NCBI RefSeq assembly: GCF_018709685.1 | Contig: NZ_JABDHQ010000008.1 | Location: forward strand, 62,001 to 126,000 | Direction of reading: 5' to 3' | DNA from: Akkermansia muciniphila | GTDB lineage: Bacteria; Verrucomicrobiota; Verrucomicrobiia; Verrucomicrobiales; Akkermansiaceae | Length of the DNA stretch: 64,000 bases | In this document: positions 1 through 64,000 of the stretch, one piece after another | Layout: every line of letters begins with the position of its first letter | How positions within the stretch are numbered: the stretch's first letter is position 1 | The notes under the pieces: generated by a model | The model's database searches: none | What the model was told of the DNA's origin: nothing | Seen by the model: only the letters and a program-made list of their open reading frames with translations | Translations under genes and position numbers: made by a program

Positions 1-279
1 GCGGACCACTCCGGGCCGGGGGACCAATACTCCGTAGCCATTGAAATGTGTGAATGCACTACGCACAACCCCGTGGTCATCTACAACAAGACGGCCAAGC
101 TGGCGGCCCTGCTGATGATACGCTACAACGTCCCCCTGCGCAACGTGGTGCCCCATAACTACTGGTCCGGCAAGAACTGTCCGGCCCCGCTGATGACCAA
201 TGGAAGGCCCGGCTACAAATGGAGCTGGTTCATCTCCCGCGTGGACTACTACTACCGCTGCCTCCAGGCCGGGAAATAG
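1..279 (+). CDS. N-acetylmuramoyl-L-alanine amidase, C-terminal part (cut by window start)
   Basis: The frame is open from base 1, so the 5' end of the gene lies outside the window; the ATG at 46 is internal. The visible 92 residues contain an IEMCE stretch, a later VVPH motif and GKNCP. These match the amidase_2/CwlA-type fold, where the Glu, the His and the conserved GKNCP region lie around the zinc site that cleaves the bond between MurNAc and L-Ala in peptidoglycan. The N-terminal zinc ligands and any signal peptide cannot be seen. It ends at TAG 277-279, 84 bases before the aldo/keto reductase. A phage-type lysin is possible, but no phage gene is nearby. Confidence 0.8.
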   Translation, partial: ADHSGPGDQYSVAIEMCECTTHNPVVIYNKTAKLAALLMIRYNVPLRNVVPHNYWSGKNCPAPLMTNGRPGYKWSWFISRVDYYYRCLQAGK

Positions 280-363
280 CCCTTTCCGGCTCCTCCGGCG
301 CTGCCGCGCATGCCGCATTCATGACAAGGCGCCCTCTTTACCGTTTCCGGCGGAGGGTGCTTC

Positions 364-1236
364 ATGAAGGGTATGAAAAACATCACTTCCCCCGGAGATA
401 CGCACCGGCTGAGCAACGGACTCCCCATGCCCGTCATCGGTTACGGAACCTATCTGGCCCCGGACGGCACGGCGGGCGCCAGGAGCATTCTGGACGCGCT
501 GGAAGCGGGCTACCGCCTCATTGACACGGCCAGCGTGTACGGCAATGAAAAAACGGTGGGCCGCGCCGTCAGGGAAAGCTCCATTCCGCGGGAGGAAATT
601 TTCATCACCAGCAAGGTCTGGAACACGGACCAGGGCTACAACACCACGCTGGCGGCTTTTGACGCCTCCCTGAACCGTCTTGGGACGGATTACCTTGACC
701 TGTACCTGATTCACTGGCCCATCCCCGCCGGTTATGAAGAAGACTACCGGGAACTCAACCGGGAAACCTGGAAAGCCATGGAACGGCTTTACAAGGAAGG
801 CCAGGTAAAAGCCATCGGGGTCAGCAACTTTCTTCCCCACCATCTGGAAGCCCTGATGGAGGAAGCCGAGATCATGCCCATGGTGAACCAGCTGGAGATC
901 AACCCCAGGTACCACCAGACGGAAACGGTCGCCTTCTGCCGGGAACACGGAATTCTGGTGGAATCATGGGGCCCCCTGGCCCGCGGCGGCGTACTGGAGG
1001 AACCCGTTCTGTGCCGTATAGCGGACAAGCTTAAAAAATCCGTGGCCCAGATATGCCTCCGCTGGGAACTGCAGCGCGGCATCGTGCCCCTGCCCAAATC
1101 CATGCACGCGGATAGAATCCGGGCCAATCTGGACGTCTTTAACTTCTCCCTGGACGGAGAAGACATGGCCCTTATTGACACACTGGATGCCCCCGGCCAT
1201 TACTCCATCCATCCGGACCATCTTTCCGAGGAATGA
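364..1236 (+). CDS. Aldo/keto reductase
   Basis: A 290-residue cytosolic NAD(P)H-dependent oxidoreductase of the AKR superfamily, of usual length. The catalytic tetrad is visible: Asp54 and Tyr59 (IDTASVYGNE), Lys84 (ITSKVW) and His117 (LIHWP). The nicotinamide-binding GVSNF motif and the C-terminal region with PLPKS that binds the cofactor phosphate are present, so NADPH use is likely. The start at 364 has one of the few clear ribosome binding sites in the window, GGAGG at 352-356; a second Met lies three codons later. The closest family type is the 2,5-diketo-D-gluconate reductase/glyoxal reductase group (YvgN-like), but the substrate cannot be read from sequence. Confidence 0.93.
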   Translation: MKGMKNITSPGDTHRLSNGLPMPVIGYGTYLAPDGTAGARSILDALEAGYRLIDTASVYGNEKTVGRAVRESSIPREEIFITSKVWNTDQGYNTTLAAFDASLNRLGTDYLDLYLIHWPIPAGYEEDYRELNRETWKAMERLYKEGQVKAIGVSNFLPHHLEALMEEAEIMPMVNQLEINPRYHQTETVAFCREHGILVESWGPLARGGVLEEPVLCRIADKLKKSVAQICLRWELQRGIVPLPKSMHADRIRANLDVFNFSLDGEDMALIDTLDAPGHYSIHPDHLSEE

Positions 1237-1270
1237 GCTCAACGTTCTGCCAGACGCGGGAAGCGCAGGC

Positions 1271-2446
1271 CTATTCCCTCCGCTTCCTGGCGGACTCCAC
1301 CAGGCGTTGCCGGGCCTGCTGTCTGGCCCGTAATGCCTGTTCACGTTCCTTTTCCTTCGCCAGAGCCGTTTTCTTTTCGGAATCACGGAGTTTTCCGTAA
1401 TGCAGGGGATCAAGGTCCGCCTCGGTTTCCGGTCCTTCATGGTGGTACACGGGCAGGCCGTCCGCGGCCAGCGCCACGTGGTAGTAATGGCCGTCCTGCC
1501 CCTTGGAATCCCTGCCCTTTTTGTCCAGGCGGGAGAGGATCACGGCATACCCCAGTCCCGGAGCGTTCACCAGCTTCCGCTGGTCATCAAACAAGGCGGC
1601 CAAACGCAGGTTGTCGTATTCCAGCTTGATGACGCCGCAGACCATTTTGCCCTCCGTATTCCAGTACATGGCCAGCTTTTTTCTTCCCAGGGAGTTCGGT
1701 TTGCACGTCTCGTAAGCTCCCTTGACGGGACGGGCTTCCATGACCAGGGAATAGTCCGTGTTACTGTAGGATTTCGCCTCCCTTGCGGCGATTTTCTCAC
1801 CCGCAGGAAGCAGGGAGGAAACGGGGCCGCGCATCTCCGTCCGTTCCTCAAGCATGTATGTTGAAGGGGTTAGCAGGCCCGTTCCGGCATCGTAGCAGGC
1901 GGAGAGGCTCCCCTGGTCCAGAACCATGTCAAAGCTTTTCTGGACCCGTGCGCTTTCCGGCCGGTTCTGCGGACGGTAATATTCCTGAATGCGGAACGGA
2001 GGTCCCTTGATGGCGGAGAGAGAGGTGGTACAGGCCAGTCCGTCAATTTTCCTGTTCCCGGTCAAGGTTCCTCCGGTTTTTTTCCGGGCCGTTTCGTTGT
2101 ACCGGGGGGAGATGTCCTTTTCCACAGTCGTCCACGTTACCTTTTCCAGCTCTTTCATCAGGAACGGCCAGAGCATCGCGGCCAGCTTGAGGTCCCGCCG
2201 TGCCGCAGTACCCGTCAGGGAATTGACCAGAGCCGCGTCTTCCTCATCCAGACGGTTCAGTGGAATTTCCACACGCTTCCGGCCTGTTTTCAGGGCCAGT
2301 TTGCTTCCCGTGCAGGATTGGAAGCTGCCTTTTACCACGTCTCCAAGCTTGGATATCCATTCCCGTTCACCCGGAAAGACATATTCCTCCGCCGGGGCGC
2401 CAACAGCGCCGCACCATACCAGCACAGCAATCAGAAGCAGTTTCAT
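1271..2446 (-). CDS. Secreted protein with SHD1-like N-terminal domain
   Basis: About 391 residues. The open frame extends to 2563, but I place the start at ATG 2446 because it gives a clean signal peptide (MKLLLIAVLVWCGAVGAPAE). Residues about 20-75 resemble the SLA1 homology domain 1 found in many planctomycete and verrucomicrobial secreted proteins: an R-x-W-x-S-x-x-G-like start, a GSKLALKTGRKRVEIPL strand pair and a final LDEEDAALV helix. The remaining 300 residues are not recognised. The C-terminal 40 residues are charged and likely form a helix. No partner is evident; it converges on the aldo/keto reductase with a 34-base gap. Function unknown. Confidence 0.75.
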   Translation of the reverse strand: MKLLLIAVLVWCGAVGAPAEEYVFPGEREWISKLGDVVKGSFQSCTGSKLALKTGRKRVEIPLNRLDEEDAALVNSLTGTAARRDLKLAAMLWPFLMKELEKVTWTTVEKDISPRYNETARKKTGGTLTGNRKIDGLACTTSLSAIKGPPFRIQEYYRPQNRPESARVQKSFDMVLDQGSLSACYDAGTGLLTPSTYMLEERTEMRGPVSSLLPAGEKIAAREAKSYSNTDYSLVMEARPVKGAYETCKPNSLGRKKLAMYWNTEGKMVCGVIKLEYDNLRLAALFDDQRKLVNAPGLGYAVILSRLDKKGRDSKGQDGHYYHVALAADGLPVYHHEGPETEADLDPLHYGKLRDSEKKTALAKEKEREQALRARQQARQRLVESARKRRE

Positions 2447-2552
2447 CGTCAGGGACACAGGGTTGCGGGTGTAGCCTAACACACGGGAACGCCCCGGAAA
2501 AAGCTTTTTCCCGGCCCTTCCCTGCTTCCTTGACGGAAAGCTCCTTTCTGCG

Positions 2553-2582
2553 GCTGCCGGCATTCTTCCGCCGGCAGCTTTT
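2553..2582 (+). terminator. GC-rich hairpin downstream of topB
   Basis: A perfect 9-bp stem (GCTGCCGGC / GCCGGCAGC, 2553-2561 and 2570-2578) with an 8-base loop, followed on the + strand by TTTT. It sits 12 bases past the topB stop codon. The T run is on the strand opposite to topB, so it may act as a 3' end-protecting hairpin rather than a true intrinsic terminator. Confidence 0.4.
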
Positions 2583-2593
2583 GCTCACCGTTC

Positions 2594-5242
2594 TTACTGC
2601 TTGCGGGGCTTTTTGGGAGCAGCGGCGGTTTTGGCGCTCTTACCGGCGCTCTTGGCCGCAGTGGTTTTCCCCGCGGTCCTGGCAGCGGCGGTTTTGCCCG
2701 TCTTCACCGCCTTTTCCTTCTTGTCTTCCGCCTTTGGGGCGGTTTTCTTTGCGGGATATTTCTTTTCCCGCGGCGGGAATTCAAAGCCTATCTTGCCCGT
2801 CTTCGCGTTGAAGACCAGATAGGCGTCAAACGGGCGCTTGGTGCGCTGCGAGATGAAGCCCTTCAACAGGTCGGACTTGCCTTCCCCCAGAATCTTCAAT
2901 ACCTGGTCCAACGGGATTTCACGGCCCAGAATGGTCCGGGAGACGGAGACGGGCACACTTTCCTTCCCGATCGTCAGGGAAGGCACCTTCCAGGCCTTGG
3001 CCGTTTCCATCACATCGTGTTCCCCCAGGTCCGGAATGGTCACGGAGGCCACCTTCACGGCTTCCTCCGTCCCGGCGGCGTCCTCTTCCTCACGGGCCGG
3101 GAAGTAGAGCGTGGCGCGGAATTTGTCATTGAGTTCCAGCCCCGCTTCAAAGGGCTTGCCGAACCGGGAGGTGAACCCGTGGAGGATTCCCGTCTTGCCG
3201 TCCACAATGAGGGTTTTCAGTTCTTCATCCGTCATGTCGCGTCCGGAGATGACCTTGCGGATGCTGAACTTGCAGGAACGGCAGGAGACGGCGTCCAGCG
3301 TGTTTTTCAGGCCGTGGGCGTGGCAGGACGGGCAGTCCAGTTCGATTTCCGGCAATTCCACCTGCTGCTGGGCCTCCCGGAAGTCTTTCACCCTTTTCAC
3401 GATTTCCCCGGTCAGCGTCTTGATGCCTTCCATGAAGGAGTCCCGCGGCAGGGCGGCCTGCTCCATCTGCTTGAGCTTGTATTCCCATTCCCCGGTCAGG
3501 CTGGGGGAGGTGAGCGTTTTGAGCCCGATGCGTTCCAGCAGGCCGATGAGTTCAATCCCGCGGCGCGTCGCCAGAAGGTCCCTGCCGTCACGGACAATGT
3601 ATTCCTGGGAAATCAGGCCTTCAATGATGGAGGCGCGCGTAGCGGGCGTACCCAGGCCGCGCTCGCTCATGGCGGCGGCCAGTTCTTCGTCATGCACCAG
3701 TTTCCCGGCGCCTTCCATGGCCGCCAGCAGCGTGGCTTCATTGTACCGGGCGGGCGGCTTGGTCATGGCGTTGCGGATTTCAATTTCACGCACCGCGGCT
3801 TCCTCACCATCCTGCACGGGCACCAGTTCCTCCTTGCCGGAGGCTCCGGCCTTGCGGCCGTACACGGCCTGCCAGCCCGGCTCCACCAGCACGCGGCCCG
3901 TGGTCAGGAAGGCGTCCGTCACGTTGCCCCCGTGGGCGATGACCGTGGTTCTCCGCGTGTCTTCAAAGACGGCGGCGGGGAAAAAGACGGCCAGGAAGCG
4001 GGCCATCACCATTTCAAAAAGTTTCTGCGCGTCTCCGGTCAGCTTTTCAATCTTGCCCGTCGGGATGATGGCGAAGTGGTCGCTCACCTTCTTGGTGTCA
4101 AACACCCTCCGGTTGGGCTTGATGCGCTTGTTGTCCAGAATGTCCCTGGCAAAGGGGGAGAATTCCGGATCCTGCTCCGCCACGGTGCCCACAATGCCGT
4201 ACACCTTGCCCAGGTAGTCCTCCGGCAGGTAGCGGGAGTCCGTACGGGGGTAGGTGAGCACCTTGTGCTTTTCATAGCATTCCTGGGCAAGCTGGAGCGT
4301 GCGCTTGGCGGAAAAGCCGTAGCGGTTGGCGGCTTCCCGCTGGAGGGAGGTCAGGTCATACAGCAGCGGGGCAATGGTGGTGACGGGCTTCTTTTCCTCC
4401 GTCACGGTGCCGGATTTCCCGCGGCAGCGGTCGCGGATGACGGTCGCCATCTCGGAGTCCCAGATGCGCTCCGGGCGGGACTGCGCGTCATCGCTCTTTT
4501 TCCAGTCCCGGTCAATCCACCGTCCGGCGTAGGACCCCGCCTTCACGTCGAACTCCGCCCATACTTCCGAGTAGGGCACCGGTTCAAACGCCTGGATTTC
4601 CAGTTCCCGCTGCGTCAGAATGGCCAGCGTGGGGGTCTGGACGCGTCCGGCGGGGGTCACGTTGAACCCGCCGCGGGATTGCAGGATGGTGAGCGCCCTG
4701 GTGCTGTTCAGGCCCACCAGCCAGTCGGATTCGGAACGGCAGACGGCGGCATTCGTCAGAGGCTGCATATCGGCCTCGCTGCGCATACTGTGCCACGCAT
4801 TCAGGATGGCTTCATCCGTCATGGACTGCATCCAGAGGCGGCGCGTGGGCTTGGTCCATTTTCCGTAACGGACCATGTTATGGAAAATCAGTTCCCCTTC
4901 ACGGCCCGCATCGCATGCGTTGACGATTTCCGTGACGTCCTTGCTTTTGGCAAGCTGAAGCACCTTTTTCAGGCGGTCTTCAGACTGCTTGATCGGTTCC
5001 AGTTCAAAAGCGCTGGGGATGACGGGCAAGTAGTCGAACTTCCAGGGAAGCGACTTGCCGCCCTCCGTCATGGGCTTTTTCTGCTCCAGCAGGTGGCCCA
5101 CGGCGGACGTGATGATCGCGCGGTCATTCTGGTAATACGCCCCGGACTTGTCCCGGGTGAATTTTCCAAGCTCCTTGCCGAGCACCCTCGCCAAATCAGT
5201 GGCGACGCTCGGCTTTTCTGCTATGATTAAAGTTTTGGACAT
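2594..5242 (-). CDS. topB: DNA topoisomerase III (type IA) with Lys/Ala-rich tail
   Basis: An 882-residue type IA topoisomerase that cuts one DNA strand through a tyrosine link to unlink replication and recombination intermediates. The Toprim domain opens with IIAEKPSVA (Glu9) and carries the acidic motif DAGREGE at about 111-117. The catalytic Tyr331 is in LTYPRTDS. About residues 640-665 hold a CPSC...CRSC zinc ribbon, followed by two Toprim C-terminal repeats (each with GKTG or GKSD..GF.S/R followed by KPF.A.L). The last 50 residues are a basic Lys/Ala/Thr-rich tail, common in DNA-binding proteins of G+C-rich bacteria. It is longer than E. coli TopB (about 650) because of these additions. 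It stands alone, transcribed away from the lipoprotein gene. Confidence 0.96.
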
Positions 5243-5484
5243 ATTGGCGGCTCGGAAAAGTAAATGTGGTAAACAGTGGCGGCAGCGTTATCCGCATCAT
5301 GGCGGCGCGTTGCATTTGGAGGTGAATTCCTACTCCCCTACCCCCCATCCCTGTCAATAACCAATTATGTATTCACGGAAAAAGCATCCTTTTTTATGCC
5401 GTGAAGCGGGTTTTCCACTCTTTTTTTGCCGGAAAAGCCGCGTTGCCCCCTTGTCAGCCGCATGGGGGCATGCTATTTCATGGG

Positions 5485-5922
5485 ATGATGAAAACGAGCC
5501 TTTCCCGCGTCCTTTTTTCCGCCTGCGCCGTCCTGCTGGCGGCCTGTTCCCCCACCCCGTCCGACCGCATCGCGAAGAATATGCCGGCCTATGAACAATT
5601 GCCCCCTGAGCAGCAGGTCAAAGTGGCGCGCGGAGAGCTGGAAAAAGGCATGTCTCCCATGGCGGTGCTGCTGGCATGGGGAGAACCCGAGCAGAAAATG
5701 ACGGGCCGCATGGACGGCAAGAACACGGAACGCTGGATTTACACGAAGAGCGGCACGGGCTGGGCCGTGGGGCTGGGCGGCGGAGGCTTCCGCAGCCGGG
5801 ATTCCGGCGTGGGAACGGGCATAGGCGTCACAATGCCGCTGGGCAGCCGGCCGCCCGTTTCCTATAATGTCCTGTTTGAGAATGGAAAGGTAACCGGCTG
5901 GGAAGCCGTCAGCGGCTTCTGA
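5485..5922 (+). CDS. Small lipoprotein of unknown function
   Basis: About 145 residues. The start is placed at the double Met (5485/5488), because the next 20 residues form a lipoprotein signal peptide ending in LLAAC, giving a lipidated cysteine near residue 20. The frame is open further upstream to 5401, but that extension has no signal features. The mature part has a helical region (YEQLPPEQQVKVARGELEKGM) resembling the short SmpA/BamE-like repeats in which a charged helix precedes a GEP.....G...W.Y motif; here GEPEQKM and RWIYTK fit that pattern. A Gly-rich stretch follows. A role as an outer membrane-associated lipoprotein is inference. Confidence 0.75.
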   Translation: MMKTSLSRVLFSACAVLLAACSPTPSDRIAKNMPAYEQLPPEQQVKVARGELEKGMSPMAVLLAWGEPEQKMTGRMDGKNTERWIYTKSGTGWAVGLGGGGFRSRDSGVGTGIGVTMPLGSRPPVSYNVLFENGKVTGWEAVSGF

Positions 5923-5990
5923 CCCGGAGCATGCGGCATCCGGGGCGGCAAGGCCCCGGCGGTTCCGTATCCTGCCAGGCAGGGGCGGTC

Positions 5991-7511
5991 CTATCTCCTG
6001 GCGGCCTTGAGGATGGCTTCCACCAGGCCGTTGATGTCGTGCGTTTTTGCCGTAATCGCGGGAGCGTGCCCCAGTTCCTTCAGGGTGTCCGTGGTCACGG
6101 GTCCGATGCTGGCGGCCTTGCAGCCGTCAGGCCAAGGCAAACCCAGCCGGAAAAAGTTTTCCGCGGTGGAGGAGCTGGTAAACGTCACGATGTCCGCGCC
6201 CCGCTCACGGAAAGCCGCCTGGGCGCCCGCCACATCCTCCGTTTCCGCCTCCGTCCTGTAGGCAATGCATTCATCCACAATGGCCCCCAGGGAGGTGAGG
6301 CCGTCATAAATCACCCGGCGCGCTTCCTCCCCGCGGACCCACAGGAAGGTGCTGTGTTCGATGCCGCCTATTTCCTTGCGGGCATCCTTGAAGGCTTTCA
6401 CAAGGCCTTCCGCCACGTATTTTTTAGGCATCACGTCCACGGCCAGCCCGTATTCCCGGAGCTTGGCTTCCGTTCCCGGCCCAATGGCCGCAATCCTGGC
6501 CCCGCCGATGCTCCGGATGTCCTTGTACACGGCAAAGAAGGCCTGGAAGAAGCGCTCCACCCCGTTGGGGCTGGAGAATACCAGCCAGTCATAGGTGTGG
6601 GCGTGCACCACGCCTTCCGCAAATTCCCGCTTGTTGGCAGGCGGGGCAATGCGGATGGTGGGCATTTCCAGCACGTCCGCGCCCAGCCTGCGCAGGCGGG
6701 AACTCAGTTCCCCCGCCTGGGAGCGCGTGCGCGTCACCACGATACGCTTTCCAAAGAGGGGAAGCCGTTCAAACCAGTCCAGCTGTTCCCGCTCCTTCAC
6801 CACGTCTCCAACGACAACCACGGCAGGGGCCTCCAGGCCCGCTTTCAGGACCTTGGCGGGCAGGGTCTTCACTGTACCCGTAACCGTCCGCTGAAGCCCC
6901 GTGGTGGCCCACTGGATGGCCGCGGCGGGAGTGGACGCGTCCTGGCCGAACCCGATCAGGGCCTCGCACACTTCCGCCAGCTTCCGCATGCCCATCAGCA
7001 TGACCTTGGTGCCCTGCGCTCCGGCGATGCCCTTCAGATCCAGGGAAGATTCCTTTTTGTTCACGTCCTCATGGCCCGTGAACACGGTGAACTGCGTGCA
7101 GTACTTGCGGTGCGTCACCGGAATGCCCGCGTACGCCGGCCCCGCAATAGCGGAGGTAATGCCCGGAATTACTTCAAACGGCACGCCCGCTTCATGCAGG
7201 GCGTCCGCTTCCTCCCCTCCGCGGCCAAAGACGTAGGGATCGCCGCCTTTCAGGCGCACTACCCTTTTCCCGGCGTTCCCCAGCTTGACCAGCAGAGCAT
7301 TGATTTCCTCCTGGGGCAGGGCATGGCGGGAGGCGCGCTTGCCCACAAAAATCCGTTCGCACGCGGCAGGGGCCCAGTTCAGCATTTCCGCGGAACTCAG
7401 CGCATCATATACCAGCACTTCCGCCGTTTCCACCAGCTCACGGCCGCGGACGGTCATCAGGCCGGGGTCCCCGGGACCCGCTCCAAGCAAATAAACAATA
7501 CCCTGTTGCAT
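5991..7511 (-). CDS. cobA-hemD: Fused uroporphyrinogen-III C-methyltransferase / uroporphyrinogen-III synthase
   Basis: A two-domain tetrapyrrole enzyme of about 506 residues. Residues about 4-240 are the SAM-dependent CobA/SumT methyltransferase: YLLGAGPGDPGLMT near the N terminus, then RLKGGDPYVFGRGGEE, VIPGITSAIA and YAGIPVTHR. Residues about 255-506 are HemD (IVVTRTRSQAGELSSRLRRLGA, then VFSSPNGVERFF and TFTSSSTAENFF), which cyclises hydroxymethylbilane. The fusion would make uroporphyrinogen III and pass it directly to precorrin-2, the branch to sirohaem and cobalamin. I chose ATG 7511 because the SumT homology starts at once; ATG 7529 and 7610 are upstream alternatives. It is divergent from the PepSY-like gene. 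Confidence 0.94.
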   Translation of the reverse strand: MQQGIVYLLGAGPGDPGLMTVRGRELVETAEVLVYDALSSAEMLNWAPAACERIFVGKRASRHALPQEEINALLVKLGNAGKRVVRLKGGDPYVFGRGGEEADALHEAGVPFEVIPGITSAIAGPAYAGIPVTHRKYCTQFTVFTGHEDVNKKESSLDLKGIAGAQGTKVMLMGMRKLAEVCEALIGFGQDASTPAAAIQWATTGLQRTVTGTVKTLPAKVLKAGLEAPAVVVVGDVVKEREQLDWFERLPLFGKRIVVTRTRSQAGELSSRLRRLGADVLEMPTIRIAPPANKREFAEGVVHAHTYDWLVFSSPNGVERFFQAFFAVYKDIRSIGGARIAAIGPGTEAKLREYGLAVDVMPKKYVAEGLVKAFKDARKEIGGIEHSTFLWVRGEEARRVIYDGLTSLGAIVDECIAYRTEAETEDVAGAQAAFRERGADIVTFTSSSTAENFFRLGLPWPDGCKAASIGPVTTDTLKELGHAPAITAKTHDINGLVEAILKAARR

Positions 7512-7651
7512 ACTGCCATTCAACTCCATCACCCTCTTTTTGGCGACAAGAAACCCCGCCATGTCCGGATTCATTCCATTTATGGCTAAATTGTCACGGA
7601 GCATCCGCAAAAGTTTCTTGTTTTTCGAATAAATACAATTATTACGTATCT

Positions 7652-8110
7652 ATGAACATTTCACGTATGCTTGCAGCTACTCTTGCCGCCGCGTTCACTC
7701 TTCCGGCTTTGGCGGATATTCCGGCTTCCCGCGTTCCGGCTCCCGTGAAGGAGCAGGTGCAGAAGCAGTATCCGAACGCCGGGGCCATCGAATGGGATTT
7801 CGACAACGACGAGGATATTTATGAAGCGGAATTCCGCCTCAACGGCCTGGAATATGAAGTAAAGCTTTATCCCGACGGCACCGTCTGCCTGGTCAAGGCG
7901 GACATCTCCCTCCAAAATCTTCCCGCTCCCGTTACAGCGGCTATCGCCCGCGATTTTCCGGGGTACGCACCCCGCCGCGCCAAGCAGATTACCGCCAGGG
8001 GCGCCCTGAAGTACCGGGTGGACTGCCGTTCTGAAACCGCCGCCGTCCGCAAACTGGAGCTTTATTATGCCGCAGACGGCAAACTTCTTTCCCAGAAGGC
8101 GGACGATTGA
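7652..8110 (+). CDS. Periplasmic PepSY-like (DUF2874-type) protein
   Basis: A 152-residue exported protein: a signal peptide ending at ALA (about residue 21) is followed by two copies of a beta-lactamase-inhibitor-like PepSY fold. Each copy begins with a short helix (PVKEQVQKQYPNAGAIEWDF and PVTAAIARDFPGYAP) and continues as a beta-hairpin with a Y.V.....GT/GK turn (YEVKLYPDGTVCL; YYAADGKLL). Such proteins are common in gut bacteria and are thought to modulate proteases or bind ligands in the periplasm; the partner is unknown here. The metalloprotease gene 116 bases downstream is a tempting but unproven partner. Confidence 0.85.
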   Translation: MNISRMLAATLAAAFTLPALADIPASRVPAPVKEQVQKQYPNAGAIEWDFDNDEDIYEAEFRLNGLEYEVKLYPDGTVCLVKADISLQNLPAPVTAAIARDFPGYAPRRAKQITARGALKYRVDCRSETAAVRKLELYYAADGKLLSQKADD

Positions 8111-8225
8111 ACCGGCCGTTCTTCCTCATGTTTCCGTATGACAGAAGCCGGGTGGCCATCCCCCGGAGGCTGACACGGCATCCTCTGGATTCAACAAAGC
8201 CTTATGATATAAGGTCAAACTTGCA

Positions 8226-8984
8226 ATGATTGAGTTATTCAATATCGACCTCCTTTCCTATACGGCCCAGGCGGCTGAAACCGCCCCGCAGCATTCCTAC
8301 ACCATTTACTGGATGATTCTGCTGGGCTCCATGCTGCTGAGCTGGCTGGTCAGCGCCCGCATGAAGAGCCGCTTCAGCGAGTATTCCCAGATTCCCATTC
8401 CGGTGACCGGGCGGGAAGTGGCGGAACAAATGCTGAAGGACAACCACATTACGGACGTGAAGGTGATTTCCACGCCCGGCCACCTGACGGACCATTACAA
8501 TCCGGCGGACAAAACGGTCAACCTGAGCGAATCCGTCTACAATTCCAACAGCATTGCCGCCGCGGCCGTGGCGGCCCATGAAGTGGGGCATGCCGTGCAG
8601 CACGCCCAGGCCTACCACTGGCTGGGCCTGCGGTCCGCGCTGGTCCCCATCGTCCAGTTCTCTTCCAACATGGTGAGCTTCGTGCTGATCATCGGCATTG
8701 TACTGCTGGCCATGGGCGGTTCTCCGTGGGTGCTGGGGCTGGGCATCGGCCTGTTTGCCATCACTACCATCTTCGCGTTCATCACGCTTCCGGTGGAGTT
8801 TGACGCTTCCGCCAGGGCCCTGAAGTGGCTGGACCGCTCCCACCTGATGAATTATTTTGACCACGGAAAGGCCAAGAGCGCCCTGTTCTGGGCGGCCATG
8901 ACCTACGTGGTGGGCGCGCTTTCCTCCCTGGCCATGCTGCTGTATTACGTGTTCATTTTCCTGAACGCGCGCGGCAGGGAATGA
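8226..8984 (+). CDS. Zinc-dependent membrane metallopeptidase (YugP/DUF2268-like, peptidase_M... Zn_2)
   Basis: A 252-residue integral membrane protease. It has an N-terminal membrane segment (about 28-43), a cytosolic or periplasmic domain with the zinc motif HEVGH at 118-122 preceded by SIAAAAVAA, and three further membrane helices (about 142-172, 178-195, 218-250). The downstream VEFDASARALKWL stretch is diagnostic of the YugP family of neutral zinc metallopeptidases, in which the Glu and Asp near it supply the third zinc ligand. Length is usual. The substrate is unknown. It stands as a single gene with ATG 8226. Confidence 0.9.
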   Translation: MIELFNIDLLSYTAQAAETAPQHSYTIYWMILLGSMLLSWLVSARMKSRFSEYSQIPIPVTGREVAEQMLKDNHITDVKVISTPGHLTDHYNPADKTVNLSESVYNSNSIAAAAVAAHEVGHAVQHAQAYHWLGLRSALVPIVQFSSNMVSFVLIIGIVLLAMGGSPWVLGLGIGLFAITTIFAFITLPVEFDASARALKWLDRSHLMNYFDHGKAKSALFWAAMTYVVGALSSLAMLLYYVFIFLNARGRE

Positions 8985-9190
8985 TCCCGCGCCGTACTCC
9001 GAAGAAAGACGGCCCCGGCAACGGCGAAAACAGGGAGGTATTGCGCCGTTGCCTCTGCCTCCGGAAAAACTTTATCCCCCCTCTCCACCGGGCGGTTCCA
9101 TAACCGCCGCGCAACTGGAAGGGGGACGCTCCCGCCGCGCGGAACCGTCCCCCCCCTTATTTCCTTGTTTCAGTTCCCTGGCGAGTCCTT
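8985..9190. other. Convergent intergenic region with GC-rich hairpin
   Basis: Between the convergent protease and autotransporter genes. It contains an inverted repeat GGGGGACG (9121-9128) / CGTCCCCC (9146-9153) that could fold into a strong stem-loop and end transcripts from either side, although no clear T run follows it. No other gene is seen here. Confidence 0.45.
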
Positions 9191-12082
9191 CTAGAAGCTC
9201 CGGGACACTCCCGCGTTTACCCGGTGGTACACCGAGCTTCCTCTCACCTCCAGGCCGTAGCCCCCGTACACGCTCCAGCGCTCATTGCATTGCAGGGACG
9301 TGTTGTACTCCGCACGCAAGCCGTGACGTTCCGGGCTCACCGCCCTCCCCCTCCAGCTCATGTCGCTGTACGGGCTGTACACCGTTCCGCCAGGCACGTC
9401 CTGCAGGGCGTCCCCCACGTAGGACAGCCGCAGTGACTGCTCCCACGGCCTTCCCTTCCATTCGTCCGTCCTGCCTATTTCCAGACCCACGGGAATGGAC
9501 AGGCGCCTCAGCGTCGCCCCTCCGAAATCGCGGCCGTAACCGCCCTGCTCCCGGAAGGCGTCCTGACTGCCGTGCGTGAATTCCACCCTCACGAACGGAG
9601 TCAGCCTCCACCCTCCGGCATAGTCCGCCGTCCGGGACACTTCCAGCTGCGCCAGCCATGTCTGGTTGTTCCATTTGCCCGTCGAGGACGGCGCTCCGCT
9701 CAGGCGGCTGTCCATCTTGTTGTGCGTCTCCGCCCACGTCAGGCTTCCCTTGAAGGTCCAGCGGGCCTGCTTGCTTTCTTCCAGCAGACGGCCCCAGTAC
9801 AGGGAGCCCATCCGGGTGTCCTGCGTGTTCCGGCCCTGGAAGTCCCGGCTCTTGGAATGCCCGTAGATTTGTCCGAAGGCAATCCCCCAGATGCCGCTGT
9901 TAGCGCCAAATCCGCTGTCCGCCCCAACGGAGTAACCGCCCCCGTTGTAGTCGTAGCCGTCCACGCCTCCCCGGCTGCGCTGCCGGGCGAAGTCGCCCAG
10001 GCCCATGCCCCAGAGGTCGCGGGAGTGCTTGTCGGCCAGACGGAAGGCGTTCAGCCGGGAGAGGACGTTGCCGCCCAGGGCCGCCGCGTTGGAGGCCGAG
10101 CTCCAGAGGGAGTTGAAGGCCAGTTCCCCGGCCAGTTCCGGGTCTACCTGGCTGATGGAGCCTCCGTCCGCCTTCCAGACCAGCTGGAGCTGTTCGGCGT
10201 AGCCGTCCCCGTCGGCGTCCACCCACTGGTGGCTCCAGGTTCCCGTGTAGGAGTAGGGGGAATCCACCCGGTCCGTTCCCGTGGCCTGGGAGACGGCACC
10301 TTCAAAGTCTCCTTCAAGGGTGTGTTCCGCGTCCGTCAGCACGTGGAAGACGCGGTCCTGCCTCCAGGAGCGGTCCGCGTAGAAGAAGGAAGCGTTTTCC
10401 CCCGTGTCCGCCACGCCGATGAGGCCACCGGCTGTGAAGGATTCCAGCGCGGAGAGCGTCAAGCCCGGCCCGAAGCCCCGCCCAGCCTGGAGCTGGTGGC
10501 GCATGTCGAAGGTGAAGCCGCGGGAGAAGTCAGCGGTGTGGGCGTTAATGAAGGCGCTTTCCCCCGGGCGCAGGACGGCGTCAGGGCCGGAGAGGGTAAA
10601 GATGTCGGCGTTGGCGGTACTTCCTCCGGTGATTTCCAGCACGCCTTTCTCTACGGTCAGGCTTGATCTATCATCTACTTTGCTGTGGTCCAAGCTCCTG
10701 CCGAAGACGACGTCATGTTCCAGCACGAGGGTTCCGCCGTAGAGGGTGGTCTGGGCTCTAAACTCATTGTACCGGCTGGCAATAAGGCGGGCCTCTTCCC
10801 CCTGGTAGAGCTCGCCGCTGAAGACGATGGTTCCGTTCGTGTCGTGGGCGGTTCCCTCTCCGTCCGTGTAGCGGTTAAACGTAAAAGTTGTTTGACCGTG
10901 TGAATCCGCGGTGATGACCGGGTCGTTGAAGCGGACTTCGCGCCCCTGCGCCGCAGCAAGCGTCAGCTGGGCATCTCCCCCAACAATGTAAATGGCATTG
11001 GCGATGCCGTTTTCCACGGAGGAACCGGCGCTATTAAAAGTGAAGGTGCCTCCGGTCATGTTGCCGCTGAAGAGCACGTCCTTCGTCAGGGCGTAGAAGT
11101 TGAGCTTACTATCATATCCAGCCCAAATAGCTCCCCCGTCCATAGTCGCGTAATTTTCGACAAATAAGGCTCCATCTCTGAAAGTCAGACTACCATTCGC
11201 AGCGTGGATAATCGCTCCGCCATGGGCGCCGTTCAATCCAGAAGCTTTATTTCTGACGAAAACGGCGTTGCTTCCTATAGTGATTGAACCTGTGTTGTAA
11301 ATGGCTCCACCATAGACAAAGCCACCACCCAAGGAGGAAGAGAAGCTTAAATTATCGGAAAAGGTAGCATTGTCTCCTATGGCAAGATGCCCCCCGTCAG
11401 CGTTGTAAATCACTCCTCCATATATGTCAGTATCTTGAGAGGTCGCAATCATATTGCTGGAGAAGGTAGCGTCGTTCCCTATGGTCAGGCGTTGTCCGGC
11501 ATTATAAATCAATCCAGAAATATCCACGAAGGGCGCTCCTCCAATATGGGTATTCTTGTCAAAAACAACACCATTTCCCAGCGTCAGGGGACCGTCTGAT
11601 GCTATAAATGCTTTTCCGTAACTGCCTCCCGTAAATTGAACACGGCCCGTTATTTCCAGAGAAGAAACTTGGAGTTCCGCTCCCGTGATGGGCTCAGTGA
11701 AATTGCTCCAGATGATGGCATCCATCTCCAGCGCTACATTGCCTTGCAGCTGAGTTCCATCATACAGGCTCTCGCCAGAGGCCAGGTTGACCAGGTCTAT
11801 GGTACGGAACGTATCCGGATCATTGGAACGGAAATTGACGGCAGCCGTCAGACTGCCGGTCAACGAGGAGTCGTCATTGTACAAGACAACGGTATCCCCG
11901 GAAGCCAGCACGCCGGAAGCGGCCAGTTCCTGAAGCGTCCCGTACACGTTTCTGCTTGAGTCGGTTGCCTGGGAGGCATCCACTATGAATTCCGCCGCAG
12001 ATGCGGAAGTGGCCAGCGTTACTGAAAACAAAAGATGTCCCAGCAAAAAGCGGCGCAACGGCAATGGAAGAACAAGTCTCAT
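9191..12082 (-). CDS. Autotransporter-type outer membrane protein with Pmp-like FxxN/GGAI repeats
   Basis: A 963-residue surface protein. The N terminus has a basic, then hydrophobic signal peptide ending at SASAA (about residue 30). Residues about 170-350 hold six FxxN motifs (FDKN174, FSSN207, FSDN241, FVRN275, FVEN307, FSGN338) spaced 31-34 residues apart, with GGAI or GGVI motifs at about 222, 258, 288 and 316. This is the signature of chlamydial polymorphic membrane proteins and predicts a right-handed beta-helix passenger. Residues about 690-963 form an autotransporter beta-barrel with Tyr/Trp-rich alternating strands, ending in the C-terminal Phe expected for BAM recognition. Adhesion to mucus or host is inference. 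A sigma-70 promoter lies just upstream (12112-12140). Confidence 0.93.
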   Translation of the reverse strand: MRLVLPLPLRRFLLGHLLFSVTLATSASAAEFIVDASQATDSSRNVYGTLQELAASGVLASGDTVVLYNDDSSLTGSLTAAVNFRSNDPDTFRTIDLVNLASGESLYDGTQLQGNVALEMDAIIWSNFTEPITGAELQVSSLEITGRVQFTGGSYGKAFIASDGPLTLGNGVVFDKNTHIGGAPFVDISGLIYNAGQRLTIGNDATFSSNMIATSQDTDIYGGVIYNADGGHLAIGDNATFSDNLSFSSSLGGGFVYGGAIYNTGSITIGSNAVFVRNKASGLNGAHGGAIIHAANGSLTFRDGALFVENYATMDGGAIWAGYDSKLNFYALTKDVLFSGNMTGGTFTFNSAGSSVENGIANAIYIVGGDAQLTLAAAQGREVRFNDPVITADSHGQTTFTFNRYTDGEGTAHDTNGTIVFSGELYQGEEARLIASRYNEFRAQTTLYGGTLVLEHDVVFGRSLDHSKVDDRSSLTVEKGVLEITGGSTANADIFTLSGPDAVLRPGESAFINAHTADFSRGFTFDMRHQLQAGRGFGPGLTLSALESFTAGGLIGVADTGENASFFYADRSWRQDRVFHVLTDAEHTLEGDFEGAVSQATGTDRVDSPYSYTGTWSHQWVDADGDGYAEQLQLVWKADGGSISQVDPELAGELAFNSLWSSASNAAALGGNVLSRLNAFRLADKHSRDLWGMGLGDFARQRSRGGVDGYDYNGGGYSVGADSGFGANSGIWGIAFGQIYGHSKSRDFQGRNTQDTRMGSLYWGRLLEESKQARWTFKGSLTWAETHNKMDSRLSGAPSSTGKWNNQTWLAQLEVSRTADYAGGWRLTPFVRVEFTHGSQDAFREQGGYGRDFGGATLRRLSIPVGLEIGRTDEWKGRPWEQSLRLSYVGDALQDVPGGTVYSPYSDMSWRGRAVSPERHGLRAEYNTSLQCNERWSVYGGYGLEVRGSSVYHRVNAGVSRSF

Positions 12083-12111
12083 TTTTAAGTAGTGATTAAT
12101 TTGAAAAGCCG

Positions 12112-12140
12112 CTAATAGTGTTCTAACAATCTTTTGTCAA
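12112..12140 (-). promoter_or_regulatory. Sigma-70-type promoter of the autotransporter gene
   Basis: On the minus strand, a consensus -35 TTGACA (12140-12135) is followed after exactly 17 bases by TATTAG (12117-12112). Transcription would start near 12105, giving a leader of about 23 bases before the ATG at 12082. It is the best sigma-70 match noticed in the window. Confidence 0.7.
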
Positions 12141-12469
12141 CCCTATCGGTTTAATAGGAATTTCATGCCGCCATGAAAAACGCATAGCTTATGAATAACC
12201 TAATATATTAATAATTAAAACGTTACCACCCACCCCCCCACAAGACAGAGATGGGCTACTCTACTTCTGGTCTTTTTTGAGAAGCGCATTTTTTTGAGAT
12301 GAATGGGATATTTTTAAGGCTCTCCCGGTCAAGACTCAGCCTTAACAGCGGATAACAATATACCTGTCAATAATCCTCCCGCGGCCTTTGCATGGAGGAA
12401 AATAAGCGTGCTCCGGCATCTCTATTCCGGCAGCTTTCAAGAAAAGTTTTCCGCAGCTGGAATCCTGCC
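12141..12469. other. A+T-rich intergenic stretch with inverted repeat
   Basis: No gene is supported here. It lies downstream of the RND permease and upstream of the autotransporter promoter. It holds an 8-bp inverted repeat TTAAGGCT (12314-12321) / AGCCTTAA (12338-12345) with 16 bases between the arms, which could be an operator or part of the RND transcript's 3' end. A C-run (12231-12239) is also present. Confidence 0.4.
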
Positions 12470-15400
12470 CTATGCTTCTTCCGGTTGGTCCGTTTTCCTC
12501 TTTCCTGCCGTCAGGCGGAAGAAGAGGGGAACCAGGAAGATCGCCAGCAGGGTGGCCGTAATGATGCCGCCCAGCACCCCCGTGCCTACGGCGCGCTGCG
12601 CGCCCGCCGCCGCCCCGTGGGCGAAGGCCAGCGGAACCACCCCGGCGCCGAACGCCAGGGAGGTCATAAGGATGGGCCTCAGGCGCAGCTTGGCGGCGGT
12701 CACGGTAGCTTCCATCACGCCCATTCCCTCCCGGTAGAATTCCTTGGCCACTTCTACAATGAGGATGGCATTCTTGGCGGAAAGGCCGATGGTCGTGATC
12801 AGGCCCACCTTGAAGTAGATGTCATTGGGCATGTCGCGCAGGAAAACGGCCAGCAGGGCCCCGAGCAGGCCCAGGGGCACCACCAGGATCACGGCCAGCG
12901 GAATGGACCAGCTTTCATAGAGCGCCGCCAGCACCAGGAAGACAATCAGGATGGACAGGGAGAACAGCAGGGTGGCCTGGGAGCCTGCCAGCTGTTCTTC
13001 ATAAGACTGCCCCGTCCATTCAAAGCCTACGCCCTGCGGCAGGGAGGCGGTAATCCGTTCCAGGGCCTTCATGGCGTCTCCGCTGCTTTTGCCGGGCGCA
13101 GCGGAGCCGTTGATCGTGAAGGAGGGATAGTTGTTGTAGCGCGTGAGCTGGGGGGGGCCCGCCGTCCAGTCCAACCGGACGAAGGAGGAGAGGGGCAGCA
13201 GCTTCCCCTGGTCATTGCGCACATGCAGGTCTTCAATGTCATTGCCGTTCAGGCGGCTTTTCCCGTCCGCCTGGACAATGACGCGGCGCACCTGGCTGCC
13301 GTGCATGAAGTCCCCCACGTAGCTGGACCCGAACATGACGGCCAGCGAGTTGCTGATTTCCGTGATGGGCACCCCCATGGAGAAGGCTTTTTCCCGGTCA
13401 ATGGAGACGTGCAGGCGCGGCGTGTCCGCCTGGCCGGAGAAATAAACGCCCGCCAGGTTGGGGTCCGCATTGGCGCGGGCCAGAAGTTCGTCACGGGCTT
13501 CCACCAGACGGTCATAGCCCAGGCCGCCCCTGTCCTGAAGGCGGAAGTCAAACCCGGAGGTGTTGCCCAGTTCCGGCAGAGCGGGCATGTTCAGGGCCAT
13601 GACGAGCATCTGGCGGTCCCCGGCAAAGCGCATGTTGACGCGGTCAATGATTTCCTGGGCGGAGTTGCCCGGCCCGGTGCGTTCATCCCATTTTTTCAGG
13701 CCGATGAACAGGATGCCCATGTTGGTGCCGGAGCCCATGAAGCTGAAGCCGCCCACGGAGTAGGCGTATTCCACGGGTTCATGTTTCATCAGGTAGTCCT
13801 CCACCTCGCGCAGACGGGTGCTCGTCTCCTCCTGGAGCGTTCCGGCAGGAAGGGCCACCATCGTCATGAAGTTGCCCTGGTCTTCTTCCGGCAGGAAGGA
13901 GGTGGGGAGCGTCATGTACAGGTACCCGGCCCCCGCAATGATGAGCACATACAGGAACAGGGAGCGCACGGGGCGCTTGATAATTCCGGTCACGGCGCTG
14001 CCGTACCGGTCCGTGGACCGGTGGATTGTCCTGTTGAACCATCCGAAGAACCCCTTCTTCTCCTGGTGCTCCACGGAGGAAGCTTTCAGCATGGCGGCGC
14101 AAAGCGCCGGAGTCAGGGAAAGGGCCAGGAAGGCGGAGAAGGAGATGGAGACAATGAGCGTTACGGCAAACTGGCGGTAGATGTTGCCCACTGCCCCGCT
14201 GAAGAACGCCATGGGGACGAAGACCGCCACCAGCACGGTGGTGATGCCCACGATGGCGCCGCCGATCTGCTTCATGGCCTTGACCGTAGCGCGCCGGGCA
14301 TCCAGCCCTTCCTCCATCATGATGCGCTCCACGTTTTCCACCACCACAATGGCGTCATCCACCAGAATGCCGATGCTGAGCACCATGCCGAACATGGTAA
14401 GCATGTTGATGGAGAAGCCGGAGAGCCACATCACGGCAAAGGTTCCCAGCAGGGCGACGGGAACGACGAGCGTCGGGATGAGGGTGGCCCGGAAGTTCTG
14501 GAGGAACAGGAACATGACCAGGAATACCAGGATAATGGCTTCCACCAGGGTGGAGATGACCTTCTGGATGGAGATTTCCACGAAATGGGTGGTTTCATAC
14601 GGAATCTGGTAGGAGACCCCGGCAGGAAAATCCCGGGCGAGTTCGTCCATCTTGGCCTTGAGCAGGCCCATGGTTTCCACGGCGTTGGAGCCCGGAGCCA
14701 TCTTGATGGCCATGCCGGTGGCAGTCTGCCCGTTGCAACGGGAGAAGAACGCGTAGCTGTTGGCGCCCAGCTCCACCCGCGCCACGTCCCCCAGCTTGAC
14801 GGAAGAACCGTCTGAAAGAGTCCTCAGGGCAATGGAGGCGAATTCCTCCGGCGTGCGGAAGGCTTCCTCCGCCACCACGGTGGCATTGATGGGGGCGGAG
14901 TCGGAAACCGCCGCTCCGCCAATGTCGCCGATGATGATGCGCTCGCTCTGGGCGGCCACGGCGGTCACAATGTCCGTGGGCGTGAGCCCCAGCGCTTCCA
15001 GCTTCTCCGGATCAGGCCAGATGCGCATGGACGTTTCAGCGCCGAACAGCTCCACGCGCCCGACGCCCTTCACGCGCTTCAGTTCCGGGATGATGCGGGC
15101 GGAGGCCCATTCCCCCAGCTCCGTATCATTCAGGGCCCCCGTGGAGGAAAGGGAGATCATCGCCTGAATGTTGTTGGAGGATTTTTCCACGAACACCCCT
15201 TCCCTCCGGACGGATTCCGGCAGGCGGGATTCCACGATTTTCAGGCGGTTCTGGACTTCCACGGCGGCAATGTCCGGGTCCGTCCCCTGCTCAAAGGTGG
15301 CGATGATTTCCACCATGCCGCTGGAGCTGCTGCTGGCGGACATGTACAGGAGTCCCGGCGCGCCATTGATTTCCCTTTCAATGACGGCGGTGACGGCTTC

Positions 15401-15574
15401 TTCCGTGTCCTGGGCGGAAGCCCCCGGATACGTGGTGCGCAGGGAGATGACCGGCGGAGCGATGTCCGGATACTGGGCAATAGGCAGGCTGGGAATAGCC
15501 AGCAGCCCGATCAGGGAAATCAGCAGGGCTACTACCCACGCGAAAATGGGGCGGCGTATGAAGAAGTCAGGCAT
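12470..15574 (-). CDS. RND multidrug efflux permease (AcrB/MexB, HAE1 family)
   Basis: A 1034-residue inner membrane proton-driven pump of standard length. It begins MPDFFIRRPIFAWVVAL, the usual HAE1 start, followed by PIAQYPDIAPP and the porter domain. The fourth membrane helix carries the proton-relay aspartate pair in ILVDDAIVVVENVER, and two large periplasmic loops and 12 predicted membrane helices follow the family pattern; the second half repeats the first (GLSAKNAILIVEVAKEF). It follows the adaptor gene by 6 bases, so the two are co-transcribed. Drugs, bile acids or other hydrophobic compounds are likely substrates, but the sequence does not specify them. No outer membrane channel gene is in the operon. 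Confidence 0.95.
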   Translation of the reverse strand: MPDFFIRRPIFAWVVALLISLIGLLAIPSLPIAQYPDIAPPVISLRTTYPGASAQDTEEAVTAVIEREINGAPGLLYMSASSSSSGMVEIIATFEQGTDPDIAAVEVQNRLKIVESRLPESVRREGVFVEKSSNNIQAMISLSSTGALNDTELGEWASARIIPELKRVKGVGRVELFGAETSMRIWPDPEKLEALGLTPTDIVTAVAAQSERIIIGDIGGAAVSDSAPINATVVAEEAFRTPEEFASIALRTLSDGSSVKLGDVARVELGANSYAFFSRCNGQTATGMAIKMAPGSNAVETMGLLKAKMDELARDFPAGVSYQIPYETTHFVEISIQKVISTLVEAIILVFLVMFLFLQNFRATLIPTLVVPVALLGTFAVMWLSGFSINMLTMFGMVLSIGILVDDAIVVVENVERIMMEEGLDARRATVKAMKQIGGAIVGITTVLVAVFVPMAFFSGAVGNIYRQFAVTLIVSISFSAFLALSLTPALCAAMLKASSVEHQEKKGFFGWFNRTIHRSTDRYGSAVTGIIKRPVRSLFLYVLIIAGAGYLYMTLPTSFLPEEDQGNFMTMVALPAGTLQEETSTRLREVEDYLMKHEPVEYAYSVGGFSFMGSGTNMGILFIGLKKWDERTGPGNSAQEIIDRVNMRFAGDRQMLVMALNMPALPELGNTSGFDFRLQDRGGLGYDRLVEARDELLARANADPNLAGVYFSGQADTPRLHVSIDREKAFSMGVPITEISNSLAVMFGSSYVGDFMHGSQVRRVIVQADGKSRLNGNDIEDLHVRNDQGKLLPLSSFVRLDWTAGPPQLTRYNNYPSFTINGSAAPGKSSGDAMKALERITASLPQGVGFEWTGQSYEEQLAGSQATLLFSLSILIVFLVLAALYESWSIPLAVILVVPLGLLGALLAVFLRDMPNDIYFKVGLITTIGLSAKNAILIVEVAKEFYREGMGVMEATVTAAKLRLRPILMTSLAFGAGVVPLAFAHGAAAGAQRAVGTGVLGGIITATLLAIFLVPLFFRLTAGKRKTDQPEEA

Positions 15575-15580
15575 GGCGGT

Positions 15581-16738
15581 TTATTGCTGGGAGTTGGATT
15601 GCGGCTGGGGAGCGGCGGCGCGGACCTGCATGCCGGGCCTGAGGGACATGATGTGGCTGACCACCACCTTGTCCCCGTCCTTGAGGCCTTCGGAAACCAG
15701 CCATTCCCGGCCATTCAGCGTATCCGCCTTGACGGGGCGCATTTCCAGCACGCCGTCCGGCCCCATCACAAAGACGGAGGCGCCCTGCGCGGTGCGGATG
15801 ACGGCGTCACGGGGAATGGCGAACACGTTGTCGCGCACCGCCTTGTCAAACACCACGCGCACATAGGCTCCGGGCAGAAGCTCATAGTCCGGATTGGGGA
15901 ACTGGGCGCGCATTTCAATGGTATCCGTATTCGGGTCCACCGCCATGTCGGAAAAAATGATCTTGCCGGAGTGGGGGTATTCCTCCCCGTTGGAGAGCAG
16001 CAGGCGCACCTTGATGTCCTCCAGCGGCACCCCCTTCCACAGGCCGGACACCACGGCCCGGCGCAGGCTGCTGTACTGGGTGGCCGGCTGGGAGAAGCGC
16101 ACGTAAATGGGGTCTATCTGCTCAATGGTGGTCAGGTGCGTGAATTCATTCTGGTTGGCGAACGCCCCTTCCGTCACCAGCGCGCGGCGCACGCGTCCGG
16201 AGATGGGAGCCTCCACCCGGGTGTATTCCAGATTCAGGCGCGCCTGCTCCAGGGATGCGGCGGCGGCGGCGTATTCCGCCCTGGCGCGGTCTTCCTCCGC
16301 CCTGGCCTGCTTGTGCTCGCGCACGCTGACGGCGCCTTTGGCGACGAGGGAGGAGTAGCGCGCGGCCTTGTCCTCCGCATCCGCCAGCACTGCCCTGGCG
16401 CGGGCCACCGTAGCCTTGCATTCATCCAGAACAGCTTGAAGAGGAGCGGGGTCTATCTTGAAGAGAAGATCGCCGGGCCGGACCGTCTGCCCTTCCTGGT
16501 AGCAGCGTTCCTGAATGATTCCGGTCACGCGGGCGCGGACTTCCGCCTGCAGGTAGGCCTCCATGCGGCCGGGAAGATTAACGGTTACGGGAACCTGCGT
16601 GCCGCGGGCCGTCAGCACGGCCACTTCCGGCACCATGCCTGTGGGAGGCCCCGCGGCCTGGTTTTCATCCCCCTGGCGGCAGGAGGACAGAACCGCCAGG
16701 AGAGAGGAGCAGAGAAAGAGGAGACAAGTCGTTTTCAT
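15581..16738 (-). CDS. RND efflux periplasmic adaptor lipoprotein (AcrA/MexA-like)
   Basis: A membrane fusion protein of about 385 residues. ATG 16738 gives a lipoprotein signal peptide with cleavage at LSSC (Cys about 21), so it is probably anchored in the inner membrane. The mature part has the paired lipoyl-like halves (VTVNLPGRMEAYLQAEVRARVTG; later LEYTRVEAPISGRV) flanking an alpha-helical hairpin rich in Ala/Arg/Glu (about 100-165), then the beta-barrel (TTIEQIDPIYVRFSQP) and membrane-proximal domain. It bridges the permease to an outer membrane channel encoded elsewhere. First gene of the operon, read from the MerR-type promoter at 16820-16850. Confidence 0.94.
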   Translation of the reverse strand: MKTTCLLFLCSSLLAVLSSCRQGDENQAAGPPTGMVPEVAVLTARGTQVPVTVNLPGRMEAYLQAEVRARVTGIIQERCYQEGQTVRPGDLLFKIDPAPLQAVLDECKATVARARAVLADAEDKAARYSSLVAKGAVSVREHKQARAEEDRARAEYAAAAASLEQARLNLEYTRVEAPISGRVRRALVTEGAFANQNEFTHLTTIEQIDPIYVRFSQPATQYSSLRRAVVSGLWKGVPLEDIKVRLLLSNGEEYPHSGKIIFSDMAVDPNTDTIEMRAQFPNPDYELLPGAYVRVVFDKAVRDNVFAIPRDAVIRTAQGASVFVMGPDGVLEMRPVKADTLNGREWLVSEGLKDGDKVVVSHIMSLRPGMQVRAAAPQPQSNSQQ

Positions 16739-16819
16739 AAGCAATAATACTGTAATTAAGCCTCAAGAGATCCCGGAACCGCATTTCCGACAAGACCGGA
16801 GATTTTTCAATTGCCATAT

Positions 16820-16850
16820 GATGTAAAGTATCCCATAATGGGAGAGTCAA
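16820..16850 (-). promoter_or_regulatory. MerR/BmrR-type promoter and operator of the RND operon
   Basis: On the minus strand, -35 TTGACT (16850-16845) is separated by 19 bases from -10 TACATC (16825-16820). The overlong spacer contains a perfect palindrome, TCCCAT-T-ATGGGA (16831-16843). A 19-bp spacer with a central dyad is the hallmark of MerR-family activated promoters, where the regulator untwists DNA so that sigma-70 polymerase can bind. The TTGACTCTCCC start and TAC... -10 closely resemble the B. subtilis bmr promoter as I remember it. The transcript leader would be about 75 bases before ATG 16738. The cognate regulator is almost certainly the MerR-family gene at 17031. Confidence 0.82.
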
Positions 16851-16920
16851 GAGGTAATGAAAAGATTAAGAGGGACGGCTTTTTATCATTTGCTGTAAGC
16901 CATTGACAGAACAAATTAAA

Positions 16921-16947
16921 TGAAGACACAGAGATTTCGTCTTCATA
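16921..16947. repeat. Inverted repeat upstream of the MerR-family gene
   Basis: Perfect 8-bp arms ATGAAGAC (16921-16928) and GTCTTCAT (16940-16947) with an 11-base centre, 84 bases before the merR start. It could be an operator or a hairpin in the regulator's leader. A TTGACA hexamer at 16904-16909 lies just upstream but has no good -10 at the right distance. Confidence 0.4.
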
Positions 16948-17030
16948 AAGATTTCTTTTACATGCGGAGGCCGTTCCTGAGGGAATGCTCCTGAAGAAAG
17001 GAATCCGTTTCCCTCCAACCGCGATACAGG

Positions 17031-17843
17031 ATGGACAAGCAGAATTTACTCACCATCGGCAGCCTGTCCAAGCAGACCGGCGTGCACATCAAATCCCTCC
17101 GGTATTATGAGCAGCTGGGCATTCTGCGCCCGGCCCATACGGACCCGGATACCGGGTACCGCTATTACACCCTTTCCCAGATTCCTGTGGTGGACGCCAT
17201 CCGCGCCTGTATCTTTCTGGACATTCCCCTGAAGGAGTTCACCACCTTTCTGACCAAGGACCAGCAGAGGATCCACTACAAGAAACTGATTTCCCACGGC
17301 ACCATGCTGGCGCACCAGAAGATCAGGGACATTCAGGAGAAACTGCACCTGCTGGAAAAATTCCAGAAGCAGATGGACCGGATGGAAGGCTTTCAGTACA
17401 GCGAGGGGCAGACCGTCCACGCGCTGCCGGAAAAATACTGCTGGGCGGTACCGTATGCCGGAAAACAGCACAGTCCGGATTACAATATCCTGATCACCCG
17501 GATGTTCCATGACATCAGCCGCAATGAGCTGCGCCTGGGCGCGGAAGCCGGCCTCCTTTCCTTCCACCGGAGCTCCGGAACGGAACAGTTCCTGTACGTG
17601 GAGGTGGAAGCGACAAAGAAAGACGCCCGGCAGCTGAAGGAAATCATGCGCCTTCCGGCAGCCGCCTTCCTCTGCGCCATCACGCAGGAAAGCGGCATCG
17701 GGAAAGCCCCCCTTGTCTTTCCGGAACTTTTCGCACGGGGGTATGATAAAATCATCATGGAAACGGAGTTGTTTTCCGGAGATTACGATGTGGCGCACCC
17801 CAAATTCGAACTGAGGTGCTCCCTCCCCCCGGAAGAGAAGTGA
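17031..17843 (+). CDS. MerR-family transcriptional activator, BmrR-like with GyrI-type effector domain
   Basis: A 270-residue regulator. Residues about 6-75 are the MerR winged helix-turn-helix: LTIGSLSKQTGVHIKSLRYYEQLGILRP, then DPDTGYRYYT. A coiled-coil dimerisation helix spans about 80-120 (HQKIRDIQEKLHLLEKFQKQMDRM). Residues about 125-265 form a GyrI/BmrR-type drug-binding domain, beginning at HALPEKY and ending in a FELRCSLP strand. It is divergent from the RND pump, and the promoter between them has the 19-bp spacer that MerR activators need. It therefore probably senses a hydrophobic or cationic compound and switches on the pump. Confidence 0.93.
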   Translation: MDKQNLLTIGSLSKQTGVHIKSLRYYEQLGILRPAHTDPDTGYRYYTLSQIPVVDAIRACIFLDIPLKEFTTFLTKDQQRIHYKKLISHGTMLAHQKIRDIQEKLHLLEKFQKQMDRMEGFQYSEGQTVHALPEKYCWAVPYAGKQHSPDYNILITRMFHDISRNELRLGAEAGLLSFHRSSGTEQFLYVEVEATKKDARQLKEIMRLPAAAFLCAITQESGIGKAPLVFPELFARGYDKIIMETELFSGDYDVAHPKFELRCSLPPEEK

Positions 17844-18039
17844 AACGGAAGGATTCTCCCGGAACAGGCAACGGGTTAAGGAGATGTAAAAACGCGGCCT
17901 TGGCATCCGGGGTTCCCGGTCCGCGCTCCTGCCGCCCTGCGGGAGAGCCGGAACGCCCGTTCAGGCTCACTGGCACGGAGTCTCCGGAAGTTTCATGAAA
18001 TGGCATTGCATTTCCCCATTCAGCATATAAAATAATGGG
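17844..18039 (+). promoter_or_regulatory. Intergenic region with candidate promoter of the pyruvate dehydrogenase operon
   Basis: A plausible sigma-70 site is TTGCAT (18006-18011), 16-base spacer, TAAAAT (18028-18033). Transcription would start near 18040, right at the GTG start codon, so the E1alpha message may be leaderless. An imperfect dyad GAAATG (17997-18002) / CATTTC (18009-18014) overlaps the -35. No gene is seen in the rest of this stretch. Confidence 0.4.
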
Positions 18040-19041
18040 GTGGCACATTGCGACACTAAACAACCGGACCTGAAGGAAAGCGCCGTCAAGGCTTACAAGG
18101 CCATGTTGCTGGCGCGGGCTTTTGACACAAAAATTTCCAGCCTGTATAAAGCGGGCAAAATCACGGGCGGCGTTTACCTGGGCCGCGGCCATGAAGCGAT
18201 TGCCGCCTGCGGAGGCGTTTTCCTGACTTCCGGGTATGATGTGATCGCCCCGTTCATCCGGGAACAGGCGGCGCGCATCACCTGGGGGGAACCGATTATT
18301 GAAGCGGCGCGCTCCTACCTGGGCTCCGCCCTGGGCTACATGAAGGGACGGGACGGGAACGTGCACCGCGGGCTCCCCGCGGAAGGGTACATGGCCCCCA
18401 TCAGCCATCTGGGCAGCACGGTTGCCTTCGTCATCGGCTGCCTGTTCGCCAAGCGCCTGGACGGCAAGCTGCCCGGCCCCGTGGGCGTAGCTTTCTGCGG
18501 AGACGGCACCACCTCCACCGGGGCCTTCCATGAAGCGGCCAACATGGCGAACGTGGAACAACTGCCGCTGGTGCTCGTAGTGACCAACAATCAATTTGCC
18601 TATTCCACGCCCAATGTCCGGGAATTCGGGGAAGCCTCCCTGGCGGACAGGGGCCGCGGCTACGGCTTCACCGTGCATGAAACGGACGGCACGGACTTCA
18701 TGGCCACGCTGGAGACGTTCCACGCCGCCGTCAGCAACGCGAGGAAAGGCCTGGGCCCCCAGTGGGTGCTTGCCAAGACCCTGCGCATGTGCGGCCACGG
18801 CGAACATGACGACGCCTCCTACATCCCCCGGGAGCTGAAGGAAGAGTATAACAAGAAAGACCCCGTGGTTATTGCGGAGCGCCAGCTTCTGGAAGCCGGG
18901 TGGCTGACGCCGGAAGAAGTGGCGGACCTGAAAAAGCAGTATGCAGATGAAGTGCAGCTGGCCGTGGCTACCGCCCAGCGGGAGCCGGAACCGGACCCCT
19001 TCCGGGAAGACTGGAACGCCACGGTATGGAGACCTTATTAA
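18040..19041 (+). CDS. pdhA: Pyruvate dehydrogenase E1 component, alpha subunit
   Basis: A 333-residue thiamine diphosphate enzyme half that, with E1beta, decarboxylates pyruvate and acetylates the E2 lipoyl arm. The family pattern is clear: AYKAMLLARAFD near the N terminus, then GRGHEAI, GRDGNVHRG and the ThDP/magnesium motif CGDGTTSTGAFHEAANMA with the following VVTNNQFAYSTP. The phosphorylation-loop equivalent CGHGEHDDASY is typical of bacterial 2-oxo acid E1 proteins. The start is GTG 18040; the nearby ATG 18035 is out of frame, and starting later would lose conserved sequence. First gene of a three-gene operon. A branched-chain or acetoin dehydrogenase is possible, but pyruvate is the likeliest substrate. 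Confidence 0.92.
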   Translation: MAHCDTKQPDLKESAVKAYKAMLLARAFDTKISSLYKAGKITGGVYLGRGHEAIAACGGVFLTSGYDVIAPFIREQAARITWGEPIIEAARSYLGSALGYMKGRDGNVHRGLPAEGYMAPISHLGSTVAFVIGCLFAKRLDGKLPGPVGVAFCGDGTTSTGAFHEAANMANVEQLPLVLVVTNNQFAYSTPNVREFGEASLADRGRGYGFTVHETDGTDFMATLETFHAAVSNARKGLGPQWVLAKTLRMCGHGEHDDASYIPRELKEEYNKKDPVVIAERQLLEAGWLTPEEVADLKKQYADEVQLAVATAQREPEPDPFREDWNATVWRPY

Positions 19042-19062
19042 GCCTGCAAACGGAATATTCCC

Positions 19063-20037
19063 ATGAGCGTAACATACATTGATGCCATTCACGACGCCCA
19101 GAAAGACCTGCTGACGGAAGACAAGGACGTTTTCCTGTACGGACAGGACATAGGCGTTTTCGGCGGCGCTTTCAAAGCGACCAAGGGCCTCAAGGAGCTG
19201 TTCCCGGACCGGGTGATTGACGCTCCCATCAGTGAGGACGCCATGGCCGGCATGGTCACCGGGGCCGCCGTCATGGGCAAGAAGCCCATTATGGAAGTCC
19301 AGTTTGCGGATTTCAGCACCATCGCTTTCAACCAGATCGTCAACATGGCGGCCACCCATTACTACCGCACGGGCATTCCGGCCAATATCACGGTACGCCT
19401 GCCCTGCGGCGGAACGCCCGGCACGGGCCCCTTCCACAGCCAGAGCCTGGAAGCCCTGTTCGCCCATTATCCGGGCCTGCACGTGATGACCCCGGCCACC
19501 GTGGCTGATGCCTACTGGATGCTGCGCCAGGCCGTGGAAGTGCCTGATCCCGTCATCTTTCTGGAGCACAAGTTCCTGTACCGCTGGCTGAAGGCGGAGG
19601 ACAACTACCGGGAAGCCCCGGTCGTCCCCTTCGGCATGGCCCGCATCGCCCGCACCGGGAAGCACGCCACCGTAGTGGCGTACAGCGCCATGGTGCCGGA
19701 AGCCGTGCGCGCGGCGGACCTGCTCGCCAAGGAGAGCGGTTATGAAGTGGAAGTAGTGGACCTCCGCACGGTGCGCCCGCTGGACATGGATACCGTCATC
19801 GCCTCCGTAGCGCGCACCGGGCGCGTCCTGGTCATCGGGGAAGACTTCCCGTGGGGAGGCGTCACGGCGGAAGTGGTTTCCCGCATTGTGGCGGAGGGGT
19901 TCCATCTGCTGGACGCCCCGCCCCAGCGGCTCAACGCCAAGGACACCCCCATTCCCCAGCACCCCAACCTCTGGAAGGCCCACCGCCCCACGATGGAATC
20001 CATTGCGGCCTCCATCCGTCACCTTTTATCCATCTGA
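19063..20037 (+). CDS. pdhB: Pyruvate dehydrogenase E1 component, beta subunit
   Basis: A 324-residue partner of the E1alpha subunit. Visible family motifs: LYGQDIGVFGGAFKATKGL, DAPISEDAMAGMVTGAAVMGKKPIMEVQFADF (the cofactor-activating Glu lies in this region), a Gly-rich PCGGTPGTGPFHSQSLEA and the C-terminal transketolase domain with VVDLRTVRPLD and EDFPWGGV. Starts 21 bases after E1alpha, so translation is likely coupled. With E1alpha it forms an alpha2-beta2 tetramer that uses thiamine diphosphate. Confidence 0.94.
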   Translation: MSVTYIDAIHDAQKDLLTEDKDVFLYGQDIGVFGGAFKATKGLKELFPDRVIDAPISEDAMAGMVTGAAVMGKKPIMEVQFADFSTIAFNQIVNMAATHYYRTGIPANITVRLPCGGTPGTGPFHSQSLEALFAHYPGLHVMTPATVADAYWMLRQAVEVPDPVIFLEHKFLYRWLKAEDNYREAPVVPFGMARIARTGKHATVVAYSAMVPEAVRAADLLAKESGYEVEVVDLRTVRPLDMDTVIASVARTGRVLVIGEDFPWGGVTAEVVSRIVAEGFHLLDAPPQRLNAKDTPIPQHPNLWKAHRPTMESIAASIRHLLSI

Positions 20038-20055
20038 TACAACCCAGTTTCCACC

Positions 20056-21324
20056 ATGCCTAAAGTACCCATTCTGATGCCCCAGCTCGGGGATTCCATT
20101 GCGGAAGCCACCGTGCTGCGCCTGCTGGCGGCCCAGGGCGCCACCGTAGAAGCCGACCAGGAAATCTTTGAGGTAGAGACCAACAAGGCCACCATGGGCG
20201 TCACCACCATGTGCGGCGGCGTCCTGAGCGAAGTGTTTATCAAGGAAGGGGAATCCGTCGTGGTCGGCGCCTGCATGGCCATGATTGACGCCACGGAGGA
20301 GGAGATTGAGCGTTCCGGGGCCACCCCCGCCGGTGAATCGCCTTCCCTTCCGGCCAGTCCGGAATCCGTGCCCCAGCCCGTGCCCGCCCCAGCCAGCCAG
20401 GAGGACAAGCCCGCCGGGGTGCACTTCGGCGTGACGGGGGAATCCTACCAGGAAAACGGCACGGACCTGAAAGTCCAGCCCAGCGTGCGCGGCCTTCCGG
20501 TGCCCGCCGGCATGAAGGGCGCGCATTACATGTCCCCGCGCATGAAGGCGCGCATGGATGAACTGGGCATGAGCGCCTCGGACATTGCCTTCATTTCCGG
20601 CTCCGGAGCCGGAGGCCGCGTCACCATTGACGATCTGGAAGAATTCCTGGAATACGTAAGCCAGTGGCCGCACCGCAAGGCCTCCTCCATGCGGCTGGCC
20701 GTGGCGGACGCCATGCGCCGGAGCTGGACGCGCCCCCTGGCCTCCGCCGGGCGCCCGGTCTTCATGGACCCCCTCATCAAGCACAGGCAGCATTCCCCGC
20801 TGCGGCCCGGCATCACCCTGTACTTTGCCCGCGCCCTGGCCCTGGCCCTGGCGGAAAGCCCGGAATGCGCCGGCTACCTGGTAGGGGAAAACATCCTCTC
20901 TCCCAAGACCATTGACATCGGCATCGCCGCGCAGGTGGCGGACGGAGTCATGGTACCCGTGCTCCGCCGCGTGAACGAACGGACGATGGAAGAGCTGCTG
21001 GAGGACTACAACCGGCTGATCGCCCAGGCGCGCCGCCGCAGGCTGGCGCCGGAAGACAGCACGGGCGGCATCGCCACGGTCACCAACTTCGGCGGCTTCG
21101 GCCTCACGTTTGCCGCGCCCATGCCCATGCCCAGCGAATCCCTCATCCTGGGGGTGGGGGCCGTCACCAAGACTCCGGTCTGGAGCGACGAGGTGGAGGC
21201 GTTCATTCCCATTTCCAAGGCCAACATCGTGGCTACGGGGGACCACCGCGTGGTGGACGGCGCGGACATCGGCCGCCTGCTCATGCGCGTGTCGGAACTT
21301 CTCCAGCGCCCGGAATACCTGTAA
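20056..21324 (+). CDS. pdhC: Dihydrolipoamide acetyltransferase, E2 of pyruvate dehydrogenase
   Basis: A 422-residue E2. Residues 3-80 are one lipoyl domain with the modified lysine in EVETNKATM. A Pro/Ala-rich linker (about 95-120) leads to the E1/E3-binding domain at about 155-195 (SPRMKARMDELGMS...GAGGRVTIDDL). The catalytic domain (about 205-422) keeps the active-site HRVVDG motif near the C terminus; it acetylates CoA. The catalytic domain looks shorter than usual at its start, with a rather degenerate first helix. No E3 (dihydrolipoamide dehydrogenase) gene is nearby, so it must be elsewhere. It starts 18 bases after E1beta. Confidence 0.93.
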   Translation: MPKVPILMPQLGDSIAEATVLRLLAAQGATVEADQEIFEVETNKATMGVTTMCGGVLSEVFIKEGESVVVGACMAMIDATEEEIERSGATPAGESPSLPASPESVPQPVPAPASQEDKPAGVHFGVTGESYQENGTDLKVQPSVRGLPVPAGMKGAHYMSPRMKARMDELGMSASDIAFISGSGAGGRVTIDDLEEFLEYVSQWPHRKASSMRLAVADAMRRSWTRPLASAGRPVFMDPLIKHRQHSPLRPGITLYFARALALALAESPECAGYLVGENILSPKTIDIGIAAQVADGVMVPVLRRVNERTMEELLEDYNRLIAQARRRRLAPEDSTGGIATVTNFGGFGLTFAAPMPMPSESLILGVGAVTKTPVWSDEVEAFIPISKANIVATGDHRVVDGADIGRLLMRVSELLQRPEYL

Positions 21325-21356
21325 CCAGCCTCCCGTTCCCGCACGCTTCACGCCGC

Positions 21357-22220
21357 ATGACGACCAACCCGCCCGTATTAGGCCTGGTAGCCGGAGACGG
21401 CCTCTACCCGGAATACATTGTCCGGGGGGCGCGCCGCCGGACGCCGGAGCTGCGCATTGTGGCCGTGGGTTTCAAGGGGGAGACCAATCCCGCCGTCATC
21501 CCCCTGTGCGACGTTTACCGGGAGTTCAGCGTGGGGCAGCTCACCAAGCCGTTCTCCTTCCTGAAAAAGCACGGCGTGCAGAACGTCATCATGGCCGGAG
21601 GCATCAACCCCAAGAATATTCTTTCCCTCCGTCCGGACCTGCGCGCCCTTTCCGTGCTGATGCGCATGCCGGAGAAAAACGCGGATTCCCTGCTGGGAGC
21701 CGTCATCACGGAGGCGGAAAAGGAAGGCTTCACCATCCTGCCCGCCTTCACGTACATGGAAGAGCACATGCCGCAGCCGGGCCACATCGCCGGACCGCGG
21801 CCCACGCCCGAACAATGGGAGGATGCCGTCTTCGGCATGCAGATGGCCAAGGAAATCACGCGCCTCCACATCGGCCAGTCCGTCATCGTGCACCATGGCA
21901 CCGTGGTGGCCGTGGAAGCCATTGAAGGCACCAACAACTGCATCCGCCGCGGCGGCGAGCTGGGCAACGGCAAACCCGCCACGCTGGCCAAAGTAGCCCG
22001 CCTGGGGCATGATATGCGCTTTGACATACCCACCGTCGGCCCCGTCACCATTCAGACGTGCGCGGAATGCGGCATCAGGCAAATCGCCCTGGAAGCGGGA
22101 AAAACCATCCTGCTGGAACGGGACCGGGTGGAGCAGCTGTGCAAGAAGCATAAGATCAGCCTGCACGCCCTCCAGCTTCCGGAAGAAGGCGCCCCTCCTC
22201 CGGCAAACCAGCCTTCATAG
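21357..22220 (+). CDS. lpxI: UDP-2,3-diacylglucosamine pyrophosphatase LpxI
   Basis: A 287-residue member of the DUF1009/LpxI family, which cleaves UDP-2,3-diacylglucosamine to lipid X and UMP in lipid A synthesis. It replaces LpxH in bacteria lacking that enzyme. The two-domain architecture is visible: an N-terminal Rossmann-like half (LGLVAGDGLYPEYIVR, VIMAGGINPKN) and the C-terminal half with the family signature VIVHHGTVVAVEAIEGTNNCIRRGG. The Asp that is catalytic in LpxI is expected in the C-terminal half. It follows E2 by 32 bases on the same strand and may be co-transcribed, though there is no metabolic link. It confirms an LPS-type outer membrane. Confidence 0.94.
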   Translation: MTTNPPVLGLVAGDGLYPEYIVRGARRRTPELRIVAVGFKGETNPAVIPLCDVYREFSVGQLTKPFSFLKKHGVQNVIMAGGINPKNILSLRPDLRALSVLMRMPEKNADSLLGAVITEAEKEGFTILPAFTYMEEHMPQPGHIAGPRPTPEQWEDAVFGMQMAKEITRLHIGQSVIVHHGTVVAVEAIEGTNNCIRRGGELGNGKPATLAKVARLGHDMRFDIPTVGPVTIQTCAECGIRQIALEAGKTILLERDRVEQLCKKHKISLHALQLPEEGAPPPANQPS

Positions 22221-22308
22221 AAATCCCCCTGCCCGGGAAACCCGGACAAGGGGAAATCATTCCGCATACGGGATGCAGAATAAAAAACGGCTTATTCACT
22301 CGCCGGAA

Positions 22309-22551
22309 TTAAGCGTCTTTGTCCTTGTGCATCATGGATTTGGTCTTGTCACTTACACCGGAAGCCATATCCTTGACGCCTTCCTTGCCCTTTTCGTAGG
22401 CATCCTTCATCGCCTGCTTGCCCTCTTCCATCTTTCCGGAAGCGGCATCCTTCATTGCCTGCTTGTCTTCTTCCATTTTTCCGGAAGCGGCATCTTTGGA
22501 GCAACCGCAGCCTTCATGCATATGGTTCATATGATCTTTGGAGTTACACAT
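22309..22551 (-). CDS. Small repeat protein, LEA-like, with N-terminal Cys/His cluster
   Basis: An 80-residue protein without a signal peptide. The N terminus is rich in Cys, His and Met (MCNSKDHMNHMHEGCGCSK), a possible metal-binding patch. Then a 15-residue unit KDAASGKMEEDKQAM is repeated almost exactly (Asp becomes Gly in the second copy), followed by a diverged third unit KDAYEKGKEGVKDMA. This is the charged, Ala/Lys/Glu amphipathic pattern of group 3 LEA or YtxH/CsbD-type stress proteins. It sits 33 bases downstream of a longer exported relative on the same strand, so the pair is probably one operon. Function unknown; stress protection is inference. Confidence 0.75.
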   Translation of the reverse strand: MCNSKDHMNHMHEGCGCSKDAASGKMEEDKQAMKDAASGKMEEGKQAMKDAYEKGKEGVKDMASGVSDKTKSMMHKDKDA

Positions 22552-22584
22552 AATAATTAAATGGTTTGTTTTTTATCGTTTGAA

Positions 22585-22914
22585 TTAACCGTTTTTCGCA
22601 GCGTCGCCAATGGCTTCGGCCTTATCGGCAGCCCTGTCAGCCGCATGGTCCACGGCTTCCTTGCTGTCCTGGTAAGTATCCTTGACGGCTTCCTTGCTTC
22701 TTTCGTAAGCGCCCTTCATCGCTTCCTTGCCTTCCTTCATTTTTTCAGAAGCGGCATCCTTGGCGGCTTTGGCGCCCTTTTTCATGTGGTCCTTGGCTTC
22801 GGCCATGTCCTTGTCACCCTTGGTGCAGGAACCGCTGTTACAAGCGCTTTGGGCCAGGGCCACGACGGGAACTGCAACGGCTACCGCTGCTATAGCATAT
22901 ATCAATTTTTTCAT
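22585..22914 (-). CDS. Exported small Ala/Lys/Glu-rich repeat protein, paralogue of the next gene
   Basis: A 109-residue protein with a signal peptide (MKKLIYAIAAVAVAVPVVALA, cut after ALA about 21), so the mature part of about 88 residues is periplasmic. Just after the cut is a Cys pair (SACNSGSC). The rest is an amphipathic helical repeat with about 11-residue periodicity: KAAKDAASEKMKEGKEAMKG, then AYERSKEAVKD, TYQDSKEAVDH and AADRAADKAEA. It resembles group 3 LEA proteins and apolipoprotein-like helices. Together with the cytosolic copy downstream, it looks like a compartment-matched pair. Confidence 0.78.
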   Translation of the reverse strand: MKKLIYAIAAVAVAVPVVALAQSACNSGSCTKGDKDMAEAKDHMKKGAKAAKDAASEKMKEGKEAMKGAYERSKEAVKDTYQDSKEAVDHAADRAADKAEAIGDAAKNG

Positions 22915-22992
22915 GACGTTGTTCTATTTGGATTCATTCCAATAGACCCTTTCTTCATGAAAAACTATGAATACAGTCGTGTCATTCTGCGT

Positions 22993-23319
22993 TCACTCCT
23001 GCAAATCAAAAGCCATAAACGCGGCAGAAGCAACGCAGTCCCGGCACGGAACGCGGCCTTCTTTTTTCAGCTCCCTGCAATGGGAATAACCCAGCTTTTC
23101 CACAAACCGCCGCTTCAGCTCCTCCCTTGACTGCACGGGCGTGCACAGGAGGGCTCCATACAAGGCGCCGCATACCCCGTCAGGCGCTCTTCCCGTGCCG
23201 CACGCGGAGACGGCTTCCAGCAAATCCTCCCTTCCCAGCGCCGCGCAAACGGCCTGGGCGCAGTTGTGGCGCCAGGGTTCCGTGCGGAAGGTGGACAGCG
23301 CCTTTTCTTCAACGTTCAT
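22993..23319 (-). CDS. C_GCAxxG_C_C family redox protein
   Basis: About 108 residues from ATG 23319, chosen because it has a GGGGG run just upstream and begins where the family homology begins; the frame is open to 23460. Conserved pattern: HNCAQAVCAALG, ACGTGRAPDGVCGALYGALL, then a helix and SHCRELKKEG...CRDCV, giving at least seven cysteines. This is the C_GCAxxG_C_C family, widespread in anaerobes and thought to carry redox-active cysteines or a metal cluster. Members often accompany electron-transfer enzymes, but here no such gene adjoins. The exact role is unknown. Confidence 0.87.
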   Translation of the reverse strand: MNVEEKALSTFRTEPWRHNCAQAVCAALGREDLLEAVSACGTGRAPDGVCGALYGALLCTPVQSREELKRRFVEKLGYSHCRELKKEGRVPCRDCVASAAFMAFDLQE

Positions 23320-23456
23320 GCCCCCACTGTAGGCCCGGCCCCCTTCCGGGTCAAGAGCCCCGTCCTCCCTTCCATCCGCGAACTCCGCCGCCATATTCCG
23401 GATGGATTCCGGGGGCGGAGAATATAAGCCGTCCGGGAAACCGCCGGAAACGGCAT

Positions 23457-24161
23457 TCACTTTCCGGCAAGACGGTGGCTGGCCTCCAGGCGTGCGGCCA
23501 GTTCTTCAAAGGGAATGGTCCTGTCCAGACAAAGGCTCACCCAGCTTTTCTTATTCATATGGTAGGCCGGAAAACGGCTGCGATGGTCCACAAGGCCGTC
23601 AAGCTCTCCGGGACAAACCCGCAAATTCAGCACCTCAACCCTCTCTTTGGAACTGCCGCCCAGCTTCAGCCGCGGCACAGCCAGAAAAACGGCATACCAT
23701 TTTTCCGTGTCCTTCCGGCGCACAATGGCGCTCCCCGGCGACTTGCGCCACAGGAATTCCAGTTTGTCCCCGTAAACCTCCCGGACGTGAGCGACGAGGC
23801 TGCGGGCAGGATCGCCGTGGAAGAAATCAGGCTCAAAGCAGCATTCAGCCACATGCCACAGTTCTTCCTCATATTCCCTCCGGAGCGCCCTTTCCTGCAA
23901 CTTGTCTGCCGCCTCCCGGGCTGAATGACGGATGTCCCTCCCGTCTGCATCATGCATTGCCACGCAGACGGAACCGTCCGCGTGTATTTCAAATTCCATG
24001 CGGCGGCGGCCATTCAGCAGTTTTGTCCGGTACAGAAAACCGTTTTCTCCGCGAACGCAGCCGAAGGGGAGCAGCTTTTCCTCACACAGTTTCCTGTCTC
24101 TGAAAACGCGCTCCACGGCTTTTTCATACCAGGTTTTCCGGGGAATGCGGTGAAAGAACAT
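23457..24161 (-). CDS. MmcQ/YjbR family protein with N-terminal extension
   Basis: About 234 residues from ATG 24161; the frame is open to 24302, but the added part does not look like protein. Two parts are visible: residues about 1-115 are not recognised (RIPRKTWYEKAVERVFRD..., beta-rich), and residues about 120-234 show YjbR features: a WRKSPGSAIVRR strand, KWYAVFLAVPRLKLG, an LNLRVCPGELDGL segment and the family end RSRFPAYHMNKKSWVSLCLDRTIP. YjbR has a CyaY-like fold and binds DNA or acts in unknown pathways. Typical YjbR proteins are about 120 residues, so this is a fusion-like long form. Divergent or convergent neighbours give no hint. Confidence 0.85.
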   Translation of the reverse strand: MFFHRIPRKTWYEKAVERVFRDRKLCEEKLLPFGCVRGENGFLYRTKLLNGRRRMEFEIHADGSVCVAMHDADGRDIRHSAREAADKLQERALRREYEEELWHVAECCFEPDFFHGDPARSLVAHVREVYGDKLEFLWRKSPGSAIVRRKDTEKWYAVFLAVPRLKLGGSSKERVEVLNLRVCPGELDGLVDHRSRFPAYHMNKKSWVSLCLDRTIPFEELAARLEASHRLAGK

Positions 24162-24317
24162 AGGAGAAATGGAGTTGAAGGCGGCGCAGGAATGGAGAAA
24201 CGTCACCCGCACCCCTTGCGGACGTGCAGGACCGGGAGAAGCCATGATAAAACCGCACAAGAACGGTACAAGCCAAAAAACCTGCGCCTCCTGTCCGGGC
24301 ACGCACCGGAAAAGGCT

Positions 24318-25112
24318 TTACCGTCCCGTCAGCAGGTACCACACAAACAGGCTGTTATGCTTCACGTACCGCTTGAGCAGTCTTCCCGGCTCCCGGTAAA
24401 TGCGGTACAGCCATTCCAGGCCGTTCCTCTGCATCCAGCGGGGAGCGCGTTTCACCGTTCCGGCATGGAAGGCGAACGCCGCGCCCACGCCTACATAAAC
24501 CGCCGGGGGCAGCAGTCCCTTCTGCTCCGCCATCCACCGTTCCTGCTTGGGACAGCCCAGGCCCACCCAGACCACATTGGCCCCGCTTGAAGCGACGGCC
24601 TCCCTCATGGCCTTCCGGTCTTCCTCCGTCCAGGAACGGAAGGGCGGGGAATAGACGCCGGCCAGATGAAAAGCGGGATGCTTCTCCTTTAAGACGGCGG
24701 CCAGAACTTCCAGCATTTCTTCATCCCCGCCCAGCAGAAAATGGCGCAGCTCCGGATAAGCGGCATTCGCCCTGACCAGCGCTTCCATCAAATCCGGCCC
24801 GCTTACGCGTTCCGCGGCCCTTTCTCCGGCGGAAAGCCCCCGGTTCAGCTTCCACACCACGGGCATTCCGTCCGGGCAAACTACGTCCATCTTTTCCAGC
24901 ACGGCTCCGTAATCCGGGTCGTGCACGCCGAGGGTCATCACGTGCACATCCGCGGCGGCGACCAGGCACGGGACCTGCGCTTCCCGCGCATGCTCCGCCA
25001 GGACGCGGCTCATTTCCTCCACGGAACTGACAGCCACGGGAAAGCCGAACACCTTCCTGGTCTCGCACGGAATCCGTCCGCCGGGCTGGTCAGGATCGTT
25101 TGGAGGAGTCAT
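24318..25112 (-). CDS. WecG/TagA/CpsF family glycosyltransferase (GT26)
   Basis: A 264-residue glycosyltransferase of family GT26, which transfers a sugar (often ManNAc or its uronate) to a lipid-linked glycan precursor. Family motifs: VMTLGVHDPDYG, VVCPDGMPVVW, FLLGGDEEM, WVGLGCPKQERWM, and GVGAAFAFHAGTVKRAPRWMQRNGLEWLYRIYREPGRLLKRY spread over about 210-255. The Asp of the PDGMP motif is in the substrate pocket. WecG proteins act at the cytosolic face of the inner membrane. It sits between YjbR and the PhnP-like gene, so the glycan is unknown: LPS, capsule or a surface polymer. Confidence 0.93.
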   Translation of the reverse strand: MTPPNDPDQPGGRIPCETRKVFGFPVAVSSVEEMSRVLAEHAREAQVPCLVAAADVHVMTLGVHDPDYGAVLEKMDVVCPDGMPVVWKLNRGLSAGERAAERVSGPDLMEALVRANAAYPELRHFLLGGDEEMLEVLAAVLKEKHPAFHLAGVYSPPFRSWTEEDRKAMREAVASSGANVVWVGLGCPKQERWMAEQKGLLPPAVYVGVGAAFAFHAGTVKRAPRWMQRNGLEWLYRIYREPGRLLKRYVKHNSLFVWYLLTGR

Positions 25113-25137
25113 GGCCTGATGGGAATGAAAGAGGAAA

Positions 25138-25911
25138 TTACGGCAGGGACAGCCTCAGGCCGTCATAAGCCGGAATAACGTTCTCCGGCAGTTTGCCGGA
25201 AAGAATATGGTAATCCATGTCATGGGACATGTGGGTCAGCACGGCGCGCCGGGGCCGGATGGCGGCAATGGCGGCCAGGGATTCCTCCAGGCACAGGTGC
25301 GTGGGGTGCAGATGGTAGCGCAAGCCGTCAATAATCAGCAGGTCCACCCCTTTCATGGCTTCCAGGGAGGCCTCCGGAATGCTTTTCACATCCGGCATGT
25401 ACGCCAGCCGCTGCCCTTCCGCCTCCAGCACGTAGGCATAAGTCTCCACCCCGGCATGCATGACGGGAAGAGGCGTCACCAGAACACCGCCCACGCGGAA
25501 CGGCTCCGCCACCTCGTGAGGTTCCGGCCTGACGTAGCCGCTCCGGGCCGTTTTCGGTTCAAACGCCCAGCCGTACATGGTCCGCAGGGCCTCCATCGTC
25601 TGCGGGGAGGCATACAGGGGCAGGCCGCCGGACCTGCGCCAGCAGAAGGCGCGCAGATCGTCAAACCCGCCCACATGGTCCACATGGGCGTGCGTGTACA
25701 GCACGGCATCCACGTCCGTAATGTTTTCCCGCAGGGCCTGCTGGCGCAGGTCCGGGGAGGAATCCAGCAGAATGCGGGTGCCCGCGGCTTCCACGTAAAT
25801 TGAGGAACGCAACCGCTTGTTCCTGGGATCCGGCGATGTGCAGACCGCACAGGAGCAACCTATCTGGGGAACTCCGGTGGATGTCCCGGTACCCAGAAAG
25901 AGAATGTTCAT
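25138..25911 (-). CDS. MBL-fold metallohydrolase, PhnP-like
   Basis: About 257 residues from ATG 25911; the longer upstream frame overlaps recN on the other strand and is not coding. The fold is clear: GTGTSTGVPQIGCSCAVC at the N terminus, then LLDSSPDLRQQ and the metal motif THAHVDHVGG (His74, His76, Asp78, His79), and later HMSH. The GCxCxVCxS..DP..RLRSS run is typical of PhnP and related phosphoribosyl cyclic phosphodiesterases, where cysteines bind structural zinc. No phosphonate gene is nearby. It is divergent from recN with about 64 bases between the start codons; the exact substrate is unknown. Confidence 0.9.
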   Translation of the reverse strand: MNILFLGTGTSTGVPQIGCSCAVCTSPDPRNKRLRSSIYVEAAGTRILLDSSPDLRQQALRENITDVDAVLYTHAHVDHVGGFDDLRAFCWRRSGGLPLYASPQTMEALRTMYGWAFEPKTARSGYVRPEPHEVAEPFRVGGVLVTPLPVMHAGVETYAYVLEAEGQRLAYMPDVKSIPEASLEAMKGVDLLIIDGLRYHLHPTHLCLEESLAAIAAIRPRRAVLTHMSHDMDYHILSGKLPENVIPAYDGLRLSLP

Positions 25912-25975
25912 CACAGAGGTCATGATTGCGTTTAGAGCGAATGATGCCATAATGCATTCAAAATCCAAAGCCCGA

Positions 25976-27634
25976 ATGCTTACATTGCTGAAAATTAGAA
26001 ACCTGGCCCTCGTGGACCAGCTGCTCTGGGAACCCAGTTCCGGCTTCATCTGCATCACGGGGGAAACGGGAGCAGGGAAATCCGTCATCATCGGCGCCAT
26101 ACGCCTGGCGCTGGGGGAACGCGCGGACAAGACGCTTATCCGGTCCGGAGAACAGCAATGCAGCGTGGAAGCCGTCTTCCACCTGCCGGACTCCTCCCCG
26201 GTGCACGCCATCCTGAATGAACACGGCGTGCCGCCCTGCGAAGACGGCAACCTGATCATCAAGCGCATTATTTCCTCCACGGCCAACCGCCAGTTCCTGA
26301 ACGACAGCCCGTGCACCCTGAACCTGCTGCGGGAGGCGGGCGCCTGCCTAGTGGACATGCACGGCCCCAGCGACCACCGCTCCCTGATCTCCCAGGAAAG
26401 GCAGCTTTCCCTGCTGGACGCCTTCGGGGAACACGCCCCCCTGGTGCACGCCTATGCGGACGCCTGGCGGCAGTGGCAGGACGCGCGCCGGGCGTATGAC
26501 GACCTGGAACACGCGGAAGCGGCCACGGCGCGGGAAATAGAATTGCTGCGCCACCAGGTGGACGAGATAGACGCCGCCGCCTTCACGCCGGAGGAAGTGC
26601 CCACGCTGGAGGAACGCTGGCAGCGCGCCCGCAACGGCACCAGGCTCCAGGAACAGGTTTCCAGAATGCTTGCCATGCTGGAGGAAACGGACGTTCCCGG
26701 CCTGGCCTCCCAGTTGAGGGAACTGACCAGGGCGGCCCATGAACTGGAACGCATGGACGCCTCCACCGCCGCGTGGCTGGCTCCGCTGGCGGAAGTGAAT
26801 CTGGAGCTCAAGGAGATCGAGGGGCGCCTGGCGGATTATTCCTCCGAGCTGGATTCCGATCCCCGGGAACTTTTCCAGCTGGAGGAACGCATCAACCTGC
26901 TGGAATCCCTGAAAATGAAATACGGCCCTTCCTTTGAAGACGTCTGCGCCCGCAGGGAGGAGGCGGCCCACCGCCTGGACCGCATCGAACACCGCACGGA
27001 GCGCCTGGAAGAACTGAGGGCCTCCATGGCCGTTCTGCGCAAGCAGGTGGACGCCGCCGGACAGGCCCTGACCAGGGCGCGGCAGGCCTCCGCGCCCAAA
27101 CTGGCTTCCTCCATCGTCAAGCATTCCCGGGAACTGGGCTTCCGCCAGGCCGTCTTTGAAGTGGGCCTGTCCCCCCTCCAGGAACCCGGTTCCCAGGGAA
27201 TGGAAACGGTGGAATTCCTGTTCGGCCCCAATCCGGGGGAACCCTCCAAGCCTCTCCGGCTGATCGCTTCCAGCGGGGAGCTGGCCCGCATCATGCTGGC
27301 GATTAAAAGCGCGCTGGCCCACAAGGATTCCACCCCCCTGCTGGTGTTTGATGAAATAGACGCCAACGTGGGCGGTGAAGTGGCGCGGGCCGTGGGCTTC
27401 AAGATGCAGCAGCTCGGGAACAGACACCAGGTCATTTCCATCACGCACTTTCCGCAGGTGGCGGCCCTGGCCTCCCACCACTACCTGGTCCAGAAGGCTT
27501 CCGCGGGCAACCGCACCATCTCCTGCCTGCGGGAGGTGAGCCATGAAGACCGGATAGACGAGCTGGTCCGCATGCTGGGCGGCGGAGGCGACCACGCGCG
27601 CACGCTGGCCCGGGCTCTCCTTCAACCCGCCTGA
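25976..27634 (+). CDS. recN: DNA repair protein RecN
   Basis: A 552-residue SMC-like ATPase for double-strand break repair. The start at ATG 25976 gives MLTLLKIRNLALVDQ, the standard RecN N terminus; ATG 25952 is an alternative. Walker A is GETGAGKS at about 29-36; the long helical middle (about 150-400) is a coiled coil; the C-terminal half has the signature SSGELARIMLAIKSAL and Walker B LLVFDEIDANVGG, then SITHFPQVAALAS. Length is normal. Divergent from the PhnP-like gene and convergent with copA (29 bases). Confidence 0.96.
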   Translation: MLTLLKIRNLALVDQLLWEPSSGFICITGETGAGKSVIIGAIRLALGERADKTLIRSGEQQCSVEAVFHLPDSSPVHAILNEHGVPPCEDGNLIIKRIISSTANRQFLNDSPCTLNLLREAGACLVDMHGPSDHRSLISQERQLSLLDAFGEHAPLVHAYADAWRQWQDARRAYDDLEHAEAATAREIELLRHQVDEIDAAAFTPEEVPTLEERWQRARNGTRLQEQVSRMLAMLEETDVPGLASQLRELTRAAHELERMDASTAAWLAPLAEVNLELKEIEGRLADYSSELDSDPRELFQLEERINLLESLKMKYGPSFEDVCARREEAAHRLDRIEHRTERLEELRASMAVLRKQVDAAGQALTRARQASAPKLASSIVKHSRELGFRQAVFEVGLSPLQEPGSQGMETVEFLFGPNPGEPSKPLRLIASSGELARIMLAIKSALAHKDSTPLLVFDEIDANVGGEVARAVGFKMQQLGNRHQVISITHFPQVAALASHHYLVQKASAGNRTISCLREVSHEDRIDELVRMLGGGGDHARTLARALLQPA

Positions 27635-27663
27635 ACGGGCGCGTTAAAGGGGATAAAACCCTC

Positions 27664-29901
27664 TCATTTTTCCAGACGGGGCCTGAAGCCGCGCAGCCGC
27701 AGGGAATTGAACACCACGCACAGGGAGCTCAGGCTCATGGCTCCGGCGGCAATCATGGGGTTCAGCGTAAGGCCGAAGGCGGGATACAGGCACCCGGCGG
27801 CCAGGGGAATGCCGATGATGTTGTAAAAGAAGGCCCAGAAGAGGTTCTGCCTGATGATGTGCAGCGTGGAGCGGCCCAATTGAAGGGCTTCCGCCACGCC
27901 CACGGGATTGCTCTTCATCAGCACGATGTCGGAAGACTCCATCGCCAGCTCCGTTCCGGATTTCATGGAAATGCCTACCCGGGCGCAGGCGAGCGCGGGG
28001 GCGTCATTCACGCCGTCCCCCACCATCGCCACCTTGTCCCCCCGTTCCTCCATTTTCATCACATGGGTGGCCTTTTCATCCGGCAGCACGTCGGAAATGA
28101 CTTCATCAATGTGGAGTTCCCCCGCCATGTGGCGGGCGGTGGCGGCGTTGTCCCCCGTCAGCATGACCACGCGCAGGTTCATCCGCTTCAGATTGTCCAC
28201 GGCCGCGCGGCTGTCCGGTTTCAGGGAATCCGCCACCATGATCACTCCGGCAGGACGGTCTTCCCTGCCCACATAAAGCGGCGAGGCTCCCTGCCGCATG
28301 AACTCCCGCAGGCGCGCCTCCTCCTCACTCCATGAAATCCCCCTGTCCTTCATGAAGCTGAGATTGCCCACCGCGTAAGACACGCCGTCCACCGTACCGG
28401 AAATGCCGCGGCCGGGGACAATGGACAAATCAGCCACCGCGCGTATGGGAAGGTCCAGCAGCCGGGCATGGTCATAAATGGCTTTACCTACCGGATGCTC
28501 GGAGCCCTGCTCCAGGGCCGCCGCCATCTCCACCAGTTCATCCGCATTCATGGAATGTTCCGGCAGAACGGCCACCACCCGGGGCTCCCCTTCCGTCAGG
28601 GTGCCCGTCTTGTCAAAGACGACGGTATCCACGCGGCTCAGGGCCTCAAGGGCGCTGGCGGACTTGCACAGGATGCCCAGGCGCGCGCCCCGCCCCGTAC
28701 CCACCATGATGGCGATCGGGGTGGCGAGGCCCAGGACGCAGGGGCAGGAGATCACCAGCACCGCAATCGCCCTGGCCAGGGCAAAGGAAAAGCCCTCTCC
28801 GGCCACCAGCCATGCGACAAACGCAATGAGCGCAATGGCAATCACTGTGGGGACAAAGAAATAGCACACCCGGTCCGCCAGCCGCGCAATGGGCGCCCTG
28901 GACTGGCTGGCCTGCTCCACCAGGCGGATCATGCGGGCCAGCGTGGAATCCCTGCCCACGCGCTCCGCACGGATTTTAAGATACCCGGCGCGGTTGAACG
29001 TGCCGCTGATCACCCGGTCCCCGGCCGTCTTGTCCACGGGCATGCTTTCTCCCGTCAGGTCGGATTCGTCCAGCGCGGCCTGCCCTTCCTCAATGAGGCC
29101 GTCCACCGGAATCCTCTGCCCGGTCTTCACCACCACCAGGTCCCCGGCCCGGAGTTCATCCAGCGGGACGGCGCGTTCCGCGCCGTCATGCCACACCAGG
29201 GCTTCCTGGGGAACCAGCTTCACCAGTCCCTTCACGGCGGCGTTCGTCTTTCGGTAGGAGCGGCGTTCCAGATACTTCCCCAGGGAAATGAGGGTGACGA
29301 TCATGGCCGCGGACTCAAAATACAACTCCATCCCGTCCACATTGGCGCCCTGCCACAGGCCCGCAATCAACAGAAACAGCCCGTACAAAAAGGCGGACCC
29401 CGCGCCGATGGCGATCAGGGAATCCATATTGGGAGACAGCGCGGCAAGCTGGCGGACGCCATTGATCAAATAATGCCGGTTCAGCCATAAAACCGCCCCC
29501 GCCAGGACGCACTGCGCCCACAGATTCAACCAGAGCCCCCAGCCCCCTCCCGGAACGGGCCAATGCCACATAGGCCCCATGGACAGGTACATCAGCGGGA
29601 CCAGCAGCAGAACGGACCAGACAAGGCGGGAACCGCCGTTTTCCTCCTCACGGGCCTCTTCCTCAGTGCCGGAAAGCGGTTCTTCCCGCCAGTCCGCCAG
29701 ATGGAAGCCAGCTTTCTCCACCACCTTCGCCAACCGGTCCCTGGCCGGGGAATCATGCTCCCGGAACACAACGGCCATGCGCCCCGTCAGCAAATTCAGC
29801 TCAACGCGTTCCACACCCTCCAATTCCTCCACGGCGTGCTCCACCTTGGCGGCGCAACCCGCACAGTGCATGCCGGAAACCAGATAATTCCTTTCTTCCA
29901 T
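27664..29901 (-). CDS. copA: Copper-transporting P1B-type ATPase
   Basis: A 745-residue efflux pump. The N-terminal heavy-metal-associated domain carries GMHCAGC (Cys13, Cys16). The membrane CPC motif is at about 386-388 (SCPCVLGLATP), the phosphorylated Asp at 430 in DKTGT, and the hinge GDGVNDAPAL near 645; the actuator DLTGES is at about 281-286. The pattern of a single HMA domain and CPC is the Cu+ P1B-1 type, protecting the cytoplasm by pumping copper to the periplasm. It is alone, with a palindrome (29953-29970) upstream that could be its copper-responsive operator. Confidence 0.95.
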   Translation of the reverse strand: MEERNYLVSGMHCAGCAAKVEHAVEELEGVERVELNLLTGRMAVVFREHDSPARDRLAKVVEKAGFHLADWREEPLSGTEEEAREEENGGSRLVWSVLLLVPLMYLSMGPMWHWPVPGGGWGLWLNLWAQCVLAGAVLWLNRHYLINGVRQLAALSPNMDSLIAIGAGSAFLYGLFLLIAGLWQGANVDGMELYFESAAMIVTLISLGKYLERRSYRKTNAAVKGLVKLVPQEALVWHDGAERAVPLDELRAGDLVVVKTGQRIPVDGLIEEGQAALDESDLTGESMPVDKTAGDRVISGTFNRAGYLKIRAERVGRDSTLARMIRLVEQASQSRAPIARLADRVCYFFVPTVIAIALIAFVAWLVAGEGFSFALARAIAVLVISCPCVLGLATPIAIMVGTGRGARLGILCKSASALEALSRVDTVVFDKTGTLTEGEPRVVAVLPEHSMNADELVEMAAALEQGSEHPVGKAIYDHARLLDLPIRAVADLSIVPGRGISGTVDGVSYAVGNLSFMKDRGISWSEEEARLREFMRQGASPLYVGREDRPAGVIMVADSLKPDSRAAVDNLKRMNLRVVMLTGDNAATARHMAGELHIDEVISDVLPDEKATHVMKMEERGDKVAMVGDGVNDAPALACARVGISMKSGTELAMESSDIVLMKSNPVGVAEALQLGRSTLHIIRQNLFWAFFYNIIGIPLAAGCLYPAFGLTLNPMIAAGAMSLSSLCVVFNSLRLRGFRPRLEK

Positions 29902-29952
29902 TATCGTTAAAATCAGGGGTTGAAATTGCGGAACCAGACAAAGGCCCCATGT

Positions 29953-29970
29953 TGTTAGAGAACACTAACA
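29953..29970. promoter_or_regulatory. Candidate operator upstream of copA
   Basis: A perfect dyad TGTTAG (29953-29958) / CTAACA (29965-29970) with a 6-base centre, 52-69 bases upstream of the copA start and about 108 bases upstream of the GH16 gene on the other strand. The position fits a repressor or activator site for copA. No regulator gene is adjacent, so the protein that would bind it is unknown. Confidence 0.5.
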
Positions 29971-30077
29971 CATCAATCCGGTTTCTCAAGCCGCTTTCAC
30001 GGCTTCACCTTTTTCCAATAAAAAATGACAAAAAAACACCCGCTCCTGCGTAACAAGAAAAACAATTCTATTTTTCC

Positions 30078-31037
30078 ATGAATATTACCTCCCTATTACG
30101 AGCGACGGCCTGCGCGGCCCTGCTGTCCACCCCCCTCCACGCCCAGCTCTACTCCCTCCACGGGGACGGCGTCAAGAAGGCTGACCGGGTGGTGGAAAAA
30201 GCGGATTATTCCGGTTATGAACTCGTCTGGCACGACGAGTTTGACAAGGACGGCCGTCCGGACCCGGCCAAGTGGAATTACGAACACGGCTTTGTCCGCA
30301 ACAAGGAGGCGCAGTGGTACCAGCCGGAGAACGCCTATTGCAAGGATGGAATGCTGATTATTGAAGGCAAAAAGGAAAAACGCGCCAATCCCCATTACGA
30401 TCCGGCGGGGAAGAGCTGGCAGACCACGCGGAAGGAGGCGGACTATACCTCCGCCTCCCTGACCACGCGCGGCAAATTCTCCTGGCTGTACGGCCGCTTT
30501 GAGATCCGCGCCAAATTCAGCCCGCGGGAAGGCATGTGGCCCGCGTTCTGGACCATGGGAGTCAAGGAAGGCTGGCCCATGTGCGGAGAAATAGACATCA
30601 TGGAGTATTACCAGTCTACTTACCTGGCCAACCTCTGCTGGGGTTCCCCCAAAAAACATGTGGGCAAATGGAGCACCACCTATACGCCCCTCAAATGGCT
30701 TCAGGAAAGGCACCCGGACTGGGCGGACAGCTTCCATGTCTTCCGCATGGACTGGGATGAAAAGGAAGTGCGCCTGTATGCGGACGACATTCTGCTGAAC
30801 AAGACCCCCCTGGACAATATCGTCAACGCCACTTACAAGGAAGTAGCCAACCCCTTCCGCCAGCCTCATTTCATTATCCTGAACCTGGCCCTTGGCGCCA
30901 CCGGGGGAGACCTCAACAAACTGCCGCTGCCCCAGAAGTATGAAATAGACTACGTCCGGATTTACCAGAAAAAGGACTCCCCCCACAAGGGAACCATCCC
31001 GGCCCAGCCGGAAAAGAAACAGCAGGCCTCCCGGTAA
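30078..31037 (+). CDS. Secreted glycoside hydrolase family 16 enzyme
   Basis: A 319-residue exported endo-glycosidase. The signal peptide ends at LHA (about 22), followed by a linker, and the GH16 jelly-roll starts at about residue 47 (ELVWHDEFD). The catalytic motif is EIDIME at 171-176: Glu171 nucleophile, Asp173, Glu176 acid/base. W-rich strands and the C-terminal YEIDYVRIYQK are standard. Akkermansia GH16 enzymes are known endo-O-glycanases that cleave polylactosamine in mucin glycans; by position this may be the Amuc_0875-type enzyme (from memory). It is not in a polysaccharide-utilisation locus; no SusCD pair is present. Confidence 0.92.
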   Translation: MNITSLLRATACAALLSTPLHAQLYSLHGDGVKKADRVVEKADYSGYELVWHDEFDKDGRPDPAKWNYEHGFVRNKEAQWYQPENAYCKDGMLIIEGKKEKRANPHYDPAGKSWQTTRKEADYTSASLTTRGKFSWLYGRFEIRAKFSPREGMWPAFWTMGVKEGWPMCGEIDIMEYYQSTYLANLCWGSPKKHVGKWSTTYTPLKWLQERHPDWADSFHVFRMDWDEKEVRLYADDILLNKTPLDNIVNATYKEVANPFRQPHFIILNLALGATGGDLNKLPLPQKYEIDYVRIYQKKDSPHKGTIPAQPEKKQQASR

Positions 31038-31160
31038 AACCGTTCCGCCTTAATAAGACAGGGGCGTGCGGGATGGACGGAAAGGGCAAGGTAAAAGGGA
31101 TTCCAGCGGCCCCGCGCCCATAAGGTCCATTTGTTCCTCCCTGCCTTCTCTTGGAAAACC

Positions 31161-31184
31161 CCTGCCTCCGGGAACGGGGGCAGG
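31161..31184 (-). terminator. Weak hairpin downstream of the SGNH hydrolase gene
   Basis: On the minus strand, CCTGCC (31184-31179) pairs with GGCAGG (31166-31161) around a 12-base loop that can pair further (CCCG/CGGG-like), followed by GGTTTTCC. It begins 4 bases past the stop codon of the SGNH hydrolase. Confidence 0.4.
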
Positions 31185-31187
31185 CCG

Positions 31188-31841
31188 TTATTCCGTAGCC
31201 TTTCCCTTGAGAACCAGGAGAATGTGTTCCGCCATGAGGGCGTGCCCCTCCGCATTGGGATGCACGCCGTCCACCAGCAGGCCGTCCTTGTCCTTCATCA
31301 CCTTGTTGAGGTCGATCACCCTGGATTTGGTGCTCCTGGCCACCTGCCGGATAAGAGGGATGATTTCCTTCTCAATGCATTCCCTGCTGATCCCGCCTTC
31401 CCTGGCTTCCTGGGAGGGGATGGGCAGCAGGCAGTAAACCTTCAGTTTGGGATTCTGCTTGCGGAACTCCGCGATGATCTCCTTGTAATTGTCCACGAAA
31501 TCATCCTTGTGGCTCCAATTTACCTTTTTGCTGTCATTGGTGCCCAGGCCGATGAGCAGCACGTCAGGCTTGAACGCCAGCGCGTCCCGATAAACCTTCT
31601 CCCGCGTGATGGGGCGGTCTCCCCTGAATAGCAGGCACCGGGCGGAAATGCCGAAGTTCCCCACTTCCGCCTTCTTGTCCAGAGCCTTCGCAATCCGGGA
31701 CGCCCAGCAGTCTTCCTTCCCGACCCTCATCCCGGCGGTGATGCTGTCCCCCAGACAGGCCAGCTTCACCGCAGCGGCGCAATCCACCGGCAGCAAAGCG
31801 GCCAGCAGGCCTATCCATAATAAGACAATGAACTTTTTCAT
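31188..31841 (-). CDS. Secreted SGNH/GDSL esterase
   Basis: About 217 residues from ATG 31841, chosen for its signal peptide (MKKFIVLLWIGLLAALLPVDCAAA). The SGNH blocks are clear: block I LACLGDSITAG (catalytic Ser), block II Gly in NFGISA, block III GLGTND, and block V DGVHPNAEGH (Asp and His). Such enzymes remove acetyl groups from sugars; in a mucin feeder, a sialic acid or other O-acetyl esterase is plausible but not proven. It is convergent with the GH16 gene and lies downstream of efp on the same strand, separated by the terminator at 31944-31976. Confidence 0.88.
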   Translation of the reverse strand: MKKFIVLLWIGLLAALLPVDCAAAVKLACLGDSITAGMRVGKEDCWASRIAKALDKKAEVGNFGISARCLLFRGDRPITREKVYRDALAFKPDVLLIGLGTNDSKKVNWSHKDDFVDNYKEIIAEFRKQNPKLKVYCLLPIPSQEAREGGISRECIEKEIIPLIRQVARSTKSRVIDLNKVMKDKDGLLVDGVHPNAEGHALMAEHILLVLKGKATE

Positions 31842-31943
31842 GGAGTAAATATTACAATGAAAATGACTTACTGGAAGCGCCTTCAAATGTAAAGCCCGTA
31901 CACCGGGCCGCTTTCTGGTCTTTTTTCACGCGGCCCCGGCATG

Positions 31944-31976
31944 AAAAAGCCCCGGCCGGGAAAACCGGCGGGGCTT
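31944..31976 (-). terminator. Intrinsic terminator of efp
   Basis: On the minus strand, AAGCCCCGCCGG (31976-31965) pairs with CCGGCCGGGGCTT (31959-31947) with one bulged base and a 5-base TTTTC loop, followed by a T run at 31948-31944. It lies 27 bases past the efp stop codon. Confidence 0.75.
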
Positions 31977-32002
31977 CTTGAATACCAGGAAAAGGGAATG
32001 TT

Positions 32003-32569
32003 TCAGTTTACGCGGCCCAGGTAGGAGCCGTCTTCCGTTTTCACGGAGATCTTTTCACCGGGCTTGATGAAGAGGGGCACCTGCACCACCAGTCCGGTGG
32101 TCATTGTGGCGGACTTGTATACGTTGTTCGCGCTGTCGCCCTTGACGCCTTCCGGGGCTTCCGCCACTTCCATGGTGATGGCGGCGGGAAGTTCCACGGA
32201 GACAACCGTTTCATCCGTGAAAAGCAGGATGTAGATATTGCCTTCCATCAGGTAATCCTTCACGGGCTCCACGATTTCCGGAGACACGGTGATGTCTTCG
32301 TACGTATCGGGATTCATGAAGTGGTAGCCCATGCCGTCAATGTAGCTGAACTCATATTCCTCACGGGCGAGGTTCACGCCTTCCAGGGATTCGTTGGAAG
32401 TGAGGCGAAGGTTGTACACCTTCTTGGTGGAAATGCTGCGGATGCTCATTTGCACATAGGAAGCCATGCGGGGGGGGCACTTGTGCTCCATGCTGACTAC
32501 AACGCAAACGTCATTGTTATGATTAACCGCGTGTCCCTTGCGAAGATTGATTACGGGTACTTTTGCCAT
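32003..32569 (-). CDS. efp: Elongation factor P, non-canonical tip loop
   Basis: A 188-residue protein of the EF-P family that helps the ribosome form Pro-Pro bonds. The KOW-like N-terminal domain, the OB domain (YEFSYIDGMGYHFMNPDTYE) and the C-terminal OB domain (MTTGLVVQVPLFIKPGEKISVKTEDGSYLGR) are complete. The tip loop that carries the modified Lys34 in E. coli (KPGKG) reads HKCPPRMA here: by alignment to the following strand, the functional residue is Arg34 (residues 31-34 CPPR). Arg is the rhamnosylated form in Pseudomonas and Neisseria; two prolines before it are unusual. Transcribed after the ACT protein, 121 bases downstream. Confidence 0.94.
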   Translation of the reverse strand: MAKVPVINLRKGHAVNHNNDVCVVVSMEHKCPPRMASYVQMSIRSISTKKVYNLRLTSNESLEGVNLAREEYEFSYIDGMGYHFMNPDTYEDITVSPEIVEPVKDYLMEGNIYILLFTDETVVSVELPAAITMEVAEAPEGVKGDSANNVYKSATMTTGLVVQVPLFIKPGEKISVKTEDGSYLGRVN

Positions 32570-32690
32570 GCGGCCCGTACCATACCATGTTTTCCCCTCC
32601 CGTCAAGCTGAAAAAACGCGCCAAACCCTTGATGCGCTTGGAGAAAACGCCTTTTGCACGGCAGCAAAAACAAGCGGAAAAACGCCGTTC

Positions 32691-33149
32691 TCACCGGCTG
32701 AGGTCCTGCTGGAACAGGACCTTGATGCCGCTGGAATTCAGCACGGTGCGCCCGAAGTTGAGATCCTCCACATGGAGGGCGACCAGGGAACCCCGCGCCG
32801 CACAGGGCAGGAGCGGATACAGGAAGTTGACGTTCATTTCCGCGGCATACAGCACGTCCAGGCATTTCTTGAGGTCCGCGGGGCCGTGGCGGAGGACGGC
32901 CACCAGCACTTCGGATTCCGTGTAGCAGATGCCTTTTTCCAGAAAGATTTCCGACGTCCGCTCCGGGTCGCTGACGATCAGGCGCGCAATAGTCGCCTCA
33001 TGGCAGTCATGCATGCTGAAGCCCAGGCAGAAGATGCCGTGCATGTCCAGCAGGCCCAGGAGGGCGGACAACGCCCCCACCCGGTTCTGGAGCATGATGG
33101 AATATTGCTTTATCGCATTGCCGGGGGCTTTGATGGATTCATCCTTCAT
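32691..33149 (-). CDS. Tandem ACT-domain protein
   Basis: A 152-residue protein from ATG 33149 (26 bases after argD). The N-terminal half is an ACT domain (KQYSIMLQNRVGALSALLGLLDMHGIFCLGFSMHDCHEATIARLIVSDPE), a fold that binds amino acids. The second half (ESEVLVAVLRHGPADLKKCLDVLYAAEMNVNFLYPLL) looks like a second, diverged ACT unit. Stand-alone ACT pairs are common regulators of amino acid pathways. Being in the argD cluster, it may sense an amino acid of the arginine pathway, but this is inference; no enzyme domain is attached. Confidence 0.82.
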   Translation of the reverse strand: MKDESIKAPGNAIKQYSIMLQNRVGALSALLGLLDMHGIFCLGFSMHDCHEATIARLIVSDPERTSEIFLEKGICYTESEVLVAVLRHGPADLKKCLDVLYAAEMNVNFLYPLLPCAARGSLVALHVEDLNFGRTVLNSSGIKVLFQQDLSR

Positions 33150-33174
33150 GACAATAAAGCAGGGAGTCAGGTTA

Positions 33175-34431
33175 CTATTTAACGTATGTCTTAAGCACGC
33201 GCCTGATGATGGCAAGCGCCTGTTGGACTTCCTCTTCACTTACGTTCAGGGGAGGCAGGAGACGGACGGTTTCCGGACCCGCGGGAACGGAAAGCAGGCC
33301 TTCCTGCCGGAGGGCTTCCACTACCACGGAGGCAACGGTCTTGCCTTCCGGCGCGTCCACCATCTCCGGGTTGAGGCCGATGCCCAGCAGAAGGCCCAGG
33401 CCGCGCACGCCCTGAACCACGGGCAGGTTCCAGGATTCTATTTCCGCGCGGATTTCCGCGCCCAGGCGCTGCGCCCGTTCCGGGAGGCCCTGGGAGACTA
33501 CTTCCCTCAGCACGGCCAGGCTCACGGTAGTGCCAAGCGGATTGCCGCCGTACGTGGAACCATGGGAGCCGGGGTCCATGATGGAGGCAAGCTCCGTGCC
33601 CTGGTCGTCAATGGCGCGGTCGGAAATCCAGAAGCCGCCGATGGGGAAGCCTCCTCCCAGCGCCTTGGCCCAGGAAATGCCGTCCGGCTCCACGTCAGGC
33701 GCAACGGCGCGCCATCCCATGATGTCGCCGCAGCGGCCAAAGCCGCACTGCACTTCATCCATCAGCAGAAGCAGATCATGCTCCTTGCACAACTGTGCCA
33801 GCCCGCGCAGGAATTCCGGGGTCACGCAGTTGACGCCGCCTTCACCCTGGATGGTTTCCAGCATGAAGGCCACGGTTTCCGGGCGAATGGCTTCACGGGC
33901 CGTTTCCAGGTCATTGAAAGGCAGGTGGCGGAAGCCCGGCAGCATGGGGTCAAAGCCTATCTTGATTTTATCCTGCCCCGTGGCGGACATGCTGCCCAGC
34001 GTTCTTCCGTGGAAGGATTTGTTGAACGTGAGCACTTCAAAACGGGGCTTGCCGTCCGGCTGGGGCTTCCGGTGCCCGTAGCGGCGCGCCACCTTGATCA
34101 ACCCGTCATTGGATTCCGCTCCGCTGTTGGCAAAAAAGACTTTTCCCGGACGCTCCACGCACTTGGTAACGATGAATTCCGCCAGATCCGCCTGCTGGGG
34201 AATCTGGTACAGGTTGGAGCAGTGCACCAGCGTGGCCGCCTGCTTCTGCAGGGCCTGCGTTACCGCGGGATGGCAGTGCCCCAGCACGCAGGTGGCGATT
34301 CCGGCACAGAAGTCCAGATAGCACTTCCCGGTGCTGTCCCACAGGCGGGAGCCTTCCCCGCGGACGGCAGCCATGGGATAACGGCCATAGGAATGAAGTA
34401 CGTACTGGTTGAGTTTTTCTTCTGTGTTCAT
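33175..34431 (-). CDS. argD: Acetylornithine aminotransferase (or related class-III aminotransferase)
   Basis: A 418-residue pyridoxal phosphate enzyme. Motifs: LDFCAGIATCVLGHCHP, FANSGAESNDGLIKVAR, SFHGRTLGSMSATGQ, METIQGEGG-like LETIQGEGGV, LLLMDEVQCGFGRCG and SWAKALGGGFPIGG with the Schiff-base lysine (LGGG context), then TYGGNPLG. It transfers the amino group from N2-acetylornithine to 2-oxoglutarate in arginine synthesis; succinylornithine, ornithine or 4-aminobutyrate transaminases are close relatives. First gene of argD-ACT-efp, divergent from mscL by about 190 bases. Confidence 0.9.
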   Translation of the reverse strand: MNTEEKLNQYVLHSYGRYPMAAVRGEGSRLWDSTGKCYLDFCAGIATCVLGHCHPAVTQALQKQAATLVHCSNLYQIPQQADLAEFIVTKCVERPGKVFFANSGAESNDGLIKVARRYGHRKPQPDGKPRFEVLTFNKSFHGRTLGSMSATGQDKIKIGFDPMLPGFRHLPFNDLETAREAIRPETVAFMLETIQGEGGVNCVTPEFLRGLAQLCKEHDLLLLMDEVQCGFGRCGDIMGWRAVAPDVEPDGISWAKALGGGFPIGGFWISDRAIDDQGTELASIMDPGSHGSTYGGNPLGTTVSLAVLREVVSQGLPERAQRLGAEIRAEIESWNLPVVQGVRGLGLLLGIGLNPEMVDAPEGKTVASVVVEALRQEGLLSVPAGPETVRLLPPLNVSEEEVQQALAIIRRVLKTYVK

Positions 34432-34624
34432 AAGCTAAGGTAATACGCGTGTAGTTTGCGCTTCTGGCCTCGTCTGTAAATGATTTTTTTGGGAGCCACG
34501 TCATGATTCTCACATTTTGCCGGGCACGGTGGTCATACTTCTGTTCCGGAGGGGGAAGTTCATTTTTTCTTTTCTTTTATTCTTTTGCCTTCAGAATGAA
34601 ATAAATCATCAACACCGATTCATC

Positions 34625-35038
34625 ATGGCCCGCTTTTTCAACGTCAAAGGATTTCTGGAGGAATTCAAGGCATTCGCCCTGAAAGGCAACGTGATTGACC
34701 TGGCCGTGGCGGTCGTCATCGGCGCCGCGTTCAACAAGATTGTTTCCGTCTTCGTCTCCAGCATCATCACCCCCATCATCGGGTACCTCACCTCCGGCGT
34801 AAACCTGGCCTACCTGACCTTGAAACTGGGAGATGTGGAACTGAAGTACGGGGAGCTGCTCCAGGCGACCATTGACTTCGTGATCATTGCCTTCTCCGTC
34901 TTCGTGGCCATCAAGCTGATCGGCACGATGAGGCGCAAGAGCGAAGAAACGCCCGCGGCCCCCGCGCCCAAGCCGGATGACGTCGTCCTGCTGGAACAAA
35001 TCCGGGACATCCTGCAAAAGCAGGCGGACGCCAAATAA
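34625..35038 (+). CDS. mscL: Large-conductance mechanosensitive channel
   Basis: A 137-residue inner membrane channel that opens under osmotic shock. ATG 34625 begins MARFFNVKGFLEEFKAFALKGNVIDLAVAVVIG, matching the MscL N-terminal amphipathic helix and first membrane helix, GAAFNKIVSVFVSSIITPIIG. The second helix is FVIIAFSVFVAIKLI. A Pro/Ala-rich linker and a C-terminal helical bundle (VVLLEQIRDILQKQ) complete the usual layout and length. Confidence 0.96.
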   Translation: MARFFNVKGFLEEFKAFALKGNVIDLAVAVVIGAAFNKIVSVFVSSIITPIIGYLTSGVNLAYLTLKLGDVELKYGELLQATIDFVIIAFSVFVAIKLIGTMRRKSEETPAAPAPKPDDVVLLEQIRDILQKQADAK

Positions 35039-35125
35039 GCCGCTCATCCGGTCCATGCCGGTTCCCGGCGGAACCGGCACATTTTTCCTCTTTACTTGTT
35101 CCCTTGCGGGCGGGAAAGTGGCGGC

Positions 35126-36286
35126 ATGATTTCCCCGCTGCGCTCCCTGGCCTGTGTCCTGCTGCTTGCCCCGTCCCTGCTCACGGCGGGGGAGGCGCAG
35201 CGCTTCGTTCTGGAACATCCCTACCCCGTAACGGAAATACGCGAGCCGGACCGGAACGCCCCCGTCACCAGCGTCATCCTGATGATCGGGGACGGCATGG
35301 GCATCCATCACCTTTCCGCCGCCTGGGCGGCCAACCGGGGCCGCCTGTTCATTGAGAACTGCCCGGTCACGGGCATTGCCAAAACGTGGTGCGCTGATAA
35401 GCTGGTAACGGATTCCGCCGCTGCGGGAACCGCCATGGCCACGGGAACCAAGACGCTCTACAAGAGGGTGGCCGTGTGCCCCAAGGGCAACAGGCTGGAT
35501 TCCCTGGTGGACAAGGCGGCGGACATGGGCAAATCCACCGGAGTAATCGCCACCTGCGAGCTGAACGACGCCACTCCGGCCGCCTTCTGCGCCAACAATG
35601 AACAACGGTCGGATTCCTACGGCATCATAGGGGATTATCCCCGTTCCCGCGCTGACTTCATTTTTGGCGGCGGGAGCAAGTATTTCACGCAAAGACCGGA
35701 CGGAAGGGACATTTTCAAGGAGATGGAGGCGCAGGGCTACCGGGTCGCCCGCACCTGGGAGGAGGCCGCCGCGCTGCCGCCCGGAAAAACGCTGGCCGTC
35801 ACGGCCCCCGGCAACCTGCCCCCTCCCTCCAAACGGGGAGACGTTCTGCGCCGGGCCACGCTGAAGGCGCTGGACGCCCTTTCCCGGAATCCCAACGGAT
35901 TTTTCCTGATGGTGGAAGGCTCCAACATCGACAAGGCCGCGCACAGCAACAAGCTGGAGGAAATGATGGAGGAGCTCCTGGATTTTGACCGGACCGCCGG
36001 GGCCGTGCTGGACTGGGCCTCACGCCATCCCGGCACGCTGGTCGTCATTACGGCGGACCATAACACGGGCGCGTTCGCCCTCACGGGAGGCAACCGGGAG
36101 AAGGGGGAAATAACAGCCCGGTTCGGTTCCGGCAGCCATGACGGGATAGCCGTTCCGGTTTATGCCTTCGGCGCGGGAAGCGGGGCTTTCACGGGCATTT
36201 ATGAAAATACGGACATCTTCCGCAAGATCATGGAAGCCTTTAAAAAAGGGGCGCCCGGGGTCCCAGCCGCACGGCAGGACATCTGA
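35126..36286 (+). CDS. Secreted alkaline phosphatase
   Basis: A 386-residue exported phosphomonoesterase. The signal peptide from ATG 35126 ends at LLTAGEA (about 24). Metal ligands and nucleophile follow the E. coli PhoA pattern: Asp56 in LMIGDGMG, nucleophile Ser97 in VTDSAAAGTAMATG, Glu/Asp in MVEGSNIDKAAHSN, and ADHNTGAF toward the C terminus. Two zincs and one magnesium are expected. Scavenges phosphate from organic esters in the periplasm or outside. Some members act on phosphorylated glycans or lipopolysaccharide. Close upstream of the convergent MFS gene (28 bases). Confidence 0.93.
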   Translation: MISPLRSLACVLLLAPSLLTAGEAQRFVLEHPYPVTEIREPDRNAPVTSVILMIGDGMGIHHLSAAWAANRGRLFIENCPVTGIAKTWCADKLVTDSAAAGTAMATGTKTLYKRVAVCPKGNRLDSLVDKAADMGKSTGVIATCELNDATPAAFCANNEQRSDSYGIIGDYPRSRADFIFGGGSKYFTQRPDGRDIFKEMEAQGYRVARTWEEAAALPPGKTLAVTAPGNLPPPSKRGDVLRRATLKALDALSRNPNGFFLMVEGSNIDKAAHSNKLEEMMEELLDFDRTAGAVLDWASRHPGTLVVITADHNTGAFALTGGNREKGEITARFGSGSHDGIAVPVYAFGAGSGAFTGIYENTDIFRKIMEAFKKGAPGVPAARQDI

Positions 36287-36314
36287 ACGGTCCGTTCCGC
36301 CCTCCCCTGCCCGG

Positions 36315-37514
36315 CTAGGCCCCGTTCCGCCGCGGCTCCTCCATGTGCCGGGCCACCAGTCCGGCCCCTACGGTAGCCAGGCCGCCGATCAGGAACACGG
36401 CCTGCGGCCCTCCCGTCTTCATCCAGATCACGCCGCCCAGCACGCCGTAAGCGATGGAGGCCACGTGGTTGATGGCCAGCCCGGTATAGATGCTGGGGGT
36501 GATGTCCTCCGGCTTCTCGCAGATGCGGGCCACGTAAGTGCTGCGGGCCATGCCCAGGGCAAACAACAGGTTATCCAGCACAAAACAGGCGGTCACCACC
36601 CCCACAGCCCAGTGGAGGGGCAGCAGCTCCGGGGCAAAGGCGTACGCCAGGCACAGGAGGGACAGCGCCATGCTGTCGAAAATCGTCACCTTCCTCTCCC
36701 CGTATTTCTTGATGCTCCAGCCGATGAGAGGCTGGGTGCCCAACCCGATGACACCGGCAATCAGCAGGGTTTTTCCGATGTACCCGGGCGGCTGGCCCAG
36801 CGTGCTGACCATCAGCCAGAAGCCGAAGGTCAGGTACAATTGCTTGCGGATGCCGTGCAGGATTTCCAGCCCGTAATAAACGGCGTACCTGCGCTTGAAG
36901 ACGAAGCACTGACGCCATCCGCGCCGCTGCGGGAAGACCGGCGTTTTCACACGGCTCAGGAACACGAACGCCAGCAGGCACACGCCGCCCGTCACGAAGA
37001 AGTCCACGGCAAAGGACTGGTTGAATTTCCACTTGATCCAGACGCACAAGGCGCCCAGCAGCGCAGCCGCCGTCCCCAGCGCCTTCATCTGCCCCAGCCT
37101 CAGGCTGCGGTTTTCCGGGCGCGCCGTATGAATGACGATGGTGTCAACCATCCCCATCAGGACATGCTGCCCCAGGCTCACCGTCAGGATCCACGCGGAA
37201 AGCACCCACAGGCTGGTTCCGGCACTGCACGCGGCCAGCGCGTACATGCCGCCGAACATCAGCAGGCACGCCACCCCGGCCACGCGCACCTCATTGAACA
37301 TGAACAGCAGGCTGACTACAAACAGGGAGAGGATGCCGGGCAATTCCCGGGGGAGTTCAATAAACCCGCGCATCTCCACGTCCAGGTGCTGGGCGTCACG
37401 CAGGAAGTTGCTGAAAATGAGGTCATACACGCCGCTCCCGAACTGGCCTAGAAAAAGCGCCAGCAGCACAAACACCATCGTCTTCCTGACAGGCGGGGAA
37501 GCGGGATTACTCAT
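36315..37514 (-). CDS. Major facilitator superfamily transporter
   Basis: A 399-residue integral membrane protein with about 12 predicted helices, of usual MFS length. Typical features: an N-terminal helix with LFLGQFGSGVYDLIFSNFL, a charged loop GYIGKTLLIAGVIGLGTQPLIGWSIKKYGERKV between helices, and a second-half helix pair (MKTGGPQAVFLIGGLATVGAGLVARH). No family-specific motif tells the substrate. It is convergent with the phosphatase and divergent from the GH20 gene, 129 bases away; uptake of a released sugar is a reasonable but untested idea. Confidence 0.88.
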   Translation of the reverse strand: MSNPASPPVRKTMVFVLLALFLGQFGSGVYDLIFSNFLRDAQHLDVEMRGFIELPRELPGILSLFVVSLLFMFNEVRVAGVACLLMFGGMYALAACSAGTSLWVLSAWILTVSLGQHVLMGMVDTIVIHTARPENRSLRLGQMKALGTAAALLGALCVWIKWKFNQSFAVDFFVTGGVCLLAFVFLSRVKTPVFPQRRGWRQCFVFKRRYAVYYGLEILHGIRKQLYLTFGFWLMVSTLGQPPGYIGKTLLIAGVIGLGTQPLIGWSIKKYGERKVTIFDSMALSLLCLAYAFAPELLPLHWAVGVVTACFVLDNLLFALGMARSTYVARICEKPEDITPSIYTGLAINHVASIAYGVLGGVIWMKTGGPQAVFLIGGLATVGAGLVARHMEEPRRNGA

Positions 37515-37640
37515 AGCGCCGGGATACTCTCACAGGAGCCCGGGCGCGGCAACCGCTATTTTTACGCGGCGGCTTTTCTTCCCGCGGAGGGAAAAAGACG
37601 CCACAGGGAAGAATTTTTTGGCTGAATGCCGCGTACTTAA

Positions 37641-39293
<1,653 letters not shown>

Positions 39294-39382
39294 AAACGGG
39301 AGGAACGCCCTGCCGGGCCTCCTTCCGGAGGCCGCATTATGGACTAGCCAACCTTCACGAAAACCAGTACATTGGCGGCATT

Positions 39383-40531
39383 ATGAATTTGGAACTGCTT
39401 CGTCAGGTTTGCGTAACTCCGGGCGCTCCGGGGTTTGAAGACAAAATCCGTGATTTTATCATCCAGGAAGTGGCCCCGCTGGTGGACGCCGTGCGCGTGG
39501 ACAATCTGGGCAGCGTGATTGCCATTGTAGAAGGCAAGGACACGGAAAAAACCATGATGGCCGCCGCCCACATGGATGAAATCGGCTTCATGGTCCGTCA
39601 CATTGACGACAAGGGGTTTATCAAATTCCTTCCCCTGGGCGGTTTTGACGCCAAGACGCTGACGGCCCAGCGCGTCATCGTCCACGGCAGGAAGGACCTC
39701 ATCGGCGTCATGGGCGTGAAACCCATCCATGTGATGTCTCCCGCGGAACGCACCAAGCTGCCGGAAGTGACTGATTTCTTCATTGACCTGGGCATGAGCA
39801 AGGAGGAAGTGGAAAAATACGTTTCCGTGGGCGACTCCGTCACCCGTGAACGCGACCTGGTGGAAATGGGGGACTGCGTCAACGTGAAGTCCCTGGACAA
39901 CCGCGCCGGGTGCTACGTGCTGATTGAAGCCCTCCGCGCCATCAAGGCTTCCAAAAAGAAGCCCTCCTGCAACTTCGTGGCCGCCTTCACCGTCCAGGAG
40001 GAAGTGGGGTTGAGGGGCGCCCAGGCCGGCACGCTGGACATCCAGCCGGACTTTTCCATCGCGCTGGACGTCACCATCGCCTGCGACATTCCCGGCACCC
40101 CGGCCCACGACCAGGTCTCCCATCTGGGGGCAGGGGCCGCCATCAAGCTGTATGACGGCTCCGTGATTGCGGACCGCCGCATGGTGAAGTTCATGAAGGC
40201 CATGGCGGACGCCAACAAAATCAAATGGCAGGTGGAAATGCTGCCCGCGGGCGGCACGGACGCAGGCGCCATGCAAAAGTTCGTACCGGGCGGCTCCATT
40301 GCCGGGGCCATCTCCGTTCCCACCCGCAACGTTCACCAAGTCATTGAAATGGCGCACAAGGATGACCTGGACGCTTCCGTGGCGCTCCTGACCGCCTGTG
40401 CCATGAACGTGGACAAATGGGACTGGTCCTGGAACTCCGTCAATGAATGCCCCGCAGAAAAACCCGCCAAGGCATCCAAGACGGCAGCCAAGCCCGCCAA
40501 AGCCGCCGCCAAAAAGAAAAAGGCCAAATAA
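39383..40531 (+). CDS. M42-family aminopeptidase with Lys/Ala tail
   Basis: A 382-residue cytosolic zinc peptidase from ATG 39383 (MNLELLRQVCVTPGAPGFED). Two-zinc site motifs: AHMDEIGFMV, SLDNRAGCY, the catalytic Glu pair VQEEVGLRGA, DVTIACDIPG and the C-terminal PTRNVHQVIEM. This is the M42 glutamyl aminopeptidase/deblocking aminopeptidase/endoglucanase M group, often forming 12-subunit tetrahedral shells. The last 25 residues are a Lys/Ala-rich tail (EKPAKASKTAAKPAKAAAKKKKAK) not found in the family core and like that on TopB. Ends at an intrinsic terminator (40560). Confidence 0.91.
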   Translation: MNLELLRQVCVTPGAPGFEDKIRDFIIQEVAPLVDAVRVDNLGSVIAIVEGKDTEKTMMAAAHMDEIGFMVRHIDDKGFIKFLPLGGFDAKTLTAQRVIVHGRKDLIGVMGVKPIHVMSPAERTKLPEVTDFFIDLGMSKEEVEKYVSVGDSVTRERDLVEMGDCVNVKSLDNRAGCYVLIEALRAIKASKKKPSCNFVAAFTVQEEVGLRGAQAGTLDIQPDFSIALDVTIACDIPGTPAHDQVSHLGAGAAIKLYDGSVIADRRMVKFMKAMADANKIKWQVEMLPAGGTDAGAMQKFVPGGSIAGAISVPTRNVHQVIEMAHKDDLDASVALLTACAMNVDKWDWSWNSVNECPAEKPAKASKTAAKPAKAAAKKKKAK

Positions 40532-40559
40532 CACGCCTTACCATTGATTCATCACACCC

Positions 40560-40600
40560 GGCAGGCCGCCCCGGAAACGGAGGCGGCCTGCCTTGTTTTT
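40560..40600 (+). terminator. Intrinsic terminator of the M42 peptidase gene
   Basis: GGCAGGCCGCC (40560-40570) pairs perfectly with GGCGGCCTGCC (40582-40592) around an 11-base loop, followed by TTGTTTTT. It lies 29 bases after the stop codon. Confidence 0.88.
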
Positions 40601-40680
40601 GGGCATCTTTCCGCGTTTTCAAGCATTCCGGCAACACGCCGTACCCGGCCCTGCCCCGTTCAGGCAAGGCGTCTCGCCAT

Positions 40681-40714
40681 AAAAAATCCTCCGGTATCCA
40701 AAGATACCGGAGGA
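40681..40714 (-). terminator. Intrinsic terminator of the Ala/Pro-rich exported protein
   Basis: A perfect 12-bp stem, TCCTCCGGTATC (40714-40703) and GATACCGGAGGA (40698-40687) on the minus strand, 4-base loop, then TTTTTT (40686-40681). It is 23 bases beyond the end of the gene at 40737. One of the clearest terminators in the window. Confidence 0.92.
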
Positions 40715-40736
40715 GAATCAATCCTGGAAAAGAAAG

Positions 40737-41294
40737 TTACTTGGCGGCGGGAGCGGGAGCTTCCTTGGGAGCGGGGGCGGGTGCCGGAACGGCGTCCACT
40801 TCCACTTCTTCTTCCTCCACTTCAACGCCTTCTTCCGGACCGGAGGCTCCGGTCTGCTTCATGGCGTCCTTCAGCGCCTGGCTTCCGAAGAAGTCAGCCT
40901 GCTGCAAACGCTGCATGTCGGTCATCATGCCCATGAAAATAGGCAGGAGTTCAGCCTGGCGTGCCTGCATGGCGGCATCCATTTCAGCCTGGACCTTCTG
41001 GGCGCTCTTGGAAAGGGCTTCACCCTTTTCATTGATCTTGGCCATCTTTTCAGCGGCCGCGTCTGCGGTGGCCTTGTCCTTCACCGTGCTGAGCGTGGCG
41101 GACATTTCCTTCATCAAAGCCAGCATCTGGTCAGCGGCTTCCTTTGCTTCCTTGGAAACTTCAGCGGCCGGCGCAACGGGCGCGGCAGGGGTTTCAGCGG
41201 CCGGGGCGGGTGCCGGAGCCGGGGCGTCCTGAGCGGAAGCCATACCTGCAAATGCCAGGGCACATGCCGAACTAATTGTTACAATGCTCTTCAT
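40737..41294 (-). CDS. Exported Ala/Pro-rich coiled-coil protein of unknown function
   Basis: A 185-residue periplasmic protein from ATG 41294, with a signal peptide ending at MASA (about 21). Low-complexity Pro/Ala segments flank a helical, coiled-coil-like core (about 50-130: EVSKEAKEAADQMLALMKEMSATLSTVKD..., Ala/Lys/Glu/Met-rich). Another Pro/Ala/Glu segment (EEGVEVEEEEVEVDAVPAPAPAP) ends the protein. It is abundant-looking in composition but matches no family I recognise. It has its own terminator and is divergent from rubrerythrin. Confidence 0.75.
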   Translation of the reverse strand: MKSIVTISSACALAFAGMASAQDAPAPAPAPAAETPAAPVAPAAEVSKEAKEAADQMLALMKEMSATLSTVKDKATADAAAEKMAKINEKGEALSKSAQKVQAEMDAAMQARQAELLPIFMGMMTDMQRLQQADFFGSQALKDAMKQTGASGPEEGVEVEEEEVEVDAVPAPAPAPKEAPAPAAK

Positions 41295-41448
41295 AACGTT
41301 TCCGTTGTACAGGTTCATCATGCACCCGTCAATGACTCATTGTGTAACATCTCCCCGTGATGCCGCAGAAAGAGGAATTTGCATTTTTTCTGCTCTAAAA
41401 GGATTTTTTCAGTTGCTTCTTTTTAGAATTATTATAAATTCATTCCCG

Positions 41449-41997
41449 ATGACTAAAACCATAGAAAACCTGAAAGCCGCCATTACGGGAGAAAGCACAG
41501 CCTCCGCCACGTACGCGGCCTATGCCGCCAAAGCGGGCCAGGAAGGGCAGCCCCTTATCCAGCGGCTGTTTGAAGCCGCCTCCAAGGCTGAATCCGTACA
41601 CGCCGCCAACCACAACAAGGTTTTGGAAAAACTGGGCGCCTCCATGGACCCTATCGACATCCAGATTCATGTGGGAACTACCGCGGAAAACCTGAAAGCC
41701 GCCATTGCCGGGGAAACCCATGAATTCGAAAGCATGTACCCCGAATTCATCGCCGTGGCGGAAGAAGAAGGCCAGAAGGCCGCCGTCCGTTCCTTCACGT
41801 GGGCCACGGAAGCGGAAAAGGAACACGCAGATTTTTACGCCGCCGCCCTCAAGGCTCTAGAAGACGGAGACACCAGCGCCCTTCCCAGGCAGTACTGGAT
41901 CTGCCTGGTCTGCGGGGACACCTTCAAGTCCCTGGAAGGCGTGGACGCCTGCCCCCTCTGCGGGACCAAGGCTGAAAAATTCCTCGTCATCGGATAA
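41449..41997 (+). CDS. rbr: Rubrerythrin
   Basis: A 182-residue diiron peroxide reductase of anaerobes. ATG 41449 starts MTKTIENLKAAITGES. The diiron four-helix bundle holds ENL..A..GE, ESVHAANH (ExxH), ENLKAAIAGETHEFESMYPE and EAEKEHADFY (ExxH). The C-terminal rubredoxin domain is WICLVCGDTF...DACPLCG with the two Cys-x2-Cys pairs that hold one iron. Reduces hydrogen peroxide with electrons from rubredoxin or NADH:rubredoxin reductase. Usual length. Followed by a symmetrical terminator at 42035. Confidence 0.95.
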   Translation: MTKTIENLKAAITGESTASATYAAYAAKAGQEGQPLIQRLFEAASKAESVHAANHNKVLEKLGASMDPIDIQIHVGTTAENLKAAIAGETHEFESMYPEFIAVAEEEGQKAAVRSFTWATEAEKEHADFYAAALKALEDGDTSALPRQYWICLVCGDTFKSLEGVDACPLCGTKAEKFLVIG

Positions 41998-42034
41998 ACT
42001 CCGCCTGAGCACCGGAGGCCATCCATGGCACATG

Positions 42035-42066
42035 AAAACCGCCCGGAACATTCCGGGCGGTTTTTT
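42035..42066. terminator. Bidirectional terminator between rubrerythrin and small membrane gene
   Basis: AAAACCGCCCGGAA (42035-42048) and TTCCGGGCGGTTTT (42051-42064) form a perfect 14-bp stem with only two unpaired bases in the loop, with A tracts on the 5' side and T tracts on the 3' side, so it can stop transcripts from both directions. Confidence 0.92.
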
Positions 42067-42116
42067 ACAAGCCGGCCCCCCCTGCCACTTGCAGAAGCGG
42101 TCCATGGGAAAAAACC

Positions 42117-42509
42117 CTACCTGTCTTTTTCCTCCCGGCTCTTCTGGTTTTCCAGGCTCCAGGTTACGCTGATTCTCTCCCCAACCTGTTTTGAACATTT
42201 CATTTGGGACTCTTCCCCATGCTTGAACATCAAGTACATGACCCCGCTTTCAGCAATGCCGCAGGCAACCAGTCCCGCAAAAATCATGACGATGCCGAAT
42301 ACAACGGATTTTCTGCACAAGGCGGCAATGGCACAGGCCACGGAAGCCACCGCCAGCAGAATGCCGGCTATTCCCAGCGCTATTCCAGGGATTAATCCGG
42401 TACCGGAAAGCGCTCCAAGCCATGGCAGAACAGCGCCTGCCACGGCGCAAGCGACGGCGGCGCTTTTGAGGGTACCGGAACATTGTCCCGCAACGTATTG
42501 ATTATCCAT
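42117..42509 (-). CDS. Small membrane protein, tandem paralogue A
   Basis: About 130 residues from ATG 42509; ATG 42518 (MKL) is an alternative with an AGAG element just upstream. It opens MDNQYVAGQCSGTLK, then three hydrophobic segments (about 18-40 VACAVAGAVLPWLGALSGTG; 46-68 GIALGIAGILLAVASVACAI; 75-95 VVFGIVMIFAGLVACGIAES) and a charged C-terminal tail. The layout resembles DUF4190-like small membrane proteins. It is closely related to the gene just upstream (42586-42936): same start pattern, spacing of helices and IPGxxLGxAGxxLxVASVACA, which shows a local duplication. Function unknown. Confidence 0.72.
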   Translation of the reverse strand: MDNQYVAGQCSGTLKSAAVACAVAGAVLPWLGALSGTGLIPGIALGIAGILLAVASVACAIAALCRKSVVFGIVMIFAGLVACGIAESGVMYLMFKHGEESQMKCSKQVGERISVTWSLENQKSREEKDR

Positions 42510-42585
42510 AAGTTTCATATACTCTTCCCGGATTGTTTCTGTCAACCATAACCGTAAGGCCTGCCCTTTTACGGCTTCCCGGCGG

Positions 42586-42936
42586 TCATCCCTCCTCACG
42601 CTGTATCCGGATTTGCTTCCGGCATTCCACGGGAGGACCTTGGCCACGCTTGTTCACCATATAATTACATGCGCTTTCAGCGACTCCGGCAGCAATCAAT
42701 CCAGCAAAAATCATCAGGATTCCAAAGGCAAAGAATTTTCTGCATAAGATAATGGCGGCACAGGCCACGGAAGCCACACCCAATGCCATGCCGGCCGCCC
42801 CCAATACCATTCCGGGAATATAACCGATGCCGCAAGCGGCAGCCATCCATGACAGTGCCAGGGCAACTATCACACAGACAACGGAAGCTATCTTGAGGCC
42901 ATCGGAGCCCTGCCGCCCAACAGGTTGATTTTCCAT
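42586..42936 (-). CDS. Small membrane protein, tandem paralogue B
   Basis: 116 residues from ATG 42936 (MENQPVGRQGSDGLK). Three hydrophobic segments at about 15-38, 44-66 and 70-90, the last with FGILMIFAGLIAAGVAES, line up with the next gene downstream, 76 bases away. The shared GYIPGMVLGAAGMALGVASVACA region identifies both as copies of one DUF4190-like ancestor. The C terminus is short and basic. Probably co-transcribed with paralogue A. Function unknown. Confidence 0.72.
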   Translation of the reverse strand: MENQPVGRQGSDGLKIASVVCVIVALALSWMAAACGIGYIPGMVLGAAGMALGVASVACAAIILCRKFFAFGILMIFAGLIAAGVAESACNYMVNKRGQGPPVECRKQIRIQREEG

Positions 42937-43117
42937 GGTTTCCCTATGCTACCTCAGAATTACCATTGTCAATAACAACAGGGAAAAGGTCTTTTCCTTT
43001 TACGTAGAAAGAGCACGCCGGAAAAAAGGCCCTCCATATTCTGCTTGAGCATCACTGTGAAACCCTTACAATGGCGCTCCCCTTCAAGCAGGAAGAATAC
43101 TTTATCCTTTCTTTGCG

Positions 43118-44842
43118 ATGACCCCTCCCCATGCACCCACCCGTTCCGTAGAACGGTACGCGGACCAGCCAGGCGTTCTTTCCGCCGTCTTCCAGGCTCT
43201 GCGCGCCGCGTTCTTTCCGCGCCGCATGCGCTGCCTGTGGGCGGCCGGCCTTGCGGCGGCCCTGGTGGTGAATCCGTATGTACTGAATGACGGCCAGAGC
43301 GTGCTGATGAGCTGCATGGGCATCGCCTGTTCCGCCTCCCTGCTCTGCGGCATTATCCTTCTCTGCCTGAAATACCGCTTCACCGCGTACGTGGTTCTTC
43401 CTGCCGTCATCCTGTTCAACGCGGGCCTGTACATGATGCAGATGCGGTACGGGCTGACCCTGAACCTTTCCGTCCTCTCCAGCATGGCGGAAACCAATTT
43501 CCGGGAAGCCTGCGCTTTCTGCACCGCCGCCACCGTCACCGGGGCCCTGCTGCTGGCGGGTTTCATCTACCTGGCCATTTACTGGAGCCGCCGCTCCCTG
43601 CGCCAGAAAGCCACGTGGGGCGCGCTGGCCTGCATCTGGGGCCTGTACGGAATTTTTCTGCTGCTGGGCATTCCGGCCACCTCCTACAGCTCCGAACCCC
43701 TTTACCTTTACTACACCTCGGACAAGGCCAAGGGCTGGCCCCTCGTGGACTTTGTGATGGCGTACAAGCTGGCGGACGAATACATCACCCAGGACGCAAG
43801 CAGCTTCAATGAGCTCCGGAACCTGCCGTCCTGCGCGGAACCCCTTTCCGGGTGCGATGCGCCGGACGATCTTGCCGTGGTGTTCCACATGGGCGAGAGC
43901 GTGCGCGCGGACCACCTTTCCCTCAACGGCTACCACCGGAACACGATGCCCCTGCTTTCCCGGGAACCCAACGTGGTTTCCTTCCCCCATGCCACCTCCT
44001 TCGGCATCGTGACCCGGATTTCCGCCATCGGCATGTTTACGGATGCGGAACTGTCCCGCCGCCGTCCCGCCCATTCCTCCTTCATTGACCTGTTCAACAA
44101 GCACGGCTTCCGCACCGTCCGGATCATGGACCTGTGCGGAGACTCCATCCATGACTATTCCCTGGGCATCCTGACCCGGAACTGCCGGGAACGGAAACAG
44201 ACGCCGCCCCTGCACCAGACGCCCGGAATGATGCAGGAACGCACCTCCCTGGTGCTGGAGGAATCCCTGAAACAGCATGGACGGAACAAGCAATTTTACG
44301 TCATTTACAACAACGGCAGCCACATGGCGTTCAGTTATCCGGAGCAGGCCGGGCGCTTTACTCCGGCCTCCTGCAACATGGATGACCCCAAGGCCCATCT
44401 GGAAGAAACCGTCAACGCGTACGATAATTCCATCGTGGACCTGGACGCCTCCGTCCACCGCATGATTGCGCGGTTGAAAGACAGGCCTGCCATTTATTTT
44501 TATTGTTCCGACCACGGGGTAGCCCTGGGGGAAGAGGGGAAAATGTTCCAGGGGCACGTACTGCCTCCGGTTTACCGCCCCGCGATGTTCGTCTGGTATT
44601 CCGACGCCTTCGCCTCGCGCTATCCGGACATGGTGCGCGCCCTGAAGGCCAACCGCCTGAAAGCCGTTTCCCACGACCACATTTTCCACACTCTTCTTTC
44701 CCTGGCTTCCATCCGCTCGGAAGTCGTCAGGGACGGCCTGAACCTAGCTTCTCCAGACGCCCGGGAAACCCCGGCGCCCCTCCAGCCCGAAATGCTGGCG
44801 GAGTGGCTGGCCGCACCCGCGCAGCAACAGCCGCCCCGGTAA
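43118..44842 (+). CDS. Phosphoethanolamine transferase / sulfatase-fold membrane enzyme (EptA-like)
   Basis: A 574-residue inner membrane enzyme. The first 200 residues hold about five membrane helices. The periplasmic alkaline-phosphatase-fold domain begins near 240 with VVFHMGESVRADHLSLNGYHRNTMPLL, the EptA/OpgE signature: zinc-binding Glu in GES, then a Thr-containing stretch with the likely nucleophile region (SFPHATSFGIVTRIS), YNNGSHMAFSY and the zinc-binding FYCSDHGVALGEEG near the C terminus. EptA adds phosphoethanolamine to lipid A or other surface glycans from phosphatidylethanolamine, which can raise cationic peptide resistance. The acceptor here is not known. Confidence 0.9.
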   Translation: MTPPHAPTRSVERYADQPGVLSAVFQALRAAFFPRRMRCLWAAGLAAALVVNPYVLNDGQSVLMSCMGIACSASLLCGIILLCLKYRFTAYVVLPAVILFNAGLYMMQMRYGLTLNLSVLSSMAETNFREACAFCTAATVTGALLLAGFIYLAIYWSRRSLRQKATWGALACIWGLYGIFLLLGIPATSYSSEPLYLYYTSDKAKGWPLVDFVMAYKLADEYITQDASSFNELRNLPSCAEPLSGCDAPDDLAVVFHMGESVRADHLSLNGYHRNTMPLLSREPNVVSFPHATSFGIVTRISAIGMFTDAELSRRRPAHSSFIDLFNKHGFRTVRIMDLCGDSIHDYSLGILTRNCRERKQTPPLHQTPGMMQERTSLVLEESLKQHGRNKQFYVIYNNGSHMAFSYPEQAGRFTPASCNMDDPKAHLEETVNAYDNSIVDLDASVHRMIARLKDRPAIYFYCSDHGVALGEEGKMFQGHVLPPVYRPAMFVWYSDAFASRYPDMVRALKANRLKAVSHDHIFHTLLSLASIRSEVVRDGLNLASPDARETPAPLQPEMLAEWLAAPAQQQPPR

Positions 44843-44908
44843 AAGAGAAAAGGGCGGAGAAGGCTTGCACAGCGCCCATCCGCCCGGGGCGCCAAACGGC
44901 CGGAGGCC

Positions 44909-47143
44909 CTACCGAACCTTCACCCGGAGGGGATTCCCGATGCACTCGCGGACACGGCGCGCTTCCGCTTCCCAGTCCGCGGCGGATTTGACCGGGGAGG
45001 CCTTGTCCCAGACGGCCCCCATGTACCAGTCAAAAGCCTTTCCGTTCCCGATCTCCCGGGTCCAGTAGGTGCACCCCTCCGACTCCACTGCCCGGCCTTC
45101 CGGCAGCCACGGTACGATCACCGCGGTTCCAAAGCGCCCGTCATTCTTCCGGGGATTGCTCCACGCAGTAATCAGCCCTCCGTTCTTCCGTTCCGCCGCC
45201 ACCGTTTCATAATTGTTCCTGCCCTTTCCGGTATCCATTCCCACACCCGCCTTAACCGTTTCAGCTCCCTGAATGGACAGGGTGCTGCGGACTTTGGAAA
45301 AACGGCTTCCCGCATCCAGGGTCACTCTCCGCTTCTCCGCCACGCGCACGCCGCCGCCAATGTTCCACGGCGCATAAACCACCTCAAAGGCCGTCTGGAC
45401 CGGACCGTTGTACAGGGTGCGGGCGCTGGCCCAGTTACCGGACACATGCGGTTTCCCATCCCTGAACACGGCAATGCCTCCGCAGCCGCGGCCCGGTCCC
45501 ACGTTATACATGTCCAGGCCGCTGCCATGGTCCCGGTGGTAATCTCCCTTCTTGTAAAATTCATTGATGACGGGAACTCCCGCACGCTTGCTCCACACGT
45601 CCGTTCCGCTGGAAACCAGCCCTTCCCCCGCCGGGGCGGGTCTGGCAACGGCCGGGCCGTAAATCCGGTGCGCCGTCAGGTCGTTTTCCCACGCAAAATC
45701 ATCCAGGCGCTCCGGCACAGGACGGCTGAAACAGACGTCCGCGGGAGGGGCCGCCTTCAGGGAGGAACGGTTCAGAATCCAGAAATCGCGGGCTGTTCCG
45801 GGCCGGAAATTGCCCTGGAACAGGAGGGTATCCTTCCTGCCGTCTCCATCCGTATCCACCGCCTGGTGGGGGATCACCCGCCCGTGGCGCACGTCAAAGA
45901 CGCGCAGGGAAGACGCATTCCCGGAAGCTCCGGACGGCAACGGAACCGCCACGGTTTCACCTGGCCGGAACCTGTTCAGGGGATTCGTGACGGTCACGGT
46001 CTTTTTCTGCGGATGATCACGGCCAATGACGTACTTGCGCAGCTCGGTGCCGGCCATCAGGTAAGCGCCCGCGCCGTACACTTCCGTATCCTCCCCGGAA
46101 TAATGCCCCGGCTTGTCCGCAATAGGCTGCACCCAGCCCAGCGCGCCTTCCGCGTTGACGGAATCACAGGCGGCCTTCCAGGCCCTGCGGATGACGGGAA
46201 GGTATTCCTTCGCGTCCAGATACCCCTGGTTCACCCCCCACAGCATCCCGTACATGATAAACAGGGTGCCGCTCATCTCCTTCAGGGGCGGCTCTTCCGG
46301 GTCCAGCAGGCTGGCGTGCCAGGAACCGTCGGGCGACTGGCATTTTTTCAGGGACGCCGCCAGGCGCTTGAGCAGGTCCACGTAAAAGGGACGGGTAGGC
46401 CAGTCCGCGGGCATGTCTTGAAGAATAAGCGGCAGTCCGGCAATCACCCAGCCGTTGCCCCGGCTCCAGAACATCTTTTTCCCATTGCCCGCCGGAATGG
46501 TGAAGTAACGGGAATCCCGGAAAAACAGTCCTTCCTTCCGGTCAAAAAGATAGTCGCAGGTGAGCTTGTATTCCTTGTCCATGAATTCCAGATAACGGCG
46601 GTCCCCGGTATAGGCCGCCAGCTTCACGAATACCGGAGGGGACATGAACAGGGCGTCCGACCAGCTCCAGCGGTCCTGGCACCGGGGTGTCTGGAACTGG
46701 AGGGAGGCGGAGGAAGGCCGGTTCATTACCTTGTCCAGCACGGCGCGTATCTTTTCCGCCGCGGCGGGATTGCCGTCTTCCATCGCCATTTCCATCCAGG
46801 CATGCCCCACGGCGTGATCGTCCGCATGGTAATGCCGTTTCAGGGTTTTCCATTCCTGTTCCTCCCCCGCTTTCCTCAGCAGCGGCAATCCCGGCCCTTC
46901 CGGAACGGACAGGCCGTACTGAACCATGCCGGAATAAAAGGCGCCGTAGGTCCAATGCAGCGGCGAGCGCTTTTTGGGATGCTCCGCCTGCCATTCCGCC
47001 ACCAGTTGGAGATTGTCCCGGATGGTCTTTTCATTCCAGTCCGCAGAAGCGCCGGAAGCAGGATTCCCCGCAGAGAGAAGGGGAAGAACCAGCATCAGGA
47101 AGGATTTCCGCCATCCGTTTTTTGTAGAGAAAAAGAAACGCAT
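44909..47143 (-). CDS. Secreted GH105 unsaturated uronyl hydrolase-like enzyme with DUF4861
   Basis: A 744-residue exported enzyme. The signal peptide ends near AGNPASG (about 30). Residues about 40-400 are an (alpha/alpha)6 barrel of the GH105 type (YteR-like): HADDHAVGHAWMEM, WSWSDALFMSPPVF with the expected catalytic Asp163, MFWSRGNGWVIAGL and GGLGWVQPI-like LGWVQPIAD. Residues about 405-744 are a beta-rich DUF4861 domain (VTNPLNRFRPGETVAVPLP onward) that accompanies such hydrolases. GH105 removes unsaturated uronic acid from lyase products such as rhamnogalacturonan or ulvan. That is odd for a mucin specialist. No polysaccharide lyase is nearby. Confidence 0.88.
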   Translation of the reverse strand: MRFFFSTKNGWRKSFLMLVLPLLSAGNPASGASADWNEKTIRDNLQLVAEWQAEHPKKRSPLHWTYGAFYSGMVQYGLSVPEGPGLPLLRKAGEEQEWKTLKRHYHADDHAVGHAWMEMAMEDGNPAAAEKIRAVLDKVMNRPSSASLQFQTPRCQDRWSWSDALFMSPPVFVKLAAYTGDRRYLEFMDKEYKLTCDYLFDRKEGLFFRDSRYFTIPAGNGKKMFWSRGNGWVIAGLPLILQDMPADWPTRPFYVDLLKRLAASLKKCQSPDGSWHASLLDPEEPPLKEMSGTLFIMYGMLWGVNQGYLDAKEYLPVIRRAWKAACDSVNAEGALGWVQPIADKPGHYSGEDTEVYGAGAYLMAGTELRKYVIGRDHPQKKTVTVTNPLNRFRPGETVAVPLPSGASGNASSLRVFDVRHGRVIPHQAVDTDGDGRKDTLLFQGNFRPGTARDFWILNRSSLKAAPPADVCFSRPVPERLDDFAWENDLTAHRIYGPAVARPAPAGEGLVSSGTDVWSKRAGVPVINEFYKKGDYHRDHGSGLDMYNVGPGRGCGGIAVFRDGKPHVSGNWASARTLYNGPVQTAFEVVYAPWNIGGGVRVAEKRRVTLDAGSRFSKVRSTLSIQGAETVKAGVGMDTGKGRNNYETVAAERKNGGLITAWSNPRKNDGRFGTAVIVPWLPEGRAVESEGCTYWTREIGNGKAFDWYMGAVWDKASPVKSAADWEAEARRVRECIGNPLRVKVR

Positions 47144-47371
47144 TTTATTGATACGGAAAAAGCCGTACGGAAATTTCTCCGCAAGGGATGATTCTTCTTT
47201 TCATTCTATCCGCTTTCCTCCGGACCGGGAAAGGAGACAAGGGCACATATGGTGCCATGACGGAAAGGAATGCCGCGTTATCAATCATTCCGCACCCGGC
47301 ATATACAACATGATGTATACTAACAAATATTTAATACATCATTTATACATTTTCCTTGCGCGAAGTTCCTT
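47144..47371 (+). promoter_or_regulatory. Control region upstream of the nrd operon with long inverted repeat
   Basis: A+T-rich stretch between the divergent GH105 gene and the riboswitch. It contains 9-bp arms ATGATGTAT (47310-47318) and ATACATCAT (47334-47342), a 15-base centre that includes TATACT and TATTTAAT elements suitable as -10 boxes. It may be a regulator site for the nrd operon (for example for an NrdR- or FNR-like protein), but it does not match a consensus I know. No good -35 was found, which suggests an activator. Confidence 0.5.
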
Positions 47372-47545
47372 TCTGTGGTTCATTGCGTTTCAGCGCAGGT
47401 AACGGAAGACGGTGAAAATCCGTCGCGGACGCGCCGCTGTAACCGGTAGACGATGGACCGGACACTGACTGCCCAGGCAGCCGGGAAGTCCCCATCACAT
47501 GTCGCACCGGAAGCCAGAAGACGACCTGATGCCCCCGTATCCCAT
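47372..47545 (+). ncRNA. Cobalamin (adenosylcobalamin) riboswitch upstream of nrdD
   Basis: The conserved core is visible: GGTGAAAATCC (47411-47421), GCGG.CGCGCCGCTGTAA (47425-47442), a GCCCAGGCAGCCGGGAAG region (47471-47487) and the B12 box AGCCAGAAGACGACCTG (47512-47528), slightly longer than the usual AGCCAGGAGACCTG. It is on the coding strand of nrdD, 150 bases before its ATG, leaving room for an expression platform. Binding of adenosylcobalamin is expected to reduce expression of the B12-independent class III reductase, the classic logic when a B12-dependent class II reductase is also present (not seen here). Confidence 0.88.
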
Positions 47546-47695
47546 CCCGCGGACAGGATGAACATACGCACAGGTCCTCATCGTGCCCCTTGTTAAAAAT
47601 GCACGCATGCGGCGGCCCCTGCCTATGATTTTTCCAGGCTTTTGCCCAGGCTCGCGGATGAACGGTCATCATCCCTTCCAAGCGAGACATCCACC

Positions 47696-49792
47696 ATGGC
47701 AACAAGCATCATCAAACGTTCCGGAAAAAAGGAACAATACCAGGGCTATAAAATCGAGGAGGCCATCAAAAACGCCTTCCACAGCTCCGGAACCGCCTAC
47801 AACCGTTCCATTTATGAAGAAGTGGAGGCCAAGCTGACCCACCAGGACAGCGCGCACGTGGAAGAAATCCAGGACATGATTGAACGCGCCCTGTTCCGGT
47901 GCGGATACTTTGACACGGCCAAGACCTTCATCACCTACCGCTTCCTGCACAAAATGCAGCGCGAACAGCTCGGCGGCCTTTATTCCGGCAACACGTACGT
48001 GGACTGCAAGCAGACGGTAGAGGAATACATCGGCCAGAGCGACTGGCGCATCGCCGCCAACTCCAACACCACGTACTCCAACGCCGGTCTCATCAACAAC
48101 ACGGCGGGCAAGGTGATCGCCAACTACTGGCTGGACCAGGTTTACTCCGCCCGGGAAGGCGCCGCCCACCGTGAAGGGGACTACCACATCCATGACCTGG
48201 ACTGCCTGACCGGGTACTGCGCCGGGTGGAGCCTCCGCAACCTGCTCAACGAGGGATTCAATGGCGTGCGCAGCCGCGTGAACAGCCGCCCCCCGCGCCA
48301 CTTCCGGGAAGCCCTGGGCCAGATGGCCAACTTCCTGGGCATTCTGCAAAGCGAGTGGGCGGGCGCGCAGGCGTTCAGCTCCTTTGATACCTTCCTGGCG
48401 CCCTACGCCTTCAAGGACCGGGCGGACTTCACGCGCATCAAGAAGGACATCCGCAGCTTCGTCTACAACCTGAACGTGCCCTCACGCTGGGGGCAGTCCC
48501 CCTTCACCAACGTCACGATTGACTGGACCGTGCCGCGCGACCTGCGGGACCAGGCCCCCTTCAGCGGCGGGGAGCACCTTTTTGAAGGGATGGAGGACCC
48601 GGGCCTTCTGGCCCTGGCGCGGGAACGCGGCGCGGACAAGCTGACGGAACTGACCTACAAGCACTTCCAGAAGGAAATGAACCTGATCAACAAGGCCTTT
48701 TATGAAGTGCTCACGGAAGGGGACAGCACGGGACAGCCCTTCACCTTCCCCATCCCCACCGTCAACATCACGGAAGACTTTGACTGGGAGGGGGAAAACG
48801 TGCCCCTCCTGTTTGAAAACGCCGCCAAGATCGGCTCCTCCTACTTCCAGAACTTCATCGGCAGCCAGTACACCGTGAATGAAGACGGGGAACGCGTGCC
48901 GGACGAACGGGCCTACAAGCCGGACGCCGTGCGCTCCATGTGCTGCCGCCTGCAGCTGGACCTGCGGGAGCTTCTCAAGCGCGGCGGCGGCCTCTTCGGC
49001 TCCGCGGAAATGACCGGTTCCATAGGCGTGGTGACCATCAACCTGGCCCGGCTGGGCTACCTCTTCAAGCAGAACCGGGAAGCCCTGTTCGCCCGGCTGG
49101 GCGAACTGCTGGACCTAGCCAAATCCTGCCTGGAAAAGAAAAGGGCCTTCGTGCAGGAGATGTACGACCGCGGCCTGTACCCCTACACCAAACGCTACCT
49201 GCCCACCTTCCGCAACCACTTCTCCACCATCGGGGTCAACGGCATGAACGAGCTGCTGCGCAACTTCTCCAACGACACGATGGACATCACCTCCGAAGAA
49301 GGCAGGGCCTTTGCGGAGGAAATCCTGGAATTCATCCGCCTGCGCATGCAGGAGTACCAGGAGGAAACGGGCAACCTGTATAACCTGGAAGCCACGCCCG
49401 CGGAAGGCACCACGCACCGCTTCGCCCGCGAAGACCAGAAACGCTATCCGGACATCCTCCAGGCGGGACCCGTGGGGCAGCGCTACTACACGAACAGCTC
49501 CCAGCTTCCCGTGGACCATACGAGCGACCTGTTCCGGGCGCTCCAGCTCCAGGACGAACTCCAGTGCTGCTATACGGGGGGAACCGTCTTCCACATGTAC
49601 ATGAATGAAGCCATCAGCTCCCCGGAAGCCTGCCGGGACATCGTCCGCAAGGTGCTGACTCGCTTCCGCATGCCGTACCTGACCGTCACTCCGCTCTTCT
49701 CCGTCTGCGAGAAGCACGGCTACCTGCGCGGGGAACACCAGTACTGCCCCTTCTGCGATGAGGAGCTGCTCCACCTCCACAGGCATGAATAA
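47696..49792 (+). CDS. nrdD: Anaerobic ribonucleoside-triphosphate reductase, catalytic subunit lacking the glycyl-radical loop
   Basis: A 698-residue class III ribonucleotide reductase from ATG 47696 (MATSIIKRSGKKEQ). An N-terminal ATP cone (about 4-90) is followed by the reductase barrel, with cysteines in TGYCAGWS and RSMCCRLQLDL at the positions expected for catalysis. The C terminus has the zinc-site residues Cys671, His674, Cys684 and Cys687 (CPFC). Then, instead of the usual RVxGY glycyl-radical loop, the protein stops at 698. The missing loop is encoded in the next ORF in another frame. Zinc here uses three Cys and probably His674. Reduces NTPs to dNTPs without oxygen; operon is under a B12 riboswitch. 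Confidence 0.95.
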   Translation: MATSIIKRSGKKEQYQGYKIEEAIKNAFHSSGTAYNRSIYEEVEAKLTHQDSAHVEEIQDMIERALFRCGYFDTAKTFITYRFLHKMQREQLGGLYSGNTYVDCKQTVEEYIGQSDWRIAANSNTTYSNAGLINNTAGKVIANYWLDQVYSAREGAAHREGDYHIHDLDCLTGYCAGWSLRNLLNEGFNGVRSRVNSRPPRHFREALGQMANFLGILQSEWAGAQAFSSFDTFLAPYAFKDRADFTRIKKDIRSFVYNLNVPSRWGQSPFTNVTIDWTVPRDLRDQAPFSGGEHLFEGMEDPGLLALARERGADKLTELTYKHFQKEMNLINKAFYEVLTEGDSTGQPFTFPIPTVNITEDFDWEGENVPLLFENAAKIGSSYFQNFIGSQYTVNEDGERVPDERAYKPDAVRSMCCRLQLDLRELLKRGGGLFGSAEMTGSIGVVTINLARLGYLFKQNREALFARLGELLDLAKSCLEKKRAFVQEMYDRGLYPYTKRYLPTFRNHFSTIGVNGMNELLRNFSNDTMDITSEEGRAFAEEILEFIRLRMQEYQEETGNLYNLEATPAEGTTHRFAREDQKRYPDILQAGPVGQRYYTNSSQLPVDHTSDLFRALQLQDELQCCYTGGTVFHMYMNEAISSPEACRDIVRKVLTRFRMPYLTVTPLFSVCEKHGYLRGEHQYCPFCDEELLHLHRHE

Positions 49793-49841
49793 CCCTTTTC
49801 AACCGACCGCCTCGTTTCAAAACCCAACCATCAATACGACA

Positions 49842-50036
49842 ATGACCAAGCAGGAAATATTAAGCAAATACGCACAGGACCGGACCCGCTGCACCGTTTA
49901 CACGCGCGTCATGGGCTATCACCGCCCTGTGGAAACCTTCAACGCGGGCAAACAGGGCGAGTTCCATGACCGCGTCCACTTTGTGGAACCGGGCCGTCCC
50001 TGCCCCTGCTCCGCCCGGACGGAACAGCCGCGGTAA
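49842..50036 (+). CDS. Separate glycyl-radical domain of NrdD
   Basis: A 64-residue ORF from ATG 49842, 49 bases after the nrdD stop and in a different frame. It is almost entirely the NrdD C-terminal loop: VYTRVMGYHRPVETFNAGKQ with Gly25 in RVMGY, the residue that carries the radical in NrdD, then EF..RVHF as in intact enzymes. The start has no ribosome binding site. Together with the truncated main NrdD, it suggests a two-piece enzyme, like the PFL spare-part protein YfiD/GrcA. NrdG, the activase that makes the radical, follows immediately, which supports function. A C-terminal CPC is seen near the end. Confidence 0.85.
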   Translation: MTKQEILSKYAQDRTRCTVYTRVMGYHRPVETFNAGKQGEFHDRVHFVEPGRPCPCSARTEQPR

Positions 50037-50062
50037 TTTTCCCAATAACATATGCGAAGTCA

Positions 50063-50779
50063 ATGGGAACGGGCCGGGGCATAGCGGACATCACGCCGCT
50101 CACCTTGCTGGATTTTCCGGACAAGGTGGCCTGCATCTTCTGGCTGAGAGGCTGTAACTTGTTTTGTCAGTACTGTTACAACGTCTCCCTGGTCAGAGGA
50201 ACGGGCTCTCCTGCCGGAGACCGGACGGACTACCTTGATTTCCTGAGAGATCGGGTGGGATTTCTGGACGGGGTAGTCCTGTCCGGCGGCGAATGCACGC
50301 TGTGTCCCGACCTTATCCCCATCTGCCGCGAGATACGGCGGCTAGGCTTCGCGATTAAAATAGACACCAACGGCACCAGGCCCGCCGTGGTGAAAACGCT
50401 GGTGGAAGAGGGGCTTTGCGACTACATTGCCTTGGACTACAAGGCGCCCCCGGAACAATACGGCGCCGTCACCGGAAGGCCGGACCTGTTCCCCTCCTTT
50501 TCTGAAACGCTGGACTACCTGATCGCCTCTGAAACCGCTTTTGAAGTCAGAACCACCGTCCATCCCGATTTATTGACGGAAGATCACGTCAACAACATCA
50601 TACGCGACTTGACAAAGCGCGGGTATGGGGGCAACTACTTCGTGCAAAATTTCTACCTGACCCAACAAACACTCAACTCTCTTCCCGCGCCAAGCCGGTT
50701 GTTTGACCGGACCCGGCTGGAGGCCGCCTCCATCCCCGTCCGTTTCCGCAACTTTGAGTTCGCCCCGGGAGAAGACTGA
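50063..50779 (+). CDS. nrdG: Anaerobic ribonucleotide reductase-activating protein (radical SAM)
   Basis: A 238-residue radical SAM enzyme. Cys31, Cys35 and Cys38 in GCNLFCQYC bind the [4Fe-4S] cluster; a VLSGGECTL motif binds SAM; IKIDTNGTRP follows. It cleaves SAM to a 5'-deoxyadenosyl radical that oxidises the glycine of NrdD, here the glycine in the preceding small ORF. The length is longer than E. coli NrdG (154) and resembles the long PFL-activase-like type. Start at ATG 50063, 26 bases after the small ORF; no clear Shine-Dalgarno. Confidence 0.92.
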   Translation: MGTGRGIADITPLTLLDFPDKVACIFWLRGCNLFCQYCYNVSLVRGTGSPAGDRTDYLDFLRDRVGFLDGVVLSGGECTLCPDLIPICREIRRLGFAIKIDTNGTRPAVVKTLVEEGLCDYIALDYKAPPEQYGAVTGRPDLFPSFSETLDYLIASETAFEVRTTVHPDLLTEDHVNNIIRDLTKRGYGGNYFVQNFYLTQQTLNSLPAPSRLFDRTRLEAASIPVRFRNFEFAPGED

Positions 50780-50790
50780 CCCAGCCGACC

Positions 50791-52404
50791 ATGTTCGACA
50801 TCCTGCTCAATCACAACACCCTGGTTCTCTTCGGAATCATCTTCTTCGGCATCGCCCTTGGCAGCATTAAAATATACGGCCTGAACCTCGGCCTCTCCGG
50901 CGTGCTCTTCGTCGCCCTGGCCGCGGGGCACTACCGCCTGGCCATCCCCAACGGCGTAGGGCAGCTCGGCCTGGCGCTTTTCGTTTACTGCGTGGGCCTG
51001 AGCGCGGGCAACCGCTTCTTCTCCGCCATCGCCAAGCAGGGCAGCAAGCTGGCAGTCATGTCCGTGGTCATTGTAGGCGTCTCCGCCCTCTTCACCTGCC
51101 TGTTCGGCATCTGGTTCGAGGTGCCCGCGGGAATCTCTTCCGGCATCTTCGCCGGAGCGTGCACCAGCACCCCGGCGCTGGCGGCGGCCACGGAAAGCCT
51201 GCCGGGAGCCTCCGGCAGCGGCGTCAGCATCGGCTACGGCATCGCCTACCCGTTCGGCGTGGTGGGCGTAGTCCTGTTCGTCCAGCTTCTGCCACGCCTG
51301 CTGCACTTTGACCTGAACAAGGAAGCCAAGGCCATGCACTCCAAGCAGGAGGCCAGCATCATCTCCCGCCTGGTCCGCGTCACGCAGCCCAACCTGATCG
51401 GCCAGAACATTGCGGACTGCAAACTGCTGGACGGCCTGCACTGCATGGTTACTCGCGTGGTGCGCAACGACAGGCTGATGCCCCTGACGCCGGAAGACAC
51501 GTTCCGGGAAGGAACGGAAGTCCTCATTGTGGGCAACAGTGATACGATGCCGCATGACGTCGCCTTCCTGGGGGAAGTATGTGACAACCCCTACCCCATG
51601 GACTCCCAGAAGGAGCGCCGCAAGCTGATCCTGACCAACAAGAACTATGCCGGGCGCAAGCTCCGCGACCTGAAAACCTTGCGTACGGACGGCGTGATCA
51701 TCTCCCGCATCTCCCGCCTGGGCTTCACCTTCGTCCCCACCGGGGACACCACGCTGGAGCGCAATGACGTGCTGACCGTGGTGGGTTCTCCGGAAAACCT
51801 CACCAAGTACGGGGACAAAATAGGCCACCGCAGCCAGGACATGAACCAGACGGACCTTCTTTCCCTCGGGTTCGGCCTCTCGCTCGGCATCATTCTGGGA
51901 CTGGTCAACTTCAGCCTGGGCAACGGCCTGGGCATCTCCCTGGGGATTGCGGGCGGCCCCCTGATCGTCGCCCTGCTGCTCGGCCACTTCGGCCGCCTGG
52001 GTCCCATCGTGGGCTACATCCCGCGGCCCACCCGCCTTCTTTTACAGGACCTGGGCCTGGTCTTCTTCCTGGCGGACGCCGGCATCAAGGGCGGCGCAGA
52101 CCTAGTCACCACCGTAGCCACGCACGGCGCGGCCGTGTTCATCATGGGCGTCATCGTCACCTGCTCCGGCATGTTCGCCGGTTACTTCGTGGGCATGAAG
52201 GTCTTCAAGATGAACATCCTGGAATGCCTGGGCGGCATCTGCGGCGGCATGACCTCCACCCCGGCCCTGGGCGCCATCGCCAGCAAGACGGACTCCCAGG
52301 CTCCCGTGGTCAGCTATGCCACCGCCTACCCCGTGGCCCTCATCCTGATGACCATCATTGCGAAGGTCATCATCCAGACCATTGGCGGCGTGGTGGGTAT
52401 TTAA
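50791..52404 (+). CDS. AspT/YidE/YbjL-family transporter with TrkA-C domains
   Basis: A 537-residue integral membrane protein. Residues about 1-175 and 350-537 are membrane repeats (about 5 helices each); the Gly-rich AGACTSTPALAAATESLPG and GGICGGMTSTPALGAI motifs mark the AAE antiporter family. Two soluble TrkA-C (RCK-C) domains lie between (about 185-345: VTRVVRNDRLMPLTPEDTFREGTEVLIVG and VISRISRLGFTFVPTGDTTLERNDVLTVVG). AspT exchanges aspartate for alanine; YidE/YbjL homologues move dicarboxylates or are uncharacterised. It starts 11 bases after nrdG and may be an operon member. Ends with the terminator at 52461. Confidence 0.92.
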   Translation: MFDILLNHNTLVLFGIIFFGIALGSIKIYGLNLGLSGVLFVALAAGHYRLAIPNGVGQLGLALFVYCVGLSAGNRFFSAIAKQGSKLAVMSVVIVGVSALFTCLFGIWFEVPAGISSGIFAGACTSTPALAAATESLPGASGSGVSIGYGIAYPFGVVGVVLFVQLLPRLLHFDLNKEAKAMHSKQEASIISRLVRVTQPNLIGQNIADCKLLDGLHCMVTRVVRNDRLMPLTPEDTFREGTEVLIVGNSDTMPHDVAFLGEVCDNPYPMDSQKERRKLILTNKNYAGRKLRDLKTLRTDGVIISRISRLGFTFVPTGDTTLERNDVLTVVGSPENLTKYGDKIGHRSQDMNQTDLLSLGFGLSLGIILGLVNFSLGNGLGISLGIAGGPLIVALLLGHFGRLGPIVGYIPRPTRLLLQDLGLVFFLADAGIKGGADLVTTVATHGAAVFIMGVIVTCSGMFAGYFVGMKVFKMNILECLGGICGGMTSTPALGAIASKTDSQAPVVSYATAYPVALILMTIIAKVIIQTIGGVVGI

Positions 52405-52460
52405 CAAGGGCGGAAACAATCCGGCCCAAAAAACAATCTCCTCTACTTTACCACCTCACC

Positions 52461-52499
52461 AAGGGGTTCCATTCTTTTCCCGAATGGAACCCCTTTTTC
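52461..52499 (+). terminator. Intrinsic terminator of the AspT-type transporter gene
   Basis: AAGGGGTTCCATTC (52461-52474) pairs perfectly with GAATGGAACCCCTT (52482-52495) around a 7-base loop, followed by TTTTT. Strong site marking the end of the nrd-transporter transcript. Confidence 0.92.
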
Positions 52500-52648
52500 A
52501 TAAATCCTCCGGAGAGGGTAGAAACGAAATAATCCCAGGTCCGGTTCCAGCAGTCCAATCCCTCTCAAAATCAATTGTCTCACCATTATTATGGTATATA
52601 AGTAAAACATACGATTATTTTTTCATACTCAAAAAATACATCTTTTTA

Positions 52649-52676
52649 TTGACATTATATCAATTTTCTCTAGCGT
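52649..52676 (+). promoter_or_regulatory. Candidate promoter of the orphan secreted proteins
   Basis: TTGACA (52649-52654), a 16-base spacer and TAGCGT (52671-52676; TAnnnT form) precede the ATG at 52711 by about 35 bases. The surrounding 52500-52700 stretch is markedly A+T-rich and otherwise without genes. Confidence 0.45.
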
Positions 52677-52710
52677 AATATTTACCCTTTTAACCTACCC
52701 TAAGCACTCT

Positions 52711-53406
52711 ATGAAGAATATCCTCTGGATTTTCCTCTTCAGCATACTCATGCTGCCAGAGAGCCCTGCCGCGCTGGCTTCATCTGAATCAGACATACAG
52801 ACACTACTTTCTGAGGGACGCTCCTCCTTCATTACCGGTAAAGCCCGGGAAGTCATGCGCAGTCGGCTTGACTCCGGCCCGCTTACTATCGAAAAAATAC
52901 GAGAACTGATTCATTCTCCACAAGTAGCGTCACTGTGCTACCTGCACCAATTTTTCAATACTGCCGAAGATGGCAAGCCGTTCACTCAGGAGGAACTCAA
53001 GGATCAGGTCTTCAGGAAATGGCTTTCCAGCCATCCGGAAGTATTTAAAATGCTCGCCCAATCCGGTCCTGCCAGCAAAAATACCCTTTCCGTTTTTTAC
53101 CGAATCTGGAATACCAGCGATCAAAAGCTCAATTCTGTTGAACTCAGCATGGCGCTTGGAGCCGCCCTTGTTGCGAACACCTTCTCTCCCGAGGAATGCA
53201 TCGCCAAATTTAATTTCTCCCGGGATTCCCATCACCACGCCAGATGCTATCCACAGGCAGACACCTTGCAACCCTGGGAATGGGCCATTATATTCCGGGG
53301 TAAAGACAGCCTTGAAGACCTCGCATGGGCACAGCAATTCATTGAGGGGAAAAAAATCAAACCGGAGAAAGCCGGAAGCAGATTGCAAAAACCATCAATA
53401 ACCTGA
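52711..53406 (+). CDS. Exported protein of unknown function, A+T-rich island
   Basis: A 231-residue protein with signal peptide (MKNILWIFLFSILMLPESPAALA, about 23). It is rich in helices, with polar residues typical of a periplasmic soluble protein. The segment about 145-215 (ELSMALGAALVANTFSPEECIAKFNF...LQPWEWAIIF.GKDSLEDLAWAQQFI) reminds me of the N-terminal module in verrucomicrobial transglutaminase-like proteins, but the transglutaminase domain itself is absent, so this could be a truncated relative. Codon use is A+T-richer than neighbours, suggesting recent acquisition. Function unknown; followed after 8 bases by a second secreted ORF. Confidence 0.65.
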   Translation: MKNILWIFLFSILMLPESPAALASSESDIQTLLSEGRSSFITGKAREVMRSRLDSGPLTIEKIRELIHSPQVASLCYLHQFFNTAEDGKPFTQEELKDQVFRKWLSSHPEVFKMLAQSGPASKNTLSVFYRIWNTSDQKLNSVELSMALGAALVANTFSPEECIAKFNFSRDSHHHARCYPQADTLQPWEWAIIFRGKDSLEDLAWAQQFIEGKKIKPEKAGSRLQKPSIT

Positions 53407-53414
53407 ACAGAATC

Positions 53415-53867
53415 ATGAAATCTATATTAAATATACTCGCTATATTAATGTCCTGCATGTTGGGGATCGCCAGCCAGATTGAAGCACAGGAAGAGAAGTC
53501 CCGCCAACCAGACAGACAACAGCAAGAAGTTTCTCCTGAGCAGCAAGAAGAAAACAAGGATATCCCAACCATTACAAACCCTGCTGTTTTTAATGAGAAA
53601 GATTTGGATAAGCTTCTGGAAAAACAACGGGAATATGTGAAAAAACATTATCCGGATTACCGAATTGTTGGAGAAGGTCAGGAACAGGATTATTTTGATA
53701 GCCGTCACTATTCGGAGTTTGATCTGAAAAACGAAGATGATGAATGGGTCATGATCATCCGATTCGATATCGAAGAAGCCTATCAGGCCTACATGAAAAA
53801 GCATCAAAAAGAGATAGAACGGGAAGCGGCCAAACTAATCAAGCAGGGTACCATTAAAATTGAATGA
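53415..53867 (+). CDS. Exported charged protein of unknown function
   Basis: A 150-residue protein beginning MKSILNILAILMSCMLGIASQIEA, a signal peptide. The mature part starts with a Gln/Glu/Pro-rich segment (EEKSRQPDRQQQEVSPEQQEE) likely disordered, then a mixed alpha/beta region with acidic patches (YFDSRHYSEFDLKNEDDEWVMIIRFDIEEAYQAYMKKHQKEIEREAAK). No family recognised. It lies 8 bases after the preceding gene on the same strand, so the two are probably one transcript. A+T-rich codon use is shared with that gene. Confidence 0.62.
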   Translation: MKSILNILAILMSCMLGIASQIEAQEEKSRQPDRQQQEVSPEQQEENKDIPTITNPAVFNEKDLDKLLEKQREYVKKHYPDYRIVGEGQEQDYFDSRHYSEFDLKNEDDEWVMIIRFDIEEAYQAYMKKHQKEIEREAAKLIKQGTIKIE

Positions 53868-53954
53868 TAAGCCGTTTCCTATAAAACAGAAGAAGCAATA
53901 ACTAACAACCCGGTGTTGGAATACGCACGCCGTCTGTCAAACAGACGGCGTGCG
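53868..53954. repeat. Perfect 14-bp hairpin
   Basis: CGCACGCCGTCTGT (53924-53937) and ACAGACGGCGTGCG (53941-53954) form a perfect stem around a 3-base CAA loop. It is G+C-rich inside an A+T-rich island and has no T run after it, so it is not a classical terminator. It may protect the 3' end of the preceding transcript or be a repeat element; no second copy was noticed in this window. Confidence 0.7.
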
Positions 53955-54423
53955 GCCGTACAGGTACTTGGCTTATTTTTCTGGAAAGAATGCTGCCAAT
54001 AGAGCATGACACTCCTCCGCTTGCTGATAGTGAGCAGCATGGGTCGAGGTCATGAGGCCTCTCTTCTATCCTGAGCATCATCACTAGAGAGAGACGGACT
54101 TTAGACTCCATGTGGTCATCATTCAAATCATCGCCGAAAGAGGGAATATATAATCCTGCCAGGAACTTCCCGTCACTTATATAGGCGAACTCCTTTCCGC
54201 AGCCGGAGCACACTTTTTGTAATATTCGACATTCCGTTATTTAGAAATGACCATCAGAACCAACTCAACCGGCACAAATACAATTGTGACAAATCTGATT
54301 GATCATTTCCCTGGTTGCATGGCAACCGCATTCATGAAATATTATCGGTCTATCAGCAAATTTCCCAGTGATCAAAGCATTGACATAACATATCAGCCGT
54401 CGAGCTATGCAAAAGGAGTGACT
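53955..54423 (-). pseudogene. Possible remnants of a cysteine-rich coding sequence
   Basis: On the minus strand, two open fragments look like protein but lack starts. One, stopping at 54265, reads ...IIFHECGCHATREMINQ then ICHNCICAG; the other (54240 to 53902) reads ...CRILQKVCSGCGKEFAYISD and then runs on in less protein-like sequence. Both hold C-x-x-C or CGC zinc-ribbon-like motifs, and both sit in frames interrupted by stops. They could be decayed pieces of a zinc-ribbon gene. The + strand ORF 54247-54474 does not look like protein. Otherwise I see no gene from 53955 to 54495. Confidence 0.25.
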
Positions 54424-54495
54424 TTATTATTTTCGTATAAATTTTTGGTTATTCATATCTTCATCACGCCGTAACCTCCTAATAGAAACGAAAAC

Positions 54496-56631
54496 TTACC
54501 TGCCCGTTTCCGTCACCTCCATGCAGACGGACTGGAAGGTAGTTTTCCAGTTGATGCGGATTCCGGCGTCCATCAGGTAATCGCCGCCAAGCACCCGTTC
54601 ATGGGCGTTCGTGAGGGAGCCGTTTTCATCCAGGTTGATTTCCCTCACCAAATACCTGGCGGCAGGGTCCAGGCCTTTCAGGCGCAGGGGCGGCGGGGAA
54701 TCCGCCAGCCATTTGTCCATCAGCCAGGCGAAGACGACGGCTCTGTTCTTATACACGTACATCAGGGAAGCCACCCGGCTTTCATACGGGGAAGACAGGC
54801 GGTACAGGTCCCCGAACTGGACTATGGGACGGATGCGCTTGTATTCCGCCAGCGCCCGTTTGGAAAATTCCACTTCCTCCTTCGTCATGTCACAGGGCTG
54901 GAGCTCAAAGCCCAGACGGCCCGACATGGCCACGTCAAAGCGGAATTTGAGCGGCGTAACGCGCTTTGTCTGATGGTTGGGGGAGGCCGTCACATGGGCG
55001 GCCATGGAGATGGCCGGGAACAGGTGCCCGATGCCCCACTGCATGAATACGCGTTCACAGGCGTCCGTATTGTCGGACGTCCAAAATTCGTGATGCCTCC
55101 GCATGGTCCCGTAGTCCGCGCGTCCTCCGCCGGAGGAACAGGCCTGAAATACCACATCCGGGAATTCCGCCGCCAGCGCATCAAGGATGGTTTCATAGCC
55201 GCGCACATAGTCAATGGACAGGTTCCCCTGATGGCCGGCGTCCAGCCGGGAGGAGCCGGGATCGGAGATTTTGCGGTTGCAGTCCCACTTGACATAGGAA
55301 ATGCCCGGATGTTCTCCCAGCAGTTTCCGCATGGCGTCAAGAATGTAGGCGCGCACGTCCGGGTTGCTCAAATCCAGCAGGTACTGGCTGCGTTCCAGCC
55401 TGTTTTCCCGGTGGGGAAGGCCAATCACCCATTCCGGATGCTTCCGGTAAAGTTCCGACCGGGGGTTCACCATTTCCGGCTCCACCCAGATGCCGAAGCG
55501 TATCCCCAGCTTTTCCGCCTGGCGCACCAGGCCTTCCAACCCATGGGGCAATTTGTCCCGGTTCACCTGCCAGTCCCCCAGCCCGGCCCGGGCGTCATTG
55601 CGCGGGAATTTGTTGCCAAACCAGCCGTCATCCAGCACAAAGAGCTCCACGCCCAGCTCCCCCGCACGCTTCATCATGCCATGCAGCACTTTTTCCGTGA
55701 AGGTGAAGTACACTCCCTCCCATGAGTTCAGCAGGGTAAGCCGCTCCGTAGCGCCGCCGCGCAGGCCGTAACGGCGCGCCCAGCGGTGGATGCGCCGGGA
55801 AGCTTCCCCCTTGCCGTTTCCGCTGTGCACCAGGATCAGGGGAGGCGTTTCAAACGTCCCGCCGCCATCCAGCAGGTAAGGCGCAGGAACCGCGTCCAGC
55901 CCCGCCCCGGCAAAGAGGTAGTGGTACGGGCTGTGCCGGAACCATATGCGGTAGTTGCCGGACCACGCCAGCGCCCCCAGAATTACTTCCCCCGCATCCT
56001 CCCGCGCCGGGCCGTCCAGGGAGATGATGAAGCCGGGGCTTCCCTCCTGGGCAGCGCGGGTTCCGGTGCCGGAAACCAGGGAAAGTTCATGGCCCCGCGC
56101 CACTTCCTCCTCGCTCATCAGGGATTCGCCGCCCCAGGTGCCGCGGAAGCTGGTGACAAAGTACCGTTCCGCGCGCAGATTCAGTTGTGCGGACGCAACG
56201 CGGTGAAGGCGTATGCCTTCCCTCCCCTCGTTCCGTACCACTACCCATTGAAGGAAGGCGTCCGATTCCCGGTGGGAGCGCACGTGAATTTCCACCCTCA
56301 CGGGGTAGGAAGGGTCTTTCCCGTAGAAGACGGCTTCTTCCCGGTCGTCATCCAGTTCCAGCACCTCCCACCCCAGGCATTCCAGGCGCAGGGAGAGGGC
56401 TCCGTCCGCCTGGGTTACGCAAATGGAGTATTCCTCCGACGCATTGGGAAGCCCCGCCACGGAGTCCCCCAGGGCGGAGTACAGAAGGGGCGCGTCCGCG
56501 GCGTTTGCCAGGGCATCCGCCGGTTCACGCAGCCGCGGACCGTAATAGGCGCGGCGCACACGTCCCTGTTCATCCTTGAACAGGGTCATCTGGGAGGAAC
56601 GGGTCAGCAAATGAACGGAGTCCGGCGTCAT
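54496..56631 (-). CDS. Alpha-galactosidase, family GH36
   Basis: A roughly 711-residue enzyme that removes alpha-linked galactose. I start at ATG 56631 (MTPDSVHLLTRSSQMTLFKDEQG), because the GH36 N-terminal beta-supersandwich homology begins there; GTG 56676 would add 15 residues. The catalytic barrel has FVLDDGWFGNKFPRN, the nucleophile Asp450 in YVKWDCN and the acid/base Asp520 in WTSDNTDA, plus SSGGGRADYG for substrate binding. No clear signal peptide, so probably cytosolic or periplasmic. Matches the Amuc_0855 type by position (from memory). Targets may be blood-group B-like or dietary alpha-galactosides. Confidence 0.94.
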   Translation of the reverse strand: MTPDSVHLLTRSSQMTLFKDEQGRVRRAYYGPRLREPADALANAADAPLLYSALGDSVAGLPNASEEYSICVTQADGALSLRLECLGWEVLELDDDREEAVFYGKDPSYPVRVEIHVRSHRESDAFLQWVVVRNEGREGIRLHRVASAQLNLRAERYFVTSFRGTWGGESLMSEEEVARGHELSLVSGTGTRAAQEGSPGFIISLDGPAREDAGEVILGALAWSGNYRIWFRHSPYHYLFAGAGLDAVPAPYLLDGGGTFETPPLILVHSGNGKGEASRRIHRWARRYGLRGGATERLTLLNSWEGVYFTFTEKVLHGMMKRAGELGVELFVLDDGWFGNKFPRNDARAGLGDWQVNRDKLPHGLEGLVRQAEKLGIRFGIWVEPEMVNPRSELYRKHPEWVIGLPHRENRLERSQYLLDLSNPDVRAYILDAMRKLLGEHPGISYVKWDCNRKISDPGSSRLDAGHQGNLSIDYVRGYETILDALAAEFPDVVFQACSSGGGRADYGTMRRHHEFWTSDNTDACERVFMQWGIGHLFPAISMAAHVTASPNHQTKRVTPLKFRFDVAMSGRLGFELQPCDMTKEEVEFSKRALAEYKRIRPIVQFGDLYRLSSPYESRVASLMYVYKNRAVVFAWLMDKWLADSPPPLRLKGLDPAARYLVREINLDENGSLTNAHERVLGGDYLMDAGIRINWKTTFQSVCMEVTETGR

Positions 56632-56758
56632 GGTCAGTGAAAGGGCAAGGATCAGTCTTTTTCCAGGCAGGCGCACGGTGCGCTTGCCTTATCCATTAAG
56701 GCCCGTGCCGGACAGGGAAGTCAATGGCAAAATGGAACGGGCTCCGGCCTTCCTTTCC

Positions 56759-57031
56759 CTACTTCTTCCACAGGCGGGAAGAGGGCCGGAATTTCATGGT
56801 GCTTGATTCATGCACAAACAGTTTACTGCCGTTTTCCGGATGGCGCACCACACGCGCACGGCGGTGCTTGACGGCGAACGATCCGAAGCCGCGGAATTTA
56901 ACCAGAGACCGCTTCCGGACCGTCTTCGCAATCGTGTCCAGCACGGCGTTCAGCGCCTGTTCCGCCTGCCGGGAGGTTACGCCTTCTCCCAGTTCCCGCT
57001 GCAATTCCCGAATGAATTCTGTTTTATTCAT
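56759..57031 (-). CDS. HU/IHF-family DNA-binding protein
   Basis: A 90-residue nucleoid protein from ATG 57031 (MNKTEFIRELQREL); the frame is open to 57157, but the extension is G+C-driven. It has the helical dimer core (residues 1-45: TSRQAEQALNAVLDTIAKTVRKR), the FRGFGSFAVKHRRARVVRHPENG beta-arm with Arg-rich strand and the Pro tip (HPENG) that inserts into the minor groove, and the C-terminal FRPSSRLWK strand. Usual HU length; HU versus IHF cannot be settled. Divergent from the membrane protein gene. Confidence 0.93.
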   Translation of the reverse strand: MNKTEFIRELQRELGEGVTSRQAEQALNAVLDTIAKTVRKRSLVKFRGFGSFAVKHRRARVVRHPENGSKLFVHESSTMKFRPSSRLWKK

Positions 57032-57185
57032 AAGGCGCCCAGCATGGGATGCCACGTTTTTCCGGTAAAGCGGAGACGGCGCGCCCGCATTCCTGCCACC
57101 AGGACCGGACGGGCGGCCCTCTCCCTTCCGGCCCGCAAGTTTCCTCCTTGCCCCCATGCGCCGGACCCATTAAGGTCCGGGGGAG

Positions 57186-58655
57186 ATGCCCTCCCCCGCC
57201 GCCGATGCCCCGTGCCCGGAACAAACTTTCAGCGTGACTGCGCTGAAGTGGCATACCTGCGCATGGCTTATGCTTCCCGTGCTGGTTTTCATGGCGGGAT
57301 GGATGCACTGGTACGCCGCTCTTCCACTCATGTTCCTGATGGCCGCGGGACTGGCTCCCGGAAGGCGCAAGGAACCGCCGGAAAGGGGTTCCCTCCCCGC
57401 TTTTCCCCTCTTCACCCGCTCTTCGTTTCTCGTCCTGACCGCGTTCATCGCCCTGATGGCGCTGTCCGGATGGGGGGAATGGGTCAATCAGCACCCGGAC
57501 CATATCGTCAGGAACGCCTGCCTGCGCGAATTGGTCGCCAGTCCATGGCCCGTCGTTTTTCCGGACGGAGACGTCTTGATTTACAACACAGGCTTCTGGC
57601 TGCTTCCGGCCCTGGCAGGCAAAATGGCGGGGTTGGGGGCTGCCCGGGCATTTGTCGTGCTGTGGGGGGCATGGGGCCTCTTTCTTGCGTGGCTGTGGCT
57701 TTGCGTTTTCTCCGGCCGCCGTTCCCTGCCGCTCGCCCTGCTGATGGTGATGTTTGGCTCCCTGCTGAATGTCCAGTGTTGGCTGGGGCTGGACCTGTTC
57801 CGCCTGCATTACTTCGGCACGGCGGAGCAAATCATGTGCAGCGCAAATGCCTCCATCCCCGTCATGCTTTTCTTCATCTTCCTGGCTTCGGGACGCATGC
57901 CCCTGCACTGGATCCCTCTTTTGTTTGCATCCATCGCCTTTTATTCCCCCCTCGCGGCCCTGGGGGGGCTGCCTCTGGCGGCCTGCCAGTGGTTCCGGCA
58001 ATGGAAAGACGGCCGCGCCTCCCGGCGCATCCTGTTCCATCCCTCCTTTCCGGCAGCCGTCCTGCTGGGGGCGTGCTTCCTCCTTTATTATGGGGCGGTA
58101 AACGCGCCATCCTCCCATACGGGCATACGGCCCTTTTATACGCATCCGGGAGATTTTCTGCTCATGGGTACCTCTTTTCTGGTATACGCCCTGTTCTGCT
58201 GGCGGGATTTCCGGAGGAATCCCCTCTTCATCTGCACGCTGGCAACCGGACTGATTCTGCCTTTCTTTTACGTGAACGGGGACGTCAACGACCTGCTCTG
58301 CAAGGGAAGCGTTCCGGCAATGGCCTGCCTGCTCGCCTTTCTGGCTTCCACCTGGATGAGGCACCCCCGCCTCCGGATGTGGATTTGGCTCCTGCTGGCG
58401 TTCGGGCTGGCGCCGCGGTTCAACATTCCCTATTACTGCTGTTCTTCCACCGCCCTCCAGGCATCCCTGGCACCCTCCGCTTCATGCTCCCGGCCTTCTT
58501 CCTTCGCCTGCCGGGAATGGCGGCTGCTTACTTATGCGCCGCAGGCGCTCCGTCAGGATGAATGGGGTTCCACCATGCACCATCCTGGGCACCGATGGTA
58601 CCCCTATTACTCCGGCGCCCCGCAGCCGTGGCTGCGCTTCATCTACCGTTTTTAG
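57186..58655 (+). CDS. Polytopic membrane protein of unknown function
   Basis: A 489-residue protein with about 11-12 hydrophobic helices between residues 22 and 425, short loops, and a C-terminal soluble end (EWGSTMHHPGHRWYPYYSGAPQPWLRFIYRF). The general layout resembles membrane glycosyltransferase-like or O-antigen-type proteins, but no diagnostic motif is present. Residues about 420-455 (SSTALQASLAPSASCSRPSSFACREW) are oddly Ser/Ala-rich; the neighbouring frame reads more hydrophobic there, so a pair of sequencing or real frameshifts is possible. Starts at ATG 57186, 155 bases from the HU start on the other strand. Confidence 0.7.
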   Translation: MPSPAADAPCPEQTFSVTALKWHTCAWLMLPVLVFMAGWMHWYAALPLMFLMAAGLAPGRRKEPPERGSLPAFPLFTRSSFLVLTAFIALMALSGWGEWVNQHPDHIVRNACLRELVASPWPVVFPDGDVLIYNTGFWLLPALAGKMAGLGAARAFVVLWGAWGLFLAWLWLCVFSGRRSLPLALLMVMFGSLLNVQCWLGLDLFRLHYFGTAEQIMCSANASIPVMLFFIFLASGRMPLHWIPLLFASIAFYSPLAALGGLPLAACQWFRQWKDGRASRRILFHPSFPAAVLLGACFLLYYGAVNAPSSHTGIRPFYTHPGDFLLMGTSFLVYALFCWRDFRRNPLFICTLATGLILPFFYVNGDVNDLLCKGSVPAMACLLAFLASTWMRHPRLRMWIWLLLAFGLAPRFNIPYYCCSSTALQASLAPSASCSRPSSFACREWRLLTYAPQALRQDEWGSTMHHPGHRWYPYYSGAPQPWLRFIYRF

Positions 58656-58716
58656 CGGAAAAGAGAGCCGGAAGAGGAATTCCGCATTCCGGCTTTCACT
58701 GAAAAGAGGCGGACAT

Positions 58717-59265
58717 TCAGGCAGCCTTTCCCTCCTCCTGAAACTTTTTCCAGCATTCCCCGATAACCGCGGGCAGGGATTTGCCTTCTTTGTCCATGTC
58801 CCCCTGGCTCACCATCCTTTTAATCACTTTTCCGGAAACGGGGTCCAGAATGATCACGGCGGGAGGACCAAAGACCACATAAGGAGCCCTGGACCCCAGG
58901 CAGCCCACGACTTTGCCCGCTTCCTCCGGAATGAATTTGAAGGTGAAAGACCCCGGAGACCTTCCCGGCTCCTGCCCGGTATCCACCATCCAGAAGATGA
59001 ATTTTTTGCCGGATTCCATCTTAAAGTCGCGTTCCTTGATATGCTTGTTCGTAAAGATGTTGCAGTATACGCACCAGGAAGAGCCCGTCAGGTAGATGAC
59101 CAGGGGAATCTTTTTTGCGATGGCTTCATTGCGCAGCTTGTCAAAGACCGGACTGCCCGATTCATTCACGGCGGGAGGGGGCGTCTGCTGTGCCAGGGCG
59201 GAAACAGGAGCCAGCATGCACGCCATGGCGGCGGCACAAAGCACGGGAACGGCAAACTTGATCAT
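58717..59265 (-). CDS. Exported thioredoxin-fold protein
   Basis: A 182-residue periplasmic protein: signal peptide to about 25 (VSALAQ), then a thioredoxin-like fold with the active site WCVYC (Cys65, Cys68) preceded by a hydrophobic strand PLVIYLTGSS. The rest (FWMVDTGQEPG, PPAVIILDPVSGKV) fits thioredoxin-like cytochrome-biogenesis or DUF899-type relatives. It could reduce or isomerise disulfides in exported proteins. CVYC differs from the CGPC of thioredoxin, so redox potential will differ. Divergent from the DUF3750 gene. Confidence 0.85.
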   Translation of the reverse strand: MIKFAVPVLCAAAMACMLAPVSALAQQTPPPAVNESGSPVFDKLRNEAIAKKIPLVIYLTGSSWCVYCNIFTNKHIKERDFKMESGKKFIFWMVDTGQEPGRSPGSFTFKFIPEEAGKVVGCLGSRAPYVVFGPPAVIILDPVSGKVIKRMVSQGDMDKEGKSLPAVIGECWKKFQEEGKAA

Positions 59266-59301
59266 ATTCCCATGAAAATAAGCCTCTCCGCAGAGAAGTC
59301 A

Positions 59302-59337
59302 AACTTCAAGATTCCGCCATTGCCTTCATTTGAAGTT
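59302..59337. repeat. Inverted repeat between divergent thioredoxin-like and DUF3750 genes
   Basis: Arms AACTTCAA (59302-59309) and TTGAAGTT (59330-59337) with 20 bases between, in a 91-base gap between divergent genes. It could be an operator shared by both promoters, but this is a guess from symmetry alone. Confidence 0.3.
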
Positions 59338-59356
59338 CAAGGTATATACATTCGCC

Positions 59357-60286
59357 ATGCGCCATTCCAACCCCTATAACCGCAGGCACCCTTCACGGAA
59401 CAAATGGCGCCTCATTTTCTGGCTGTCCATGGCGCTCCTGGTCCTGTGCGGCGCCCTGGTCTACTTCCACCCCGCGGAAGACTGGCAAACCGCGGACCGC
59501 AGCAGCAGCGGCCTGGCTCCGCTGCCGGAGGAAGAGCCGGAAGCCGTCGTCCAGGTGTATTCGGCACGCGCCTTCGGCTGGCGCAAGTATTTCGGCGTGC
59601 ATACCTGGATAGCCGTGAAGGAGAAGAACGCCGGCTTTTACACCGTTTACCAGGTGATGGGCTACCAGCTCCCTTCCAGGGGAACCAGCGTTTCCATCAC
59701 CAGGGACATTCCGGACCGCAAGTGGTTTGGCGCGGAACCGGACCTGATTCAGGAATTGCGCGGAAAAGCGGCGGAAAGAGCCATTCCCGCCATCAGCCGC
59801 ACGGCGCGGGAATACCCTGAGGCGGATACGTACCGGCTCATTCCCGGCCCCAACAGCAACACCTTCACCGCCGCGCTGATGAGGGAGGTGCCGGAACTGA
59901 CGGTAGAGCTTCCGCCCCACGCGGTGGGGAAGGATTACCTGCCCGGCGGCATTGCCGGACGGACGGAGAGCGGCACGGGCATCCGCATGAATTTATGGGG
60001 CCTGGGAGGGGTCAGCCTGGGCCTGGCGGAAGGGGTTGAAGTCAGCCTGCTGGGACTGAACGCGGGTTTTGACCTGCTGCGCCCCGCCCTCAAGCTCCCC
60101 ATGATCGGCCGCGTAGGGCTGCCGGACGCCCCGGTGGGCTGGGACTGGTGGAGCATCATGCTGCTGCTTCTGGCGGGAACGTTCATTTTCTTCCGCATGC
60201 TCCGCCACATGCGCCAAAAACGCAGGCAGGCGCACCGCATCCCCCACTTCCGCCATCCGCGGACAAAAACGAGCGAGCGCATTTAA
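59357..60286 (+). CDS. DUF3750 family protein
   Basis: About 309 residues from ATG 59357; a TTG at 59330 would add nine. An N-terminal membrane helix (about 15-40: LIFWLSMALLVLCGALVYF) anchors it; the core has the DUF3750 pattern: HTWIAVKEKNAGFYTVYQVMGYQLP.RGTSVS, DIPDRKWFG, LIQELRGKAAERAIPAI, YRLIPGPNSNTFTAALMREVPEL and VGKDYLPGG. A second hydrophobic helix (about 255-280) and a basic tail close it. Function unknown; the PGPNSNTF and AVGKDYLP motifs suggest an enzyme-like cavity. The small lipoprotein gene follows 114 bases later. Confidence 0.85.
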   Translation: MRHSNPYNRRHPSRNKWRLIFWLSMALLVLCGALVYFHPAEDWQTADRSSSGLAPLPEEEPEAVVQVYSARAFGWRKYFGVHTWIAVKEKNAGFYTVYQVMGYQLPSRGTSVSITRDIPDRKWFGAEPDLIQELRGKAAERAIPAISRTAREYPEADTYRLIPGPNSNTFTAALMREVPELTVELPPHAVGKDYLPGGIAGRTESGTGIRMNLWGLGGVSLGLAEGVEVSLLGLNAGFDLLRPALKLPMIGRVGLPDAPVGWDWWSIMLLLLAGTFIFFRMLRHMRQKRRQAHRIPHFRHPRTKTSERI

Positions 60287-60399
60287 GCCGCGTTTCACGG
60301 AAGCCTTTTTCCCTTATCCCGTTCCCTCATGCAGGGAAGAAGGGGAATAAAGCGGAAATTCGATTGCCAAGCGGGAATGAAGCTGTAAGAATCCGCGCC

Positions 60400-60723
60400 A
60401 TGAACAAGCTCCTGATCCGCTCCTGTCTGCTTGCCGGGCTGGCCTGCGCCGCTTCCTGCGCCTCCAATAAGGAAACGGCCTCTCAGGAACCCGCCCCCGC
60501 TCCAGCCGTCCAGCCGGAACCCGCCCCCGCGGCAGAGCGCCCGGTCCCCTGGGCCCCCGCTCCGGTGAAATCCGCCATTCTTCCGGAGGAAGACGGGGAA
60601 GAGTCCGCACCGGGCCCCGCTGTTCTGCCGGGCGACTTCCGTCCGGGGCTGCGCACTCCCCAGCTTCCGGATACCCTGCTGTATGACCTGGACGGCAAAC
60701 TGAATACTCCCACCGCTCCGTAA
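60400..60723 (+). CDS. Small Pro/Ala-rich lipoprotein
   Basis: 107 residues from ATG 60400 (MNKLLIRSCLLAGLACAASC). The AASC fits a loose lipobox, so Cys20 may be lipidated. The mature part is mostly Pro, Ala and Glu (EPAPAPAVQPEPAPAAERPVPWAPAP), a disordered spacer, with a small C-terminal patch (LPGDFRPGLRTPQLPDTLLYDLDGK). Likely an outer membrane tether of unknown role. Starts 114 bases after DUF3750 and precedes rlmD by 19 bases. Confidence 0.7.
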   Translation: MNKLLIRSCLLAGLACAASCASNKETASQEPAPAPAVQPEPAPAAERPVPWAPAPVKSAILPEEDGEESAPGPAVLPGDFRPGLRTPQLPDTLLYDLDGKLNTPTAP

Positions 60724-60742
60724 CACGTTCCCTCCCATCATC

Positions 60743-61966
60743 ATGACCGCGACCATTCCCAAAGGCTTCCACCCCGAACCTTTTTCCTACCACCAGGAGC
60801 TTGAACTGGAGATTGACGCCCTTTCCAACGCGGGCGACGGCATCGGCCGCGTGGACGGCTGGGTGGTTTTCGTCCCCTTTGCCCTGCCGGGGGACCGCGT
60901 GAAGGCGCGCATATGGCGCAATGACAAGAATTATTCCTCCGCGGACCTGGTGGAGGTGCTGCACCCCAGCGCGGACCGCGTGGAACCCGGCTGCCGGCTG
61001 TTCGGTACCTGCGGAGGCTGCCAGTACCAGCATTTTTCCTATGACCGGCAGCTCCTCTGGAAAACCCGGCAGGTGGCGGACCTGCTGCGCCTTCAGGCCG
61101 GGCTGGAACTGCCCGTCAATCCCGCGATCGCCTCTCCCCGGCAATACAACTACCGTTCCAAGATTACGCCCCATTTTGACAAGCCCAGGGAAGGCGGGAA
61201 GCCGGCCATCGGCTTTCTGAAGGCGGGGTCCAGAAGGGAAGTGGTGGACGTGCCCCAGTGCCCGATTGCCATGGAGTGCATCAACGAGGTGCTGCCGCTG
61301 GCCCGCAAGAGCGTTTACCAGGCCGCGGCGCGGTTCAAGCGCGGCGCCACCATCCTGCTCCGCGCCTCGGAGGGGGGCGTCATCACCAATAACAACGCCG
61401 TGGCCTGCGAGCGTGTGGGCGACCTGGAATTCCACTTCCTGGCGGGGGATTTTTTCCAGAACAATCCCTTCATTCTTCCGCTGTTTACGGATTACGTGGC
61501 CCAGCAGGCGAGCATGGACGGAGAGGAGTTCCTGGTGGACGCCTATTGCGGTTCCGGCCTGTTTGCCCTGAGCCTGGCTAAGAAGTTCAGGAAGGTGCTG
61601 GGCGTGGAGGTCAGCGAGACTTCCGCGGACTGGGCGCGGAGCAATGCCCGGAGCAACGGCATTGAACACGCAGAGTTCTTGGCGGCAGACGCCGGGGCCA
61701 TTTTCGCCCAGGTGGATTTCCCCGCGGAAAAGACCGCTGTGGTCATTGATCCTCCCCGGAAGGGATGCAGCATGGAGTTCCTGAACCAGTTGTTCTCCTT
61801 CGGCCCCGGAAAGGTGGTGTACGTTTCCTGCAATCCCGCCACGCAGATACGGGACTTGGCGGAGTTTGACAAGGCCGGCTACGCCGTCACCGCCGTGCAG
61901 CCTTTTGACCTGTTCCCCCAGACCAAGCATCTGGAATGCGTGGTCACGTTAAAAAAGAAGATCTGA
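60743..61966 (+). CDS. rlmD: 23S rRNA (uracil-5-)-methyltransferase, RlmD/TrmA family
   Basis: A 407-residue SAM-dependent methyltransferase. An N-terminal TRAM domain (about 15-80: ELEIDALSNAGDGIGRVDGWVVFVPFALPGDRV) binds RNA; the Fe-S site is built from C..GTCGGCQYQ plus a later Cys in VPQCPI. The catalytic part has YCGSGLFALSLAK for SAM, VVIDPPRKGC and the nucleophile Cys in VSCNPAT, with FFQ(NN)P for the base. It methylates C5 of a uridine in 23S rRNA (as in U1939) or a related RNA; RlmD, RlmC and TrmA cannot be distinguished with certainty. Six bases before miaB. Confidence 0.92.
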   Translation: MTATIPKGFHPEPFSYHQELELEIDALSNAGDGIGRVDGWVVFVPFALPGDRVKARIWRNDKNYSSADLVEVLHPSADRVEPGCRLFGTCGGCQYQHFSYDRQLLWKTRQVADLLRLQAGLELPVNPAIASPRQYNYRSKITPHFDKPREGGKPAIGFLKAGSRREVVDVPQCPIAMECINEVLPLARKSVYQAAARFKRGATILLRASEGGVITNNNAVACERVGDLEFHFLAGDFFQNNPFILPLFTDYVAQQASMDGEEFLVDAYCGSGLFALSLAKKFRKVLGVEVSETSADWARSNARSNGIEHAEFLAADAGAIFAQVDFPAEKTAVVIDPPRKGCSMEFLNQLFSFGPGKVVYVSCNPATQIRDLAEFDKAGYAVTAVQPFDLFPQTKHLECVVTLKKKI

Positions 61967-61972
61967 TTGCCC

Positions 61973-63346
61973 ATGCCCACGCTTTACATTAAAACCTACG
62001 GCTGCCAGATGAACGAACGGGACTCCGAGCAGGTGGCCCGCATGTTCGTCCAGAAAGGTTATACCCTGACGGACCGGGAGAATGAGGCGGATGTCATCCT
62101 GTTCAATTCCTGCTCCATCCGCGAGCAGGCGGAACAGAAGGCCCTGGGTAAAATGGGCCTGCTGTCCAAACAGCAGCACCGCCCGCACGTGGTTTACGGC
62201 ATGATGGGCTGCATGGCCCAGAGCAAAAAGGATGAATTGTTCAAGGAGCTTCCGCGCCTGGACCTGGTGGTCGGCACGCAGAAGTACCATCGCGTGTTTG
62301 AGCACGTGGACGGCATCCTCCGCGCACGCCAGGAACGCCGCATGGATGAACTGCAAACCGCTTTTTCCGGCACCCGCGTGTGCGACGTGGCGGAGGAGGC
62401 GGATTCCCAGAACCGGATCAGGGACCACCTGAACCCCGGCGCGCGCTCCACGGCTTACGTCTCCATCATGCAGGGGTGTGAAATGAAGTGCGCCTACTGC
62501 ATCGTCCCCTACACCCGGGGCACGGAACGCAGCCGTCCCATCCGGGACATTGTGGAGGAAGTGAACATGCTGGCGGACGCCGGAGTGAAGGAGGTGACCC
62601 TGCTGGGCCAGATCGTCAACCGCTACGGCAGGGAAATGCCCGCGGCGGACGGCAAGGGCGGCTTCGTCCAGCTGCTGGAGGCCGTGCATGAAGTGGAAGG
62701 GCTCAAACGCATCCGCTTCGTCTCCCCCCATCCCATCGGCTTCCGCCAGGACCTGGTGCAGGCCTTCACCTATCTTCCCAAGCTGTGCAGCCACATCCAT
62801 TTCCCGATGCAGAGCGGCAGTGACCGCATCCTGAAGATGATGCGCCGCCCGTACAGGAATGAAACCTTTCTGGACCTTTGCGCCCGGATGAAGCAGGCGC
62901 GCCCGGATTTGTCCATCACTACGGACATCATCGTGGGCTTTCCCGGAGAAACGGAAGAAGACTACCTGCTGACCAGGCAGGCCGTGGAGCAGGTGCAGTT
63001 TGACAACGCCTTTATTTTCCGCTACTCCCCGCGCCGCGGCACGCCTGCCGCCGCCATGGAGGGGCAGATTCCGGAAGAAGTGAAGGAGGCGCGCAACCAG
63101 GACCTGCTGGCCGTGGTCAATGAAATCGCCATCCGGAAAAACCGGGAACTGGTGGGCACCGTGCAGGAGGTCCTGCTGGAAGGGCCGTCCAAGACCAATG
63201 AAGAGCGCCTTTCCGGCCGCACCTCCCAGAACAGGCCCGTGATCGTAGACGCCGCTCCGGACCTCGCCGGGCAGCTCCTCCCCATCCGGATTGAGGAAAG
63301 CACGGGCTTTACCCTGTACGGCGTTCCGTGCCCTTCCAGGGCGTAA
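61973..63346 (+). CDS. miaB: tRNA-2-methylthio-N6-dimethylallyladenosine synthase MiaB
   Basis: A 457-residue radical SAM methylthiotransferase from ATG 61973; TTG 61967 in frame just before is a less likely start. The UPF0004 domain holds the first [4Fe-4S] cluster in TYGCQMNERDSE, then C52-like CSIR and GCMAQ; the radical SAM motif is GCEMKCAYCIVPYTRG; a TRAM domain ends the protein (ESTGFTLYGV). It adds a methylthio group to A37 of tRNAs that read UNN codons. Standard length. Overlaps the 3' end of the convergent ComEC-like gene by 38 bases. Confidence 0.95.
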   Translation: MPTLYIKTYGCQMNERDSEQVARMFVQKGYTLTDRENEADVILFNSCSIREQAEQKALGKMGLLSKQQHRPHVVYGMMGCMAQSKKDELFKELPRLDLVVGTQKYHRVFEHVDGILRARQERRMDELQTAFSGTRVCDVAEEADSQNRIRDHLNPGARSTAYVSIMQGCEMKCAYCIVPYTRGTERSRPIRDIVEEVNMLADAGVKEVTLLGQIVNRYGREMPAADGKGGFVQLLEAVHEVEGLKRIRFVSPHPIGFRQDLVQAFTYLPKLCSHIHFPMQSGSDRILKMMRRPYRNETFLDLCARMKQARPDLSITTDIIVGFPGETEEDYLLTRQAVEQVQFDNAFIFRYSPRRGTPAAAMEGQIPEEVKEARNQDLLAVVNEIAIRKNRELVGTVQEVLLEGPSKTNEERLSGRTSQNRPVIVDAAPDLAGQLLPIRIEESTGFTLYGVPCPSRA

Positions 63347-64000
63347 CGCGCACGCCGTCCTCCTCCATCCGCAGGTAAAGGGTTCCGGTCTCCCGCAAAC
63401 GGTACGCATCTGTCCCATCCGGTACCGGACACGTGTATTCCGTAGTAAATACAACCGTCCGGGCGCCCGTGGCTTTTATCCATGCGGCGCTGCAGACGGG
63501 GTCGCGCGGGTGGCGCCCTATCACCAGCACATCCGCATGCGGCACTTCTTCCGCACGGGCCAGAGAGGAAAATCCGGCATTCCCGATGATCAGGACACGC
63601 CGCCCCCGGCACGTCCATGCCAGTACCCTGCACCTGTCCTGGTGAATTCCGGTAGGCAACGGTTCCGGCAAATCCGCCACGGCCAGTTCATTCCCTTGCC
63701 GGAACCGCCACTTCCGGGGGGAATCTCCGGCCCCGGCTTCTCCCCAGTTCCGGATGCCGGGGTATTCCTCCAGCAGGGTTTCCATTCCCGCACGCTCCGC
63801 GTTGCCCCTTCTGGTGGCCAGCGTCCCGGCAGGCTGGATGCCGCGCGCTTTCAGCACGGGAATCAGGGCGTAGCGCACCATGCCTTCCGTTCCGGAATCC
63901 ACTACCAGCGCCGGATTGGAGACCGCCATGGACCAGGCATCATTTTGCAGGGGAACAATAACGGCTTCATTTTCTGCGGCAGGCGTCAGGGAGGGAAGGT
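63309..64000 (-). CDS. ComEC/Rec2-like protein, C-terminal portion (cut by window end)
   Basis: The frame is open to base 64000, so the N-terminal part, which in ComEC holds the membrane channel for DNA uptake, is not visible. The 230 or so residues seen look like the C-terminal metallo-beta-lactamase-fold domain: ENEAVIVPLQNDAWSMAVSNPALVVDSG, a later VLIIGNAGFSS and HADVLVIGRHPRDP, then WIKATGARTVVFTTEY. The THxHxDH metal motif expected after the PVLKARGI helix is replaced by TRRGNAERAG, so the domain may be non-catalytic. Identification is moderate because the diagnostic channel domain is missing. Confidence 0.65.
   Translation of the reverse strand, partial: LPSLTPAAENEAVIVPLQNDAWSMAVSNPALVVDSGTEGMVRYALIPVLKARGIQPAGTLATRRGNAERAGMETLLEEYPGIRNWGEAGAGDSPRKWRFRQGNELAVADLPEPLPTGIHQDRCRVLAWTCRGRRVLIIGNAGFSSLARAEEVPHADVLVIGRHPRDPVCSAAWIKATGARTVVFTTEYTCPVPDGTDAYRLRETGTLYLRMEEDGVRVTPWKGTERRTG

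Follow-up and report, generated by a model that had tools for sequence, protein, structure and literature searches.

Chlamydial Pmps combine three Pfam models, the Chlamydia PMP repeat (PF02415), the middle domain ChlamPMP_M (PF07548) and the autotransporter barrel (PF03797). They carry a signal peptide, rungs made of FxxN and GGA(I,L,V) motifs with GGA-x(13-18)-FxxN spacing, a middle region ahead of the barrel and a terminal Phe, and they form a multi-gene family with variable passengers. According to PMC11166332, Pmps average 13.6 FxxN and 6.5 GGA motifs, and in their larger repeat most GGA/FxxN pairs lie 14–18 apart. Pmp fragments bearing the tetrapeptides bind human cells (PMC2997323), although structural work argues for burial of the FxxN/GGA motifs themselves (PMC10715098). 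The same paper gives an invariant Asp in rung 0 as a Pmp feature.

Two further systems are close to the protein described here. A Pmp-like Akkermansia protein is already known from a 2024 paper (PMC11166332), in whose accessible text the A. glycaniphila pectin-lyase-fold protein A0A1C7PBX1 is a Pmp-like autotransporter of 43 predicted coils and the best match of the Pmp rung model; paralogue mosaics, site polymorphism and a middle domain outside Chlamydia are not described in that text. Escherichia coli YfaL is likewise an autotransporter with PF03797 and carries five PF02415 repeats, but has an AC_1 autochaperone domain and PATR repeats where the family studied here has a ChlamPMP_M-like middle region.

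Layout of the gene and chance expectation of its motifs

The window, meaning the whole 64,000-nucleotide stretch of Akkermansia muciniphila DNA analysed, comes from a genome of 2.86 Mb in 48 contigs and contains a gene on the minus strand whose product is probably an autotransporter of the classical kind (type Va), from a Pmp-like family spread across Akkermansia (Table 1). In common with chlamydial Pmps it has the signal peptide, the spaced rung motifs, a middle region ahead of the barrel, the final Phe and a multi-gene family with variable passengers; it comes from a different phylum, has fewer motifs than the Pmp average and scores below the cut-offs of both Pmp-specific Pfam models. The initial annotation had placed the gene exactly, and its reading of six FxxN motifs 31–34 residues apart, interleaved GGAI/GGVI and an autotransporter barrel ending in Phe was borne out throughout. 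Steps between the six rung FxxN are 33, 34, 34, 32 and 31 residues, with additional FxxN at residues 84, 347, 400 and 725. In a Pfam scan of the protein PF03797 matched residues 690–943 (E 2.2e-39), the C-terminus being SRSF, and another beta-rich stretch lies beyond the rungs, before the middle region.

Table 1. Features of the Pmp-like autotransporter gene and its surroundings (positions in the window).
Feature	Position	Strand	Basis
Segment present in window, replaced by about 195–250 bp in four near relatives	8988..12470	.	site comparison
Pmp-like autotransporter gene, 963 aa + stop	9191..12082	-	ORF and PF03797 match
Autotransporter beta-barrel, residues 690–963, final residue Phe	9194..10015	-	PF03797
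Middle region, residues 471–668	10079..10672	-	relatives' aligned region matches ChlamPMP_M (PF07548); window piece itself without match
FxxN/GGA rung region, residues 165–345 (about)	11048..11590	-	predicted right-handed beta-helix; hypervariable among relatives
FSGN (FxxN, residue 338)	11060..11071	-	motif scan
GGAI (residue 316)	11126..11137	-	motif scan
FVEN (FxxN, residue 307)	11153..11164	-	motif scan
GGAI (residue 288)	11210..11221	-	motif scan
FVRN (FxxN, residue 275)	11249..11260	-	motif scan
GGAI (residue 258)	11300..11311	-	motif scan
FSDN (FxxN, residue 241)	11351..11362	-	motif scan
GGVI (residue 222)	11408..11419	-	motif scan
FSSN (FxxN, residue 207)	11453..11464	-	motif scan
FDKN (FxxN, residue 174)	11552..11563	-	motif scan
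N-terminal cap region, residues 31–128	11699..11992	-	conserved among relatives
Sec-type signal peptide, residues 1–30 (MRLVLPLPLRRFLL...SASAA)	11993..12082	-	by eye; kept in relatives; cleavage site inferred
Promoter-like TTGACA-17 nt-TATTAG, 5' of ATG	12112..12140	-	weak, by eye; not reported by consensus scan

The regularity of the rungs is far beyond chance. The pattern GG[AV][ILV]-x(12,23)-FxxN occurs four times in the protein (shuffle mean 0.012), FxxN-x(4,16)-GG[AV][ILV] four times (0.013) and FxxN-to-FxxN steps of 31–35 residues five times (0.032); the highest count reached in 20,000 shuffles of the passenger was 2, hence these counts were never matched. None of the other window reading frames of at least 150 codons holds more than one such pattern. 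The GGA-x(13-18)-FxxN spacing agrees with that of the larger Pmp repeat in PMC11166332.

Base composition varies along the gene, with G+C down to 0.51 in the passenger (11001–12000) and near 0.64 in the barrel, consistent with a passenger that has a history of its own. Elsewhere in the window G+C falls to 0.45 at 53001–54000, and the ORFs at 52711–53406 and 53415–53867 are without a Pfam match. A G7 run lies on the minus strand at 12233–12239, about 150 bp upstream of the ATG, and an equally long G run is also found upstream of the copy in genome G005. Phase variation through the G7 run was considered and set aside, the run not lying between the promoter-like boxes and not being found upstream in most relatives; it is possible, with no direct sign of it.

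Predicted fold of the rung region

AlphaFold2 run on the whole protein with an alignment of three sequences gave a mean pLDDT of 42 and did not resolve the middle region and barrel, and a 402-residue piece (residues 129–530, also with three aligned sequences) was modelled instead. Its rung blocks reach pLDDT 58–90, each rung running in the order LxIG, the ATF of FxxN, a short strand after the N, a loop, and GG(A/V)I; this FxxN/loop/GGA order agrees with the Pmp rung described in PMC10715098. The initial annotation had named structure prediction as the check on a beta-helix, and the rungs were indeed modelled as a right-handed parallel beta-helix of the pectin-lyase-like kind, with predicted stacked strands at about 30 residues per turn. 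With VIA-align the best matches, at Z about 15, were pectate lyases and other right-handed beta-helices of this sort, among them SRRP adhesins and the autotransporter Vag8. Plain Foldseek of the model against the PDB and viral models returned no E below 0.001, and sequence searches of the PDB, by the window protein as by the family profile, turned up no relative. As these Foldseek E-values are weak, the rest of the protein is not resolved and AlphaFold2 is prone to over-predicting beta-solenoids (PMC11795689), a right-handed beta-helix is the likely fold of the rungs but is not proven.

A divergent member of a Pmp-like family

The window protein falls short of both Pmp-specific models. Against PF02415 its best score is 15.6 bits versus a cut-off of 20.6, so that the match goes unreported in whole-protein scans, and neither the protein nor its isolated middle piece matches PF07548 at E<=1. 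The Pmp repeat profile proposed in the initial annotation thus fails on the protein itself and succeeds on its kin, 25 of 28 aligned Akkermansia relatives matching PF02415 at E<=1 (best 5e-69); the barrel is found in 26 of the 28 (E<=1). PF07548 matches 17/28 whole relative proteins at E<=1 and 16 of 20 isolated middle regions (best 3.2e-8), in the same place directly before the barrel, which makes the middle region homologous to PF07548 through its aligned relatives. The window's middle piece is 38–62% identical to that of most members, 85–86% to that of the paralogue pair in genome G006 and 27% to the most distant. No match to AC_1 (PF18883) was found between passenger and barrel in a Pfam scan of the window protein, and plasmid and IMG/VR searches yielded no relative of it.

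Judged by its sequence, the window protein is therefore a divergent, Pmp-like family member, and we stop short of classing it among the Pmps proper because it fails both Pmp Pfam models. The chlamydial Pmp architecture claimed for it holds in its predicted beta-helix rungs, its barrel and the PF07548-matching middle of its relatives, though not in model matches of its own, and a role in infection is shown only for Pmps. The window protein has six canonical rungs. A longer member is a 1638-aa protein of genome G002 (L105) with 37 FxxN and 32 GGA-type motifs, which resembles A0A1C7PBX1 and is possibly the A. glycaniphila protein treated in PMC11166332.

Could the likeness to Pmps have arisen without ancestry, the FxxN/GGA rung being simply a common solution to building a right-handed beta-helix? 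Such rungs do occur in YfaL, in a PEP-CTERM protein from the genome that contains the window, in archaea and in Trichomonas (PMC10715098), and the miss of both Pmp models by the window protein points the same way. However, the relatives' middle region is non-repetitive and matches PF07548 at the same pre-barrel place, and matches over the PF07548 cut-off come from four Akkermansia genomes and from none of 14 control genomes, which makes convergence alone an unlikely account.

Distribution of rungs and middle region

A census of 383 verrucomicrobial genomes from 191 genera of the phylum Verrucomicrobiota gave different results for rungs and middle region. PF02415 was over cut-off in 117 genomes and 62 genera, whereas the Akkermansia middle-region profile matched one genus only, Akkermansia itself (13 genomes). 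Full-length PF07548 matches were likewise confined to Akkermansia, those beyond it being weak and partial (profile 2–95) and looking like generic beta-helix.

In the window's own genome, a 1127-aa protein on contig C18 (L027:918-4298) carries six PF02415 stretches and part of the middle region but ends in a PEP-CTERM tail and lacks a barrel, hence the same rungs sit on two different anchors within one genome. The FxxN/GGA rung is a widespread module, given its presence in YfaL, in L027, in 62 of 191 genera and, as reported, in Methanobrevibacter, Trichomonas and Phycisphaerae (PMC10715098). The initial annotation took motifs of this kind in unrelated autotransporters as a ground for refuting its reading, and for the repeat alone that is the case, as YfaL with its five PF02415 repeats shows; the middle region is the more diagnostic part.

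The initial annotation had read the architecture as an old adhesin shared across the PVC superphylum, that is, inherited vertically from an ancestor of Chlamydiae and Verrucomicrobia and retained as an adhesin. The resemblance of rungs and middle domain to Pmps, the occurrence of rungs in 62 of the sampled genera and the orthologues in Planctomycetes, Verrucomicrobia or Lentisphaerae of most chlamydial outer-membrane proteins (PMC2811131) would fit such descent, which is nevertheless improbable: the middle-region profile is found in a single genus of the phylum, full-length PF07548 is restricted to Akkermansia, rungs extend far beyond PVC, and within the chlamydiae almost every Pmp belongs to Chlamydiaceae, with Parachlamydiaceae members in only one Pmp cluster (PMC2811131). 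The claim of common PVC inheritance is thus not upheld, and the patchiness of the rung–middle–barrel combination, as far as these profile matches within Verrucomicrobiota show, would be easier to reconcile with lateral transfer or repeated loss than with inheritance from a PVC ancestor.

A probable homogenised chassis beneath a variable cassette

Comparison of paralogues revealed a sharp contrast along the gene. In G006, a complete genome in one contig, a pair of paralogues shares 99% nucleotide identity over the barrel, 97% over the middle region and 51% over the rungs, and at fourfold sites the identities are 0.99, 0.93 and 0.42, respectively. G006 is our main evidence for a mosaic, since the G007 paralogues, whose barrels show 100% identity, lie on contigs that end inside the gene; a misassembly in G006 is unlikely as it is one contig. 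Three paralogues in G009 show a similar but weaker barrel/rung contrast. Two Pmp-like paralogues there are adjacent on one strand (L093), a possible substrate for passenger exchange. The window gene has 91% barrel identity and 49–61% rung identity to the G006 and G007 genes, and no recent exchange partner was seen for it within its own genome (45–77% nucleotide identity throughout to the copy on contig C19).

The unequal synonymous ages along the G006 pair therefore require recombination, and barrel and middle appear to behave as a homogenised chassis beneath a hypervariable rung cassette. It is most improbable that selection by itself, purifying on the barrel and relaxed or positive on the rungs with no paralogue recombination, produced this pattern, for although autotransporter passengers commonly diverge faster than barrels and the fourfold identity of 0.79 between the window and G006a barrels could be plain species divergence, protein selection cannot bring the nearly neutral fourfold sites of one gene pair to 0.99 identity over the barrel and 0.42 over the rungs. 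A variable helix on a constant barrel points to an exchangeable module for attachment or display more than to a superphylum-wide heirloom.

The gene is also polymorphic as a whole. In G009, of the same species, flanks 98–99% identical to those of the window enclose about 250 bp in place of 8988–12470, and the site is likewise empty in G008, G004 and G010. G005, G006 and G007 have a copy adjoining the same downstream gene. The copy in G005, which belongs to the same genus and is not listed as the same species, is split over two reading frames near residue 200 (L091) and looks broken in that genome. Given the chassis-and-cassette pattern, our results suggest that surface display varies from strain to strain in Akkermansia.

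Proposed mechanism and role

We propose that the protein would be exported by Sec and its barrel inserted via the BAM machinery, passing the passenger, which would then fold outward from the middle region into the right-handed beta-helix. Each rung would be held in shape by its buried FxxN and GGA(I/V) motifs; the loops that separate FxxN from GGA are variable and may form a ligand-binding or immune-exposed display surface. Barrel and middle would serve as a conserved chassis, shared and homogenised between paralogues through recombination, and the rungs as a variable cassette, with whole genes gained or lost between strains.

By analogy with Pmps, the protein most likely acts in adhesion, with mucus, epithelium or other bacteria as putative targets. 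Of nine autotransporter proteins detected in A. muciniphila, six reached higher abundance on glucose than on mucin (PMC4960237), which lends no support to a mucin-specific role.

A broader scheme is a tentative possibility, in which gene conversion would unify barrel and middle, rung passengers would be swapped, gained or lost between strains to give adhesive or antigenic variation, and the chassis would also have moved laterally, in either direction, between vertebrate-associated Chlamydiaceae and Akkermansia.

What appears to be new here is the homogenised barrel and middle chassis under hypervariable rungs; our literature search found no paper on the middle domain, mosaic structure or site polymorphism in Akkermansia. 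Work on Pmps has been limited almost entirely to Chlamydia, an obligate intracellular organism in which genetics is difficult. Having these rungs and a related middle region in a beneficial gut bacterium that can be cultured would allow direct tests of what rungs, loops and middle region do, and strain differences in surface display could matter for colonisation by, and host recognition of, Akkermansia strains.

Follow-up and report, generated by a model that had tools for sequence, protein, structure and literature searches.

Two adjacent genes of Akkermansia muciniphila were found to encode related hydrophilic proteins, one of them with a signal-peptide-like start, and to be preceded by a dyad that recurs before uvrA and before the gene for a 147-residue protein. 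The reading that we prefer, at a probability of about one half, is that the pair forms a two-gene operon of genus-restricted hydrophilins serving two compartments, and that this operon belongs to a small regulon with uvrA. Homology between the two products, constraint on both coding sequences, amphipathic periodicity, hydrophilin composition and conservation of the signal at three loci are demonstrated here, and the sharing of the dyad by the pair, uvrA and the 147-residue protein gene is new. Literature searches returned no work joining Akkermansia with hydrophilins, none on transcription or an operator of Akkermansia uvrA and, for late embryogenesis abundant (LEA) proteins, an unrelated review only.

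Genomic context and kinship of the two genes

The stretch of DNA analysed (the window) comprises 64,000 nt of Akkermansia muciniphila, positions 62,001-126,000 of the forward strand of contig NZ_JABDHQ010000008.1 (assembly GCF_018709685.1, here G000). On its minus strand two open reading frames stand in tandem. The long gene comes first (22585-22914; a 109-residue protein with a predicted export signal and 11-residue repeats) and is followed, after 33 nt, by the short gene (22309-22551; an 80-residue protein without a signal peptide). An earlier note on this DNA had placed a pair of LEA-like twins at 22309-22914, and these coordinates correctly cover both reading frames; what that note observed was confirmed in part, and its interpretation is partly supported.

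Past the short gene lies a terminator-like hairpin (22224-22254, minus strand; 14 pairs, 10 of them GC), which is statistically weak because the region yields two such sites against a shuffle mean of 2.0. Beyond the short gene an LpxI gene is found on the opposite strand. The upstream neighbour on the pair's own strand (22993-23460, minus strand) resembles the C_GCAxxG_C_C family of putative redox-active proteins (PF09719, E 3.7e-5), at 24.2 bits below the cut-off of 27; genes for a YjbR-domain protein and a WecG/TagA glycosyltransferase also lie upstream of the long gene on that strand. A sigma-70 scan of 22100-23500 gave three sites, and the 400 bases that precede the long gene hold none on its strand. 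A 15-codon upstream reading frame (22911-22958, minus strand) shares an ATGA overlap with the long-gene start codon. It was rejected as coding, being cut by a TAG in G004 and carrying residue-changing substitutions as judged by eye; it may be translationally coupled to the long gene.

The two proteins are homologous, as the earlier note had proposed for these neighbours. A single pairwise BLASTP comparison gave 42% identity over 73 residues (E 2e-12), comparison of the two profiles gave a probability of 98.2% (E 3.1e-14), and in a search of their own genome one twin matched the other at E 2.6e-6. Both genes are under purifying selection: with the window as reference, dN/dS was 0.11-0.21 in 10 comparisons of the long gene (no synonymous change occurring in the same-species one) and 0.06-0.20 in nine comparisons of the short gene.

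Distribution of the pair

Single-sequence and profile searches alike gave strong matches to the long gene in 12 of the 76 Akkermansia genomes, and the thirteenth genome in each genus search reached only E 0.006-0.007. One of these weaker matches (G028, profile search, E 0.007) was rejected, as it sits in a different protein that we take to be ATP-synthase b subunit-like; the other (G076, single-sequence search, E 0.006) contains three internal stops. Ten of the 12 genomes with strong matches have the short gene as the neighbour of the long one, and in all ten the gene order and a gap of 33-34 nt are kept; next to the long gene of the other two, G004 and G081, no short gene was found. When the short protein was searched at E up to 0.1, 4 of 59 genomes responded, namely G000, G017, G004 (within the long gene) and G055 (E 0.07).

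Across the order, a search with the long protein and an E limit of 0.01 matched 28 of 239 genomes, 12 of them Akkermansia and 16 others, the latter at E 1.4e-6 to 0.0096. The one of these 16 that was read, in G239, is a repeat lipoprotein, and the remaining 15 may include distant homologues. A phylum-wide profile search at E up to 1e-4 matched 12 of 387 genomes, comprising 11 Akkermansia and G482, again with a repeat lipoprotein. Thus no convincing relative outside the genus was found among the 239 genomes of the order or the 387 of the phylum, and the pair's carriers are assigned to the same genus as the window. Two of the named relatives are records of Akkermansia and the third is one of Akkermansiaceae. 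Two Pedobacter matches besides (L012, L013) were rejected as chance; in L012, the one read, the protein is longer and the likeness is confined to the start. L009, L010 and L011 were taken as records of G080, G064 and G081, and each was counted once. The long-protein alignment omits G017, whose protein is identical to that of G064, and its window row lacks the first Met; the short-protein alignment omits G017 and G061, both identical to included rows.

The long protein carries a predicted export signal and an 11-residue period

The long protein begins with MKKLIYAIAAVAVAVPVVALAQ, and residues 1-21 (22852-22914, minus strand) read as a signal peptide with a predicted cleavage site between ALA and Q. 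The first Cys, residue 25, is without a lipobox; it is kept in all 11 alignment rows, and the second Cys is absent from G004 and G081. The short protein has no such start, which bears out, as read from the sequence, the claim that only one twin carries an export signal.

Residues 41-106 of the long protein (22597-22794, minus strand) can be written as six 11-residue repeats (KDHMKKGAKAA, KDAASEKMKEG, KEAMKGAYERS, KEAVKDTYQDS, KEAVDHAADRA and ADKAEAIGDAA). In the mature protein lag 11 was the best of 28 lags tested (z 4.0, reached in none of 2000 shuffles), with lags 14 (z 3.8) and 4 (z 3.1) also high. Its hydrophobic moment peaks at 98.5 degrees (0 of 1000 shuffles).

The short protein carries a Cys/His/Met-rich head and 15-residue units

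In place of a signal peptide the short protein opens with the head MCNSKDHMNHMHEGCGCS (residues 1-18; 22498-22551, minus strand). The Cys/His/Met-rich character ascribed to this start is real: in the alignment, positions C2, S4, D6, H7, M8 and G14-C17 are invariant in all eight distinct sequences, with the stretch from M8 to G14 differing in length among them. Met makes up 10 of the 80 residues.

The head is followed by two 15-residue units, KDAASGKMEEDKQAM (22453-22497, minus strand) and KDAASGKMEEGKQAM (22408-22452, minus strand). These had been described as an exact duplication that showed recent growth of the repeat. The duplication proved near-exact, with 14 of 15 residues identical and a difference of 5 bases in 45 (4 if the best registers are taken), and the claim of recency is not supported. 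Compared with the single unit of G066, unit 2 has two base differences and unit 1 has five. Of the 10 short-gene carriers, G000 and G063, the two genomes of the window's species, have two units and the other eight have one. Repeat number, the constancy of which would have counted against the earlier note, therefore varies between species, and either a gain in the window's species or a loss in G066 fits this difference. In the two-unit protein lag 15 was the best of 28 lags (z 7.7, 0 of 2000 shuffles); in the one-unit protein of G066 it ranked second (z 3.2, P 0.004), after lag 29 (z 3.3). Lag 11 reached only z 2.3 with two units and z 1.9 with one.

Relationship to LEA proteins and hydrophilins

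The hydrophobic moments of both proteins peak at 97-98.5 degrees (shuffle P values of 0, 0 and 0.001, from 1000 shuffles). AlphaFold2, given alignments of four and three sequences, modelled each as one long helix at low confidence (pLDDT 49.6 and 64.4), which is weak evidence for a helical fold. GRAVY values are -1.19 for the long and -1.26 for the short protein, with Gly contents of 8.0% and 10.0%. The limits for hydrophilins, as printed in PMC7448490, are a hydrophilicity index above 1 and Gly above 6%, and with hydrophilicity taken as minus GRAVY both twins pass them. Hydrophilins are a class by composition, not descent, of which induction by osmotic stress is a part, and the twins are placed in it solely by composition.

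No Pfam or NCBIfam model reaches its cut-off for either twin. A Pfam scan at E up to 10 listed six families for the long protein and none for the short, which has no NCBIfam family at that level either; LEA_4 was listed for neither, in a scan whose HMMER filters drop most weak matches. The sub-threshold likenesses of the long protein include apolipoprotein (E 0.0005, 20.3 bits, cut-off 90) and the Ag473 lipoprotein (E 0.0002, 22.1 bits, cut-off 100). Sequence matches in the PDB were a designed helical repeat (E 0.0018) and two further entries (E 0.37 and 0.48) for the long protein, and three entries at E 0.62-0.67 for the short; all were rejected as homology and taken as shared helix composition.

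The description of the twins as LEA-like thus holds for their physics (hydrophilin composition, the 11-residue period of the long protein, an amphipathic helix) and not for family membership, given the unmatched LEA_4 model. The group 3 LEA 11-mer is printed as TAQAAKEKAXE in PMC7215670. Proteins of this group are further characterised by accumulating on dehydration or other stress. Like that group, the long protein combines an 11-residue period with amphipathic-helix hydropathy and many charged residues; the period and amphipathic helix by which the group is recognised are clear in the long protein and weak in the short, which departs from group 3 LEA proteins further by its Cys/His/Met head and 15-residue units. 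Zmo0994 of Zymomonas mobilis is described, in the available text of PMC7448490, as LEA-like, as bearing a signal peptide and as tied to stress tolerance in E. coli. The long protein resembles it, by this description, as a bacterial LEA-like protein with a signal peptide, whereas the twins include a cytosolic partner of which that portion of the account has no counterpart.

The long protein is also similar to the exported repeat lipoproteins of G239 and G482, being a short exported chain with 11-residue-like repeats. Those proteins differ in having a Cys at a lipobox-like position, as judged by eye, and in this likeness descent is inseparable from shared composition. In G482, a genome of the same class, two small exported repeat lipoproteins are adjacent (L106, 1501-2161), a possible parallel of the twin arrangement.

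A dyad is shared with uvrA and with the gene for a 147-residue protein

The start codon of the long gene is preceded, at a distance of 13 nt, by a dyad, TTGGAATGAATCCAA (22928-22942, minus strand; extended form CTATTGGAATGAATCCAAATAG, 22924-22945, minus strand). The hexamer TCATGA lies 12 nt upstream of it (22955-22960, minus strand) and was noticed after the fact. The pattern TTGGAATGAWTCCAA has two exact sites in the window's own genome, one before the twin pair and one before uvrA (contig C45 of G000, 175901-175915; L054, L134). The product of this uvrA is a double-length UvrA of 1841 residues, and the layout of the site is the same in 10 relatives. A third copy, with one mismatch, stands 47 nt before the ATG of the 147-residue protein gene (contig C23 of G000, 7940-8442; L056, L110, L135). 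This protein has a signal-like start and no Pfam match, and its gene lies downstream of one labelled recG-like by eye. Matches to it are strong in the same 12 genomes, 43% identical in G065 and weak in seven more, giving 20 of 76 in total.

In 11 related genomes the pattern TTNGAATGAWTCNAA has 31 sites, at least one per genome, against one for the reversed pattern. Thirty of these were read, the thirty-first being the uvrA-type site of G004; 26 precede the same three genes (uvrA in 10 cases, the 147-residue protein gene in eight and the pair in eight) and four lie elsewhere. The same search of 30 genomes, chosen for completeness from the 64 Akkermansia genomes without a strong long-gene match, gave three sites in two genomes and no control matches, and none of the three precedes uvrA, the 147-residue protein gene or the pair. 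Looser matches are not evidence: the window holds four at up to three mismatches against a shuffle mean of 3.19, and the whole genome nine at up to two mismatches against two for controls, the nine including both exact sites read a second time in reverse.

Conservation of the dyad is sharpest at uvrA. Across 11 leaders (the window's own genome and 10 others, G004 being omitted) all 15 dyad bases are invariant, compared with 9 of 60 bases upstream. At the pair 11 of 15 dyad bases and 34 of 60 upstream bases are invariant, so that the whole leader is well conserved and the dyad does not stand out. At the 147-residue protein gene the dyad is present in 9 of 12 leaders, and an ungapped, ATG-anchored count finds 2 of 15 dyad positions invariant against 26 of 115 elsewhere, a low figure that results from indels and from G059-G061. 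In all 11 uvrA leaders and all 12 pair leaders exactly 12 nt separate the dyad from an upstream TCATGA, which occurs at that spacing in none of the leaders of the 147-residue protein gene. G059-G061 have an intact dyad at uvrA, a changed one at the pair and an eroded one at the 147-residue protein gene, which indicates that the control is not kept across the whole clade. As all this evidence comes from one clade, the co-occurrence may also reflect shared descent.

The dyad could instead act as RNA, an alternative that we regard as improbable and under which it would form a hairpin in the pair leader, the upstream TCATGA would pair with the start-codon stretch, and temperature or a binding protein would switch translation of the exported protein. 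Such a fold can be drawn (22912-22959, minus strand; the dyad hairpin, with CAUGA paired to the start-codon stretch), and was assessed by folding against shuffles and by conservation of its pairs. The 54-nt stretch over the start codon (22906-22959) folds with z -3.68 (0 of 200 shuffles), but an 81-nt stretch stopping before the ATG gives only z -0.62. In all 12 genomes 13 of the 14 pairs hold; G004 and G081 have both partners of one pair changed, and G059 has one wobble. Against this, 11 of the 14 never vary and one is broken in G059-G061. Moreover, TCATGA is self-complementary, so two copies would pair in any case. At uvrA the dyad overlaps, in all 11 leaders, a promoter-like sequence (TTGGAA-N17-TATAAT-like) with 6 nt between its second hexamer and the ATG. 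A dyad in that position would probably not be transcribed, which favours a DNA operator, and this is the more likely reading of the dyad.

Candidate regulators

Operators of the Fur/PerR/Zur type are 7-1-7 inverted repeats centred on AATnATT. The uvrA form of the dyad, TTGGAATGATTCCAA, fits that pattern, and the pair form TTGGAATGAATCCAA departs from it in the centre. The verrucomicrobial LexA motif is TGTTC-N4-GAACA. It has no match in the window at up to one mismatch (shuffle mean 1.16, likewise for the window), and the dyad is a different sequence. The classical LexA DNA-binding domain (PF01726) was found in none of 16 Akkermansia genomes, in a search that recovered it in 10 of 14 control genomes, nine of them over the cut-off. 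LexA was therefore set aside as the regulator of the dyad. Against this stands the statement, in PMC8262928, that a LexA repressor occurs in phylogroups AmI and AmII; Akkermansia may have a divergent LexA.

A possible role for the pair

On the preferred reading of a hydrophilin operon co-regulated with uvrA, the two charged, low-hydrophobicity products would each be able to form one long amphipathic helix. The long protein would be exported and, probably after cleavage, would be soluble in the periplasm, and the short one would stay in the cytosol with its added Cys/His/Met head. Under stress, each twin might then coat membrane surfaces or partly unfolded proteins in its own compartment, an action suggested by analogy with hydrophilins and LEA proteins and by the company of uvrA. 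A putative dyad-binding protein, answering to a presumed inducer, probably controls expression through TTGGAATGAATCCAA. Since variants of the dyad precede uvrA and the gene for the exported 147-residue protein, the pair would be expected to respond to DNA-damaging or oxidative conditions, and the control signal common to the pair and uvrA makes a stress role more likely than the sequence of the pair alone had suggested.

A wider and decidedly speculative scheme is a stress regulon of Akkermansia's own. Its putative regulator would bind TTGGAATGAWTCYAA, accompanied at two of the three loci by a TCATGA lying 12 nt upstream, and would join nucleotide-excision repair, through the 1841-residue double UvrA, to helical protectants, namely the exported 147-residue protein and the hydrophilin twins covering cytosol and periplasm; the cytosolic twin might in addition sense redox state or metal through its head. 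A three-locus signal joining uvrA to exported and cytosolic hydrophilic helical proteins is a concrete hypothesis, cheap to pursue, and supplies a bait for the regulator. If hydrophilins are indeed paired across two compartments in one operon, the function of such proteins in bacteria could be probed cleanly at this locus.

The conserved Cys/His/Met head could bind metal or act in redox chemistry, and this raises the alternative, unlikely in our judgement, that the short protein works mainly as a buffer for metal or redox state, with the helix as a tether and the MC..DHM..GCGC head either oxidised sacrificially or binding Cu, Zn or Fe. The invariance of C2, H7, M8, C15 and C17, the richness in Met and the upstream neighbour's sub-threshold resemblance to a redox-active family would suit such a buffer. 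It accords less well with the exported twin, which consistently keeps just the first Cys, with the short protein's lack of any listed family, or with the position of the heavy-metal P-type ATPase gene (27664-29901), almost 5 kb away with other genes between. It is similarly doubtful that the twins, instead of protecting against stress, help in the envelope or in assembly as small helical proteins that coat surfaces. The apolipoprotein and Ag473 likenesses of the long protein and the small exported repeat proteins of G239 and G482 point that way, but an amphipathic charged helix tends, in our judgement, to give such sub-threshold matches, one twin has no export signal, and the dyad is common to uvrA. 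That the twins are low-complexity helical sequence with no selected function, as their failure to match any family above a curated cut-off might suggest, is very improbable indeed: dN/dS values of 0.06-0.21, with the window as reference, already argue against it, as do the gene order and spacing kept wherever both genes occur.

One genome, G066 (L015, L085, L089, L121), is window-like at the twin locus, resembles G004 and G081 at the 147-residue protein gene and resembles G081 upstream of uvrA, a mixed likeness that suggests recombination between Akkermansia lineages.
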